Part shown: in pieces, positions 1 through 64,000 of the stretch | How positions within the stretch are numbered: the stretch's first letter is position 1 | Layout of the letters: each line of letters opens with the position of its first letter | Origin: Eunapius fragilis | Taxonomy: Eukaryota; Porifera; Demospongiae; Spongillida; Spongillidae | Assembly (NCBI GenBank): GCA_963681505.1 | Contig: OY811974.1 | Span: 4,389,271-4,453,270 of the forward strand | DNA length: 64,000 nucleotides | Direction: 5' to 3' | Made by a program: the position numbers and the translations under genes | The notes under the pieces: model-generated | Seen by the model: only the letters and a program-made list of their open reading frames with translations | Databases searched by the model: none | Told to the model about the DNA's origin: nothing

Positions 1-91
1 AGCACATATTACTGCAGACCTCTCCCCTGCTAGAACCCCATCATCAAGATACCAAGCTTCCAGAAGCAGCTAGAGACAATCATCATCTGCA

Positions 92-1674
92 TCAATACTT
101 ATGGAGAACCAAGGCGAACAGCATTGGGCCCAGTTGATCAATTTGCTGGGAACTTATCTGGCCCATAGGGTGCCACAATGATGTATGAGATCCATAGCAC
201 CATGAGACCCATGAGAGAAGCTCTGGAAAGAAAGTAGCACACTGATCCATAACTGCCTGACTCAATACCATATTGAAGGCATTTGACATGTCCACCGAGA
301 ACACTACAAAGTCGCCACTCAACCAGTTTTCATCAATGCATCTCCTTTAAGCTGTGCACAATCTTCTCTGCACCTGTTTTACAAGCCACTCCAAATTGTG
401 AGGGCTGAAAGAATGAGGAGATCTTGTCCCTTAGGATGGCACAGATGCATTTCCCTGTCAGCCTACGCAATGTTTCCCCCACTGCAATCGGCCTAACATC
501 TGGTGGGTTACCCTCCTTACCTTTGTTCAGTGCAATTAGCCTGCCGCGTGCCAAAAATGTTGCCACTGGCACAGGGACCTTCCAGAAGCCATAAGATTCA
601 CAATACCCTTAAGGGAGTCACCAATTGATGTGTGAAGGGGAATAGATGCAGCATTCAAAAGGTGCTAAACAGAGTCCTGAAGGACCAGCTGAGGTACCTT
701 TAGGGAAGGATCTCAAGATCTTCAGTATGATAAAGGTGGGACCTAGCGTTACAGGCTCAGGGGTAGCATTTGGGGTCACTGGAGGTGGACAGGCTGGATG
801 CTTGGCCTGCAACAAGCGCCAGGTTGTGTCACTATTGGGGGCAATGCCACTTGATAATAGCATCTGGCAAGCTTTGCCTGTCAATCCTGAGCGGCTGAGA
901 GAAACTGCAGAATTGATCACTCTTCTGTAATTCTTGCCCGTATTGGCCTCCTCTGTGATGCTGTTGTTCTCCCGACTTTTTGCCATTGTCAAAAGAGTGG
1001 ATTGTGGCTCCCTTTGTGCTTCAAGGAAGGGAGGACACACTTTGAGCTTCAACCATGCCTCTTCAGTATTCTTTAGTAGGACATCTCATAGAGCAGATGA
1101 GACAAAAGCTGGCTGGTCTGGCTTTAGCTAGGATGTACCGTAGAGTTGGGTGGCTCAGTTGGCACACTTCCTCAAAAGTAGGAGGGTTGTGACTGGCATC
1201 TGAAGAGGGGGTTGGAACAGGCTGCTGTAAAGAAACTGATGTGATGCTCTTCATGGGACATTGGCGTAGGTAAGGAGCTTAGAAACCAGCTGGGAACAGC
1301 TAGGGCAAACAAATACATTTTGGACCCTCAGCCATTCTGATGGTACACTCCCAGGAAGAGCACCTGTGGCGTGGAGTTTCATGTGGTTGTGCCACATGGA
1401 TGGAGCTATCTGTAGGGCAACCATCAACAGTGCATTGCTTCCTGCTGGAGGGAATTCCTGATGAAAAGGTCTGGTGTGTGGTGGAGAAAAATCCTGAAAA
1501 GGAGGCCTGGTGAGTGATGGAGGAAAGTCCTGAAGAAGAAGCCTGTGGTGTGGTGGAGGAGAGACCTGAAGAAGAAGCCTGGTGTGTGGTGGAGGAAAGT
1601 CCTGAAAAAGAGGCCTGTGGTGTGGTGGAGAAAAATTTATTTTGTGTTATTATTATTATTATTGTTATTCTCAC
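92..1674 (-). pseudogene. R2-type non-LTR retrotransposon remnant (N-terminus to RT)
   Basis: Five minus-strand reading frames run in order along one element. At 1674-1300 there is a serine/threonine repeat followed by a Cys/His cluster. At 1254-1063 is a segment ending LAKARPASF. At 1052-618 is the pre-RT region with FPKGTSAGPSGL. At 572-333 is an RT block with DVRPIAVGETLRRL. At 322-92 is an RT block with VDMSNAFN followed by a decayed QLGPMLF (normally QxGDPLxP). Frames change between blocks and the aspartate of the DP motif is lost, so this copy is dead. The order matches the better copy at 2833-4933. The N-terminal repeat is encoded by a roughly 48-bp tandem repeat at about 1464-1633. 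The 3' half runs off the left edge. Superfamily call is firm; clade is inferred. Confidence 0.75.
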
Positions 1675-1739
1675 GCAGGAATATATACATTTACATATTG
1701 ATCAACAAAACGACTAATATACAATAAGTTCTACGGATC

Positions 1740-1930
1740 CGGATCTTCCACAGATGATCCTGCTCAAGACAGGAGTGTCCGTGCATCAAAGTCAGGCTAT
1801 GACTGCCACACAATAGACAGGGTAGCATGGGATTTGGAGCAATTTCTCACTGGTGGCTAGGCGAGAGGCAAGGCGTGATAAAGTCTGCATGGCTTCTGCA
1901 CCCCAGCACCCATAAGTCTCCACTGCTTAT
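1740..1930 (-). pseudogene. 3'-end fragment of R2-type retrotransposon
   Basis: On the minus strand this short stretch translates to a C-terminal tail with AVETYGCWGAEAMQTLSRLA. It aligns by eye with VTESYGAWGKEAMDSFKMLA at 2035-2295. It is a 5'-truncated copy lacking RT, the usual product of incomplete target-primed reverse transcription. An ATT microsatellite at 1927-1947 abuts it. Confidence 0.55.
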
Positions 1931-2034
1931 TATTATTATTATTATTGTTATAAAAATTATATAGGAATACAATATTTAGGAGGAGAAACAACATGCATGA
2001 ATTATTAATCAATCATGCTACAGTTCAATAAACT

Positions 2035-2295
2035 TTAAGATGGGAGCCACCTGGAAAGGATTGCTGTCGCATTTGCTCTCACCAGATGCAAGTTGAGCCT
2101 GCTATACAGGTCAGACAGCACAACTGACTTTGGTTTGCCCGATATGATGGCAAGACGGGAGGCAAGCATCTTAAACGAGTCCATGGCTTCCTTTCCCCAA
2201 GCACCATAGGACTCCGTGACCAGAGGTACACAATACCAGCCCAAAGCATTGCATTTGGGGTCATTCTCAGTATGCTTTTGCTCTTCAGTGGACAA
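2035..2295 (-). pseudogene. 3'-end fragment of R2-type retrotransposon
   Basis: An 86-codon frame carries the element's C-terminal domain: GWYCVPLVTESYGAWGKEAM followed by LVRANATAILSRWLPS. The same YGaWG/LVRANA signature appears in the neighbouring fragments, and related positions occur at the end of the long copy (IVIETSGMFG, QRGNAVSVLGT). No RT precedes it, so it is a 5'-truncated insertion. Confidence 0.65.
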
Positions 2296-2399
2296 GGCGG
2301 CTGCCCGGGGCAGTTTATTTATTTTTTAATGAATATAATTACAATACACAAATATACCGCAGTAAGGTAATTAAATGCACCCTACTATAGGTAATAGTC

Positions 2400-2490
2400 A
2401 GGGACAAAACACCTGGAGAGGATGGCTGTGGCATTGGCTCTAACTAGATTGAGGGTCAGCCTCCCATATAAGGCAGCTAGGACCTCTTAC
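2400..2490 (-). pseudogene. Very short 3'-end fragment of R2-type retrotransposon
   Basis: The minus strand reads LYGRLTLNLVRANATAILSR, the extreme C-terminus seen at 2035-2295. Only this tail survives; a T-rich and ATT-repeat stretch lies beside it at 2490-2512. Confidence 0.55.
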
Positions 2491-2514
2491 TATTTTTTTA
2501 TTATTATTATTGAT

Positions 2515-2816
2515 GATATATGATACAGTATGCACAAAACAAAACCTACCTACAGCATTAACACGCACAGTTTACAGGGAGCGGGATAGGATGGCTCGAG
2601 ACTTTGCTCTCACAAGGGCTAAACTTAGTCTACCAAATAGTTCGTTACACAATAGCGACTTGGGGAGTACTGAGGCTATTCAGGCACTATCAAGACTTGC
2701 CACACGTTTGTCCACCAGGCAGGGTCTCCCCAAGTCGCTAGTGTGTAACTCCCTGTAAACTGTGCATGTTGATGCTGTAGGTAGATTTTGTTTTGTGCAT
2801 ACTGTATCATATATTT
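2515..2816. repeat. Palindromic fold-back retrotransposon tail
   Basis: The outer arms (about 2515-2580 and 2755-2816) are near-perfect inverted copies. A second inverted pair (about 2636-2665 and 2727-2753) is nested inside. Both arms are tails of the same R2-type element. The minus-strand arm encodes FGRLSLALVRAKSRAILSR. The plus-strand arm encodes EAIQALSRLATRLS, then skips the RANA segment and joins the same 3' end. The result is a short element end copied head to head with an internal deletion. Confidence 0.7.
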
Positions 2817-2832
2817 GTTCATTGATTAAATA

Positions 2833-4933
2833 TTATTTGTTTAAATAGAAAAAAGAGATAATAATATTTATATATTTAACACAGGTACACTGAATAACAA
2901 TAACATATAAAATAAAAATATGCATCACTGTCTCAAAAACAAGGCAATCTTCGCTCACAAAGGTGCCCAGGACTGAGACAGCATTACCTCGCTGTACCGC
3001 TACAGCGAGGCGTTGAAGTAAATATGGAAAGGACTTCACTTCCCCTGACACCTTACGAACACAAGCAAGATCCTTTAGGAATGAAAGAGTCTGTTTTCCA
3101 AACATACCCGATGTTTCTATAACAATTGGAGCAAACAGATACATGTACATGTACATACATGTATTGGGATCCAAATTTGAGTATTTGTCGGATTTCCGTT
3201 TCTCAGCTTGGTCAGCCACTGCCCCTGCCTCCTCTGATGCAACTCTGCTATAAGAAGGTGCATAGGTGTCAACACATGTTGCATCCCATACGAGAAGTTT
3301 CCCACATTTCCATGGAACCAAGGTAGCACCATCTGGTCTCTTACCATCAGAACGAGAGATTCCACTGGGTTCAAGTCGTGATGGAATTCGAGATGCCCCA
3401 AAAGCCCTGTGGATGATATCATTCAAAGAACTATGACGGTGATAACGACCTTGACTCTTAACACAATTAAGGCCATGGGTGGCAAAGGCAGTGACCTCAC
3501 AACCACAGTGATGGCAACTATGTGGTTTACAAAATGCCAAGCCAAGACGGAGGCTGACAGCAATCTGAAAGGTGGAGTCATCCATTCGGAGACCCAATGA
3601 AGATAACGGCAGTGCATTAAGCCAAATGCCTGATTCTTCTGAAAAAGCAGCTAGAAGGCGACTTTTGGAAGACTCATTCGTTGCTGAGTTCAATAGATTT
3701 TCTTTCATGGCTGGGATTGTCGGTATGTCCCATGACTTTTGGTGATAGGAAGTGATACCTTCTGGAGGAGATTGGTTACATCTGTTGGACCATAAGGCAA
3801 GAGCTTCCTGAAAACTGGGTAAATCAGTATCACTGAACTGTGGGGGAAGAATTTGATCGACTAGAGTGGAGGAGGCAGCAGCAGAAGCCAGATAGGCAGA
3901 AGGTGCCAGCTGCACAACACTCCTAATTCCAAGACCACCATGTCTTATCGGAAGAACAGCTTGAGTCCACACAGAATGATCACTGGAGAGGTAGATATTG
4001 AAGGTGTTGCACATAATTGTTTTGAGAACAGCATCGTACTGCTGAAGTTGTGGTGATAAGAAGCATGGTGCTGTGCGAAGACAGTACAACAGCTTTGGAA
4101 GGGCACTGGAATGGCGCAATAGAAGGTAGGCATCATGTGTTGATAGGAGTGGCAATCTCTCACCTATGATTTTTAGAAAATTAGTCTTCTCAGTAAGTAC
4201 TGATGAAATACCAGGCACATAAAGGTGAACCCAGTAGAGTGGCCATAGATAGGTTTACAATCCTTGAACCAGGGAGTAGAGAGAGAATACTGTTTTGGGA
4301 ATCAGGTACAATCTCACCTTTTTGGGGGCTAAGTTGTAGGCCAACGTCTTTGGCACCTTGCTTGAACATGACAAGATCATTGGAAATATCCTCCACACCT
4401 CCTCCCAGGCTGATATCATCAAGGTATGACATTCTTAACTCTGAATGTAGAGCCAATAGAAGGTGTTGAATAGATAAACAAAAAAGGAGTGGGCCAAGGG
4501 GGTCACCCTGTTGTATTCCTTCACATGAATGAATCACGCTATCATCCCAAAACAGAGATGATGATGCAGAATAGACAGAGTGGATAAAGGGAAAGATGGA
4601 TGGGGCTAGCTGTTCTACTGATGCAAGCATTTTATCTCTCCGTACTGTGTTGAAAGCATTAGTGAAGTCTAGCTTGAGGAGTGCTTTATTGGCTGTAAGC
4701 TTACTGAGATATAATCGTGCAGCCTCAGCCCCAAGTTGAACTCCATAACCGAGTTGACGTGGCATTAGCAGTTTGACTACATCACTCTTCACTCCCCCTC
4801 CAGCAACTTTAGCTGCAAGCCTCCGGAGGGTACTGCTAACTGCTATAGGTCGTATTATTATTTTGAATGAATTGTTCCATGTTTTCTGATACAGTTTATT
4901 GTATGACATTATTATGAAGTGTTTGTACCACAT
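2833..4933 (-). mobile_element. R2-type non-LTR retrotransposon: RT plus restriction-like endonuclease
   Basis: Two overlapping minus-strand frames cover RT to C-terminus. The frame at 4933-4190 holds the RT: RPIAVSSTLRRLAAK, LKLDFTNAFNTV, EGIQQGDPLGPLLF and the active site MSYLDD. A single frameshift near 4200-4218 leads to the 461-codon frame at 4218-2833. That frame contains the thumb region (RHGGLGIRSVVQLAPSA), a Cys/His knuckle (CHHCGCEVTAFATHGLNC) and a PD-(D/E)xK-like endonuclease block (KRPDGATLVPW, LLVWDATCVDT). It ends with QRGNAVSVLGT. Such endonucleases define R2-like elements that nick their target and prime on it. The 5' end is cut near 4860, so the N-terminal zinc finger and first RT block are absent. 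It is the best-preserved copy in the window but not active as it stands. Confidence 0.85.
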
Positions 4934-5069
4934 TGTTGTACTTATTGTTAGTTTAGTGTTGCGCTATAACAAATGTCCATTGGTCAGATTTCTAATAATG
5001 TTATATAATTGCATCAAACTAGTTGCTGATTTCACTATTGTTGATACAACCATTTGTTACCCACACTAG

Positions 5070-5387
5070 GTGCTGGTAGTGTTGTCATCTCACCATCATA
5101 TGACTATACAACATTTGAGAACAATGCATCAACATTTACCTTCAATTGTTCTGGAAATGGGACACTATTGTTCTGGACAGTGGATGGGTACACAACTGGG
5201 GCAACATATGTACTCAGTAAAGGAATACTGCCTACACCCTTCATTATGTCACCAGGTGGACCTACTGTATCCTCTCAGCTCATTGTTCCCACCACCAAAG
5301 CTAACACAGACATTACAGTGATATGTCAAGTGGTGGACACATCATATCAGTTTCACTCAAGTAATCCAGTGAGGTTCACTCTGCAAG
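5070..5387 (+). CDS. Exon 2 of receptor copy 1: Ig-like domain
   Basis: This 318-bp exon has an acceptor after CCACACTAG and a donor at CAAG|GTACTT. It encodes one Ig-like domain: FTFNCSGNG with the first cysteine, LLFWTVDG with the core tryptophan, then ITVICQVVD with the second cysteine. Both exon ends are phase 1, so the module can be shuffled without changing frame. Confidence 0.8.
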
Positions 5388-8300
5388 GTACTTTGTAGCA
5401 CTTATTTTACATGTAATGGTATTGATGTACATGGAATATAGAGTAGCATTTTATTAAGAAGACGAATAAAAGTGGTAGGACTAATTACAACTCATTACAT
5501 CAACTAGAGCAATTCATTAGCGACTACACTAATCGGAAACTTGCCAAAATCAGTTGTGCTCCCCATCGAACCTTCCACATTCTCATTTCCCTCATTATAG
5601 TGTACGTACATGTACATGTACTGAACATTATATGAGATAATGCTAAATTAGTACTTGAATAAATATGCGTCCTTTCTATTATACGGGGTGGGTGGGTGAA
5701 ATGAAAATGGACCTAAGTGCATACTGTTAATGAGACTGTTTCAGAATCAATGTACATGTATACATGTGGAGCAGGTAGAAAAAAAGAAAAGAAAATCAAA
5801 CACTGTCACCATTGCTTGTTAGGTAAATGATACAGCACACAAATGATTTTTATTATACATATGTGGATTAGGGGAATAAGGTAAGGAGTGGTTGTGTGTG
5901 TTTGCAAGGAATTAATTGTAGCATAGGAGTTTTTATCCTGAAGGAAGAAGTTGTACATGTAAGTTAAGACACACGTGTGTGTGTGTGTGAGTGTGTGTGT
6001 GTGTGGGTGCATGTATGTATATATGTGTGTGCTGTGTGTGAATCTGAAAGTGCACAAGACAGGGGTCAAAATTAATAATCACCCACTGTTCAGTAAGATT
6101 TTCAGTTCACATGCCTACCCTCAACTGTTCCAGTACATGTACTTGCACAAACTGTTGATAGCTACATGATTAAACATACCACAACAACCACATGCACACA
6201 GCAACACATCTACCAAGCTTTCACTGTGTATAAATGGTACGAGGGCAAAAGGGAGATATCAAAACCCCATCCAACGAGGAAGTAGTGCAAGAAGGCTTTG
6301 CTGCTGAGCTTCAGCAATGGTAGTGATGAGTCGAGTTCCCTTGGTGATGACCAGCATACATGTGTGCAGATCTTGTTGCTACAGTTTATCATTGAAGTGA
6401 TTGGTGAATGACTGGACAGTTGTTTGCATGTGTGTGTGACGTCACACCTAAATGTATACAAAGGTGCATGCCTAAGACCTTACATGTACATGTATGTGTT
6501 TGTGCACGTGTGTGTACATGTATATGAGTATATTGCTCTAAAAGACCACATACATGTACATGTACATGACAACACAAGACAATTGTAAAAAACAGTAGCA
6601 AACTGTGTGCAGAGGCAGATCCAGGATTCAAGAAAGGGGGAGGGGTTTTATTCACTAATGGGGGAATGGTGGCATGCCCTCTTTTGTGATATGAAGGCCC
6701 AGCCATTTTTACAAACCACATATATACCTTTGTCAGTATCATCCCACAAAAACTTTACATAGATATTTTACCAGCTAGAGAAGAAGGCCATTCCTGTTAC
6801 CTTTTGGGCCTCTCCACAGCAGTGATATGATGTGGACAGTAATCCACCTCTGTTGCGGAGTGCACATGAGCCTGGCTATGATCTGTAACATACATGTAAT
6901 TATTCATTTAGCCAGGGGGACACCCCCACCCCGATAATTCACCCCTGGTGTGACATTCATGTACAATGACAAAGCTGTTGAAATCTTTACATGTTCAAGC
7001 ACATAGTGTTACAAATAGGCTATCTGTATCTCTGACATGTACCCAGAACAGTCAACACTACAACACCTACATTGTATGCCAACCTTTGGTGTGTATCAGG
7101 CTTATGTCCCTCATGTGTACGGAGCCAGGGGGCAGTGAGAGGATCCACCCCTAGCATGTCACCAGACGGGGGATCCCCTGCCCCCAACAGTACCACATCG
7201 CCCAAAGGTGATGGAGATCTAAACTGGATGTCTGGACAGGAAGGCAGGCAAAAAAGACAGCACTGGTACTGTTGTGAGAACACGTGGCTCAGCTGCCCAA
7301 CACCACATAAATATGCCACCTACCACACGTGCACACCAGGGTTGCCTCACCACACCAGTGCACACGTAAGGTACACGTAAGGTACATGATACTGTGCCAG
7401 TATGGTCAGGGGAGCAATTAACTGCAGTTAACTACTTTAACCTTATCTATGGGAGAGGTGTGACGGACATGTACAGAACCAGAACATTATAACCAATGGC
7501 GAACATTGGTCGGTGCCAGGGTCATGCCCCTCCCCTGTATGGAGTGAGGGGGTGAGGGTGTGTGTGAGGATACCTGCTTTGTAGACATTAAGGAACAGCC
7601 AACATAACATGCACATGTAATACCTAACAAACTACTCTACCAATTTTGAATCCCCAATAGGGCCTATTAGAAATATGGACGCTTTGTATTGTATGTACCC
7701 CATGCTATGCATCAGGCACTAAATAAAACAATAATATCATATCCCAGAGCGGGTAAAATTAATTGAAGGTACACATACACAAAAATTACCTTCCTAGAGT
7801 TTTATATTGTAAGGTTCAAATTTCTTGTACATGTACATGCATATATATTGTTGTCATTACCTGCTTTGTACTGTACGTGTATGTGTGATTTTGTTCTGGT
7901 TTTGAATTCTTTATATTTTCCCCATCTAGACATCCTTCCTCCACCACAGTATTTCAATGTTAGTTCAACCAACACTACCTTAGTGGTCTCCTGGGTTGCA
8001 CCACCATCTCTTGAAGTTTCAACCCCTCCAACTATATCTCATTATGTACTTGGTAACAATGTCACCAACATTACAAAGACCTTCATTAATCCACCAGGAT
8101 GCAGGCCTAGTGTGTCTTGTAATTCATCAGTTAATCTTTCTGATCCATCATTAATAACTAATGGATCCTATGGAGAGCAAAATACAACCATCTTGGACTA
8201 TAATGGTACAATTCTGTTTACATTGTTTGCTGTCAATGGAGCTGGAAATGGAAATTCAACAAAATTTATCTACATAACTCCAAAGAGGAAACTGCAGACA

Positions 8301-10340
8301 TGTTAGTTTACAATTATTTCCATTATTCAGGAGGGTGGAACGTGTGTGAAAAATACATGTATATCCACCCCATCACATGCTTGTGCATGCACCTAACGTA
8401 CTACGTAAAAGTGTACATGTATTTTAGTACACCTATATGTCAATGAGAAATAGTATTTTCTCTCTCCTTTTGCAATAGCCAAGATTCCTCCTCCAAGTCC
8501 AACAGTGCAGAAAACAGAAAATGCATCTAACATTTCGGATAACCCCAGTGCATCTACTCCAAAATTATCTACAAATGGTTAGCATTTATTTTCTTGGGTT
8601 TTGGTATTTAATTAATTTTGTCTTGTTTTCAGGAATAATTGCTTCGGTAATAACGCTGTCAGTTGCAGTGATAATAGCTGCAGTTATCATGGTGATACTT
8701 CTGGTGGTCATATGTAACAGGAGGAGAAAAAGTATGTCATAGTTACTGTACAGGGTGATTGCAAAGTTATGCAAAATGGTATAACTCCAGAACTGAACAT
8801 TTAAATAAACTGAGCAGTAACTTTTAAAACTACGAATTAATAACTTTATGTTAATCACTGGCAAGTTTTTTGGTGCAATAGCATAATTTTTCCATGCTCA
8901 GCTCTGGAGTTATAACAGTTCTAAGATTTTGCATGACTTTCAAATCACCCTGTATGTTATCACATGTCAGTGGTGTAGGAAGGGGATAGAATGCAGTGGC
9001 TCGGGGGCAAGGAGGGGGGCAGGTCATGATGGGTGGGTGTAGGAGGGGGTACCCCTCTTGTCCAGCCAGGGGGATATGGGGGGAGCACCATAAGTTCCCC
9101 CATGGAGGCCTGGGGCACCACCCCAGGAGCCAACACTTTTTGGGTTGAAAAAACTACAAAAACTTCACAAATTACGCTTTTACAAGGTAAAAAGGGGGAG
9201 TCAACTCACACCCATTCTGCCATGCACTGTGCATGTTTGTATATTATAATAGAAGTTAGTATTGGAATTCAAATAGCAGTACACACACGCAAGTACATGT
9301 ACAAGGCCAATTAGGGCTGTCATGCATGAATAATTTAATTGGAAATTCATGCAGCATGCCACTGCATGTGTGTTATCATCATGCAGGTTCTGTGATGATT
9401 ACATCTCATAATACTCCACCTGCAAATAACATATATGTTCGATCATCTGATGTCATGAGGTAAGTCATTGCTGTTACACTGCATATCATTTATTCCATTC
9501 AAAATGTTCTTATCATATCAAGATCGGATGGAGATCCAGATTTTGTTTCTGTGCTGCACCTTCGAAGAAACAATGATCAGAGTAACCAAAATGGCTCACT
9601 GCCATATCAAAATAAGGTTAGATATATGCATCGCTTTGTTATACTAATATACATATTTTTTAAATTACTCATACTATACGTGGTCAAAAAGGATATTTTT
9701 CAAGTTATTTCATGTTCTAAGAGACACCTCGTGCCTCTGCAAAACATCTTTCTTACACACTGGATATTAGTCTGTCCATCATGGAGTTACAGTGACCTGA
9801 ATTTTCAATTATCTAGGTCCAAGATAGATTTAGCAATATAATTCTTAACAAAAGGGAGGATTTAGCATGCGTTGTGAAACGATTGTTTCATTCCAGCCAT
9901 GATGCAACAAGTTTTCAGTTTGTACCAGAGGATTGTTATTGCATACAAATGTGTAGGTACAGAGTTCATTGATGTTATTGATGTATGCCTATTTGAAATA
10001 GTGGTGCTATATATTCCATAAGATATGCCAGGGATGAAAGAGTTAGTTTTAATATTAGCTTAACCTATATTGGTTGGAATATTTTTAAGTGTCACTGATT
10101 ATTAAAAAATCGATGTGATAATCATTAATGTCTTCAATATACAGAAACTGTAGCTGATTCTATTTCACTTGCATACTTAGCTTTCATAATTTCATGGAAC
10201 AACACAGGGTTCTCTGTATGCAATCTCTCAAATGTAAACTTCCTCTTCAACAGGAAGCTGAAAGTGTACTTCACGGAAGTTCAAGCTCAAGTCTGCAACC
10301 ACCACCTTCGCCTCCTGAACCTCCTGAACAGTCCTCCTAA
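5070..10340 (+). CDS. Ig/FN3 single-pass receptor-like gene, copy 1 (exons 2-8)
   Basis: Seven exons join in frame with GT/AG borders: 5070-5387 (Ig-like), 7930-8301 (FN3-like), 8479-8577 (Ser/Pro stalk), 8633-8731 (transmembrane), 9387-9459, 9523-9616 and 10254-10340 (Pro-rich tail ending PPEPPEQSS and TAA). The first introns are phase 1, as in metazoan extracellular modules. The ectodomain has many NxS/T sites. The membrane helix is followed by NRRRK as a stop-transfer signal, and the tail holds possible docking sites (YVRSSDVM, PPSPPEPPE). The first exon is not visible upstream; a retrotransposon lies at 2833-4933, probably in or near intron 1. An inverted paralogue lies at 34537-38641. 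The ligand and pathway are unknown; a cell-surface recognition role is only inference. Confidence 0.75.
5388..7929 (+). other. Long intron of receptor copy 1
   Basis: No convincing exon was found here. It holds TACATGTA-type palindromes, a (GT)n microsatellite at about 5972-6010, a G-rich fragment at about 6605-6680 resembling the end of a hAT-type MITE, and short G/C-rich blocks at 6900-6945 and 7120-7200. Short open frames lack coding signatures. Confidence 0.5.
7930..8301 (+). CDS. Exon 3 of receptor copy 1: FN3-like domain
   Basis: This 372-bp exon is bounded by CATCTAG and ACAT|GTTAGT. It starts DILPPPQYFNVSSTNTTL and carries LVVSWVAPPS (the FN3 core tryptophan) and LFTLFAVNGAGNGNST, a typical final strand pair of a fibronectin type III fold. 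Seven or more N-glycosylation sequons are visible. It splices in frame to the stalk exon at 8479. Confidence 0.8.
8633..8731 (+). CDS. Exon 5 of receptor copy 1: transmembrane helix
   Basis: The exon encodes one uninterrupted hydrophobic helix beginning GIIASVITLSVAVIIAA and ending in basic NRRRK. This is a classic single-pass type I segment placing the FN3 and Ig domains outside the cell. Borders are TTTTCAG and AAAA|GTATGT. Confidence 0.8.
8751..8952. mobile_element. Tc1/mariner-type MITE in a receptor intron
   Basis: The 202-bp element starts CAGGGTGATT and ends AATCACCCTG and is flanked on both sides by TA (8749-8750 and 8953-8954). The arms stay partly complementary for about 55 bp (ATGCAAAAT...AACTCCAGA against its reverse complement). 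It has no coding capacity. TA duplication and short terminal repeats are the Tc1/mariner signature. Confidence 0.75.
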
Positions 10341-10640
10341 TGGCACAGGAGGAAAATGATGGATAGAATGGTTATGCTGCTGCAATATGCTAATGAACTA
10401 TTTAGATGAGTCATGTTAGTAGTTTTTCTCTACACTGTACTGATTTAACCATTGCACTGTGCCCATTGAATGTAACTCATTAAATTTGCTGCAGTTTTGA
10501 ATTTGAAAACTCTACTTGCATATTTTAATAATGTCTTGTTTCTAGCGCGATGCCAACCTACAAGCAACATGAGTTACATGTCTCTTCCACATCCTTTATC
10601 ACACCCTAACCCCTCCTCCCTACCCCTTAACCTCCTCCCT

Positions 10641-11545
10641 AGGTGTGGACACCCAGTACCCCAGGGAGGTGTGCACAACCTGTACCCCGGGGGGGGTGGG
10701 GGTGTGGACACCCTGTACCCCTGGGAGGTGTGGACACTCTGTACCCCGGGGGGGTGTGGGCACACTGTACCTCGGGGGTTGTGGACACCCTGTACCCCAA
10801 GGATGTGTGGGCACCCTGTACCCCTGGGAGGTGTGGACACTCTGTACCCCGGGGGGGTGTGGGCACACTGTACCTCGGGGGTTGTGGACACCCTGTACCC
10901 CAAGGATGTGTGGGCACCCTGTACCCCTGGGAGGTGTGGACACTCTGCACCCCTGGGAGGTGTGGACACGTCCTGGGAGGTGTGCACCCTGTACCCCTGG
11001 GAGGTGTGGACACCCTGTACCCCTGGGAGGTGTGGGACACCCTGTACCCCTGGGAGGTGTGGACACCCTGTACCCCTGGGAGGTGTGGACACCCTGTACC
11101 CCTGGGAGGTGTGGACACCCTGTACCCCTGGGAGGTGTGGATACCCTGTACCCTTGGGAGGTGTGGACACCCTGTACCCCTGGGAGGTGTGGACACTCTG
11201 TACCCCTGGGAGGTGTGGACCCTGTACCCATGGGAGGTGTGGACACCCTGTACCCCTGGGAGGTGTGGGACACCCTGTACCCCTGGGAGGTGTGGACACC
11301 CTGTACCCCTGGGAGGTGTGGACACCCTGTACCCCTGGGAGGTGTGGACACCCTGTACCCCTGGGAGGTGTGGGCACCCTGTACCCCTGGGAGGTGTGGA
11401 CACCCTGTACCCTTGGGAGGTGTGGACACCCTGTACCTCTGGGAGGTGTGGACACCCTGTACCCTTGGGAGGTGTGGACACCCTGTACCCCTGGGATGTG
11501 TGGACACCCTGTACCCCTGGGAGGTGTGGACACCCTGTATACACT
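10641..11545. repeat. 26-bp minisatellite (array A)
   Basis: About 35 tandem copies of a 26-bp unit, CCCTGTACCCCTGGGAGGTG plus TGGACA, with variants. It is open in several frames on both strands, which creates long spurious reading frames. It begins next to a pyrimidine tract (10600-10640) and ends 29 bp from the HIF1AN exon donor. Reverse-complement relatives lie at 28392-28735 and 33782-33965. Confidence 0.9.
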
Positions 11546-11573
11546 GGCCTGGGAGGTGAACCACACAATGCAC

Positions 11574-11885
11574 CTGCAGTTGGTTAAAGAAGTTGTGCTG
11601 CTCATCAAAGTGGCATGGTGTGATGTTCCCAGCCTGACCAATCAGCAGGAGGTTTGAGGTCAGCTGTTCCCAGTTGTACCTCTTCTTCCTCTCATTCAGC
11701 CACTGCCAGTTGAAGTGCACAAAGTCATGTTTGATCTGCTCCCCTGCGGCATCAGTGAGGGCATCCTGGTAGTAGACAGCCTCACTGTCATTGCTGGCCA
11801 TCCTCTTCCTCAGCTCATCAGCAAACTTTGCAAACGTCCACTCTCTTTTTTGCATTGGTTGTTGGAAGCCTGACTCTGGATCCAC
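11574..11885 (-). CDS. HIF1AN: HIF1AN-like (factor inhibiting HIF) catalytic exon
   Basis: A 312-bp exon (104 codons) with acceptor CTTCTCTCAG and donor CTGCAG|GTGCAT on the minus strand. It encodes the start of the JmjC/cupin fold of FIH, the Fe(II)/2-oxoglutarate asparaginyl hydroxylase that hydroxylates HIF-alpha and ankyrin-repeat proteins. Recognisable features are KREWTFAKFADELRKR, HDFVHFNWQWLN, QLTSNLLLIGQAGNITP and the iron-binding HxD in HFDEQHNFF. The frame is intact. The following intron starts with minisatellite A. No next exon is seen further left on this strand, where the receptor gene begins, so this copy may be a fragment. The preceding exon type (ending in DEKK) is seen, broken, at about 29190 and 34185. 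Confidence 0.8.
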
Positions 11886-11989
11886 CTGAGAGAAGCAATG
11901 TGAGTGCTGCTGCCATGGTACAAAACAGAAGACATGCCTGGTTAGAACTTTGATAAAAATGATCAGAGTGGGGGAACACACACAACATT

Positions 11990-12855
11990 ATCAACTTCTT
12001 CATGATAAAGTACTCACGTTTTGATCCATTGCATAGCCAACCAACAATTTGCTGTATATGAGTCAGTTTTTCCCATTGTACATTAATGAACTATTCTTTA
12101 ATACTGCTGTACTGCATGCTGGCGACTATATTGTTATGTCTCATAGATCTATTACTAATCAACCTCATCATTATTTGTGAGGTGTAAGCATTTAAAGCTA
12201 AACCGGACCCGTGTGCCCAGCATGCATGTGTTGGATGTGATATGTAGCCACATCAATACCAAAAGGTTTACGTAGGTCTAGTAAGCAGGCCCGCGTTGAG
12301 AGCCAGGTTGGGGCCCGGGTAAAAACTCTCACTAGAGGCCCCCTCCTTAATACTTTTTAAAATGGACTAAAATTACTTATCTGCATGTTAGCGATTAAAT
12401 TTCGTCTGGCCATGAATTTTGATCAATCGACAAATGAAATTGCAGTGACACGATTACAGTAGATGAATAAATTAAGGTCCACTCAATAGTAGCCAGGTAT
12501 GTGCATTATGTCTACCCTATTATATTGTTCCGTTTATGAAAAATGGCCACTCGCATAATTAATTATTTACCTTTGTGAGTTTGAAAGAGCATTGCTTGTA
12601 TGTGGTTAAGCATGTGTCCACCTTTTTGTACCATACAATGGGTATTAGATGGATGTACCCATTGGATTTGAAGTGTGCTTATGCGGTTAACGTATATCAT
12701 GAATTTTAATGAGATTGTAAGGTAGCAAAAAATAACATAGTCCAAATCACACCAAACTTTTTTGAAGAACAGTTCTAATAACCTTATAATTTTTTTCTGT
12801 TTTAAACTGTCTGAGAAAATGATTCGTTGGACTGGGATACAGTACCTCTTTGAAG
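11990..12855. other. Intergenic or intronic stretch, no gene recognised
   Basis: AT-rich sequence with short open frames only. A G/C-rich block at about 12290-12350 looks like a decayed MITE end. If the HIF1AN copy is a gene, its 5' exons should lie here on the minus strand. A possible donor (AAAC|GTGAGT, about 12018) was seen but no recognisable FIH peptide. Confidence 0.35.
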
Positions 12856-12857
12856 GC

Positions 12858-13070
12858 TAGCAGCCATTTTGGTTGCCTCCCTAAAATGTTGTTCAGTTCT
12901 TGTACATGTAAGGTTTTAGTGATCAGGAAACCCACAAGGTTTACAAGTGCAGTACACCTAGCTATATGATGGCTGCATTGCATTTGTAAACATTGTGGGT
13001 TCCCTGTTTATTAACACCTTACAAGGACTTCACAGAACATTTTAGGGAAGCAACCAATATGGCTGGCGGC
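12858..13070. repeat. Fold-back element (long inverted repeat)
   Basis: Two arms of roughly 95-100 bp (about 12861-12957 and 12975-13066) are imperfect reverse complements, for example ACATTTTAGGGAAGCAACCA against GGTTGCCTCCCTAAAATGT. A spacer of about 15 bp separates them, so the transcript would fold into one long hairpin. It abuts the broken end of the DIRS-like element. No target duplication was resolved. Confidence 0.6.
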
Positions 13071-15193
13071 GGCAGTCCCAGGGAAAGCTACATGCTACTC
13101 ACCACTGACAAGTATGACTTGATGGTCTGGGGGGCTAAGCCATTGTTAGCCGGAGCTGTTGCGGAGTAACACAGCTATTTTTCAGTGAATGGGGAGAACA
13201 CGTTATAGTCTATGCAAAAATGAGAAAAACGTCTGAGTCCTGAGTCATACGACCTGTTGGTCGATGGGGCTAGACCGTCGTGAAGATACTGTTGAAGTGA
13301 TGTGTCCACGCTGGTGAGGTTCAGTCCCCTTCCAGGTCGACTGCTCCCTCTGGCATTCGGGCTGGGTCCCTGCTGGCTGTTGGAACCATTGAAAAGAAGG
13401 AATGCATGTTATCGCATGATAGATTGTCAGCAATATTTTTATCGCAGCTGGTAACATGTGTGGCAACCAGTCTAAAGTTGTATGCCTCAATCAACGAAGA
13501 AGAGACAGCGCAGCATGTACATTAGATCGGGCTGCTTGCATGTCCACGAACGCAGTACTGCCACAACTGCTTCATTGTCACGGTAACCGAGCACTAACAG
13601 GCTGTGCCATGCTGGTCCCCAGAGTAGGGCTGCCAGGACGATGGGCAGTAGTTCCTTCACCACAATGGTGAAGTTACGCCCCATCGCCATTGGATCTACA
13701 TAGCCTCTGCAACCCCAAGTGCCGGATGCGTCTGAAGCGAATTGTGCTGTTGTGTTAGATGCCAGGTACGAGGTACCGTTCCATGTGGTAGCAAACATCT
13801 TCCACCATTTTAGGTCCGACCAGAAGCCACGATTCAGGTGGATATGGTGCGCGTTCGTGCAATGGTGCTGCAGATCAATCATCATCCTGAGGAACAACCT
13901 GCCTGGGCGAACCACCTTGCACACTTGATTGAGATGGCCGATTAGCGACTCAAGGACTCTGTGGGTGCATGCTTTCATGTCTTCCCATTCAGCTAGAAGG
14001 GTGCACTGGTGGTCTAGCTTCTCTGCTGGCATCCTCAGTTCCTCAGCTGCTGGCCCTTCGGGCTTGTGGGTTGCTGATATGGAGTTTGTTCACTGCTTGA
14101 GCGTACTCGTCCGTCCCTGAGGCCCCTACGACCGTGAGGTCATCCAGGTAATGGTAGATATACATGTAAGGTACTCTGACAGCCTTCAGCCAATAATAAG
14201 TTCTGCATACCGGAGTAGAGGGGGCCTGGGTGGGGGTGATGTGCGATCACAAGTGAACTCAGCATACAGAACATGTATGCCATAAGTTGCCAGCAGGCGA
14301 TTACATGTATGATTACATGTATGCAAGGCCATTTCCATGCCGCCCATGCACGTTGTCATGGAAATGGGTGGGCAGAAACAAAACGTGGTACGCAGCCTAA
14401 TTGCTTAAATACAGATCCTCTAGAGACAAGCTATGAACTACTTCCACCTTGCCAGTGGGGGGAATGTTGCCGGTTCTTTGGGCATTGCGTCCACAGGTGC
14501 TGTTATGAGCACTCTCGGCAAATGTGGCAGTACTGGCAACGTGGGTGGTGGCCGCAAACAATGTTGTACAGCCTGCACACTTCCTGGCTCGGCTGGTTAG
14601 GCCACCTTGATGTACTGTTGTTGGGACCTGAGTGTGGTCTCTAGTGTGCACGCTGAGGATGAGTGGGCATCACTGAAGCAGTGGCGGCAATAAGGGGGGG
14701 GGGGGGGGGGGATTGCTTTGGCACGGTCAGTGATGGCTTCATTGTACATGTACAGCCTGGAGTTGGGCTGCAACCAGTTCAGGTCTCAGCACACGAGCAC
14801 CTCACCCCTGTACTACCTATCGTAAGCAACCTAGGCCATGCCTTAGAAGTTACATGCTGCTCGAACGATTGTGCGCCCATACATGTAGTTCGGGAGACTT
14901 CTTTGGGTATCTTGTTGACAGAACGGTGGCCATTCTTGAGAAACACTCGGATCCACTGTGAGATGTTGTGGAGAATTGTTTTGCACCCCAGCTGGCAAGG
15001 AGTGAGTTGGCCGGTTTGGGGTTCTGACATCTCGATGAATTTGAGATCAAGTATGTGGCGGGACAACTTCGATGGCAGCCCCACAGCCAGGTTGTATGAT
15101 GTATCGATCCCCTCATTTTAGGGATACCCCGGTGTCATGCCCAGTGAATGACACTATTGATGATTGGCCGTTTCCCGACCTCGAGGGGTCGAA
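13070..15193 (-). mobile_element. DIRS-like retroelement, 3' part (RT, RNase H, tyrosine recombinase start)
   Basis: In order on the minus strand: a pre-RT region at 15084-14779 (SQWIRVFLKNGHRS); the RT active site YHYLDDLTVVGAS at about 14170-14120; RT thumb and RNase H at 14032-13487; then a tyrosine-recombinase N-terminal segment at about 13280-13070 (GLAPQTIKSYLSVV). RT plus RNase H followed by a tyrosine recombinase instead of a DDE integrase is the hallmark of DIRS elements. Stops and frameshifts are common and the catalytic part of the recombinase is missing, so this copy is inactive. A hAT element interrupts it at 15202; the rest probably continues at 21476-22050. Confidence 0.7.
13487..14032 (-). 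pseudogene. DIRS-like RT connection and RNase H segment
   Basis: A 181-codon open frame, the longest surviving part of the element. It contains LESLIGHLNQVCKVVRPGR, HLNRGFWSDLKWW, the RNase H block FASDASGTWGCRGY with its first acidic residue, and KELLPIVLAALLWGP. The order and spacing match the RT-RNase H junction of DIRS-type elements. The frame shifts at 13490 into the linker before the recombinase. Confidence 0.75.
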
Positions 15194-15201
15194 CGTTGGT
15201 G
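15194..15201. repeat. Left 8-bp target-site duplication of hAT
   Basis: CGTTGGTG directly precedes the left terminal repeat CAGTGGCGTAG and is repeated exactly at 21468-21475 after the right end. Eight base pairs is the diagnostic hAT duplication length. Confidence 0.9.
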
Positions 15202-15520
15202 CAGTGGCGTAGCGAGGGGGGGGGGGGGGGGGGGGGGGCAGGGGGGGACATATGTCCCCGGGCGCAGGGATAAGGGGGCGCCAAAAAGACGATAGATAAT
15301 TAATTATCTCGCCAACGCAAAGTCGCGAACGCCGAACGGGCACTTAATGCCACCTATAAGGTAAGAAGGTAAACATCTGCGCATGCACGCAAACTTTTAA
15401 ATTCCTTTCTAATCCCCGACATTGAAGATACGGTATACAATCGACACCTTCATATTCTGTTTAATACACAGTGTCACGCTTTTACAGTTCGGAATCTCGG
15501 ATCGCCAGATAACTTGTGAG

Positions 15521-15900
15521 CAGCCCCGGATCCAGGATTTGGCTAAGGGGGGGGCGGTTTAACTGGAGGGGCGGCACATTGACAATGAATACATGCGAAG
15601 TCAGGGGCGGATACGAAAAGCGGGGGGGGGGGGGGGTGCTGTCCGTTTTAGGCCTGATACGAAAAGCGCGGGGGGGTGCAGTCTGCTTCAGGTCCGATAC
15701 AAAAAGTGGGGGGGGGGGGGGGGGGGGGGGGGGGGGGCTGCTTGCCGTACGATGATTTATATATTGGTTTGTGTGTGCGCGCGTGATAGTACGTGGGGAA
15801 TGGAGCCGTGGGGGGCGGCAATTGGTCTCAGAGGGCGGCATTTCGTATGAATGGGGGGGGGGCGGCCGCCCCCCCCGAGCCTATGGTGGATCCGGGGCTG
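15521..15900. mobile_element. hAT-type MITE nested in the hAT 5' region
   Basis: The 380-bp element is bounded by CAGCCCCGGATCCA and its exact reverse complement TGGATCCGGGGCTG (14-bp inverted repeats). It is flanked by identical 8-bp duplications CTTGTGAG (15513-15520 and 15901-15908). Inside are three diverged copies of a GATACGAAAAGCGGGGG-type motif with long G runs. There is no coding frame. It lies about 35 bp upstream of the hAT transposase start, in its presumed promoter. Confidence 0.9.
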
Positions 15901-15934
15901 CTTGTGAGCGCTTAGGGAAGGCCCGGCTCAGAGA

Positions 15935-18487
15935 ATGAAACGTAGCGGAGCTCAAAGTCGCAAAAGAAGGAAGGTACTAGAGAGTGAAGCAGCAAAATGC
16001 AGAAAAATGATGGAGGGTTTTCTCAGGAAGCAGCCTTTTTCTGCAGAATCAGATGGTGGTCATTTTCAGGATGATAAACTCAGGTCTGAAACATCCACTG
16101 ACGCAAATGAAATTGAAATGAACCACGACAATCATGACTCAATTAATGAAGATAACTCCACTAGCACATTGGACGATGCAAGTTCCTTCTTAGGCAATAT
16201 TACCTCTGTGGAGTGCAGATCTGGTAGCACACTTGACATTATAAGTTCTCATGACGTTGGCCATTTGACATTCGATCCAGTTTCACATCTTTCAGTCATA
16301 CCACAGTCCCTACGAGATGAAATGATAAAAGCAGGGTCAATTATGTTTCAGAATGCCTGCGGTACCTTTTCCACGTCAACTGGCGAACGTTCAATGACAC
16401 GCTCTTGGTTTCAGCGTCACCTTGCCAATGGAAGTATTGTGAACCGCTCTTGGTTATTATATTCACCACTAAATAAAGTTGCATATTGCTTTTGTTGTTT
16501 ATTGTTTACATCCTCATCGGCTAATTGCAGATCGGCTTTTGAATTAGGTACTGGGTTCAGCAAATGGAAGAAGCCAGAAAAATTAGTCTTACATGAGAAC
16601 AGTCCTAGTCATCGCAAATCGTTTACAATGTGGAAAGAAGCAGAGCGAAGAATAACTTCTGGTATAGGGATTGATGCTTGCACTGAAGCGATGATTCTAT
16701 CTGAAAAACAGCGATGGCGAGAAGTTTTAAAAACTATGCTAGCCTGTATAAAATATCTTGCTTCCCAAAAGTTAGCACTACGTGGTCATGAAGAACGATT
16801 GAGCAATGACTGTGATAATCCGGGAAACTTCCTTTCTCTCCTGAAACTGATTGGTCAATATGATCCTATTATTTCAGAACATCTGAAATATGCTAGAGAC
16901 AATCCTAAGTCTGTCTCATACTTATCCCCAGATATTCAGAACGAATTTATCAGTATTCTTGCAAACAGTGTAAGAAATCGATTGGTACAAGACATCATAA
17001 AAAGCAAGTACTATGGTTTACTCGTAGACTCAACACCTGATCTTGCCCATCGGGAGCAGTTATCACAGGTAATTCGGTTTGTTGACATTAATTTTGTATG
17101 CAAGAAAGTCTGTATCAAAGAAGTGTTTCTGGGTTTTATAGAGTTGCATTCATAAGATGCCTCTACCCTCGAGAAGGTCATTCTGGAGCGTTTGGAATCT
17201 GACGGAATACCTCTGGGTGATTGCAGGTCACAGTGCTATAATGCATCTGTAATGGCTGGTCATATATCAGGTCTTCAACAACGGATATGTGCCAGAAATC
17301 ACCGTGCATTGTTTCTAAACTGTGACAATCACAGTTTGAACTTAGCTGGACTGCACTCTGCCAAACAGGATCCAATTGTTGTGACCTTTTTTGGAACAAT
17401 TGAAAAAATTTATACGTTTTTCTCGGCCTCAACCCTACGGTGGGAAGAGCTGGAAAATGTGCTTCCACTTGTAGTGAAGCGGGAATGTGAAACTCGATGG
17501 AGTTCACGTGCAGAGGCTGTGAAAGCAATTAGTATTGGTCTAGATGAATTGGTGGGATTGCTTGAAAAGTTATTCGATGATACAATCGTGACACATGATA
17601 CCAGAAGTGAAGCACAGATTCTGTTAGCAGCGATTTTGAAATTTGAATTCTTTGTTTTGTTGCAATTTTGGAACACAATTCTTGGAAAACTAGATCGTGT
17701 TCAGAAGAGGTTGCAGGATCCAAGCATGAATTTTAAGGATGCTGCAGCTGACCTGAATGGTTTGCAACATAACCTTGCCACTGATAGTGACAAATTGTGC
17801 CTTGATGCTACAGAGAATGCAAAGATAAGAGGCACAGATTGGGGAATAGATGTAGAGCGTCGGATTAGGAGAAGACGACGAATGCCTGATGAATTGTCTC
17901 TGGATGCCGGACTAATTGCCGAACAGGAGATTAAGCGAGTTTTAAGAAGCATTCTTGACAGGCTCCACCAAGAGATTTTAACACGTTTCTCGCGATTGGA
18001 TGACATGAATTCTAAATTCGGCTTTCTACTTGATGTGACAAATTTACTGAATAGCAATGATGCCCTTGCTCACCATAATCATTGTGTTGAGCTAGGAAAA
18101 TTCTATGACACTGACATAAACGGGGAAGACCTCTCTACTGAAGTTTGTGATTGCAGGATGCTACTTAATAATAGAGGCGATATTTCTCCAAAGACTCCTA
18201 TAGAACTTCTGTCATTTATCATATCATATGGAGATGATGTATTCCCGAATCTCCGCATTTCACTCCAAATATTGCTTACAATTGCTGTACATGTATCTAT
18301 CACCAGTTGTGAACGCTCTTTCAGCAAATTAAAACTAATTTTGTCCTACTTGCGTTCGTCGATGGGACAAGATCGATTTAGCAACCTTGCTCTATTGAGT
18401 ATAGAAAGAGAAACGTTGGAGTGTATTAACTTTGATGAAGTTATTGACACATTTGCATCAGCAAAAGTCAGACGAATATATCTATAG
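15935..18487 (+). pseudogene. hAT transposase (zinc-finger MYM1/DUF4371 type), one internal stop
   Basis: A single frame of about 850 codons interrupted only by TAA at 17153-17155 (FIELHS*DAS). The N-terminus is basic (RKRRK). A TTF-like zinc-finger region follows (SWFQRHLANG, AYCFCCLLF, FSKWKKPEKLVLHENSPSHR). The RNase H-like core has VDSTPDLAHREQLS with the likely first catalytic Asp. At the usual CYDNAS site the sequence reads CYNASVM, so the second catalytic Asp seems lost by an in-frame deletion. The C-terminal dimerisation domain is well kept (SITSCERSFSKLKLI, YLRSSMGQDRFSNLALLSIE) and carries the candidate catalytic Glu. The start at 15935 follows the MITE closely. Family is firm; inactivity rests on the stop and the missing Asp. 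Confidence 0.85.
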
Positions 18488-18623
18488 CAAGAAACAAGTT
18501 TCATTTCCGTGTATTATACATGTGAATGATTGAAAATAGCGGTTATATAACACACAGGTACGAATAGCGCGCGCGGGGGGGGGGGGGCGCCATTAGGGCG
18601 TTATGTACCCGGGCGCTCAACTA

Positions 18624-21449
18624 CACGGCCAATAATTTGACAGTGAACCAGGGGCGTTTACGTTGGCGTTACGCTCGAGTATTTGTATCCGCGTAACGCT
18701 AGCGATCGGCACCGCTTTTTAATTTTAAAGTAACATTGTTTCGCGTATCGGTGGCGTGTTCTTGTCAGTACGTGAACGTAAACGTCGATGTATAGCCAGA
18801 TTATGCAAAAATCCGATACGGTAGCGTTTATGTGTAGTCAATAAGCATAAAAATAAGAATAAAAATTACATCGCATTATGCATACAAAAAATATTCAAAC
18901 AATACATGTCATTGTTCCAGTTGTGATGAAACAGTTTTCGTGGCAGAAATCTTGCTTGTGCCTTTCAACAGTGGTAGCAGTAATGGTGTTCATCGAAGAT
19001 CACATTGGTGTACCAAAGAAACTGATGTCTTGAAGTCTTGAGAAGGAATAAACCGAAGAATGTTTGTACGTGTCATCAAAGGGGATTCAAATTCATCCAG
19101 GACTGGTGCTCCTTCAGGTGTCAAGACAGGCTCCATGTGACGTACAACACAAAAGGTTGCCATGTCGACTTGAAAACAAGCAACCAGAAGTCCGATCTCT
19201 AAGTATGCATGTATAAGTTTAAGGTTTAAAAGAAACTTCTACATTAATCAATGCAAACTTACAGTAATATTGGCTGGTGATTTGTGTTGAATGAAGTCGC
19301 ATATGTTAATCAAGAGCCCATCAGACACAACGATGGTACTGCCACTTGTCACTTGTTGGTCTCTGTCCAATCCATGAGGCAGTTGAACTGTGAAACTTGG
19401 GTCAAGACTGTTCAAGATAACCTCACCAACCTTAGCAATGCTTAGCTTTATTAAGTCCAAACTGCATTTAATTGAATTTGAGTGCTACGAAGTTAAAATG
19501 TAGAGATTATTTTTTTTGTTAATTGTAATCCCTCCCAAAAAAGCAAACATGCAGGCAAAACTTGCCTTACGCAATGATCCTGGCTTATGTATGTGCTTAT
19601 TTTGTTTAGAATCAATTCCGTAGAGACATTCTTGTACTTCTGCTGATTCATAAAGCCTCACTAGGTCATCACCACACCTAATTCATAGAAGGCTAAAGGA
19701 CATAACACACAAGTAAACTGCATATACCTTTCAGATGGTTTGTAGTAACTTTCTGAAAACATAAATTGAATTGACATTGACATTGAAGTATGAATCAAAT
19801 CTGCATGCAATACTTACTTCATTAATTAGCAAAGTCCCATTATCAGAGTACTTGTAATGTGCCTTGCCCAGGTGTTGGCTTGTGGCATGACCGCTGTGAT
19901 ACTAGTGACTGGTGCTATGATGTACAAACTGGGCTCAGTTGGATGGTGCTCCAATAATAGTGCTTCTGCAAACACACCATCATGTTGTTCCTAAATATAG
20001 AAATGGAGTTACTTGCTTCTTCATTACAGACACACATGCAGGCACACAAAGTTATACCTGACATAGAAACTTTTGTATGCAGCATAAATGTTTCACATCA
20101 TTATAGACGCACTGAACAAAGTCGTTGAGAAATATGTGACCAACAGCAGGTGACACAACCATTGGAGAATAGAACCTCCTATTTGATCTCCACTGCATAC
20201 CATGGTACATTTCTCTAATGCATGTAAGAAAAACATCACATTGCTAATTCTTTTGGAGCATCAAGAATGGTACCTGAAATCTTTCTGGGGTACTACAGGA
20301 AAACGCACAAGGTTCTTTGAAATTTGATGGTTTGCCATACATTTCTTTACAGTATCCACAATGGAATTGACATAAAATGATATCCCACTAGATGTTGTAT
20401 GCTGAAAATACATAGCCAATCAATAAAAGGAAAATGGATAATCAAATGTATACCAAGGTTGGTGCTGTGTATCCTGTACAGAGGTGACGCTTTACGATTG
20501 TAGTCACACTTGGAAGGGATGAGTGTAGGCATCTTAGTGTGTGGAAGATGAATTTCAGGCTTCGTTGTCCCTATACATAATACATTTGCATTTTACATAT
20601 TCTATGGGTTATACTGCATGGATTGGGATTTCGTAATGCACTTATTTTTATACTCTAAAATGTAGCAATGCTTATGCACTGAGCATCAGATTCTACATCT
20701 AGCACAACACACTTTAATCGTAAATTCTTGGCAATGTCCGTTTTACTTACCATTGGTCGAGGACAATGAGCGATGAGATATGCCATTGCTTCAATCTTTG
20801 GCGAAAATGGTTTGTACCGCCCATTGACATGAGGGTCGCTTTGGATGAGACTCCACTGTCATCTAGAACATGTCCCATACAATTAATAGTATAGTAAACT
20901 TGAAAATCAGGAATACATGCTTACCCTCATCTGTACTAGAAGCGTCATCACTGCAACAATCATCGATACTGTGACCATCATCTGACTCACTAGGTTGTGA
21001 AGCTGAGACTCCAGACAAAGCAGAGCACGTGGCGGTAATTGGTTCTTCTATGTACGAACTAGTTACATTGTCCATGCTATCACAATAATCAAGTCTTCTC
21101 ACGTTGTCCAGATGGTACTGCGTTTCAAAGTGCCTTTCATACTTCGATTTGAAACTGCGCAAATCTATTGTGAGCAGCAGCCATTTTTTTAACGCTCACG
21201 TGACTTCGACTGCGTTGAATACCATTCCCATCGCAGCCGTAACGCCCGAGTTACTCATGCCAACAACGTTACGCTTCGGATATTACCCTACGTAAATTAC
21301 CCGTTTAATTCGCTAGCGTATTCACCCCTATCAAAACAAGCGTAACGCTAACGTTTAAATCACGGTTGCGTATTCGGCACGATTATCAGGTACGTATTGT
21401 CAAAGTTTGACCTTCGTTAGCGTTACGCATCCGGTAGGAATTGGCCGTG
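18624..21449. mobile_element. TA-flanked element with unknown multi-exon gene, nested in hAT
   Basis: The ends CACGGCCAAT (18624) and ATTGGCCGTG (21440-21449) are inverted repeats, each flanked by TA. Both subterminal regions carry repeated GCGTTACGC/GCGTAACGC motifs (about 18667, 18693, 21238, 21270, 21340, 21419), as expected of transposase-binding sites. The boundary lies inside the hAT right end, and removing it restores a short hAT terminus. TA duplication suits Tc1/mariner-like elements, but no such transposase is visible. Confidence 0.65.
18990..21160 (-). CDS. Unrecognised intron-rich gene carried by the TA-flanked element
   Basis: At least nine minus-strand exons with good splice borders can be read: about 21160-20925 (YERHFETQYHLD; acidic Ser/Asp-rich end), 20855-20751 (HVNGRYKPFSPKIEAMAYLI), 20570-20454 (HTKMPTLIPSKCDY), 20401-20274 (FYVNSIVDTVKKCMANH), 20214-20058 (RFYSPMVVSPAVGHIFLNDF), 19990-19818, 19680-19565 (DDLVRLYESAEVQECLYGID), 19460-19262 (LSIAKVGEVILNSLDP) and about 19203-18990, ending LVHQCDLR and TGA. 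Several donors are consensus GTAAGT/GTAAGC. One exon (19990-19818) appears to need a 1-nt frame change. No known domain is recognised. It could be the transposase of its carrier, a passenger, or a captured host gene. No upstream in-frame ATG was found for the first exon. Confidence 0.5.
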
Positions 21450-21467
21450 TATCACACTACGCCACTG

Positions 21468-21475
21468 CGTTGGTG
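21468..21475. repeat. Right 8-bp target-site duplication of hAT
   Basis: CGTTGGTG follows the right terminal repeat CTACGCCACTG and matches 15194-15201 exactly. Confidence 0.9.
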
Positions 21476-22050
21476 AGGAGACCGCTGAATGATGAGGGAA
21501 TATTAGTAAGGGAGGTGTCAAAACGTGGCATGCATGGTGGATGCAGCAAGTTGCATTAAATTATATTCAACTTGCTAAGATGCCTTATGAGCAGGCTGAC
21601 GTTACGATGATTATTGACGGGCAGGTCAAGGCCTTAATGCCTTACTAACAGGCCTACGCTATGATGCTTTATGAGCAGGTCGGCGCCTCGATGCCTTAAG
21701 CTACCGTAGACATGCCCTTGTTATAGGGGTATTACAAAGGGTTGTTACGCCTGCTAGGGGGACCGCTTGCCATTTCTTAACGGACATAAACCAGTCCCTC
21801 CGTGGATGGTTAAAGGACTTGGTCCTGTGCACAACTGGCTAAAGACGCTCGTTATTTTACTCTTACTCCGGCTCACCGTCGGTTTTATCATTGTAGATCG
21901 ACGTGGATTTTGATGCTTGGTGCTGGTGGGCCCTCCAGATTGGACACTGTGTCCAACTTCCTCCTCTTTGTAACCATCTTCCGTTCTGCCACACTCTCTC
22001 ATCTCATCGTCGGAGTTATCCACCAAATCATCGGCTTCCTGAATGCCCAA
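21476..22050 (-). mobile_element. Probable 5' part of the DIRS-like element
   Basis: This is the far side of the hAT insertion, so it should be the other half of the same host element. A 98-codon minus-strand frame at 22050-21754 (acidic start, basic Ser/Lys-rich middle) has the composition of a DIRS gag-like region. No conserved motif proves it. A short repeated motif around GAGCAGG/GGGCAGG occurs at 21590-21690. Confidence 0.4.
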
Positions 22051-22059
22051 CTCAACAAT

Positions 22060-22835
22060 TTGTATGGGTGCGCTCTAATTAAAGTTTAAGTATTAACACA
22101 CCTACAATAAGTGAAATTCGTAGTCATTGTGACGGCCAGTATTATACAGCTTTACATGTATTTCATATCGTACTTGTATCAATGGTGCGTAGTTCATATA
22201 GAATATATGTGGATACACGTAGGAATGGATACAAGTGTGATTGGGTTGAAAAGTTAAGGTAAAATGGTCCATACATGTACATTTAGGGATGAATTACCTG
22301 AAAAGCAATCAGATGAGGAACTGAGCTGAACGAATGTTTGAACATTTAGGGATGAATCACTTGAGAAGTCATCATGAGATGAGGATGACACTGACACTGC
22401 CCAGTAGTCATCATTTCCTACATTTAAAAATATAAGTAAATAATAAGCAAAGTAGCAAATTTTTATTCACAATACATGTACATGTATATGTACATGTTGA
22501 TGTAGACAGACTTGGTTATGTTTGTAGTGTGATATTGGTTATATCAAGTGGGAAACTTACATGGCGGCTCCTTCACAGTGGCATTGTGGTGCACCCACTG
22601 CTGGAGGGGGGGGGGGGGGGGGGCAGATATATACATGTATAAAGGCGCCCCCCCCCCCCCCCCTCACACACACAAAGCTTATGCACGTTAGCAGCACATA
22701 TATACGTGTACACGTCCATCCATTGCATGTATTTTACCACAAATTGTCACGGTCATTTTTACATGCAACTGACAAAGAATGGTGTGCACACACAGTCTAC
22801 TACATACAATGAAACTACAATAATGCACTTGAGAG
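22060..22835. other. AT-rich spacer with facing G and C runs
   Basis: No gene seen. A run of about 20 G (22604-22623) is followed 26 bp later by a run of about 16 C (22649-22664), with TATATACATGTATA between. Together they could form a hairpin. TACATGTA-type palindromes lie at 22270 and 22480-22495. Confidence 0.5.
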
Positions 22836-22839
22836 GTGA

Positions 22840-23400
22840 GAGGATGAACGTGATTGATTCTTTCGTCAGTGTTACAGTGTTTTGCGTTCTACTGACAAGA
22901 GCAATAATCCTTCAAGCCAAGCCTCTCCTGCACCATCATGGACCTCAATCGTGTTTTCACACGCTTTAGCGCAGAAAAGCTATGCTCGGCAGTACAGGAA
23001 CTGATCAGTATGGCAGAAATAATGCCTCACACTAGACACAACTCTGGAAACGCATCTTTAAGATGATATACTTCATTGCACAGAATATGCAATGCCCCAG
23101 TAAAAGTTTATCCATGAGTGCCGTTCTTCTTTAGAAATGTCCATCACACTGCTCCTTTAAACCATCACTTACCTCAATGTAGTCAATGTAGCTTTGTCAT
23201 TTGCATCCTATTCATTGTGGTCTTGTTCGATATCGTCTTCATCAGAATTGTGATCATCTGCTTGTGTGCATACCAATTTTGAGCTATGAAATTTACTGTA
23301 GGCCCTTGCAAAACAGATAAGTTCTTGAGATATGGAAGGAAGTCCTGCAATTCTTTCCTTTCTTTTGAACTCTTTATGACCTTTTCTTAGCAAGGCATTT
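22840..23400 (-). pseudogene. Decayed hAT transposase 3' end
   Basis: Minus-strand pieces match the C-terminal hAT dimerisation region: EVYHLKDAFPELC, then SSCTAEHSFSALKRVKTRL and MVQERL, then SVERKT. Frameshifts and stops separate the pieces. A further 61-codon frame at 23393-23208 lies upstream and is not diagnostic. It is a different, older copy than the element at 15202-21467. Confidence 0.6.
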
Positions 23401-23999
23401 ATCTAACTTGGCAACTAGTCGATTCAAAGCTTCTGGAAGTAACATGCTATCAATGTGACAACATATACGTTTGAATAGCCCACCGGCTGATCTCCTGGGT
23501 GGTGTGTGTGTCTTCTTAACTGATTTGTGTTTGTGTTCGGCATCTCTCTCATCTGTTACATAGGGTAGATCAATCTGGCTCTATTTCTCCTTTTCGTGCT
23601 CTTTTAGAACTGATACCCTTTGGAAGATACAACTGATGTATAATGAAAATTTGATACAAATTTGTTATTATTTTGGTTAGTGAGTCATTAACTGTTGTTC
23701 AGCCAGAAAATTAATGACAAAAGTCGATACCATGATCAACACAACCAAAGGCTACAACAATAGTCGTTACTCCATGATCAACACACAGCACTTTGTAAAA
23801 TTCTACTCACGGTGCTATCACCTCAGGAAATTTCCCTCCAAACAGTGCAGAACCCATTCTGCCAGGCCTGATCAGCCCTTAGCATCACCTCACCCACCTC
23901 AAATGAAGCCCACTTATTGCCACTGGGGCCAAAATGGGGCAGATTCCCAGCGGTGGACAACTAGCATAGTTTGTGTCTAAGTCACCATGCTCAACTGAC

Positions 24000-24810
24000 A
24001 GAAACGCATATCTGTGCATCCTTCCTTTTCTGATATGGGTGGAGAGCCATATCCAAATAGTAACAGTTCCTTGACCTACTTCAAAACACAGTCCACTTCT
24101 TGGCTTGGAGGGTGTCCATCAACAGCACTATCTCCCTCAGGAATTGGTGTTACTGATGGACATTCCAGCCAGCTCAACGTGTCCACATTGGACACATTAT
24201 TGTGGCCAGCCTTATACCCAACATGTTCTCACAGATCGGCACCCAATGATGTAGTCTTGCAGGATATGGGCAGTCCTACCTAAAAGCTGCTTGATTGGCT
24301 TGTGGTCATTAGTAATAGTGAATCCCCATCCTTGTGGATGATTGTGAAACCTTTTCACACTAAAGATTATTGCTAACTCTTAAAAATAAGTCACCACTTG
24401 CCCCATATGGTGACACATCACAGGAGAGTAGCACTTCCTTGCAGCTGCGTACCCTGAACGCATCCTGATTGATGCTCCTTCATTAAAGACCACCACTTCC
24501 ATTTTGTAAGCAACTCTTTTATTGATGCCTAGTTTAGTAGTTGATGATACCCAACAACATAGCTGTTTCACATTTTTGGGAGCTGTTGCATCCTGGACTG
24601 CCCTCACCTTCTGTGTAGGAAACACTAGGTAGTGCTCTACCTCTGTTTGGAGTATCATCCCTGGTGCTTCAAGAGCACCACATCCAGGCTCCACAGTTGA
24701 TCTGACTCCACCCATTCACCATGATGCCTAATCCCTTCAACTAGCTATCTATCGTCTGCTGGAGAATGGTTGGGGCAGAAGGTATTCCAAACTGAACCTG
24801 AAACAGCCCC
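24000..24810 (-). pseudogene. Ty3/gypsy pol remnant (RT end, RNase H)
   Basis: Minus-strand fragments appear in pol order. At about 24810-24730, QFGIPSAPTILQQTID is the RT primer-grip region. At 24715-24380, PTQKVRAVQDATAPKNVKQL is the segment after RT. At about 24440-24400, LLSCDVSPYGA is the start of RNase H with its catalytic Asp. Then ITNDHKP follows near 24300, and NVDTLSWLECPS at about 24170 is the linker before the integrase. Multiple stops and frame changes show a dead copy. No LTRs were found. Confidence 0.7.
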
Positions 24811-24861
24811 TAGCTTTAGATAATGTTGTCACAAATATCAGATCGCATAATTGCTACACAT

Positions 24862-24916
24862 GGGCATAGAAAATAGCAGTATTTATCACCCTGGGTGATA
24901 AATACTGTTATTTTGA
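24862..24916. repeat. Perfect short hairpin
   Basis: CAGTATTTATCACC and GGGTGATAAATACTG form an inverted repeat with about 20-bp arms and a 2-3-bp loop. No uridine tract follows, and there is no sign of a transcription unit. It is probably a MITE relic or an isolated palindrome. Confidence 0.5.
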
Positions 24917-25336
24917 ACAATCCTCTTGGGATGATTTATAGTTCTGAAGATATATTTTCGCAGGGCTTTCAATGACACATATGATCCATGAGTTACATGT
25001 ATTATTCCTATGCTCGAACATTGTGATTTAGAGGTTACATGATAAGTGGCCATTATTTACATGAGATAGGACTATTTCTATTCACCTGATTTCGTACTTC
25101 ATACATGTACAATGTTGGCTGTTACCCTGCATGGTTAATATCATACTGTCACTGACAAGGATTTGTAATTTTCCAATTCTTAAGTACCTCCCTCTAAATG
25201 ATTATGTTCTGTACATGTAGTTGTGCTCTGCCACCAATGAATTACTATTTGCAGTAATGCCATGTGTAACAAGAAGGCTATGTGCTATTAATTATTATCT
25301 TGTAAGCTGTTAATCACCCTTGCTGTCCGCCTTGTA

Positions 25337-27317
<1,981 letters not shown>

Positions 27318-27340
<23 letters not shown>

Positions 27341-27990
27341 TATATGTAGTATTCCACCATTTTTTTAAATGCATACGTAGTGGTTCAAAATGCTCATCAT
27401 CTGCACTATCAAGACCAGTACATTCTAGTTGAGATGGAACATTGGCTGAAGACAGTGCCCAGGGCAATATGTCATTTAGCATAGCATGGTGGAAGTGGTG
27501 ACTGGCTCTAAAACAACAGCTGAGCCCATATGCATGCACGCCAAGGTTGTCCACATTTGTTCCACAGCTGATGGCAATGGTGATGGATGCAGCCAATGGT
27601 TATGCGGACAATGTTGTCGTCCATGCAAAGGCCCAGGGATATTAAAGTATATGCAACCATGCAGGCAACAGATTCCTTTTTTGACCCAGATAAAAGTCTC
27701 ACCTTGGACAAAAGCAGTGGCCAGTAATTCAGCTGCAATGGAAAAAAACCCTTGGTACTGTAGAACCCAAGTTTTCTGTCAATGGGACATTGCAGGAGAG
27801 GGAGCAGGTTTTTTTTTTATCTTTGTACTATTCAGTGATAGCAGACTCCTGGAAACAAGGTGGTAATATGGTAAAGGTGAGTTCTTTACAGCCTGCAGAT
27901 GAAGCTAAATATGCGTGCTGATGGAGCAAGGTGAACAGCACTCCTTATCCCAAGGCCTCCAGACTTTACAGGCAGCCATCCTTACAAGGA
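27318..27990 (-). pseudogene. R2-type retrotransposon remnant (zinc knuckle and endonuclease start)
   Basis: Minus-strand pieces run in element order. KSGGLGIRSAVHLAPSA at about 27960-27900 and LISLGLCMDDNIVRI (within the frame 27738-27508) come first. CGTNVDNLGVHAYGLSC (Cys/His knuckle) and ANVPSQLECTGLDSADD at 27596-27318 follow. These match RHGGLGIRSVVQLAPSA and CHHCGCEVTAFATHGLNC in the copy at 2833-4218. It is degenerate. The same remnant is partly repeated at 33470-33700. Confidence 0.65.
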
Positions 27991-28391
27991 CTTGACTGCA
28001 GATTGCCTGAGATAATAATTATGATTCATCATGTCTACTTCCTGTGTCATAAACCACACAGCTCATCTCATTCTTCTTAGATTTCATTATGTAAGGACCA
28101 GCATTAGGGTACAGGGTGTCCACACACCCCTAGGGCCTCGGTGGCCTCAGGGGGCCAGTGCACCCCCCACCCCTCCCCTGGTTATGGCGCCCCCCCAACA
28201 CCTATAAGTAAATTTTTACTGTAGCTTTGCAATATGATTACTACATGCAACAATGTGTAAAATAGCTAACTCATCTGAGCGTACAAATAGCGATTAACAA
28301 ATGACTAAGATTGCTAAACTGATAATGCCCCTCCCCCTTTGGTACCCATCGTGGGGTTGGCCCCTCTCTTCGATAAGTGTTGGGGCCACCT

Positions 28392-28735
28392 ATGAGGGGT
28401 ACAGGGTGTCCACCACACCTCCCATGCAGGGGTAGAGGGGTCCACACCTCCCATGGGTACAGGGTGCATGTCCACACCTCCCAGGGGTACAAGGTGTCCA
28501 CACCTCCCTGGGGTACAGGGTGTCCACACCTCCCAGGGGTACAGGGTGTCCATACCTCCCAAGGGTACAGGGTGTCCACACCTCCCAAGGGTACAGGGTG
28601 TCCACACCTCCCAAGGGTACAGGGTGTCCACGCCTCCCAGGGGTACAGGGTGTCCACACCTCCCAGGGGTACAAGGTGTCCACACATCCCAGGGGTACAG
28701 GGTGTCCACACCTCCCAGGGGTACAGGGTGTTCAT
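28392..28735. repeat. 26-bp minisatellite (array B, inverted relative to A)
   Basis: About 13 copies of GGGTACAGGGTGTCCACACC plus TCCCAG, the reverse complement of the 10641-11545 unit. Several units are cut or extended at the left end. It lies between the retrotransposon remnant and a broken HIF1AN exon. Confidence 0.9.
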
Positions 28736-28950
28736 ACCACTCACTGATCACAAACATTAGGGTGATGTGTGGTCCTCAAACTGTAATCAGATTCCCAGAA
28801 AGGTTCTTGTCATCATGGAACTATTTACTGTAAATCATGGCCATTCAACAGCAAATATTCTTTGCCAACATGAAGTGCTTTTTTGATTAGCAGTGACATA
28901 CTTTCATGTACAACAGCAACCAGTGTTGTTTCTAGGCAGCAACTTAAATT

Positions 28951-29179
28951 AATAGACAACTTCACGATCTGATTATTTTGTACTCCGGATGTGATGTCAC
29001 CTAGTCACTACGAAGAAGTCCGTTGTTGTCTCTTTGTTGTCTCTAGCTTTTACTGGGCCTCATATAGTTACATCGTTGTGGGGCCCAATAAAAGCTAGAG
29101 ACAACAACGGACTTCTTCGTAGTGTCTAGATGACATCACATCCGGAGTACAAAATAATCAGATCGTGAAGTTGTCTATT
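28951..29179. mobile_element. Fold-back MITE, about 229 bp
   Basis: The arms of about 100 bp (28951-29050 and 29074-29179) are near-perfect reverse complements, starting AATAGACAACTTCACGATCT. The loop is about 25 bp. The parallel unit at about 34150-34180 lacks it (GACTTAATTGCCCC), so that site shows the empty target. The duplication could not be fixed because the target is T/A-rich. No coding capacity. Confidence 0.75.
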
Positions 29180-29189
29180 GCCCTAACTG

Positions 29190-29272
29190 GTGATTACCTT
29201 TCCTGGAACAGCACATGGATTCAACAAGTGCAGTGTACCTCTCCAAGGACAACAAGAAGTATGATGAAAAAG
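29190..29272 (+). pseudogene. HIF1AN: Broken HIF1AN 5' exon (copy B)
   Basis: The sequence GTGTACCTCTCCAAGGACAA and the end ATGATGAAAAAG|GTATAT correspond to the FIH segment just before the catalytic exon (VYLSKDN...DEKK, joining VDPESGF at 11885). Frame changes and a small deletion remove the expected tyrosines. Copy C at 34185-34277 is similar but different in detail. The assignment rests on a short peptide match and the compatible exon border. Confidence 0.5.
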
Positions 29273-29284
29273 GTATATGGTTCG

Positions 29285-29420
29285 TGGGAAGAAAGGGTAA
29301 GGGGTGTGAGGAGGGTAAGGGTGGGGAGGAGGGTAAGGGGTGGGGAGGAGAAAGGGGTGGGAGGAGGGGTAAGAGGTAGGGAGGAGGGTAAGGGGTAGGG
29401 AGGAGGGGTAAGGGTGGGAT
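29285..29420. repeat. Purine-rich GGTAAGGGG tract
   Basis: Irregular tandem copies of GGTAAGGGGTGGGGAGGAG. The reverse complement occurs at 10595-10640 beside minisatellite A, and a shorter version at 34290-34330. It marks the repeated unit that ends in receptor-gene 3' sequence. Confidence 0.7.
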
Positions 29421-29615
29421 AAAGGATGTGGAGGAATCATGTAACTCATGTTGCTGCTGTAGGTTGGTGTCACGCTAGAAACAAGACATTTAATATGCAT
29501 TGCAAAGTAGTTTTTTTCAATTCAAAACTGCTGCAAATTTGTTTAGCTATACATATTCAATGTGCACAGTTCAAAGGCAGCAAAACCACTACTATAAAGT
29601 TAACTAGCGTCAGCA

Positions 29616-32600
29616 GGGTAATTCTTCATCCAGTGGGCCCATTTATTGACACCTATGTTTCAATTTGACGAAACATTTGGTACACTTGTTCATTTCATTT
29701 ATCTTAGTATATAGTTTCAATCTATTATAACTTACAAGGTTCGGTTCATTAACTATAAGGTGTGAAAAGTTAGACCACAAAAGTAAACAACGCCCGGTAT
29801 ATATTTAACCGTTATGGCTATGGCCACAATGGTTTTGTAGGCTGTGACAGTCATACTAGTTGGTGCAATGGCATGGCCATAGCTTCTACTGGGCTCACAC
29901 CAAGCAACATTTTATCGTTTTTTTCAGCTATATCTTAAAAAGTACAATTTAAAATATTTTTATTTTTAGAGATAATGAAAGTGCAGGTCGTTTTGTACTT
30001 GTTATTGCTGTTTCCAGGACGGGATGAAACTTGTTTCATTGTTATACTGTTTTGAACAAAGACTGTCTATCTTGAAGTTATTGTTGCTATATGAATTAGT
30101 ATGGCCTCATACTTATCTTATCATAACATGTGCATGCCTATATAAACAATCAAACCTTTAAAGCTTTACGCATGATTTTCAATACGTTTATAGAACCGAC
30201 ATTTCAGAGGTCAGTGAGTGTAACTGTGATGATTACATTGTACACGCATTAAAGGCATGCAGCATGCAACGATTTAGGCATGTGTGTAGTGTCTCTACGC
30301 AACTTACATTTTCATACAAAATGAGCTAATCAAAGAATTCCAACACAACTATATAAATTCAACAATTTTAGGCTCTTTTGGTTACACGTCTCTTATTACC
30401 TATCAAACTGCTGGAGTAGTCCTTGACTAGAACAAATGATTTGGAAATTGGTTTAATATAGTGCAATTTCTGTGTGCCTACTATCCTTTTTGACTGAGCA
30501 AATCTGGCTTTCAAGGATTTTGCTTCATCCTCATATTCTTCATTTGTCACATAACAAAACGACATACCCTTTATTTCTCTTACTGCAAATTCATATAGTT
30601 GTTTTGAATTCAGTATGTGATTTTCATATAGGCTTTGAAGGCTAGCTTTTGTAGCAAGGCGCTTCAATGTACCTGCAATCCCATCTGCGCATGTTTTTCC
30701 GTGTGAAGTTGCGAAGAAGTGCCACTCTGCCTGTACACCGAAATCTTCCATGTGATAGCACAGATTGATAAAGTTTTTCTATTTTTATATTGAGCAGCAC
30801 ATCCATCAGACACATAGATTATCTTACTAGGCTTTTGTTCAAATGTAGCTGTTAAAAATTCTACCAGTTTTCTCTGAAACTGATGCAATGCAACTGTATC
30901 ATGTTTTGTGCATTCTGATATGACTAAATAGCACTTGCTTAAAATATTTCCACTTCCATCTCTGTAGTAGCATACAAATGGGTGAATTGTTGCCTGCACC
31001 TTATTCCAATGAAACGCTTGAACAGCATCCTGGCACACACAGCTGTAAATTTCAGAAAAATCTGCAAAAACTAAATATTCATTAGGACCGAGATTTATCT
31101 TAGCTTCATTAACATAATTTGCTTGCATATGGGGTATAAAATCATGGTATTGAAGCTTTTTAACTGCCGCTACAAATGTTTCAATAAATTCCTCCACGGG
31201 TTGAGTTACTGTCTCCATGGTCGAGCGATCTGTAGATGTCCATTGTTTGTACTCTATATTATCAACCATTTTTTCTTCCATGATATCTTGCAGTTTCTGA
31301 TTTAAAACTGCTACACCAGGACATTGCTTACACTTGCTTAAATAGCAGTTGATGCTTGGGGGATTACATTGTATTGCAGCAAGACAATGTCTGTAGTGTA
31401 GAAAAGCACCATCACTAAGTGTGGCTATCTTACTGCCTATGAACATTAGCTTTGTGTTCTGGTGGAGTGTGCATACACAGACTGTGTGTGTGCCACTGGC
31501 TCCTGCTAGGACACATTCTATAGGTCGCAACGTCGCAAATGTAGAGAAACCGAGCTTTACGCCAGGGTGTTGGGCCTTGAACTGCTCATATGCTTCCTTT
31601 AGGTTGCACAGGATCAACTGCTTTTGACGATGCACCTTTCTACCTACTGATACATAATCCTTTTTACCAGGCATTGCTCTACTTGCTTCATCACTGCTAT
31701 AGAAATCCTGCACGAGTTGCACTGTTGCATTTGGGAGAGACTTAATTGCCAATCTTTGTATTAGGGGTTGAAAGGATGCCCTTTTCATCTACTAGATCTT
31801 TGGCACGTTTGGCCATGCGTTTTGACGTACCAAATTCTTTCATTATTCTTTGTACCGACCAACTCTTTGGTAATACTGTTAGTATTTGAAGCAATTCACT
31901 CCTCTTAGTTGTGGATTTAAATTTTTCTTTCAGTTGTGATATAATTTCACTTTCTGAATCAAGGCTGGGATTTACACCCAGCTTTTGGGATAAACAATTT
32001 AGAATTCTCTCCAGCTTCATCTGGCGGTATGAGTTTCCATGCCTTTGGATCTCACGTTTTGAAATAGGTGATACTCCAAGTAAAAGAAATGCTTCATTCA
32101 ATACCCTGCATTCACTCGAGGCATCCTGACTGCTTGAACTACTGCTGGGAGCATTACCATCATCAGCATCCTCTGAATCATCAGGCTCTGGATTCACTTC
32201 ATCACCCCCCTGAGCCAAAGTAAGTTGAGCTGGATTTAGATCCACTTCCATTTGTTCAACATTGGTTTCAGGATTGACCTCCGTGCTAACCTCACAACGT
32301 ACATCCGTATCCAATTGAGCAGACTGGTCATCTGAAGACACACTTGCACTTACTGCAGGTTGGTTTTCTGGTATTTGATGTGCAGCGTCTAGAGTTACGT
32401 GACTATCTTGACTGTCCAAGGTGTGGGAACCACGCAGTGCATACAGCTTTCTACGGCACAGTGAGCAAACCTTGTTCGCTGGGTTTAGGTTGAGCGAAGG
32501 AAAGCTTGCTATTAAATTCCTCGGAACTAGCCTTAGGTCTCTGTATGTGTGGTACGAGTTTTCCTTGCGGACTTTGGGTGGCAGTTGAATGGATCGCAAC

Positions 32601-33415
32601 AACGACGCAGACGAGAAAAGGGACTTGACGACATGGCTGAACGTAAAAAAAAGCAACTAAACGAGCGTAAACACTGTGTGGTGTGTGAATCGTTTTATAG
32701 TCGAGTACGGTACATCGAAACAAAAGAGAGCCTCTTTAGCACAAAGCGGCGAATGCACGCTTGGGCTAATGAGCTGCCCTAAGCACAAAGCGGCGATTGC
32801 GCGCTTTTGTGTGCATGCGCTGAATAGATGTATATGTGTTACTGCGGCACTCAATTGATGTGCTAAAAGGTGGTTTTTATACTGGCGCCCATATTATGTA
32901 ATAGTTTTGATACACATATTGTTATATTAACTAATTCAATTAGCAACAATAACTTCAAGATAGACAGTCCTTGTTCAAAAGAGTATAACAGTGAAACCAA
33001 GTTTCATCCCGTCCTGGAAACAGCAAAAACGACCTGCACTTTCATTATCTCTAAAAATAAAAATATTTTAAATTGTACTTTTTAAGATATAAATGAAAGA
33101 AACGATAAAATGTTGCTTGGTGTGGGCCCAGTAGAAGCTATGGCCATGCCATTGCCCCAAATTCAAGCCTCAGTATGACTGTCACAGCCTTCGAAACCAT
33201 TGTGGCCATAGCCATAACGGTTAAATAGATACTGGGTGTTGTTTACATTTGTGGTCTAACTTTTCACACCTTACAGTTAATGAACCGAACCTTGTAAGTT
33301 ATAATTGATTGAAACTATATACTAAGATAAATGAAATGAACAAGTGTACCAAATGTCTCGTCAAATTGAAACATAGGTGTCAATAAATGGGCCCACTGGA
33401 TGAAGAATTACCCGG
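29616..33415 (-). mobile_element. DNA transposon with about 480-bp terminal inverted repeats
   Basis: The left repeat (29616-30092, starting GGGTAATTCTTCATCCAGTG) and the right repeat (32939-33413) are near-identical reverse complements. A three-frame transposase-like gene fills the middle. CAGCA occurs on both sides (29611-29615 and 33416-33420) as a possible 5-bp duplication, leaving two extra G on the right. The homologous stretch at about 34485-34520 has no insertion and serves as the empty site. Very long inverted repeats occur in only some DNA transposon superfamilies; which one applies is not clear. Confidence 0.8.
30368..32656 (-). pseudogene. Transposase-like gene of the long-TIR element (two frameshifts)
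   Basis: Three overlapping minus-strand frames make one protein of about 780 residues. N-terminal frame 32656-31742: CSLCRRKL zinc-like motif, acidic Ser-rich linker, then a basic helical region (WSVQRIMKEFGTSKRMAKRA). Middle frame 31788-30664: VGFSTFA-like LGFSTFATLRPIECV, HTVCVCTLHQNTKLM, NEYLVFADFSE, TIHPFVCYY and IIYVSDGCAAQYKNRK. C-terminal frame 30751-30368: GVQAEWHFFATSHGKTCADG. Asp residues in FADFSE, VSDGC and CADG look like an RNase H-fold triad, but that is inference. Overlaps of 47 and 88 nt mark the frameshifts. I know this as a widespread uncharacterised animal family and assign no superfamily name. Confidence 0.65.
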
Positions 33416-33470
33416 CAGCATATCATGTCTCCATTATGTCCATCATACTCCTCCTGTGCTATCGGGAGTC
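33416..33470 (-). pseudogene. Truncated third copy of receptor-gene 3' end
   Basis: CAGCATATCATGTCTCCATT and following bases match 34507-34560, the stop-codon region of receptor copy 2, then break off into retrotransposon sequence at about 33471. It shows that the unit at 27.4-33.47 kb once joined a receptor gene as its neighbour does. Confidence 0.6.
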
Positions 33471-33700
33471 ATGCCAAGGTTGTCCACATTTGTTCCAGAG
33501 TGAGGGATGCAAGACCAATGGCTATGCAAATAATGCTGTCGTCCATGCAAGGGTGCCGGATAAAAGCCTTGCCTTGGACAATGCACCAGAAGCAGTAGCT
33601 AGTAATTCAGCTGTAATGTAAGAAACCCTTGGTAGATCCCAAGTGTTCTGTTAATGTGACATTAATTATTGCACCAGAGTGAGGAGGTATATCCTGCATG
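33470..33700 (-). pseudogene. R2-type retrotransposon remnant (second copy of the 27.5-kb piece)
   Basis: AAGGTTGTCCACATTTGTTC and the following 200 bp parallel 27541-27790 with indels. It starts the second tandem unit and is followed, as in the first, by the 26-bp minisatellite. Confidence 0.55.
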
Positions 33701-33781
33701 GTGGATTTGGACAGAGGAAGCCTATTATGTGACTTTACAATGACCCAAGCTGCATGTTCCACTTGCTGTGACCACAAATCC

Positions 33782-33965
33782 CAGGGGTACAACAGGGCGT
33801 CCAACACCTCCCAGGTGTACAGGCTAGGGTGTTCACACCTCCCTGGGGTATATACAGGGTGTCCACACCTCCAAGGGGTACAGGGTGTCCACACCTCCCG
33901 GGGGTTCAGGGTGTCCACACCCCCCAGGGGTTCAGGGTGTCCACATGCACATCCCAGGGGTAGGT
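33782..33965. repeat. 26-bp minisatellite (array C)
   Basis: About seven diverged copies of GGGTACAGGGTGTCCACACC plus TCCCAG, same orientation as array B. Units at the left are irregular in length. Confidence 0.85.
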
Positions 33966-34184
33966 GTTTGTACCACTCAAACACCAGGGCGATGTGTGTA
34001 TGAGCACAAACTGCTTGTACCCATGGATGGTATTGCAATTGGATACATGTATAGTTATTTAATCATGGTATGGCCCGTCAACAAGCAAATGTTCTGTGCA
34101 AACATGTAGTGCTTTTTGATTAGCAGTGACATATACTTTCAAGTACATCATCTCCATAGCAACCAATGCAGTGACTTAATTGCC

Positions 34185-34277
34185 CCGGTGAACTATCCTG
34201 GAACAACACATGGCCGGGTCCCAACAAGCACACAGTGTACCTCTCCAAGGACAACAACAAGTTCATGATGAAAAAAG
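34185..34277 (+). pseudogene. HIF1AN: Broken HIF1AN 5' exon (copy C)
   Basis: One frame reads PNKHTVYLSKDNNKF followed by MMKK and a GT at AAAAAAG|GTAC. It looks like the FIH segment ahead of the catalytic exon, with the residues between NKF and DEKK partly deleted and a frame break upstream. It lies 260 bp from the stop of receptor copy 2 on the opposite strand. Confidence 0.5.
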
Positions 34278-34536
34278 GTACATTACAGGAAGAATGGGTA
34301 AGAATGGGGAGGAGAGGTAGGAAGGATATGTAGAGGTAATTCATGTTGCTAGGTTGGTGTTGCGAAAACAAGACCTTGTGCTTAATACTCAAGTAGCTTT
34401 TCAATTCAAAGCACAATTAGTACAGTATATTCAACGAGCGTACATGAAGAGTTTAAAGAGCTAAACCACTAATATTACACATCTATACAGTTTAATTAGC
34501 ATATTGCAGTAGCATATCATGTCTCCATTATGTCCA

Positions 34537-37500
34537 TCATTCCCCTCCTGTGCCATCAGAAGCCATGGGAGGTGAGGGTGACAGTTTAGGAGGTGAGGGT
34601 GGTGGGGGTGGATATGTGCTTGAACCTTCATGAAGTTCACTTTCAGCGTCCTGTTGAAGAGGAAGTGTACATTTGAGAGATTGCATGCAGAGACCCATGT
34701 GTTGAAATGAAAGGTGGTTTATTTATATGAAAGCTAAGCATGAAAATGGAATAGAATTAAAGAAAAACTGCAACCAAAAGATATGGTAGAATACGGTTCT
34801 TGTCACTTATCTGCAATTAATGTTGCTATTCTCTTGTAGACTGTGACCATTTGAATACATGTTTTAATGAAGGTGTACAATTATATCGAGTCAGGGGAAC
34901 TAGTATTTTCCGGAAGGAGTGGATGCATGCAATTGAAATGTACACGTAAATGAATCCAGGCCATGGTAACTCCATGATGGACAGGCCAATTTCCAGTACT
35001 TATGAAAGAAGTTATGGTGCCTCTTAGAATATGAAATAATTAGAAAACTTGGAAAATATGTGCTGCTCCCTTTTCGAGCCCATACAAAGTACTGTACATG
35101 TGCATACACATTTACATAGAATAACTAACCTTATTTTGATATGGCAGTGAGCCATTTTGGTTACTCTTATCATTGTTTCTTTGAAGGTGCAGCACAAGAA
35201 CAAAATCTGGATCTTCACCCAATCTTGATATGATGGGAACATTTTGAATGGAATAAATGATATGCAGTGTAACAGCAATGACTTACCTCATGGCATCAGA
35301 TGATCGAACGTATATGTTATTTGCAGGTGGAGTATCATAAGATGTAATCCCAGAAAGCTATATGATGATAAGTACACATGTGATGGCATATACGCTACGT
35401 TAGCTATGACTTACCTTTTCTCCTCCTGATATATATGACCAGTATAAGTATCACCATAACAACTGCAGCTACCATCACTACTGTAACTGGCAGGATTATG
35501 AATGCAATCATCTCTGAAAAAAAGACAAAATCAATTAAATACCAAACACATAATAATAAATGCTAACCATTAGTAAAATGTTTGTGAGTAGGTGCACTGG
35601 GGTTATCCAAAAAGTTAGATGCATTTCCTGTTGTCTGCACTGTTGGGCTTGGAGGAGGGATATTTACTATTGCAAAAGGAGAGAGAAAATACTATTTCAC
35701 CTTTCTCATATTATATATGTACACATACATGTAGGTGCCCCAAAATACAAGTACATTAAACATAAAAGTACATTAGGTGCATGTATTATGTACGCATGTG
35801 ATGGGATGAATATTTATTCAAAACATTTTCCACCCTCCTGAATAATGAAATATAAACTAACATGTAAGCTCCTTCTTTGGAGGTATGTACATGTAGATAA
35901 ATGTGGTTGGGTTTCCATTTCCAGCTCCATTGACAGCAAAAAATGTAAACAGAATTGTACCGTTATAGTCCAAGATGGTTGTATTTTGCTCTCCATAGGA
36001 TCCATTATGTATCAACAATAAAAGATCACTAAGACCAAGTGATGAATTACAAGACACACTAGGCCTGCATCCTGTTGGATTACTGATGGTCTTTGTAATG
36101 TTGGTGACATTGTTACCAAGTACATAATGAGATATAGTGGGAGGGGTTGAAACTTCAAGAGATGGTGGTGCAACCCAGGAGACCACTAAGGTAGTGTTGG
36201 TTGAACTAACATTGAACTGCAGTGGTAGAGAATGGATGCCTACATGGGGGAGATATACATGTACGGAATTCATATCAAGCACTTATATGTACATACATGT
36301 AAATACATGAACAGTACAAAAGTAGCAATGAAACAGTTGCATCTATGTGTACATTATGCATGTACAAACCATACAGCAGCAACTTGCACAATGACTCATT
36401 GAAAGTTGTATGTGCCGATAGAACTACTCACTGCCTCATACCTTCAATTTCATTAATCTGTTCTGGAATATAAGTATTGTTTTAGTGCCCAATACATAGC
36501 ATGGAATACAAACAATGAAGGGAATAAGTCCCACTCAATTTAAATCAATGATTTAGGCCCATAACGCCCTTAGAATTAACGATTAATGGTCTGATTTGTA
36601 CTATATGTAAAAATAGGAAGTCAGTGGTCCAAAACATAGCCCAAACAATATTTCATACATAATACAAGGTGTTCACGAAAGAGAGCAACACTTTTAAATG
36701 AAATAATTCCTTAATAGAATTCTAAATAAATTTATGAATACACAATAACCGCGTTTAGTGAACAAAACAGCATCATTACGATTCTTTAACAGTTCAAAAG
36801 ATAATACTTGTGACCAACAAATTGTTTCAAAGAACTGCTTCCATGAACATCAACACAACCTTCGAGCTCTGCCATATTTAGCAGCACAGAATAAAATATT
36901 GTCATTGCATCCCATTTCAAATGTAATTAATGTGACAAAAAATGGCGATGAGTTCTGCTCTGTCACACATGAATACATAATATGCACGTGCACAATAACG
37001 TTTGAGAAGAGCATTTTTCAGTAACACAATATACCAGGTTAATAAATGCAGGATGACACGTGCATATCCTTATATTATACTGTCCGTTTACAAAGGTACA
37101 ACTCAAGCAAATACATGTAGCTGTCTAACTCCCTTGTAGCCATGTTACAATAGACATCTTGCTGCATGCATGACATTGCCCAAGTAGATGTATGGCAGGT
37201 TGAAAAATATACAGACCGCGCGTGCGAGTCAGCGCGACCGCTGGAATCAATTTGCTAATTAACAGCACAATTATAACTACAATTTATAATTGGCGACCGC
37301 GAACCGTTCGAGGTTCAGTTCGATTGTAACCGGTTCAGTTCGATGTTCGGTTCGAACTGGAACACTACCATGTATACATATACTCTCAGAAGGGCTGCGC
37401 TACAGATTAAGCTAGCCCATGGCCTACTTGCCACTAGTATTTTTCCAAGTTTTTATAAACTAAAGCTCATGAGCATAGCAACCAAATAACTGAATCAATA

Positions 37501-38641
37501 CTTTATCATTAGCCCACTATCGCTGCAAAAAAATATCAGGTGGAGGGTTGGTTCATATGTGACTGTTGCTATTGATTGTCCAATCAAAGCAATTGTTTAA
37601 ATGCATGAATGTTATTATCAATCTGGCCAACGTAACATAATAGCCCTATATTTTATCTTTGAAAAACAAATACAATGTAACAAAGGTCCGGTTGAATGGT
37701 CGAATGAGATAAAAACCTATATTCTATCACATGTAAATATAAGAACCAAAAATATAGGCTTTAATTTGTCTCATTTTCCTTTCCCAAAACCTTCTTCCTT
37801 TCCCACCAGGTGTATAAGTAGTCCCTGATTAATTTCATTGCAACAATTGATACGAATTGCATATTAATTAGCTCTAATAATGCAATAATAATTAACTACA
37901 TGTACAAGTAGCTCTACTATGTTTAATGGTCTTCTGCCTTTAGCCTTAATGAAGTACATGAAAGCACTACTACTACCATGAAGAACAAGCCACACCGCAT
38001 TACCATTAACTCAAGAATAAGTATTACATGTACATGTATGCGGTACCTTGAAGGATGAGCCTCACTGGATAACTTGTCTGATAGTCAAATGGTGGAAACA
38101 GCACTGTTGTTGTACAGACAACTGTAATATTTCTGTTAGCTTTGGTGGTGGGAACAATGAGCTGAGAGGATACAGTAGGTCCATCTGGTGACACAACATA
38201 GGTTGTGTACTGTATTCGTTTACTGAGTACATATTGTGTACCAGTTGTGTACCCATCCACTGTCCAGAACAAGAATGTCCCATTTCCAGAACAATTGAAG
38301 GTAAAGTTTGATGTATTGTTCTCATATGTTGTAAAGTCATCTGATGGTGAGATGACAACACTACCAGCACCTAGTGTGGGTAACAAATAGTTTATCAATA
38401 ATAATGAATCAGCACTTAGTGTGGTAGTTTCTTGCCACAATGCACCTCTGAAATACATGTAGCACACAAATAAGCTAACAAGTACCAGAATTCTGGTACA
38501 AGCACTAATCACGGATAATGTAACAAATTACACATCAGAATGCATTCAGAAAACACGAAACAAAGTCATTCACAATACTGCATGGTACTTGTACTTACTG
38601 ATGATGGGGATTAGCATTAGAAGGAACATAGGTTGCCACAT
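34537..38641 (-). CDS. Ig/FN3 single-pass receptor-like gene, copy 2
   Basis: Eight minus-strand exons parallel copy 1: 38641-38599 (signal peptide, MWQPMFLLMLIPIIS), 38370-38047 (Ig), 36239-35862 (FN3), 35666-35568 (stalk), 35513-35415 (transmembrane), 35357-35287, 35223-35130 and 34650-34537 (Pro-rich tail PPPPPSPPKLSPSPP). The start ATG gives a short hydrophobic leader and a phase-1 junction to the Ig exon, so the full ectodomain is present. The sixth exon is 2 nt short compared with copy 1 (CTTTCTGGG against GTTCTGTGATG). With the obvious acceptor, the frame ends a few residues after the membrane. Either the tail is lost or another splice site is used. The large intron at 36240-38046 contains no recognised gene. 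Confidence 0.75.
35415..35513 (-). CDS. Exon 5 of receptor copy 2: transmembrane helix
   Basis: Encodes MIAFIILPVTVVMVAAVV followed by MVILILVIYIRRRK, a single-pass helix with a basic stop-transfer end. Donor is AAAAG|GTAAGT, differing by one base from the copy 1 exon end. Confidence 0.75.
35862..36239 (-). CDS. Exon 3 of receptor copy 2: FN3-like domain
   Basis: A 378-bp exon with LVVSWVAPPSLEVSTPPTIS and LFTFFAVNGAGNGNPT. It is very similar to copy 1 at the protein level but carries small indels. Acceptor ATGTAG, donor ACAT|GTTAGT. Confidence 0.8.
38047..38370 (-). CDS. Exon 2 of receptor copy 2: Ig-like domain
   Basis: A 324-bp exon with NFTFNCSGNGTFLFWTVDG and ITVVCTTTV, the two Ig cysteines and the core tryptophan. 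It is bounded by CACACTAG and TTCAAG|GTACCG, as in copy 1. Confidence 0.8.
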
Positions 38642-39400
38642 GAGAGAGACTGCCGCACATTTCTTTGCCCAAAAATATTTACACTGGAGAAACAAAATAC
38701 GGTATGCAATTATGCACTTAATTGATATAAGAAGTGTAGATCAAATGAGGTACTGACAGCAAACCAAGTACAGGTGTAATTTAGTCTTGCAGGTTTGCAT
38801 GATCACAATACACATTCACTGGTATTTACATGTAACTGGCAATAAATGAGTAAGGGGGTGAGGGGGGGGGGGGGGGGACAGTGGGAAATGGGTTGAAATT
38901 AAATTATAAATGACAGCAATCATGCAAGGTCCTTGACCATATTGCACATAAATTTGCTTTAGCATTTTTCACTGTGCTGGCATGGTACTTTGATATTTTA
39001 CAAATTTCCTCATTCATATCTTCATTGATTCATGGAAATTATTACAGTCCTAATTGAAAACATAGCAATGCAGTATTGCATGTTTACCTTAGTTCTAATG
39101 AAAAATAGACATAGGCACTAGTGGATGTACAGTAGAACTGTTTTTATGGGCTACTAAGATTCAAATCGTAACATTTTCGCATTCCTTTCCTTCTATAGCA
39201 TTCCATGGTTTCAGAAGCTGATCCATTTTAACTAGATGGAATATAACATCCTGCATTTACAATTATTTACTTACAACACAAATATAGGTTTGATACATAC
39301 ACACATACTTTCTAGACAATGATATGGAGTATACATGTGTACAATGTACAAGGCAAGCAATAAAAAATGACCTAAAGCAAATTCATATGTACCTTTCCGC
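38642..39400. other. Spacer upstream of receptor copy 2
   Basis: No gene recognised. Presumed 5' flank of the minus-strand receptor gene. Contains a long G run (38860-38877). Confidence 0.4.
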
Positions 39401-39414
39401 TTATGCCAAACACT

Positions 39415-40078
39415 TGTTCTCCTCCCTTCTCTCCTCCTGCTCCCTTCTCTCCTCCTACTCCCTTCTCTCCTCCTGCTCCATTCTCTCCTCCAGCTCCCTT
39501 CTCTCTTTCTGCTCCCTTCTCTCTTCCTGCTCCCTTCTCTTCATGTCCTCCATTCTCTCCTCCAGCTCCCTTATCTCCTCCTACTCCCTTCTCTCCTCCT
39601 GCTCCCATCTCTCCTTCTGCTCCCTTATCTCCTCCTGCTCCCTTCTCCTCCTCCTGCTCCCTTCTCTCCCCCTACTCCCTTCTTTCATCCTGCTCCCTTC
39701 CCTCCTCCTGCACCCTTCCCTTCTTCTACTCCCTTTTTCTCTCCTCCTGCTCCCTTACCTCCTCCTGCTCCCTTCTCTCCCCTACTCCCTTCTCTCCTCC
39801 TGCTCCCTCCTCTCCTCCTGCTTTCTTCTCTCCTCCTGCTCCCTTCTCTTCTCCTGCTTTCTTCTCTCCCCTACTCCCTTCTCTCCTCCTGCTCCCTTCT
39901 CTCCTCCTGCTCCCATCTCCCCTCCTGCTCCCTTCTCTCCTCCTGCACCCTTCTCTCCTCCTGCTCCCTGCCTCCTCCTGCTCCCTTCCCTCCTCCTGCT
40001 CCCTTCTCTGCTCCTGCTCCCTTCTCTCCTTCTGCTCCCTTCTCTCCTCCTGCTCCCTTCTCTCCTCCTGCTCCCTAG
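39415..40078. repeat. Pyrimidine minisatellite at a 3' splice site
   Basis: About 660 bp of imperfect CTCCTCCTGCTCCCTTCTCT units (about 21-24 bp). The plus strand has almost no purines apart from the G of CTGCTC. It ends CTCCCTAG directly before the HIF1AN last exon, so it serves as an enormous polypyrimidine tract. Long open frames on both strands are repeat artefacts. Confidence 0.9.
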
Positions 40079-40197
40079 AGTACCCATTGAATGGTCAGCA
40101 GAAGACAGCCATTATGAGTAACATTGAGAAAATGTTGATTGAAGCCTTAAAAGATCCTAAGGAGGTGATGTCGCTACTACATTTATTGTGTACTTAA
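40079..40197 (+). CDS. HIF1AN: HIF1AN last exon (intact copy)
   Basis: After the acceptor CTCCCTAG the frame reads [20 protein letters not shown], then IEALKDPKEVMSLLHLLCT and TAA. It matches the C-terminal dimerisation helices of FIH. No central exons (between the HFDEQ exon and this one) were found on the plus strand between 34.3 and 40.1 kb, where the inverted receptor gene lies. The exon is therefore either the end of a gene with a very large rearranged intron or an isolated fragment. Confidence 0.8.
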
Positions 40198-41965
40198 TGT
40201 ACAGTCCTCCAGGGGGTATATTCGTTTACCATGGTGTACAGAGAATACATTTATTTACATTCTGCCAGTTTTCCTTTTACGTTAGACGGTACATGCTCGT
40301 TGTACAGGTCTTGGCCCAAAATTGTCAAACTTTAATTCTCTTTCTCTGATCTGACATCAATGCGTCAAAGTGAAGCTATTCGATCTCATAACCATAGTAA
40401 ATGATATACATTGTAGTAACCACGTATCGCTATCAAATAGCTTCCCTTTGAAGCTCTGATCTAGATTTGGACCAAAGAAAAAGAATTAGACCTCGGCAAT
40501 TTCAGGCCAAGCTCCAAAGGATCTGTACAACAAGCATGCACCATCAAATGTAAAAGGAATTTTTTTAACTGACAGAACATGAATGAATTTATTTTCTGTA
40601 CACCATGGTAGGCAAATGTACCCCCGAGAGGACACCTGGTACATTAGACATTAACCTGTATCACATGTATACATGTAAGCATTATCCCATAATGTACTCT
40701 ACATGTACAAGTATATAAAGTAGTCTCTCAATAATGTTGGGTGGATTGTGATTGTGATACAATGCAAATGGTACAATCAATTCATCAATCAATGCAAGCA
40801 CATGTAGTAATGGTGCATTGGGCATAGTCTATGGGGAAATGATGTATAGTGGTGATGGCCGTATTCATTTCTTCCTATACTGTACATGTACATCCTAAGT
40901 GAAGTAGTTGGGTAGCTAGTGCCACCAATCATATAAATCAGCCCATGTAACTAATTACGTGTAAATGGATTTCTTGAGCAAACTTTAATCTTCATGTTCA
41001 TTGTACATGTAGGTTTAGTTACTTCGTCATTGGAGCTAGCTTTTAACAAAATATGAATTGTGCGCAAAATCATTTCCCTTCAAGCAGTCAGTGTCATAAC
41101 ATTGATCACTGTCAATCCCAACCTAAACTGACCTTGAATGATACATCAATAGCAAACCAAACAACTCAAGCTAACCATCTCGTACAGGGTTTGACACATC
41201 TTCGTGCATTCTTTCGCAAATTGAATGATGTACTCAGCTTTCTTGTACTTGTGTCTCCCATCTCATTAAGCTTACATTTTCACCTTCATTATGAATGTGT
41301 GATAACGAGCTGCATATATCTTAACTTCCTCTGATTGATTGTTCAGTTATCTTCACTTGCATAGCTGACTGTTTCTGTACAATCTCATTGGCACTGCTGG
41401 CAACTGAGCTACAAAGTCACTTTTTAATATAACAACCAATAACGAGTGCACTATGACTGCACACAGCAATTCAGTCTTGTCTTATGTTACATCACAATTA
41501 TGTTAATGAGCATGAATCATTTGATTTAATTGAACTCATAGGCAAGCCTTGCCTTGGTGAACCCTTCAAATGTCTATGAAATGATTGTGCACTTTCATAT
41601 GTTCTCCCGTCTCCTAACAGGTGGGACCAATGCTTCATGCCATTCTGGATGGAAGATACTGAAGTGTGAACTCACTGTGTGTGTCTTTTTGTGTTCAGAT
41701 ATCAGCCAAACTGGTGCTCCTTATATGGCATATCTAGTGATACTTGAGAAGTTCATTTGTATGCATACCTCCACCTATTGTGTTGCCTAACTGTCTTTGC
41801 AACATGTTCATGTACTGTTGTTTGCTTTTAAGCATGTGTATTTTTAAAAATGTAACCATAGATATTGCATACTTGTATTAATTTGGTGGGGATTATACTG
41901 TATAGCATTTGAAAAGAGTGTTGTCATGTAAGAACAAAAACTTACTGTAAGTACAAACTAGTATA
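40081..41965. repeat. Segmental duplication, copy 2 (direct; partner 25343-27340)
   Basis: See the partner for landmarks. This copy keeps the intact HIF1AN exon but lacks about 65 bp present near 26840-26905. Divergence after about 41965 marks the right border; the left border falls at the exon/minisatellite junction. Confidence 0.85.
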
Positions 41966-42779
41966 CCACCATAGTGGTTTAAAATGGTTATTTTTACAGA
42001 ACAAGAGTAGAAGGGGAAAGCTTGTGTTTAGTGTTGGTTAGCTAATTTAAATTCATAGTTCCACGGAGGGATTACAGTTTTCAGTGTGTGTAGGAATTAT
42101 TTTAACACGCGGTTTACGACAGATGCGGGGAAATATTGGGGAATATATTATATTCATAGCTCCTAATAGAGCTAAACATGTTTAATAATACTCCAATCAT
42201 TATAGATGAAATTGGAAAAGTAAAGAATCAGCAGGCATATACAATTGTTGTATTGTAACCTTTAAAAGCCAGCTCATTATAGTTTTAACGATGTGCCTCA
42301 GCATTCAAGGTACAGTTGCGATATACACTACAGCCTATACTTAATAAATGGGTGCAAAAGCGAATGTTATAAGAAACAATTTTATACACCGAAAACCAAT
42401 ACAGTGGTATAAGTATAGTGTGATCGATCAGGAATTGCAAAGAAAACAAAGGGCACCTGGCGCTATGGAACGCCCGAGCCGCCAAAATTCAACAAAAAAC
42501 GCACAATTAGAAATTTTAATAATCCATTATAAAAAAGTTTTTGTACTAGAAAAAAAAAAATTCTCTGTAAAATATAAAATACGATGCTGTGGTTTGCGGA
42601 GGGAAGCGAGGAGTGTATCTTAGTTTACGGACTAATGGGCGAGAAACATATACGAGACGCTTTGTCGTGCGACTATTAGGACCTTTGACCTTTTTGGAGC
42701 ATTGGCCGTATCTGGTCTTTGGTGGACTGCGTGCAATAACCGTGCAGCGTGAGGCTATCATGTTCACTTGCAGTGTGGT
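41966..42779. other. Spacer, no gene recognised
   Basis: Two short overlapping frames (42348-42623 plus strand, 42767-42546 minus strand) show no motif and look like noise. The stretch at 42590-42780 has a higher GC content than its surroundings. Confidence 0.35.
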
Positions 42780-45330
42780 TCACTGATATTGCAGAGCTGG
42801 TAGGCCCCTGGGCTGCTTAAGCGGCATGTTTGGTGCCAGTTCATGAGCTCATGGCTACCCTGAAATTGTGTGTGCATGTAAAGGGGGGGGGGGGCGGGGG
42901 GGGGGGGGGGGCAATTCCACCTGTAGTGTGATGGCTGGCATCTCCACCAGCAAGTATTATTGTGGGGGTCCACAATGACTCTCTGGGGAGATTGGCAGCT
43001 GGTGACTCCCCTGCCTGCTGGTAGTCTGATAACTCCATCTGTATAGCTGTAATACATGTAGCTCCACAATGCTAACTGGACCTGCAGTGTGGGGCTATTT
43101 TAAGTTCACTTGCATTAATGGTTCCAATGATACTGTCCGCTTGCTGTAAGGGAGATGGCCATCACTGTGGTCCTGGGGCTGTTGGACAGGTAGTGGGCAG
43201 GAGAGACGTGGGGGCTGGTTGCAGTGTGTGGGGCTTATGCAGTGAGGGCTAATGGTTCCACTATTTGGACAGGGGCAGGTGTATGTACAGTACATGAAGA
43301 ACATGGCTTCGCCTGAAATTGTTCACGAGGACTACTTGTAGTATAAGGGCTGGCATCTGACCTAATGACCCCTGCTGGCAGTGCAGGGTCTGGTAAATCA
43401 ATCTGTAAGGGGTCTGGTGGCTAGTGTTTCCTTGGATAGTGGGGGTATGTGTGGCTCCAGTGCATGGTTTTCAAAACATTGTGGGGGGTGCCAATTCCAC
43501 CTGCAGTGTTAAAGCTGCCATCACATTGTTGTGGGGGCCCCCAATGACCCCTGGGAAGTTTGACAATTGGTGGCTCCCAAGCTTGCATGCTGGCAGTCTG
43601 GTAACTGTGTCTGAATCGGCTCCACTGGTGCTAACTGGATCTGCTTTAAGTCCACTTGCAAAAATGGTTCTACTGATACTGTCCGCTTGCAGTGAGAGAG
43701 CTGGTAGGGCTATGGCCCATTGGTACCTGGGCCGTTGAATCAACGTACAGTGAAGAAATAGGTAGTGGGAGATAGGGCCATGGGCTGGCCCCTATGTGAT
43801 GGTTCCATGGGTTGAGGGCATGTGTAGCTCCAGTTTATGGCACCCTTGAAATTGTGGGGGTACTGATTTCTGATAACTCCATCTGTAATGGCTCCACTGG
43901 ACCGGCAGTGTGGGGCTTGCATTAATAGTTCCAATGATACTGTCCACTTGCAGGGAGGGTGCTCGGATGGCCCTATTGGTCTTTGGCATGGGCTGTCGAC
44001 TCAATGTGCAGTGAAGGACAGGTGGTGGGTAGGAAGGCTGTAAGGGGCTGGTCCCAATGTGTGGGGCAGGGCTAATGGTTCAATTGGTAGCATTTGGAGA
44101 GGGGCAGGTTAGTTGATGGCTTCTCCTGAAATTGTGGGGACTACATGTAGTGTGAGAGCTTACATCTCTACTGGCATCATAACTATTCATCCAGGTGCTA
44201 GTCTGGGCAGCCCTGCTTGCAGTGGCTTTGGGTTCACTACTTGCAATGTGGAGGTATTAAAAGTAAGTTCCCTTGCATCATGAGGCTGTTACGTTCCCTT
44301 GCAGTGATGGGGCCTGGTGGTTCTGCTGTGTGGGGACGGCTCAATTGGCCCCACTGGCTCCTTCAAATTGCAGTGAACGATCACTTGTATCATGCACCTG
44401 TAGTGAGAGGGCTGGTAAATGCATGGCCCCTGGGCTGCTGACTCAACTTGCAGTGAAGGATACATGTAGGTAGTGGGAGTTAGAAGAGGGCTAATGGTTC
44501 CATGGGTCGTGGGGGGCATGTGTGGTACTAGTTCATGGCTCCCCTGAAATTGTTGGGGGTGCCGATTCCACTTGTAGTGTGAGAGCTGGCATCTCCACAA
44601 GCATGCATTGTTGTGGGGGCCCCCCATGAACCCTGGGGAGTTAGGCAGTTGGTGGCTTCCCTGTCTGCTGGCAGTCTGATAGCCTCCTTCTGTAATGGCA
44701 GCCCATTGGTATTAACTGGCCTGCTGTGTGGAGCTAATAAGTCCATTTGCTTTAATGGTCGCAATGATACTGCCCCATATTGCAGTGATGTGAGAATTGG
44801 TAGGGGGATGCCCCATTGTACCCTGGGCTGTTGACGCAATGTGCAGTGAAGAACAGGTAGTGGGCAGGAGAGCCATAGGGGCTGAGTGAGGGCTAATGGT
44901 TCCACTGGTATTTCTTGGAGAGGGGCAGGTGTACGTACAGTACATGTACTTCATGGCTTCCTCAGTCTGAAATTGTGGGGACTGCTTATACTGTGAGGGC
45001 TGGCATCTCCTCTGATATAATACGTATTGACCCCTGTTTGTGTGGGCACCCCTGCAGGCAGTACAGGGTCTGGTAACCCCATTTGTAAGATGGCTGGTGG
45101 TTCTACTACTTGAAGTGTGGAGGAATTAAATGTAAGTTCAAACTATCGTGAGGCTATTAAGTTCACTTGCAGTCATGGTGGTTCTGCTGTGTGGGATGGC
45201 TCCATTTGCCTCATTGGCCCCTTGAACTTCCAGCGAATGATCAATAGTAGGGGTGAAGTGACCCCGGGGGCTGGATCTGGGGGGGGGGGCCCTGGACACA
45301 GCTGGTTCTGCTAGATGTACACGTAACATC
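42780..45330. repeat. Complex diverged tandem repeat, about 400-450-bp period
   Basis: The phrase CCTGAAATTGTGGGG recurs at about 42860, 43315, 43848, 44130, 44545 and 44968. It sits among recurring blocks such as TGGTTCCACTGGT, CTGGCATCTCC, GGGCTGTTGACTCAA and AATGATACTGTCCGCTTGCA. Unit order is partly shuffled. Long G runs occur at 42881-42912. No frame stays open across units, so it looks like satellite DNA derived from a mobile element. Confidence 0.65.
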
Positions 45331-45419
45331 CACTGGTAGTGTTACACGGGAGGGGACATGTGTGGCAATCCCTTAGTACAAGTACATGTAGTTCACAAGT
45401 ACATGTAGTTCACGACTCT

Positions 45420-46730
45420 CCTGAGTGGAAAAACTGGTGAATCATCTACAATGACTTCTTATGAGAGGAACTGGGACATTCTCTCTGCCTCGTAGCAGTA
45501 ATATTGTACGCAGCCCCATCATGACATAGTGGTTGTCGCTTACTGTACTACTACTACTGGTCAGTAAGGGCGTTTACTTTAAACGGAGGGTTCTGGGTGT
45601 CCATTTAAATAACTGGTAACACTTAACTAATGGGTCATATCAAGTGCAAATGAAGTGATTAGTCAAATAACTTCATTTCTAAAAAGAGGCATTATAGTAC
45701 TACTGTGGATGCAATGAATGAACAAACAGTTTAGCCACCATGAAATGGTTAATCAATGACTGTTCAATGCTGCACTCTGATCCCGGTATCATACTAGTGT
45801 GCAGTTGTTGATCCAATGCTGCCTTCTGAGTTGCAGAAAGCAGTACTGGTGGATCGTCCACAATGACTTGTTCGTGCTCAATGTTGACAGGAACTGGACC
45901 ATTCCAATCAATCCCATAACTTTCAGAATCAGGCTAAGATACAAGGTGCAAATTAAAGGATTATGCATCCAGGTTAGCAAATCTTAATTTGTCATCATTA
46001 GAATATCGTTGTATCTATTTTGACCTTACAATGTGTTACAAAATTGTGAATAAGCTTTTGGATATTGATGCAGCTGAGATGTTTACATTCATTTCAAACG
46101 TTCATTCCACTCGTGGGAATTCATACAGGCTCCAGTCGGTCACCATACCTCGTCATGATTTTCGGCTATACTTTTTTTCATCTCGGGTTGTTCCTATTTG
46201 GAATTCTTTACCACAACATGTTGTATCTGCAAAGAATATCATCACCTTCATGTGTCGCCTCAAAACTGTAGATCTATCTCCCTTTTGTAAACTGTATCCA
46301 TTTAAATAGGAAGTATATAAGTGCATTTACACATGCCATTACTTGCCTCTTCAGTGCATTATCTGTACAATGCATTGAGAAATATTATTATTATTGTTAT
46401 TATTAAATGCACGAATTCATAATGCGTATTTTTCCACTCCTGCACCCCCAGGCATAACAAAAATAATCCTTCAAAAAATAAACAGTCCATACTCAAAGAC
46501 ACATTTTTCAGGACTTAAACAACATAATTAATGCTCCTAACATGGCTTGCTCTTAATAACACACACTACAGGACTAGTCTGCACAATACAAAGCACTAAC
46601 CTCAACTAAACCCCTTGCAACCATGCAACTTGAAGAGGATTCATCCATTGTGCACAGACCCATTGTCCACAGTTGCAGTGGTGCCCTATTCTTATTGAAT
46701 GCCGACACCAGCCATTCCTAAAGCCATCCA
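45420..46730 (-). pseudogene. Remnant of rve-type transposon (3' part), inverted copy of 62.9-63.8 kb
   Basis: The minus strand repeats the end of the transposon at 61824-63770. It holds a fragment of exon 1 (about 46728-46601, ending LVE at the donor), the same intron, a full-length 234-bp exon 2 (45933-45700) and the 3' flank to about 45425. The exon 1 piece has a deletion and frame shift, and nothing 5' of it survives. The intron is split by an L2-like insertion. Confidence 0.8.
45957..46404 (+). mobile_element. 5'-truncated L2/CR1-like retrotransposon end
   Basis: A plus-strand frame ends a non-LTR RT protein: LSSLEYRCIYFDLTMCYKIV, FFSSRVVPIWNSLPQHVVSA, FMCRLKTVD, then a stop. It closes with an ATT microsatellite (46387-46402), typical of L2/CR1 3' ends. 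ATTAAA on both sides (about 45951-45956 and 46399-46404) is a possible duplication. The homologous intron at about 63235-63245 lacks it and shows the empty site. Confidence 0.75.
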
Positions 46731-46814
46731 ATAGCTAAGGATTTTATCTCTCCTCACACACGTGTACCTGAACATGCATTTACTTTCCAGACGAACCTTA
46801 TACATAGTGAATGC

Positions 46815-47040
46815 TGATACAAATGAATAGTATAATCACAAGCTGACATGCTGATACAAATGAATAGTGACATGCTGATACAAATGAATAGTAAAATCAC
46901 AGTGACATGCTGATACAATGTTTGAATGATGCTGATACAATGTTTGAATGATGCTGATACAATGTTTGAATGATGCTGATACAATGTTTGAATGATGCTG
47001 ATACAATGTTTGAATGATGCTGATACAATGTTTGAATGAT
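46815..47040. repeat. 22-bp minisatellite after the HECT gene
   Basis: Six exact copies of GCTGATACAATGTTTGAATG plus AT occupy 46909-47040. Diverged units around TGCTGATACAAATGAATAGT precede them. The array starts 36 bp past the HECT stop codon, in its probable 3' UTR. Confidence 0.85.
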
Positions 47041-47076
47041 GCTGCTGGTGAAAACGACATACACCAAAGAGTCACT

Positions 47077-50000
47077 TCAACTTTGACCGAATCCTTCACA
47101 CCCTCTTATTGCCAATATCATGCACTCCCTAAACTGTGAGTAGTCCTTGCCATGGCACGTTGGAAGTCGCAGCTCAAGATTGCAGGTTGCAGCTGTTGGT
47201 AGTCGTGCTGTGGTGTCGTGCAGAAAGGAAATCGTACACTTCCTGCTAAAACCCTGGGGTGGGTACCCTGATCCTGTAAAAAACTCTAATAGTTCTTGAA
47301 TACTGCAACATCCTCCAGCTGGTCCTAATAGAGATACAAATGCAATACAATGAAAAACATCATGCAAAGGGCTTACCATTGTCACACTCATCAAGGAATA
47401 TGTTGAAATTGAAGTAGGCAAGGTCTTCAATGAGTTTCACATCACCATTCCCCTCCCTTAATGTTAGGATGGACCGAAGCATATCTAGCGAAATATACAT
47501 TTGTGACTTGCCATTAGGAAAACAGATATATTTACATCATGGCATACAGTAACTCTTACCAGCATCAATTGGCACCTCGTTAAAAACAAAAAACTGCCAA
47601 AGCACTGATGGGTTCTTCCGAACAATTGACCCAACCCCCAGGGTTTCCAATCCTTCACAGAACTGGTCCATACATGCCTTCACTTTTAGAATAAGATGGT
47701 AGTCAAGTAGAGTGGATACAATGTCATCCTTCATTTTCCACTGTAAGGTACTGATGGGTTGAGTATAACCACATTCTGCTAAGTAGCTTATGGCTATATC
47801 CTCAGATAAAACTGCTTGTATTTCCTCGGTACAGTTAGCAGCAACCAACTGACATCAGTTAATTGGATATGCAGCAGTTACAGAATTTGTTAATGGCTTA
47901 CTTTCTGTACAGTATCCCTCATAGCCAGTTCTGGAATATCATCACTGGAGACCACAATAGAACTAAACTTCCCACTAGTGATGTACTCATACACAGGATC
48001 AGCCAAACAAGGAATACCACACCCCCCCTGGACAACAGACATTGCCGTGAAAAGCCCAAAGTAAAAGTAGTGCCGCTGCTGAAAAAATTGAATAGCTATG
48101 AATAAAGTAGCAAGCCATCAAAGAAACACACTGCATTTATATATTATAGTATGGTAAACAACAAGGTCAACATTATTTTGCTTGGTGCAGACACTGATAA
48201 CATCTTATCACCTCTTCATCCTTCCTTTGACATACACAATTCTTAAACAACAACTCAAACACAAACTTACTAAAATACAGTGATTTCCTTACTTGAAATG
48301 CTTTCACATTCATAGAAAAAAACTTTCTCCTTTCACCCCTCAGGAGGGTTGTTGCAGCATGATGAGGCAAAAGTCTGAAAAATTCACGTCTTGGACCACC
48401 TGCATCAATGGAAGGCTCACCCAAAAATGTGACCTATACAACGCAAAAAATAAATAAAACTTAAATAGTGCAGGATATGGATATTAATACCTTTAATGGG
48501 GAAAGTCCATTGATACCCTTTGTTTTGGCCTCCTGCACTGCATCTAACCAGACATCACTGCGCCTCACAGTGATCCGGATGGGTTCCCTCCCATCCATGT
48601 TACTTTCCAATTCCTTAATAACTTCAGTTATACTACCACTTAATAATAGAGTTGCAAATAAAATGAAACTAAACACCAATTATTACCTTTTCACAGCACT
48701 CTCTAACATCTTGCTTCTGTCAGGTGCTTGAAATTTACTAAGAAAGGAAATTATGTACAATTGTTTCTAGTTTAAAACCAACACATTAGTACACATGAGA
48801 ATTAAATGAGAACAAAATGTGGGGAGATGCTTATGAGAGAACAAGCTCTAGTTTATGTTTATGCTCTATCATTGTTCTCATGCACTATCCATTGCTGAGT
48901 TATTAATGAAACATACATTTTCAATGGAAATGGTCAACTTTGATTTTAATTTTAATTTATATACTATATGACCTGTTTTCTCACAATACGTACCATATGT
49001 AAATGAATCACACACAGCTAATAATATTCATGTATACCTATTGGATGCACTCTCCGGAGGTAGCATTGAATGCACCACACTAAATTAAAAGAAAAAATTC
49101 AAAAGGATTTAACGATGTACAACTGCCATGTACCCAACGTAAATAAATGCACTTTAAGTAACTACCTTTGAGTAGAAGGTGTTGGGGTGTCCATTACAGC
49201 TGCATCCTTACATATTTATATATTATAATAATGAATCGAACACGTAATACAAATACAAAAAGTATTACATACTGAGTGAAAAGAAACAGCAGGAAATGCA
49301 TCCTCATCATCAGATGAAGACCCCATTTCTTCACAACTGAAAAAAGAACATTTGCAGTATATATTTTAAATACAAATGAATATGAAAAAAGTATGACCAA
49401 TGCTTCAAACAGATACTAAAAAATGCAAAAATATACAAGGTCTAACAAGCACCCCTACATATTAGAAAATTGCGGTACAGTTAAAATTTCTTGTCTACAT
49501 CAAATTTATTTGGTGACATTCAAGACTTTTCTGTGCAAGCATTCATTGAAAAAACTGCTATGTTGATGGATACTATGAAACAGACATACTAACTTAGTCT
49601 AAATACAAAAAGTAGTGTCATTATTTCGTACTCGTATCTTTCAAAATGCAGAGTGGGTAATACAAAATTTGTTCACCTTTTGCACAGTTCCACATGGGTC
49701 AATAAATCATCCATAGGAAGACAAAGCCCACATTTCAAACACTTCTCCATCATCTGAAACATATCAACAGACTGTATGTACATTAATTGGTTATGAAAAA
49801 CAAGCTGCTTACACTAGTTGAACCTGATTTCATGCATGACATGTCTAAATCCTGCTGCAGTGGGACCAAATATGTTTTGCAGCATCCACTTCTTTCCTTT
49901 AAGACTGCTGGTGAACTATATGTCAGGTTTGACAATGGTTCCAACTGCACTGAATTAGGTTTTGCCTTGCACATGACGTAGCCACCTGAAAGGCGCAACT

Positions 50001-50310
50001 TTGGGAATGAATGGTACAGTGTCTCCCTAAAGCTTTCTGCATCAACATTCAAAACAGGAAATTCTATAACTTTCTCCCCTAACCCAGCCATATGAAGTTT
50101 ATCTTTTTCATTGTCACTACTAGGAGCTTGATAATGTTGGTGATATGCAAGGCATACAAAGCGATGCTTCCATTCCGGTTTTTGCTGAGTAGATTTAACC
50201 CTGGTTTTCTTGTTCATCAAATGTAATACTTCATCTCGAGCACACTTTCGCTTTTTGTTCATCACAGTGTAACGAGAAAGGTCATTCAGTGCACCTCTTG
50301 CAACTGACAT
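47077..50310 (-). CDS. HECT-domain E3 ubiquitin ligase-like gene, 12 exons
   Basis: The minus strand reads in frame through about 12 exons: 50310-49813, 49753-49677, 49336-49273, 49208-49168, 49082-49039, 48740-48690, 48644-48493, 48433-48295, 48075-47902, 47851-47559, 47487-47377 and 47325-47077. Exon 1 holds FRETLYHSFPKLRLSGGYVM. Exon 2 holds a UBZ-like finger CLKCGLCLPMDDLLTHVELC. The HECT fold runs from exon 7 (RITVRRSDVWLDAVQEA) through FLGEPSIDAGGPRREFFRLL. It ends at LPTAATCNLELRLP, where the Cys (codon 47182-47184) is the expected thioester site, and GFGQS at the stop. No stops or frameshifts were found. Such genes transfer ubiquitin from an E2 to a substrate via that Cys. It may be a host gene or one spread with mobile elements, since part of a second copy lies at 63830-64000. 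A further 5' exon is possible. Confidence 0.8.
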
Positions 50311-50319
50311 AACAGGAAC

Positions 50320-51160
50320 TGAATTATGAAATGAAAAAAAGATAGCTGGAACTAGCTGTAACTGAAGTGCTATAATGCCCCTATTTAGTTTACATCACTT
50401 TAGAATACACACACAATACCACAATTGCATCTTGAGTTCACAACCTTGCAAACTCAGAAGCTGAAAACACATTATCAGATAGAAGTTTTATTATGCATTG
50501 AATTACAGTCAACTTACCAACTTGTGCCAATTGTTGCAAACTACATAATTAAAGTACAATGTATATGCCAGTTGTCACAAATTACAAGAGCTGGATTGGA
50601 ATGCACATATAAGCTCACCAACCTGCAAATGTATGCTGCTGGTGCAGCATTTTATTACGTACAGGTACTAAACTGTAGTGGGGTTCAAAAACGAGTTTTG
50701 CACAAACAACTTTTTGAAAACGGTTAACAGATGGTTCATCTACCTTTTGAGAGCAACTATTGACCACTATGGTATCGACAAAGTACATGATGAAGCTGTT
50801 GAACACGAATGAATGGTATAGCCGCTGCTTTTAACTCAGAATCAAAAGGTAGCAGCTGTTGTATATCATGAAGTTGTAAAGAGACTATTAAAACGATGTG
50901 TGAGCTTTGTTCGTTCATCTATCTCCAGAAAACGAAGGTGTAACAATCACGCATCATGAAACACAAATGCAGCAATCTTATCCGCTTGATCTCTTTGAAT
51001 GGGATTGAATGAGTGGAAATGCATTGTAAGTCGTTATTGTGCAGTGGTGTCAGTGTGAGAAAAATACATGTAAGTGGTTTTTTTGGTGTGGCATATAGCT
51101 GTTTCAGACAGAACATATATTTTCTCTGGTATGACTGGGTGAGGTATGCTTGTAATGTGC
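50320..51160. other. Spacer 5' of the HECT gene
   Basis: No gene recognised; short frames only. If the ATG at 50310 is the true start, this contains the promoter. Confidence 0.35.
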
Positions 51161-51164
51161 TGGG

Positions 51165-52510
51165 TTAAGTTTGCTGGGAGTTTGTCGGTGGGGAATGCTG
51201 TGTGATGGTGGGGGAAGGGCACTGTATGGTGGGGGAAGGGCACTGTATGGTGGGGGAAGGGCACTGTATGGTGGGTGACATGCTATGTGATGGTGGGTAG
51301 GGGATGCTGGGTGAAGGTTTTTGAAGGTGCTGGGTATGATGGTGGGTGAGTGATGCAGTGTGATGGTGAGTGAGCTATGCTGTGTGATGATGGGTGAGCA
51401 ATACTGTGTGGTGGGGATTTACAACTTTTCCTGGTTTCACAGAGGTAGCCCATCATGCCATCCCCACAGCTAATAACCCTCCAGTCCGCGTTTGCGATGC
51501 TGTGATGGTGAGTGAGCAATGTGGGTGATGGTGGGTGAGCAATGTGGGAGTGATGCTGTGCGATGGTGGGTGAGCAATGTGGGAGTGATGCTGTGCGATG
51601 GTGGGTGAGCAATGTGGGAGTGATGCTCTGCGATGGTGGGTGAGCAATGTGGGAGTGATGCTGTGCGATGGTGGGTGAGCAATGTGGGAGTGATGCTGTG
51701 CGATGGTGGGTGAGCAATGTGGGAGTGATGCTCTGCGATGGTGGGTGAGCAATGTGGGAGTGATGCTGTGCGATGGTGGGTGAGCAATGCAGGAGAGATA
51801 ATGTGCGATAGTGGATGGGCATGCTGAGTGATGATGCATGTGGGAGATGTTGCGTGATGGTGGGAGAAGGGCACTGTGTGATGGTAGGTGAAGGATGCTC
51901 GAGGATTATGGGTGGGGGGTGCCATAGTAGGGTGGGTTGGAGATGCTGTAGGGTTGTGGGTAAGGGACGCTGTGTGATGGTAGGTGGGGGAGGCTGTGTC
52001 ATGGTAGGTGGGGATGCCATAGAATTGTGGGTTGGAGATGCCGAGTGATGGTGGAAGAAGGATGTTGCGTGATGGCAGGTGAAGGACACTAGGATTGTTG
52101 GTGAGGGATGCTGTGTTAGTGGGTGTGGGAGCTGTATGATATTGGGTGAGGGATGCTGTGTGATGGTGGGTGAGCAATGTGGGTAGAGTGAGGGATGGTG
52201 TGTATTGGTGGGTGGATGATGCCATAGAATTGTGAGTGGAGAATGCTTGTGATGGTGAGTGGGGATGCCGTAGGATTGTGGGTGTGGGATGCTGTGTGAT
52301 GGTAGGGAGTGATGTTCATGATGGCAAGTAAAGGATGATGTGTGATGGTGGGTGGGTGATGCTGCATGACGGTCAGTAAATGATACTGTGTGATGGTGGG
52401 GGTGAGGGATGCTATGTTGAGGGGGGTGCAGAGGATTGTGTGTGGGGGTGATGTGATGGTGAGTGAGGGAGCTGTGTGAGGTGGGTAAGGGATGCGAGGG
52501 ATGCTGTGTG
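51165..52510. repeat. GATGGTGGGTGA minisatellite with a 36-bp subfamily
   Basis: Imperfect units around GATGCTGTGTGATGGTGGGT fill 1.3 kb. Within it, 51530-51790 is a more regular array of about seven 35-36-bp units (GCAATGTGGGAGTGATGCTG plus TGCGATGGTGGGTGA). The 451-codon minus-strand frame here is entirely repeat-derived and not a gene. Confidence 0.85.
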
Positions 52511-53703
52511 ATTACTGTCCAGTAAGGTGAACATATTCTGACAACCTTTCTATCTTTCCATACAGTTGCTACCAATGGCCAGCTGCAACTCTCTACTTCC
52601 TGAAGCTTTTCTTGTTTGTATTGCTTGATAGTCATCAACCACAGAAAACCACACTTTGACCTCCATAATATATATATATATATATGGGACAGTTCACGAG
52701 AAACTGGCGTATCACGTTTGTATATTTAAAGTTATAAAAATGATTCACTTTGAAATCGCTACCTCTCCCGAACGGTAAATGGTATTAACTTCCTATTTTG
52801 ATCACTTCATACTACATCATTTCTCTCTGGTAAAATCGATTTTGGGCTCTTGCATTAGCTTCGTGCCAGTGGTACAACGTCCGATACCCTGTAGGGTTCA
52901 AAACCGCCATATCTTTCGGTAGGAACATTCAATTCACTTCAAATTTCGTTTACACGTTGATGGATCCTGTATCTATTGATTTGTTCTGTTCGTTAATTTT
53001 TACTTGTTCCGTCACGGAGATACTGCGGTGCAAAGTAATTGCACATTTCTCGCTCTCTAGGCGCCATTTTCTATTACGACCTGGTTCCCGTCACTCCGAG
53101 CACATGAATTTGATAATTCTCGTGCCCACCCAGCTGAATGTATCTTCGCTTCCTACAAACGTCTCAGTGGTTCTGTTTACACTTCGACCTATTGCGAACA
53201 AGATTTGTTAATGGTTAGATTCAGCTTCCATCGCCATACACAACACGGTACGTTCTACCAGTACCCGCGAACACGACATCATATGCCTGTGGGTTCGATC
53301 GATTCGGTCTATAAACTCGTAAGTCCTTTCGTAGTCATTTAGTAGGTGCACAGCGCTATACCATTGTACATCAGACCGATGAGATAAAGTTATCAGCTAG
53401 GGGAGAGGCGTAAATAAAGAACTGGGCAACAGTCCTTATTGATTTGCATGCGCTCTGCTGGGCCGGGCCGGGCTCAGGTAGTTTAACCGCCCAACGTTTT
53501 CATTTCATCTTCATTGTACACCCATTTGCAGCCACACACACATACGTACACAACTGTACGCACTATTTTCACCATAGACACTGTGCTATTAATATTTACC
53601 CCTCCGTTGTTGCTACTGATGTACCCTCTCTAGCTTATGCTGCATTCCCTGAGATTACTATGATTGAAGCAACACATCACTTAGGAGGGACATGCTGGAA
53701 GTC

Positions 53704-53815
53704 GATGGTGGAAGTGACGGTGATGGTGGAAGTGACGGTGATGGTGGAAGTGATGGTGATGGTGAGAGTGATGGTGTGATAGTGGAAGTGATGGTGATGG
53801 TGAGAGTGATAGTAA
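53704..53815. repeat. 18-bp GATGGTGGAAGTGACGGT repeat
   Basis: About six units of GATGGTGGAAGTGACGGT and variants inside the long-TIR element, just past its left repeat. It gives spurious frames on both strands. Confidence 0.75.
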
Positions 53816-53932
53816 TGGCCCAGGTGGTGTGCCAGCTAAAATAGCACGTGGGCAATGTCATCCCAGACAATTGCTCAATGTCTACCTCATTAGAGGAGGG
53901 TGCTGCAAAGACGGCTGGCTGCTTGATGATGT

Positions 53933-55930
53933 ATGGTGATTTGGCCAGAAGACGATCTCTCACATTATCCAGGAAACCAGAAAGGCTGTTGTTTTTGGAA
54001 TGCTTGCTGTGATTCAGAACAAATAAATACATTCCACTGTCGCCTTGACAGGTCCAGTCCTATCTGCAAGGATGCTTTCTGTGGCATCATTGGCACAAAT
54101 TACCGCACATTACAGCGCTGGATGCAGCTGGTGTGCTCTGACGCTGATGTTGAACCCCATGGCAACTGTGGCAGGGCACCTCACAATGCCCTCTCTCGTT
54201 TGGACAAGAACAGGGTGGTCTCATTCATTATGAATTATGCAGCCTTACATGCCCTACCTGATCCTGCTCAGTTGCAACCTTGGGAAGATCAGAGACTATG
54301 TTCTGGAGAGTGGCAAAACACTAAAGTCTGTGTATGCCAAGTATTCCAAGGCCATAGAGTCCACCACACCAGCACCACAGCAACCTTGCCCTTACAGGTT
54401 GACCAGTCGGCTGAAGCGGCAGTAAACCTTGCTCAATGTTCCTCCGGCTCCTCCAACACCTCCTTCTGCACGTGAAGTACTTGACTCTGGCACAAGAACT
54501 GCTCTAACATCAAGATCCAACGCAGCGATCTGTGTGACAAGTGTGATCAGATGTTGGTCACGTTGAGGCACAGCCTTTCTGACGTGCAGCACAAAACAAT
54601 AAATGGCAAATACACCCAGCACCTCATTAAAGCAAAGGCATTTTGTGATGCCTACAATGCAAATATTGAAGAGGCTGAGAAGGAATGGGGAAGGAAGAGA
54701 CAGAAGGAGCATGACCAGATCCTGGGTCACTTGGAATCCAGTGTTACACGCCTCTCGCCCAGTCCATGTAGGTGGAATAATGCATGCACCAAGCTGACCA
54801 CCACCACAGCACCCTTGCCGGCCTGCTCTGCCTTGACAATTAAGAACACCTGGTGGCACAGCAGCTCACAACACACACCAAACACCTGGACCTTGTGAGG
54901 TGTCCTGAAATAAAAAAAGTGCCCCTTTGCTGTGAGCTATAGTGCAGTGACGCCAGCTGGCAGTAGTCAAAGGAGTGTACACTGCATCTGCATGTCCAGG
55001 TGGGCATGTGAGGTATAGGGAGACATCAGGGCCCTTCAGGCCGACAACTGTGTGGGCCAGAACAAGAACACCACCATGATGTGGTACATGTACCTGGCCT
55101 TGGGGGTCATCACTGGGCAACATGACATCATCTTCATGCTACCTGGGCGCACAAAGTTTTGACCCGATTCCTACTTTGGCCTGTTCAAGAAGTACAGGAC
55201 CATGTAGATGATATGGACGACCTAGCTGACTGTGTCCGGCAGTGTGGCCAGGACGTCGCTTGTGTGCCACAGCTGTACCAGGACTACGACTGGAATGCCT
55301 TGAGTTTGACCAAGACCACCCAGGTGTCATTGGAATGAAGACCTTGCCATCGAACACAAACCCCACCGAGGTGACCATGCTGAGGGCTGGAGTGGCCATA
55401 AAGGACATACAGGATGCTTATCAGAACCAAGTGATGCCACCTGTATAATTAAGTGGATTGTCCCTGTCGCGGTCACTGTACCTGTATGAGAAGGTGATGG
55501 AATACGCCCGTGACCCCAACAAGGTCCACGTCCAAAGCCTCCACCAAGCTCAGAGGCCAACTCTTCATTAGTCCATGTGGTAATGCTTCATCCCATGCAG
55601 TACCAGAAAACGACCAACCAGGACCTTCAACTACCATTCCTCACTTACCTACTATTGAGAGTCATGAGTCTGCAGATGACACTCACAGTGAAATGCAAGG
55701 CAAAGGCAATAGCTGACTGTTTCTTGCAGGAGGAAACGCAGACCCAGGTCTGAACTAATCCTTGCCTACCAATGCACTGTATGTGGCAAGAGTATGCCAG
55801 TAGCCAGGCCCTGTCCCTGCACAAAAAGAACACTCACAAGCAGCCTGCTGTTCCAGGTGATGTCACTAAGGCGACAATTCCAGTGTTGACGAAGGAAGCC
55901 AGGGTTCACCCAAACGCAGGCCTAGGCTAA
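53933..55930 (+). pseudogene. Decayed transposase-like gene of the 7.26-kb element
   Basis: Plus-strand pieces appear in a consistent order. At 53933-54475: FCGIIGTNYRTLQRWMQL, PHGNCGRAPHNALS, VVSFIMNYAALHALPDP. At 54520-54770: CDKCDQMLVTLRHSL and KAKAFCDAYNANIEEA, charged and helical. At about 55040-55205: NCVGQNKNTTMMWYMYLALG, ITGQHDIIFMLPGRTKF, YFGLFKK. At 55440-55540: LSLSRSLYLYEKVMEYARDP. At 55770-55835 there is a C2H2-like finger CTVCGK...SLHKKNTH, needing a 1-nt shift. This belongs to a widespread animal family I know only as uncharacterised, transposase-like proteins. Stops and frame changes make it non-functional. A second, diverged piece (LSLQRSQYLFDKVREYVHD) lies at 56795-56880. 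Confidence 0.6.
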
Positions 55931-55974
55931 GATTTGTATTGACAGGCCATTTTCCTGTTCGGTGTGTACACCTT

Positions 55975-56425
55975 ATGTGTTGTTAAGGGGTCACCTGTAC
56001 ACCACTGTACATCTGTGTCGTTAAGGGGTTACCTCTGTACACCTTATGTATGTGTTGTTAAGGGGTCACCTGTACACCATACATCTGTGTCGTTAAGGGG
56101 TTACCTCTGTACACCTTATGTATGTGTTGTTAAGGGGTCACCTGTACACCATACATATGTGTCGTTAAGGGGTTACCTCTGTACACCTTATGAATGTGTT
56201 GTTAAGGGGTCACCTGTACACCATACATCTGTGTCGTTAAGGGGTTACCTCTGTACACCTTATGTATGTGTTGTTAAGGGGTCACCTGTACACCACTGTA
56301 CATCTGTGTCGTTAAGGGGTTACCTCTGTACACCTTATGTATGTGTTGTTAAGGGGTCACCTGTACACCATACATCTGTGTTGTTAAGGGGTTACCTCTG
56401 TACACCTTATGTATGTGTTGTTGGA
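55975..56425. repeat. Minisatellite of about 65 bp
   Basis: Alternating half-units GTTGTTAAGGGGTCACCTGT and GTCGTTAAGGGGTTACCTCT, each followed by ACACC-A/T-TAC/TATGTAT, repeated about seven times. An open plus-strand frame of 182 codons is repeat-derived. It ends at a G run (56425-56438). Confidence 0.85.
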
Positions 56426-56739
56426 GGGGGGGGGGGGGGCACATTATGGAGTTCTTTTGAGAACTTGACACATAGATGTGTGCCAATCTGCAAGTTGCCA
56501 AACACAACTTGACTTAATTTGCAATCGATTTGTTTTGTTGTGATACTGTGCCTGGGTTTTCTATTAAGTAACCATCTCATGTCATCATCATACAGACCAC
56601 ACATCCATCCATGTATCACTATCACTTCCACCATCACTTCTATCACCCATACCCACCTCTTACTACCCACCCACACACACCTCTTACTACCCACCCACAC
56701 TCCATCTCTCACTAGCCACCCACCCCCACCTTAGTATGC

Positions 56740-56888
56740 TACCCCCAAGCATAATATCTATGCCCCAAGTAATGCCACCCGTTGTAAAGTGCAGAGAGTT
56801 GTCCCTCCAGCGGTCACAGTACCTGTTTGATAAAGTTAGGGAGTACGTCCATGACCAAACCAAGAGGGCAACATCTCTCCCAGGCCCT

Positions 56889-56921
<33 letters not shown>

Positions 56922-57090
56922 GGCTCACTGCGGTTGCACCCTCAGCAGGCAGGATGACCTGCCAGGATCTTTAGCTGCTATCTCTAACTCTCCCACTGAT
57001 GGGGATGTCCATGTCCTCGTGCCTGAGGATTCAGGTGCAGGCAACAGTGGTTCTCACTTTTTGAGGAGGAAATGTAGGAACAGGTTCTAG
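56740..57090 (+). pseudogene. Second, diverged copy of the transposase C-terminal region
   Basis: AAGTAATGCCACCCGTTGTA through LSLQRSQYLFDKVREYVHD parallels 55430-55540. It is followed by about 40 G (56891-56930) and then a stretch matching the region after the finger (CACTCAGCAGG...GGAGGAAA). The interior of the element was therefore partly duplicated. Confidence 0.5.
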
Positions 57091-57764
57091 CTAATCTATG
57101 CTATGCTGTCTAAGCAAGTGTATTATATCAGAATGTGGCACTCATGAGTATGGCAGCTATCCTGCTCTGTACGTTTGCAAATGTTTGCACTTGGTAGTTC
57201 TAAGAAGTACTGACGCTAGCATAGACCAAAGGAAGGGTTTAAACCACAGAGAAAGGTCTGCACCCGTGGTAATGTTTACATACTATACCGCAAGATTGTA
57301 TCGCTATGAACGATGTATAGTTTTCATGTAAAGGCATGGCTGCATTTATAAAAGATAAGCTTACATGCATACTGAGCTGCCGTTCCATGTATGAACATCG
57401 TCATGCATGCTAACACTTTAATAATTGACAACGCTTTTATGATTCACGAGACGTCAAATACGCTGCTTTTTTCTCCTCCAGTGTATGCACGATCGATCTC
57501 GAAAGCGATTTCGGTTACGAGAACTTCGCATTGAGAACACAAGAGCGCTTAGACATTACTATTGACGAGACAATCCTACCGGATGTGGGCGTATCAAGGC
57601 GCTTGCTGAGATGGAAGGGTGTGTCCTGCATGGAGCAAACTAGGCATTTAACATAGAGCACATTGGTGCCATGCCAAGATATTGCCACACATATCTGTTC
57701 ATATGACCGTCGTTGATTTCCCCACCTTTAACTATTACCCACCCCCACCTCTAACTACATGTAG

Positions 57765-59038
57765 TAAGAGGTGGGGGGTGGGGGACCTGAGTATAATAAG
57801 AGGTGGGGGGTGGGGGACCTGAGTATAATAAGAGGTGGGGGGTGGGGGACCTGGGTATAGTAAGAGGTGGGGGGTGGGGGACCTGGGTATAGTAAGAGGT
57901 GGGGGTGTGGGGGGACCTGGGTATAGTAAGAGGTGGGGTGTGGGGGAGGGGGACCTTGGTATAATAAGAGGTGGGGGTGTGGGGGACCTGGGTATAATAA
58001 GAGGTGGGTGTGGGGGGACCTGGGTATAGTAAGAGGTGGGGGTGTGGGGGGACCTGGGTAGGTGGGGGGTGGGGGACCTGGGTGTAGCAAGAGGTGGGGG
58101 TGTGGGGGACCTGGGTGTAATAAGAGGTGGGGGTGTGGGGGACCTGGGTATAATAAGAGGTGGGGGTGTGGGGGGACCTGGGTATAGTAAGAGGTGGGGG
58201 TGGGGGACCTGGGTATAGTAAGAGGTGGGGTGGGGGACCTGGGTGTAGTAAGAGGTGGGGGGTGTGGGGGACCTGGGTGTAGTAAGAGGTGGGGGTGTGG
58301 GGACCTGGGTATAATAAGAGGTGGGGGTGTGGGGGGACCTGGGTATAATAAGAGGTGGGGGTGGGGGACCTGGGTATAGTAAGAGGTGGGGGTGTGGGGG
58401 GACCTGGGTAGGTGGGGGGTGGGGGACCTGGGTGTAGCAAGAGGTGGGGGTGTGGGGGACCTGGGTGTAATAAGAGGTGGGGGGGTGGGGGACCTGGGTA
58501 TAATAAGAGGTGGGGGTGTGGGGGGACCTGGGTATAGTAAGAGGTGGGGGTGTGGGGGGACCTGGGTATAGTAAGAGGTGGGGTGGGGGACCTGGGTGTA
58601 GTAAGAGGTGGGGGGTGTGGGGGACCTGGGTGTAGTAAGAGGTGGGGGTGTGGGGACCTGGGTGTAGTAAGAGGTGGGGGTGTGGGGGACCTGGGTATAG
58701 TAAGTGGTGGGGGTGTGGGGACCTGGGTATAATAAGAGGTGGGGGTGTGGGGGGACCTGGGTATAATAAGAGGTGGGGGTGGGGGACCTGGGTATAGTAA
58801 GAGGTGGGGGTGTGGGGGGACCTGGGTAGGTGGGGGGTGGGGGACCTGGGTGTAGCAAGAGGTGGGGGTGTGGGGGACCTGGGTGTAATAAGAGGTGGGG
58901 GTGTGGGGGACCTGGGTATAATAAGAGGTGGGGGTGTGGGGGGACCTGGGTATAGTAAGAGGTGGGGGTGTGGGGGGACCTGGGTATAGTAAGAGGTGGG
59001 GGTGTGGGGGACCTGAGTATAGTAAGAGGTGGGGGGTA
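57765..59038. repeat. 32-33-bp minisatellite with higher-order structure
   Basis: About 38 units of GGGGACCTGGGTATAGTAAG plus AGGTGGGGGTGTG. A distinctive short unit (CCTGGGTAGGTGGGGGGTGG) recurs at about 58047, 58402 and 58822. Blocks of roughly 350-420 bp have therefore been copied as higher-order units. Frames on both strands are repeat artefacts. It abuts the right terminal repeat. Confidence 0.9.
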
Positions 59039-59945
59039 AATAGCATAGTGCCTATGAATAGTGCGTACACTTATGTGCGCGCGTGTGTGTATGGCTGAAA
59101 ATGGGTGTGAAATGAAAACGTTGGGCGGTTAAACTACCTGAGCCCGGCCCGGCCAGGCCAGCAGAGCGCATGCAAATTAATAAGGACTGCTGCCCAGTTC
59201 TTTATTTACGCCTCTCCACTTTATCGCATCGGTCTGATGTACAATGGTATAGGTCTGATGTACAATGGTATAGCGCTGTGCACCTACTAAATGACTACGA
59301 AAGGACTTAAGAGTTTATAGCCGAATCGATCGAACCCACAGGCATATGATGTCGTGTTCGCGGGTACTGGTAGAACGTACCGTGTTGTGTATGGCGATGG
59401 AAGCTGAATCTAACCATTAACAAATCTTGTTCGCTATAGGTCGAAGTGTAAACAGAACCACTGAGACGTTTGTAAGAAGCGAAATTGATACTTTCAGCTG
59501 GGTGGGCACGAGAATTATCAAATTCATGTGCTCGGAGTGACGGGAACCAGGTCGTAATAGAAAATGGCGCCTAGAGAGCGAGAAATGTGCAATTACTTTG
59601 CACAGCAGTATCTCCGTGACGGAACAAGTAAAAATTAACGAACAGGACAAATCAATAGATACAGGATCCATCAACGTGTAAACGAAGTTTGAAGTGAATT
59701 GAATGTTCCTACCGAAAGATATGGCGGTTTTGAACCCTACAGGGTATCGGACGTTGTAACACTGGCACGAAGCTAATGCAATAGCCCAAAATCGATTTTA
59801 CCAGAGAGAAATGATGTAGTATGAAGTGATCAAAATAGGAAGTTAATACCATTTACCGTTCGGGAGAGGTAGCGATTTCAAAGTGAATCATTTTTATAAC
59901 TTTAAATATATAAACGTGATACGCCAGTTTCTCGTGAACTGTCCC

Positions 59946-60397
59946 ATATATATATATGTCACATGCGATGCCTTTGTTTTGAATTGCGCTTACGCGTTTA
60001 TTCGTAGTGACAATAATACTACAAAGACACATACTGTTAGGATGCCTGTTGACTATATTTCTGCAAAGTTTGATAGTGACTGGAATAACGAAAGAAAAGC
60101 TATACTAACATAAGTAACACCCTACGACACTTCAAAGCAATGTACAGTGTGTCACATGGGCGCGCATGATGCCTTGATAATTTCTAGTTTTGAATTGTGC
60201 CTATTATCATGAAGCATAGCTCAACGATTCATGGGAACACCCCTTTGTTACAAGCAAATAAAAACAATTGCAGGAGACCTCACATTTTAGGATTACACAC
60301 CTGCATGAGTACAATAATCAATGTGGTTACAGTATACATAAAGTGCAGATCAGATAGACCATGTGGGCTATTATCACAAAATTATTTGTCTGGGTAA
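59946..60397. other. Spacer, no gene recognised
   Basis: AT-rich, short frames only; begins in the (TA)n target tract of the long-TIR element. Confidence 0.35.
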
Positions 60398-60623
60398 TGC
60401 GCCTATCATTGTTACGTGAGACCCCCCCCCCCCCCTCCCCCCCTGGGGCATTAGGAGGGATTTGACCTTTAGTAAAGCAAACTGCCCCTGGTTGGGGGTT
60501 AATAACTGGCCAATTGTTTATACTACGTGGTCTGATAAAAGGTCAAACGCGTGCCCCTACGGTCAAATGTGTGGCCAGTTATGATATTCACGCGTCAAAT
60601 CCCCACCTAATCCCGACTTCGCC

Positions 60624-60659
<36 letters not shown>

Positions 60660-60682
60660 CTCACGTAACAATGATAGGTGCA
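60398..60682. mobile_element. PIF/Harbinger-type MITE with C and G runs
   Basis: TGCGCCTATCATTGTTACGT starts the element. The reverse complement with one mismatch ends it at 60682, and TAA flanks both ends (60395-60397 and 60683-60685). Three-base TWA duplications mark PIF/Harbinger elements. Inside the repeats sit a C run (60422-60435) and a G run of about 33 (60626-60658), which extend the inverted repeat. Confidence 0.8.
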
Positions 60683-60851
60683 TAATGGCTGCGTAGCATA
60701 TGTCGTTTTACACAGCAGGTCACAACCACCATAGCGCAAACCAGGGTCCGCAGATTTCGCTACCCCGCAGTTCAGATTCCCTACCCAGACTCCTGATTAA
60801 TTATATATTCACACGACGGGATTGGAGGTCGGAAAACGGTTTTAGAGTACA

Positions 60852-61141
60852 CAGTGGCGTAGGAAAAGGGGGGGCAGGGGGGGCCATGCCCCCCTACTTT
60901 TATACCAGTGATACTACAGATAAATGCGTAATTTGTAATAAATTGCACTGATTCTAGTGTAGTTTTGTAACGTCGTTAGATGCAAATAGCGTTGGCTTCT
61001 GGGGCACAACCCCAGAGTCCCAGACCCCAATGCGGAAGCTTACAGCACTCCCCTAGCTGGCTGGGGGAGGGGCACCGCTCTCCCGCCATGATGACCATCG
61101 AACTTTGCCCCCCCACTTTTAAACTCCTTCCTACGCCGCTG
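60852..61141. mobile_element. hAT-type MITE
   Basis: CAGTGGCGTAGGAA at the left and TTCCTACGCCGCTG at the right form a 14-bp inverted repeat with one mismatch. They share CAGTGGCGTAG with the autonomous hAT at 15202. No clean 8-bp duplication is visible. The interior is G/C-rich with no frame. Confidence 0.7.
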
Positions 61142-61223
61142 CTACACATCAGGTCACATCAACGCCCAAGTCGGGTGAGCTCAACTAGGACTCCACGCCA
61201 CTCTATATTTTACATAGAAATGT

Positions 61224-61781
61224 TTACACAATCGTGCAAATAGCGATAGCTTTACATCCATCTTGCACAGAGAAATCTGTCAAGTGCTCACCTGTAGACG
61301 ATTGCAAAGAACCCGACTGCAACCCGGATGGACCAGGCGACTGCAACGCAGATGGACCTGACGACTGCAACCTAGATGGACCAGGCGACTGCAACGCAGA
61401 TGGACCTGATGACTGCAACCAAGATGGACCAGGCGACTGCAACGCAGATGGACCTGATGACTGCAACCAAGATGGACCAGGCGACTGCAACGCAGATGGA
61501 CCTGATGACTGCAACCCGGATGGACCAGGCGACTGCAACGCAGATGGACCTGACGACTGCAACCCAGATGGACCAGGCGACTGCAACGCAGATGGACCTG
61601 ATGACTGCAACCAAGATGGACTAGGTGACTGCAAGGAGCCGGACGACTGTTCAAGCACGGGTATTCTAGTTGAATTTTGAGAGAGCACCCTGATTGCCTC
61701 CAAATACACCCTGTGATAAAGCTCATCTGGTAACGCCATGCCGATTGTAGATATGCAAAGATAAAATACGCATGCGTGCAT
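61224..61781 (-). CDS. Open frame with Ser/Pro 16-residue repeats, divergent to the transposase
   Basis: A 185-codon frame starts with a non-repeat region (MALPDELYHRVYLEAIRVLS), continues through about seven repeats built from LQSSGPSALQSPGPSW, and ends with a non-repeat tail. The plus strand is also open (148 codons, DGPDDCN repeats) because the unit is a multiple of three. The frame starts 43 bp from the transposase ATG on the other strand. It could be a real first exon sharing a promoter, or only repeat openness; the non-repeat start with normal codon content favours the former slightly. Confidence 0.35.
   Translation of the reverse strand: MHACVFYLCISTIGMALPDELYHRVYLEAIRVLSQNSTRIPVLEQSSGSLQSPSPSWLQSSGPSALQSPGPSGLQSSGPSALQSPGPSGLQSSGPSALQSPGPSWLQSSGPSALQSPGPSWLQSSGPSALQSPGPSRLQSSGPSALQSPGPSGLQSGSLQSSTGEHLTDFSVQDGCKAIAICTIV
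61325..61640. repeat. 48-bp tandem repeat kept in frame
   Basis: About 6.5 units alternating GATGGACCAGGCGACTGCAA and GATGGACCTGATGACTGCAA half-units of 24 bp, with very few differences. Each half-unit translates to eight residues, so copy number changes never shift frame. Confidence 0.85.
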
Positions 61782-61823
61782 GGAGCTGAAAAATAATAAC
61801 GAGTTGTTGCTAACCGTTGTTGA

Positions 61824-63498
61824 ATGGCGGCTGAATTACCTGATGAGGACAGTTTTGTTGAACTAGCTCGTAGCATACTTATGTATGCGTGTGAAGTAAG
61901 CGGTAATGAAGACTTAGACATGTTGGAAAACCTGCTTGTAGCGTGTGAAGAATTACTTCAGCTCACTATAGCAATGGAAGACTTGCTCCTAGGTGATATC
62001 TCTGACTTCATTTCATCGCTCATTCGACTCGTTAGATGCGTTGATTCCTGCATAGAAGATCGATTCCGTACAACAAACGGAAATGTTGGGCGTGGTCGGC
62101 CAAGGATAGAGTTGGAGGAGGAAAAGCTTCGATTTCTAATAGAGAATGGGTTTAAAGTCCAGGACATCGCCATAATGCTTGATTGCAGCTTGCGCACACT
62201 GGAGCGTCGATTGCAGGAGTTGGGTATTACTTCAAGAGCCTACAGCAGGATCAGTGATGATGAGGTAGACTTAATTGTTTCACAAATCAAGCATTGCAGC
62301 CAGAGTTGTAGAGAAAAATTAGTCACTGGTCGTCTAAGAAGTGCTGGGATAGTAGTACCGCGGGAAAGAGTAAGAGAATCTTTAAGAAGAATTGATCCAA
62401 ATGGGATAACTACACGTTTCAGAGCAGTATTGCATCGTCGGGTGTATTCGGTGCATTCGCCTAATTCATTGTGGCATATTGATGGTTACCATAAATTGAT
62501 AAGATGGAAAATAGTTATTCATGGTGGCATTGATGGATTCAGCCGCCTTATAGTCTATCTCAAAGTAGCAACAAATAACTGTGCCTCTACTGTTTTATCA
62601 GCATTTCAGAAAGCTGTGCAAGAATATGGTCTACCTTCTAGAGTAAGAATGGACAAAGGTGGCGAAAATATATTGGTGTCTCAGTACATGGTAGAACAAC
62701 GAGGTGCTGGTAGAAACAGTGCCATTATGGGACGCAGTGTACACAATCAAAGAATTGAACGCTTTTGGAGAGATCTGTTCACTGGCTGCATAAGCTTTTT
62801 TTATCACTTGTTCTACTTTATGGAGGACATCAATATTCTTAACCCTGATAGCCACTTGGATTTGTTTTCTTTGCATTATGTTACTATTAGTCTGCTGCAG
62901 GGACAGTTGGATGGCTTTAGAAGTGGCTGGTGCCAGCATTCAATATTAATGGAAGGAAACAGGACACCACTGCAACTGTGGACAATGGGTCTGTGCACAA
63001 TGGATGAATCCTCTTCAAGTTGCATGGTTGCAAGGGGTTTAGTTGAGGTTAGTGCTTTGTATTGTGCAGACTAGTCCTGTAGTGTGTGTTATTAAGAGCA
63101 AGCCATGTTAGCAGCATTAATTATGTTGTTTAAGTCCTGAAAAATTTGTCTTTGAGTATGGACTGTTTATTTTTTGAAGGATTATTTTTGTTATGCCTGG
63201 GGGTGCAGGAGTGGAAAAATACGCATTATGAATTCGTGCATTTAATTTGCACCTTGTATCTTAGCCTGATTCTGAAAGTTATGGGATTGATTGGAATGGT
63301 CCAGTTCCTGTCAACATTGAGCACGAACAAGTCATTGTGGACGATCCACCAGTACTGCTTTCTGCAACTCAGAAGGCAGCATTGGATCAACAACTGCACA
63401 CTAGTATGATACCGGGATCAGAGTGCAGCATTGAACAGTCATTGATTAACCATTTCATGGTGGCTAAACTGTTTGTTCATTCATTGCATCCACAGTAG
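61824..63498 (+). CDS. rve/DDE transposase of an IS3-like eukaryotic transposon, two exons, intact
   Basis: Exon 1 (61824-63047) and exon 2 (63265-63498) join in phase 0 to give 485 codons with no stop. The N-terminus is acidic and helical. A helix-turn-helix follows (FKVQDIAIMLDCSLRTLERR). The integrase core then carries all three acids: Asp in SLWHIDGYHKLIRW, Asp in SRVRMDKGGEN, Glu in NQRIERFWRDLF. Exon 2 begins PDSESYGIDWNGPVPV. The splice sites are VE|GTTAGT and TTAG|CCTGAT. Such enzymes cut and join DNA at the element ends; the arrangement fits what is called IS3EU, a name I give from memory. A broken copy of the 3' part lies inverted at 45420-46730. The element's own inverted repeats were not located, so mobility is unproven. 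Confidence 0.8.
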
Positions 63499-63829
63499 TA
63501 CTATAATGTCTCTTTTTAGAAATGAAGTTATTTGACTAATCACTTCATTTGCACTTGATATGACCCATTAGTTAAGTGTTACCAGTTATTTAAATGGACA
63601 CCCAGAACCCTCCGTTTAAAGTAAACGCCCTTACTGACCAGTAGTAGTAGTACAGTAAGCGACAACCACTATGTCATGATGGGGCTGCGTACAATATTAC
63701 TGCTACGGGGCAGAGAGAATGTCCCAGTTCCTCTCATAAGAAGTCATTGTAGATGATTCACCAGTTTTTCCACTATGGGTCAGAAAGCTCTATTCAATGG
63801 TGAATCTGGGGGTGGGGGAAGACAAAAGA

Positions 63830-64000
63830 AGGTGTGGTGTGGGGGGAGGGAGGGTGTGTCCATTTCAGCTGCATCTTTATACATGTATATACATGTATAT
63901 TCATAATGCATGGAACATGTAATACAAATACAAAAGAGTGAAAAGGAACGGCAGAAATGCATACTCATCATAAGATGAAGAACCCATTCTTCACCAATGA
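63830..64000 (-). pseudogene. Second HECT-gene copy, exons 3-4 region (truncated)
   Basis: GTGTCCATTTCAGCTGCATC through AAGAACCCATTCTTCACCAA parallels 49190-49330, exons 4 and 3 of the HECT gene, in the same orientation. The 3' exons (5-12) are missing because rve-transposon 3' flank lies directly to the left. Upstream exons would be beyond the window edge. Confidence 0.6.

Follow-up and report, generated by a model that had tools for sequence, protein, structure and literature searches.

A probable internally deleted, TA-inserting EnSpm/CACTA-like transposon nested within a hAT element of Eunapius fragilis

The window analysed here, a stretch of 64,000 nucleotides from a Eunapius fragilis contig (OY811974.1; C4:4389271-4453270), contains a 2.8-kb unit (18624-21449) lying inside a hAT transposon, and we conclude with high confidence that it derives by internal deletion from a TA-inserting cut-and-paste DNA transposon of the EnSpm/CACTA (CMCT) type and is non-autonomous. 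The complete element is 5.5-5.9 kb long and has a 15-exon transposase gene, with a shorter second gene of several exons placed head to head with it. In an ancestor of the window copy the second gene and the exons of the catalytic core were lost and a frame-shifting deletion arose in exon 1, with the 10-bp inverted repeats and subterminal CGTWACG repeats retained. The copy landed in a young hAT element with duplication of a TA. As a transposase recognises the ends, enzyme made elsewhere could still move it.

The ends of the unit are exact 10-bp inverted repeats, CACGGCCAAT at the left (18624..18633, + strand) and ATTGGCCGTG at the right (21440..21449, - strand), and together with the TA on either side (18622..18623 and 21450..21451) they form a 12-nt pair that is 100% complementary. 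A scan of the 219-Mb genome (24 contigs) with the patterns TACACGGCCAAYAATTTGA for left and TACACGGCCAAYTCCTACCGG for right ends, at most one mismatch being allowed, yielded 18 matches to the former and 15 to the latter, whereas the reversed patterns used as a control gave 0 left and 0 right matches in the same 219 Mb; the ends of the window element are therefore not a chance pairing. All 33 ends have TA without mismatch, and since TA is part of the search pattern, this count would reveal a one-base departure but not ends entirely without TA. From the coordinates, 13 units of 2.8 to about 7.5 kb can be assembled, each with one left and one right end, and 5 left and 2 right ends are unpaired. 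The preliminary description of this DNA had proposed that inverted ends with TA flanks delimit a unit, and the recurrence of these ends confirms it. Elsewhere, at C3:110541-131659, six CACGGCCAAT words lie on one strand within 21 kb and are absent from the matches to the longer end patterns; they are perhaps a tandem array of something else.

The TA is a true 2-bp target-site duplication of the element, as is seen from empty sites. Four hAT copies (on C1, C20, C9 and C19) lack the element, and its joined flanks, with a single TA, align with them unbroken across the junction, the alignments reaching 16-19 bases past it to where those copies end. The element therefore inserted into a pre-existing hAT copy and duplicated the TA. 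The joined flanks of a relative on C11, described below, similarly match an empty site at C12:8392421-8392713 without a break (90%, 1-300 of 300).

The surrounding hAT transposon extends from 15202 to 21467 (+ strand), with the ends CAGTGGCG..CGCCACTG and an identical 8-bp target site duplication, CGTTGGTG, on both sides (15194..15201 and 21468..21475), so that the proposed location of the unit inside a hAT is borne out; the element sits 16 bp from the right end. By our own reading of the letters, the C-terminus of the hAT transposase can be followed on the + strand up to about 18487. The stretch of 1.6 kb that lies left of the insertion recurs in the genome in at least four other copies at 97-98% identity, and this hAT family, with at least five copies including that of the window at 97-98% over 1.6 kb, is young. 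A poly-G tract near the right end of the hAT differs in length among copies, and another is present at the left end. Further CAGTGGCG.. starts followed by poly-G occur at window positions 60852 and 14679, and these may be termini of further hAT-type elements that carry G tracts. A slightly varying 26-bp minisatellite unit, AGGTGTGGACACCCTGTACCCCTGGG or the complement of it, makes up three separate arrays in the window, at 10641-11539, 28395-28738 and 33768-33945, and there are strand-skewed arrays at 39422-40076 and 57762-59035 (18-bp C-rich, 33-bp G-rich), which coincide with two large swings in GC skew.

Subterminal motifs had also been noted, and they are confined to the ends. The sequence CGTWACG occurs twice near the left end of the element (18667..18698, starts at 18667 and 18692) and four times near the right end (21238..21427, starts at 21238, 21267, 21341 and 21421), all six within 300 bp of the ends and none inside, and only once in the 57.7 kb of the window outside the hAT. 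A count of six was never reached in 5000 first-order Markov samples of the end sequence (mean 0.42). The count of six in the end 300 bp and none inside is the same in the copies on C23 and C11; four copies of a second subfamily, B, have three each, in every case at one end only, with 1 inner site in addition in one of these copies, and an element on C8 has 5 and 1 at its two ends. By analogy with known CACTA elements, these repeats may be bound by a transposon protein.

Other copies sharing the ends and the TA flanks, which the preliminary description would expect of a transposon family, are indeed present in the genome. A search with the window element found a full-length copy on C23 (94% identical), the C11 relative of 5545 bp, recovered in three pieces, and many further matches at 66-88%. 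Both C23 and C11 start and end with the same letters as the window element and have TA flanks. The T that characterizes the window-type end is present at 6 of the 33 ends (on C4, C11 and C23); the remaining 27, four of which carry one more mismatch, have C at that position, and from this sequence difference we class them as subfamily B. Three subfamily B copies (L049, L050 and L056, on C2 and C12) measure 6.8-7.4 kb between ends, longer than C11. The flank of the C11 element is, in our own reading, a putative retrotransposon coding sequence, and 9 of 15 matches to it cluster within 0.34 Mb (C10:6971662-7307724).

Between the window and C23 copies there are 80 substitutions over 2791 sites (K2P 0.029), and C11 is more distant from both (K2P 0.076 and 0.071 respectively). 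Both large deletions are common to window and C23, as is a 4-nt frame-shifting gap in exon 1, and the two copies lie at different, unrelated sites with different flanks, so their ancestor was already crippled before at least one later move. The window, C23 and C11 copies all retain both ends and six subterminal motifs. No intact transposase gene was found that belongs to the window's own subfamily, the C11 gene having stops.

The exons of the window element were defined by homology to the C8, C11 and C23 loci and correspond to C8 exons 1-6, the end of exon 11 and exons 12-15, all on the - strand. Exon 1 (20925..21185) is a remnant of the finger region with the 4-nt gap common to C23; it is followed by a remnant of exon 2 (20751..20862), exon 3 (20454..20570), exon 4 (20274..20401), exon 5 (20058..20214), a remnant of exon 6 (19818..19990) with a frame-shifting length change relative to both C11 and C23, a stub of exon 11 (19727..19774), exon 12 (19566..19677), exon 13/14 (19263..19484) and a remnant of exon 15 (18866..19199) with a stop/frameshift. 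The window and C23 copies lack exons 7-10 and most of exon 11, which C11 has, with stops. Their loss is marked by a deletion junction at 19766..19775 (- strand), which the first bases of the exon 11 stub overlap in the translated match, and a 12-nt alignment to exon 10 is taken for junction filler. The missing segment is about 1.36 kb long in C11 and includes the DDE core and the C(2)C and H(3)H motifs; because these catalytic exons are deleted, no transposase domain is apparent in the window copy. A second junction, at 21186..21210, marks the loss of the divergent second gene, a segment of about 1.35 kb in C11.

The minus-strand exons had been described as having consensus splice sites, which is correct for part of the gene: AG acceptors and GT donors are kept at exons 2-6 and 13/14, and exon 1 keeps its GT donor. 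It does not hold for exons 11, 12 and 15, of which exon 12 has a GC donor at the homologous place with a GT 5 nt upstream, and exon 15 has a shifted acceptor. Exon 4 differs in length between the window and C11, but this is a change in C11 itself, since C8 shares the 128 nt of the window and C11 is shorter. The homologous exons of the relatives stay within the element ends; an extension beyond the boundaries, which had been put forward as the mark of an ordinary host gene, is not seen.

Truncated products of P and CACTA elements act as repressors or DNA-binding accessories, and a comparable product, consisting of the N-terminal half or the C-terminal domain, could be imagined for the window copy. 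Most of exons 1-6 and 12-15 are retained in the window and C23 copies, and the lengths and splice sites of exons 3 and 5 are kept in both. We nevertheless regard it as very improbable that such a protein is made, given the frame-shifting length changes relative to C11 in exons 1, 2, 6 and 15 of the window copy and in exons 1, 2 and 15 of C23, and the finding of three copies with window-type ends.

Exon-by-exon comparison of the window with related loci led to an intact relative at C8:8191297-8197142 (L058/L074), an element of 5846 bp with the ends CACAACCAAA..TTTGGTTGTG and TA on both sides. Exons 1-14 of its transposase gene are each followed by a GT donor and exons 2-15 each preceded by an AG acceptor, and the 15 exons together have an uninterrupted frame of 957 aa. 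The protein contains, in order, the motifs DDTSGN, CDNP, CRIC, HLLLH and TERCESYN; C11 has CDNP, CRIC, HLVLH and NTEQCES, and is 28-72% identical to the C8 protein in aligned segments. The D/D/C(2)C/H(3)H/E series is present in C8 by motif and is deleted from the window copy. The gene in the window, which the preliminary description held to be of an unrecognised kind, is a transposase remnant whose full counterpart exists in C11 (degenerate) and C8 (intact). Over the 3.5 kb that were aligned, a second copy of the C8 type, at about 2122500-2128160 of C12, has 99.3-99.4% identity to C8; at the one end compared its homology to C8 stops at the same TA, with different sequence beyond, and this family has probably moved recently. 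We note that the C8 element, with its intact frame and both ends, and its C12 copy are a practical candidate for studying the choice of TA by a relative of CACTA and the function of the divergent second protein.

This second gene accounts for the extra sequence of about 1.35 kb near the other end of C11, where it lies on the opposite strand (L040, gene-oriented 2462-3590); it is shorter than the transposase gene, has several exons, is present in the C8 element as well and is missing from the window and C23 copies. Four C11 exon pieces recur in C8 (E-values 1e-13 to 7e-7). The last exon was found in 9 of the 17 other loci searched (E-values 6e-18 to 1.5e-6), in some with stops, and the other three pieces in none of these 17 at E-values up to 0.1. 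The second gene of C11 has no match in Pfam; that of C8 has nine, all below cut-off (best E-value 3e-3; BBS7_hp, SKA1 and others), which we take for coiled-coil similarity with no convincing known family. By analogy with maize TNPA, its product is a candidate binder of the subterminal repeats.

The family fits EnSpm/CACTA (CMCT) by its motif order, by two weak co-linear domain matches and by one profile comparison. One of three fragments of the C8 protein matches PF02992 (Transposase_21) with an E-value of 5e-4 (19.7 bits, cut-off 28.6); there is no PF02992 match for the two other fragments, for seven further pieces (three of them outside the PF02992 region) or for three core pieces, and the whole 957-aa protein has no transposase match in Pfam at E-values up to 1. 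The H(3)H-E segment matches PF13960 (DUF4218) with E-values of 0.13 in C8 and 3e-3 in C11. All of the Pfam matches are under the curated cut-offs (19.7 vs 28.6 and 17.8 vs 27 bits), and those to Transposase_21 and DUF4218 are weak but co-linear; in plant CACTA proteins DUF4218 follows Transposase_21. When four family cores were compared by hhalign with one EnSpm transposase of the same genome, the match (81%, E-value 1.2e-5) aligned the second D and the C(2)C motif, both of which are invariant in the four aligned cores, and none of 100 shuffled controls scored as high (at most 22.2 vs 38.3). The C8-type transposase would, to judge from these similarities, use CACTA-type catalysis. Ordinary EnSpm elements are also abundant in this genome, with at least 150 places matching PF02992 (150 of 305 candidates scored), those listed being above the cut-off, and none of 14 control genomes had a PF02992 match. 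A PDB search with the C8 core returned four sequences, all Nop56, which we treated as chance (E-values 0.8-1.1). There was no match in NCBIfam for one C8 fragment, and a core-profile scan of viral contigs gave 56 stretches that fit a pattern and 0 confirmed relatives.

The CMCT group is characterized, according to Kojima (2025; PMC12730594), by 5'-CA..TG ends, target-site duplications of 2-5 bp and C(2)C/H(3-4)H motifs, and the CAC..GTG ends and 2-bp TA duplication found here are of this kind. The repeated subterminal motifs seen in the present elements are likewise a trait of EnSpm/CACTA. The canonical plant CACTA features, a CACTA end and a 3-bp duplication, are absent, the ends being CACGG or CACAA and the duplication the 2-bp TA.

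Target duplication of TA is typical of Tc1/mariner and ISL2EU elements, and ISL2EU/YqaJ was our first guess from the TA. Elements of the ISL2EU/PHIS type have a THAP and DDE_Tnp_4 transposase and a YqaJ partner, and Pfam scans of the proteins from C8 and C11 returned none of these domains. It is highly unlikely that the window unit belongs instead to one of the other superfamilies (Tc1/mariner, ISL2EU/PHIS or KDZ), as a TA-inserting member with only a likeness to CACTA: no Tc1/mariner, Harbinger/ISL2EU or KDZ family is among the Pfam matches up to an E-value of 10 for the pieces scanned, and PMC12730594 describes the same succession of motifs, C(2)C and H(3)H included, for CMCT. KDZ elements (Zisupton etc.) were likewise rejected, there being no match and a 2-bp TA here vs the 8-bp duplication of Zisupton.

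The least probable reading, that the unit holds a captured host gene unrelated to transposition, as in Pack-TIR elements, draws on the many short exons, on the lack of a recognised domain in the window copy and on the lack of a Pfam transposase match for the whole C8 protein, and we discount it almost completely, since the same exons in the same order make up one gene with a D/D/C(2)C/H(3)H/E core inside the TA-flanked C8 and C11 elements and at least 99 such exon matches occur across the genome (48 of 1208 candidates scored), as expected for a transposon. Nor is an intron-rich gene out of place in such an element, as had been supposed, the soybean CACTA element Tgmt being described with a gene of 24 exons (PMC2613891). 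What survives of the suggestion of a new transposon family is that a real and divergent TA-inserting EnSpm-like family exists, belonging to a superfamily that is already known. Remnants of this type can pass as host orphan genes in annotation unless the parent element is found.

It is conceivable, though we think it rather doubtful, that the C8, C11 and window elements represent a separate EnSpm-like lineage, with TA targeting, ends of the form CAC..CCAA, a transposase that is encoded in 15 exons and has an N-terminal finger and a conserved C-terminal region, and a divergently transcribed coiled-coil-like partner. If so, a DDE enzyme would have come to choose TA in yet another way, beside those of Tc1/mariner, ISL2EU and ESTA; the genome also has a very recent pair of copies, with an intact transposase frame in one or both. 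We found no report of this family in the open-licence literature, Repbase being outside the search.

Among known systems, the animal CACTA-like TRC elements (SmTRC1, Aedes TRC and Spongebob_HMa / EnSpm-4N1_HM of Hydra) resemble the present family, as described in PMC1636069 and PMC4298943, in their 2-bp target duplications (established by empty sites for SmTRC1), a Transposase_21-type enzyme and shorter deletion derivatives such as SmTRC1d1. Their ends are short as well, CCCAGTCAAC (10 bp) in Aedes and CCCAGCCAAC.. in Hydra vs CACGGCCAAY here, but they start with CCC rather than CAC. The present elements further differ in having TA at all 33 ends (TA being in the pattern), a 15-exon transposase, a divergent second gene and a core too divergent for the Pfam cut-off. 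Fungal EnSpm-like ESTA elements, which we compared by description only, share an EnSpm-like core, C(2)C and H(3-4)H motifs and TA duplications, although the members reported in PMC12730594 are fungal and three families carry TET/JBP, which was not noticed here. Plavaka elements have 2-3 bp duplications and the C(2)C and H(3-4)H motifs, but their ends are TGT..ACA or CATCA..TGATG vs CAC..GTG here. No Plavaka family is among the Pfam matches up to an E-value of 10 for the C8 and C11 pieces scanned; the stretches DD.SGN..K.WN and DNP..{A/S}E may resemble those of Plavaka. Maize En/Spm and soybean Tgmt/Tgm, as described in PMC2613891, have a multi-exon transposase gene, internally deleted copies and an accessory protein that binds subterminal repeats, a role that is putative for the second protein here. 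They depart from the present family in the CACTA ends and 3-bp duplication of Tgmt, and the second gene of the present elements matches no known family convincingly. Deletion derivatives of En/Spm move in trans while their cis-acting ends are kept (PMC2613891), and by analogy the window copy, with both of its ends retained, may have been moved in the same way.
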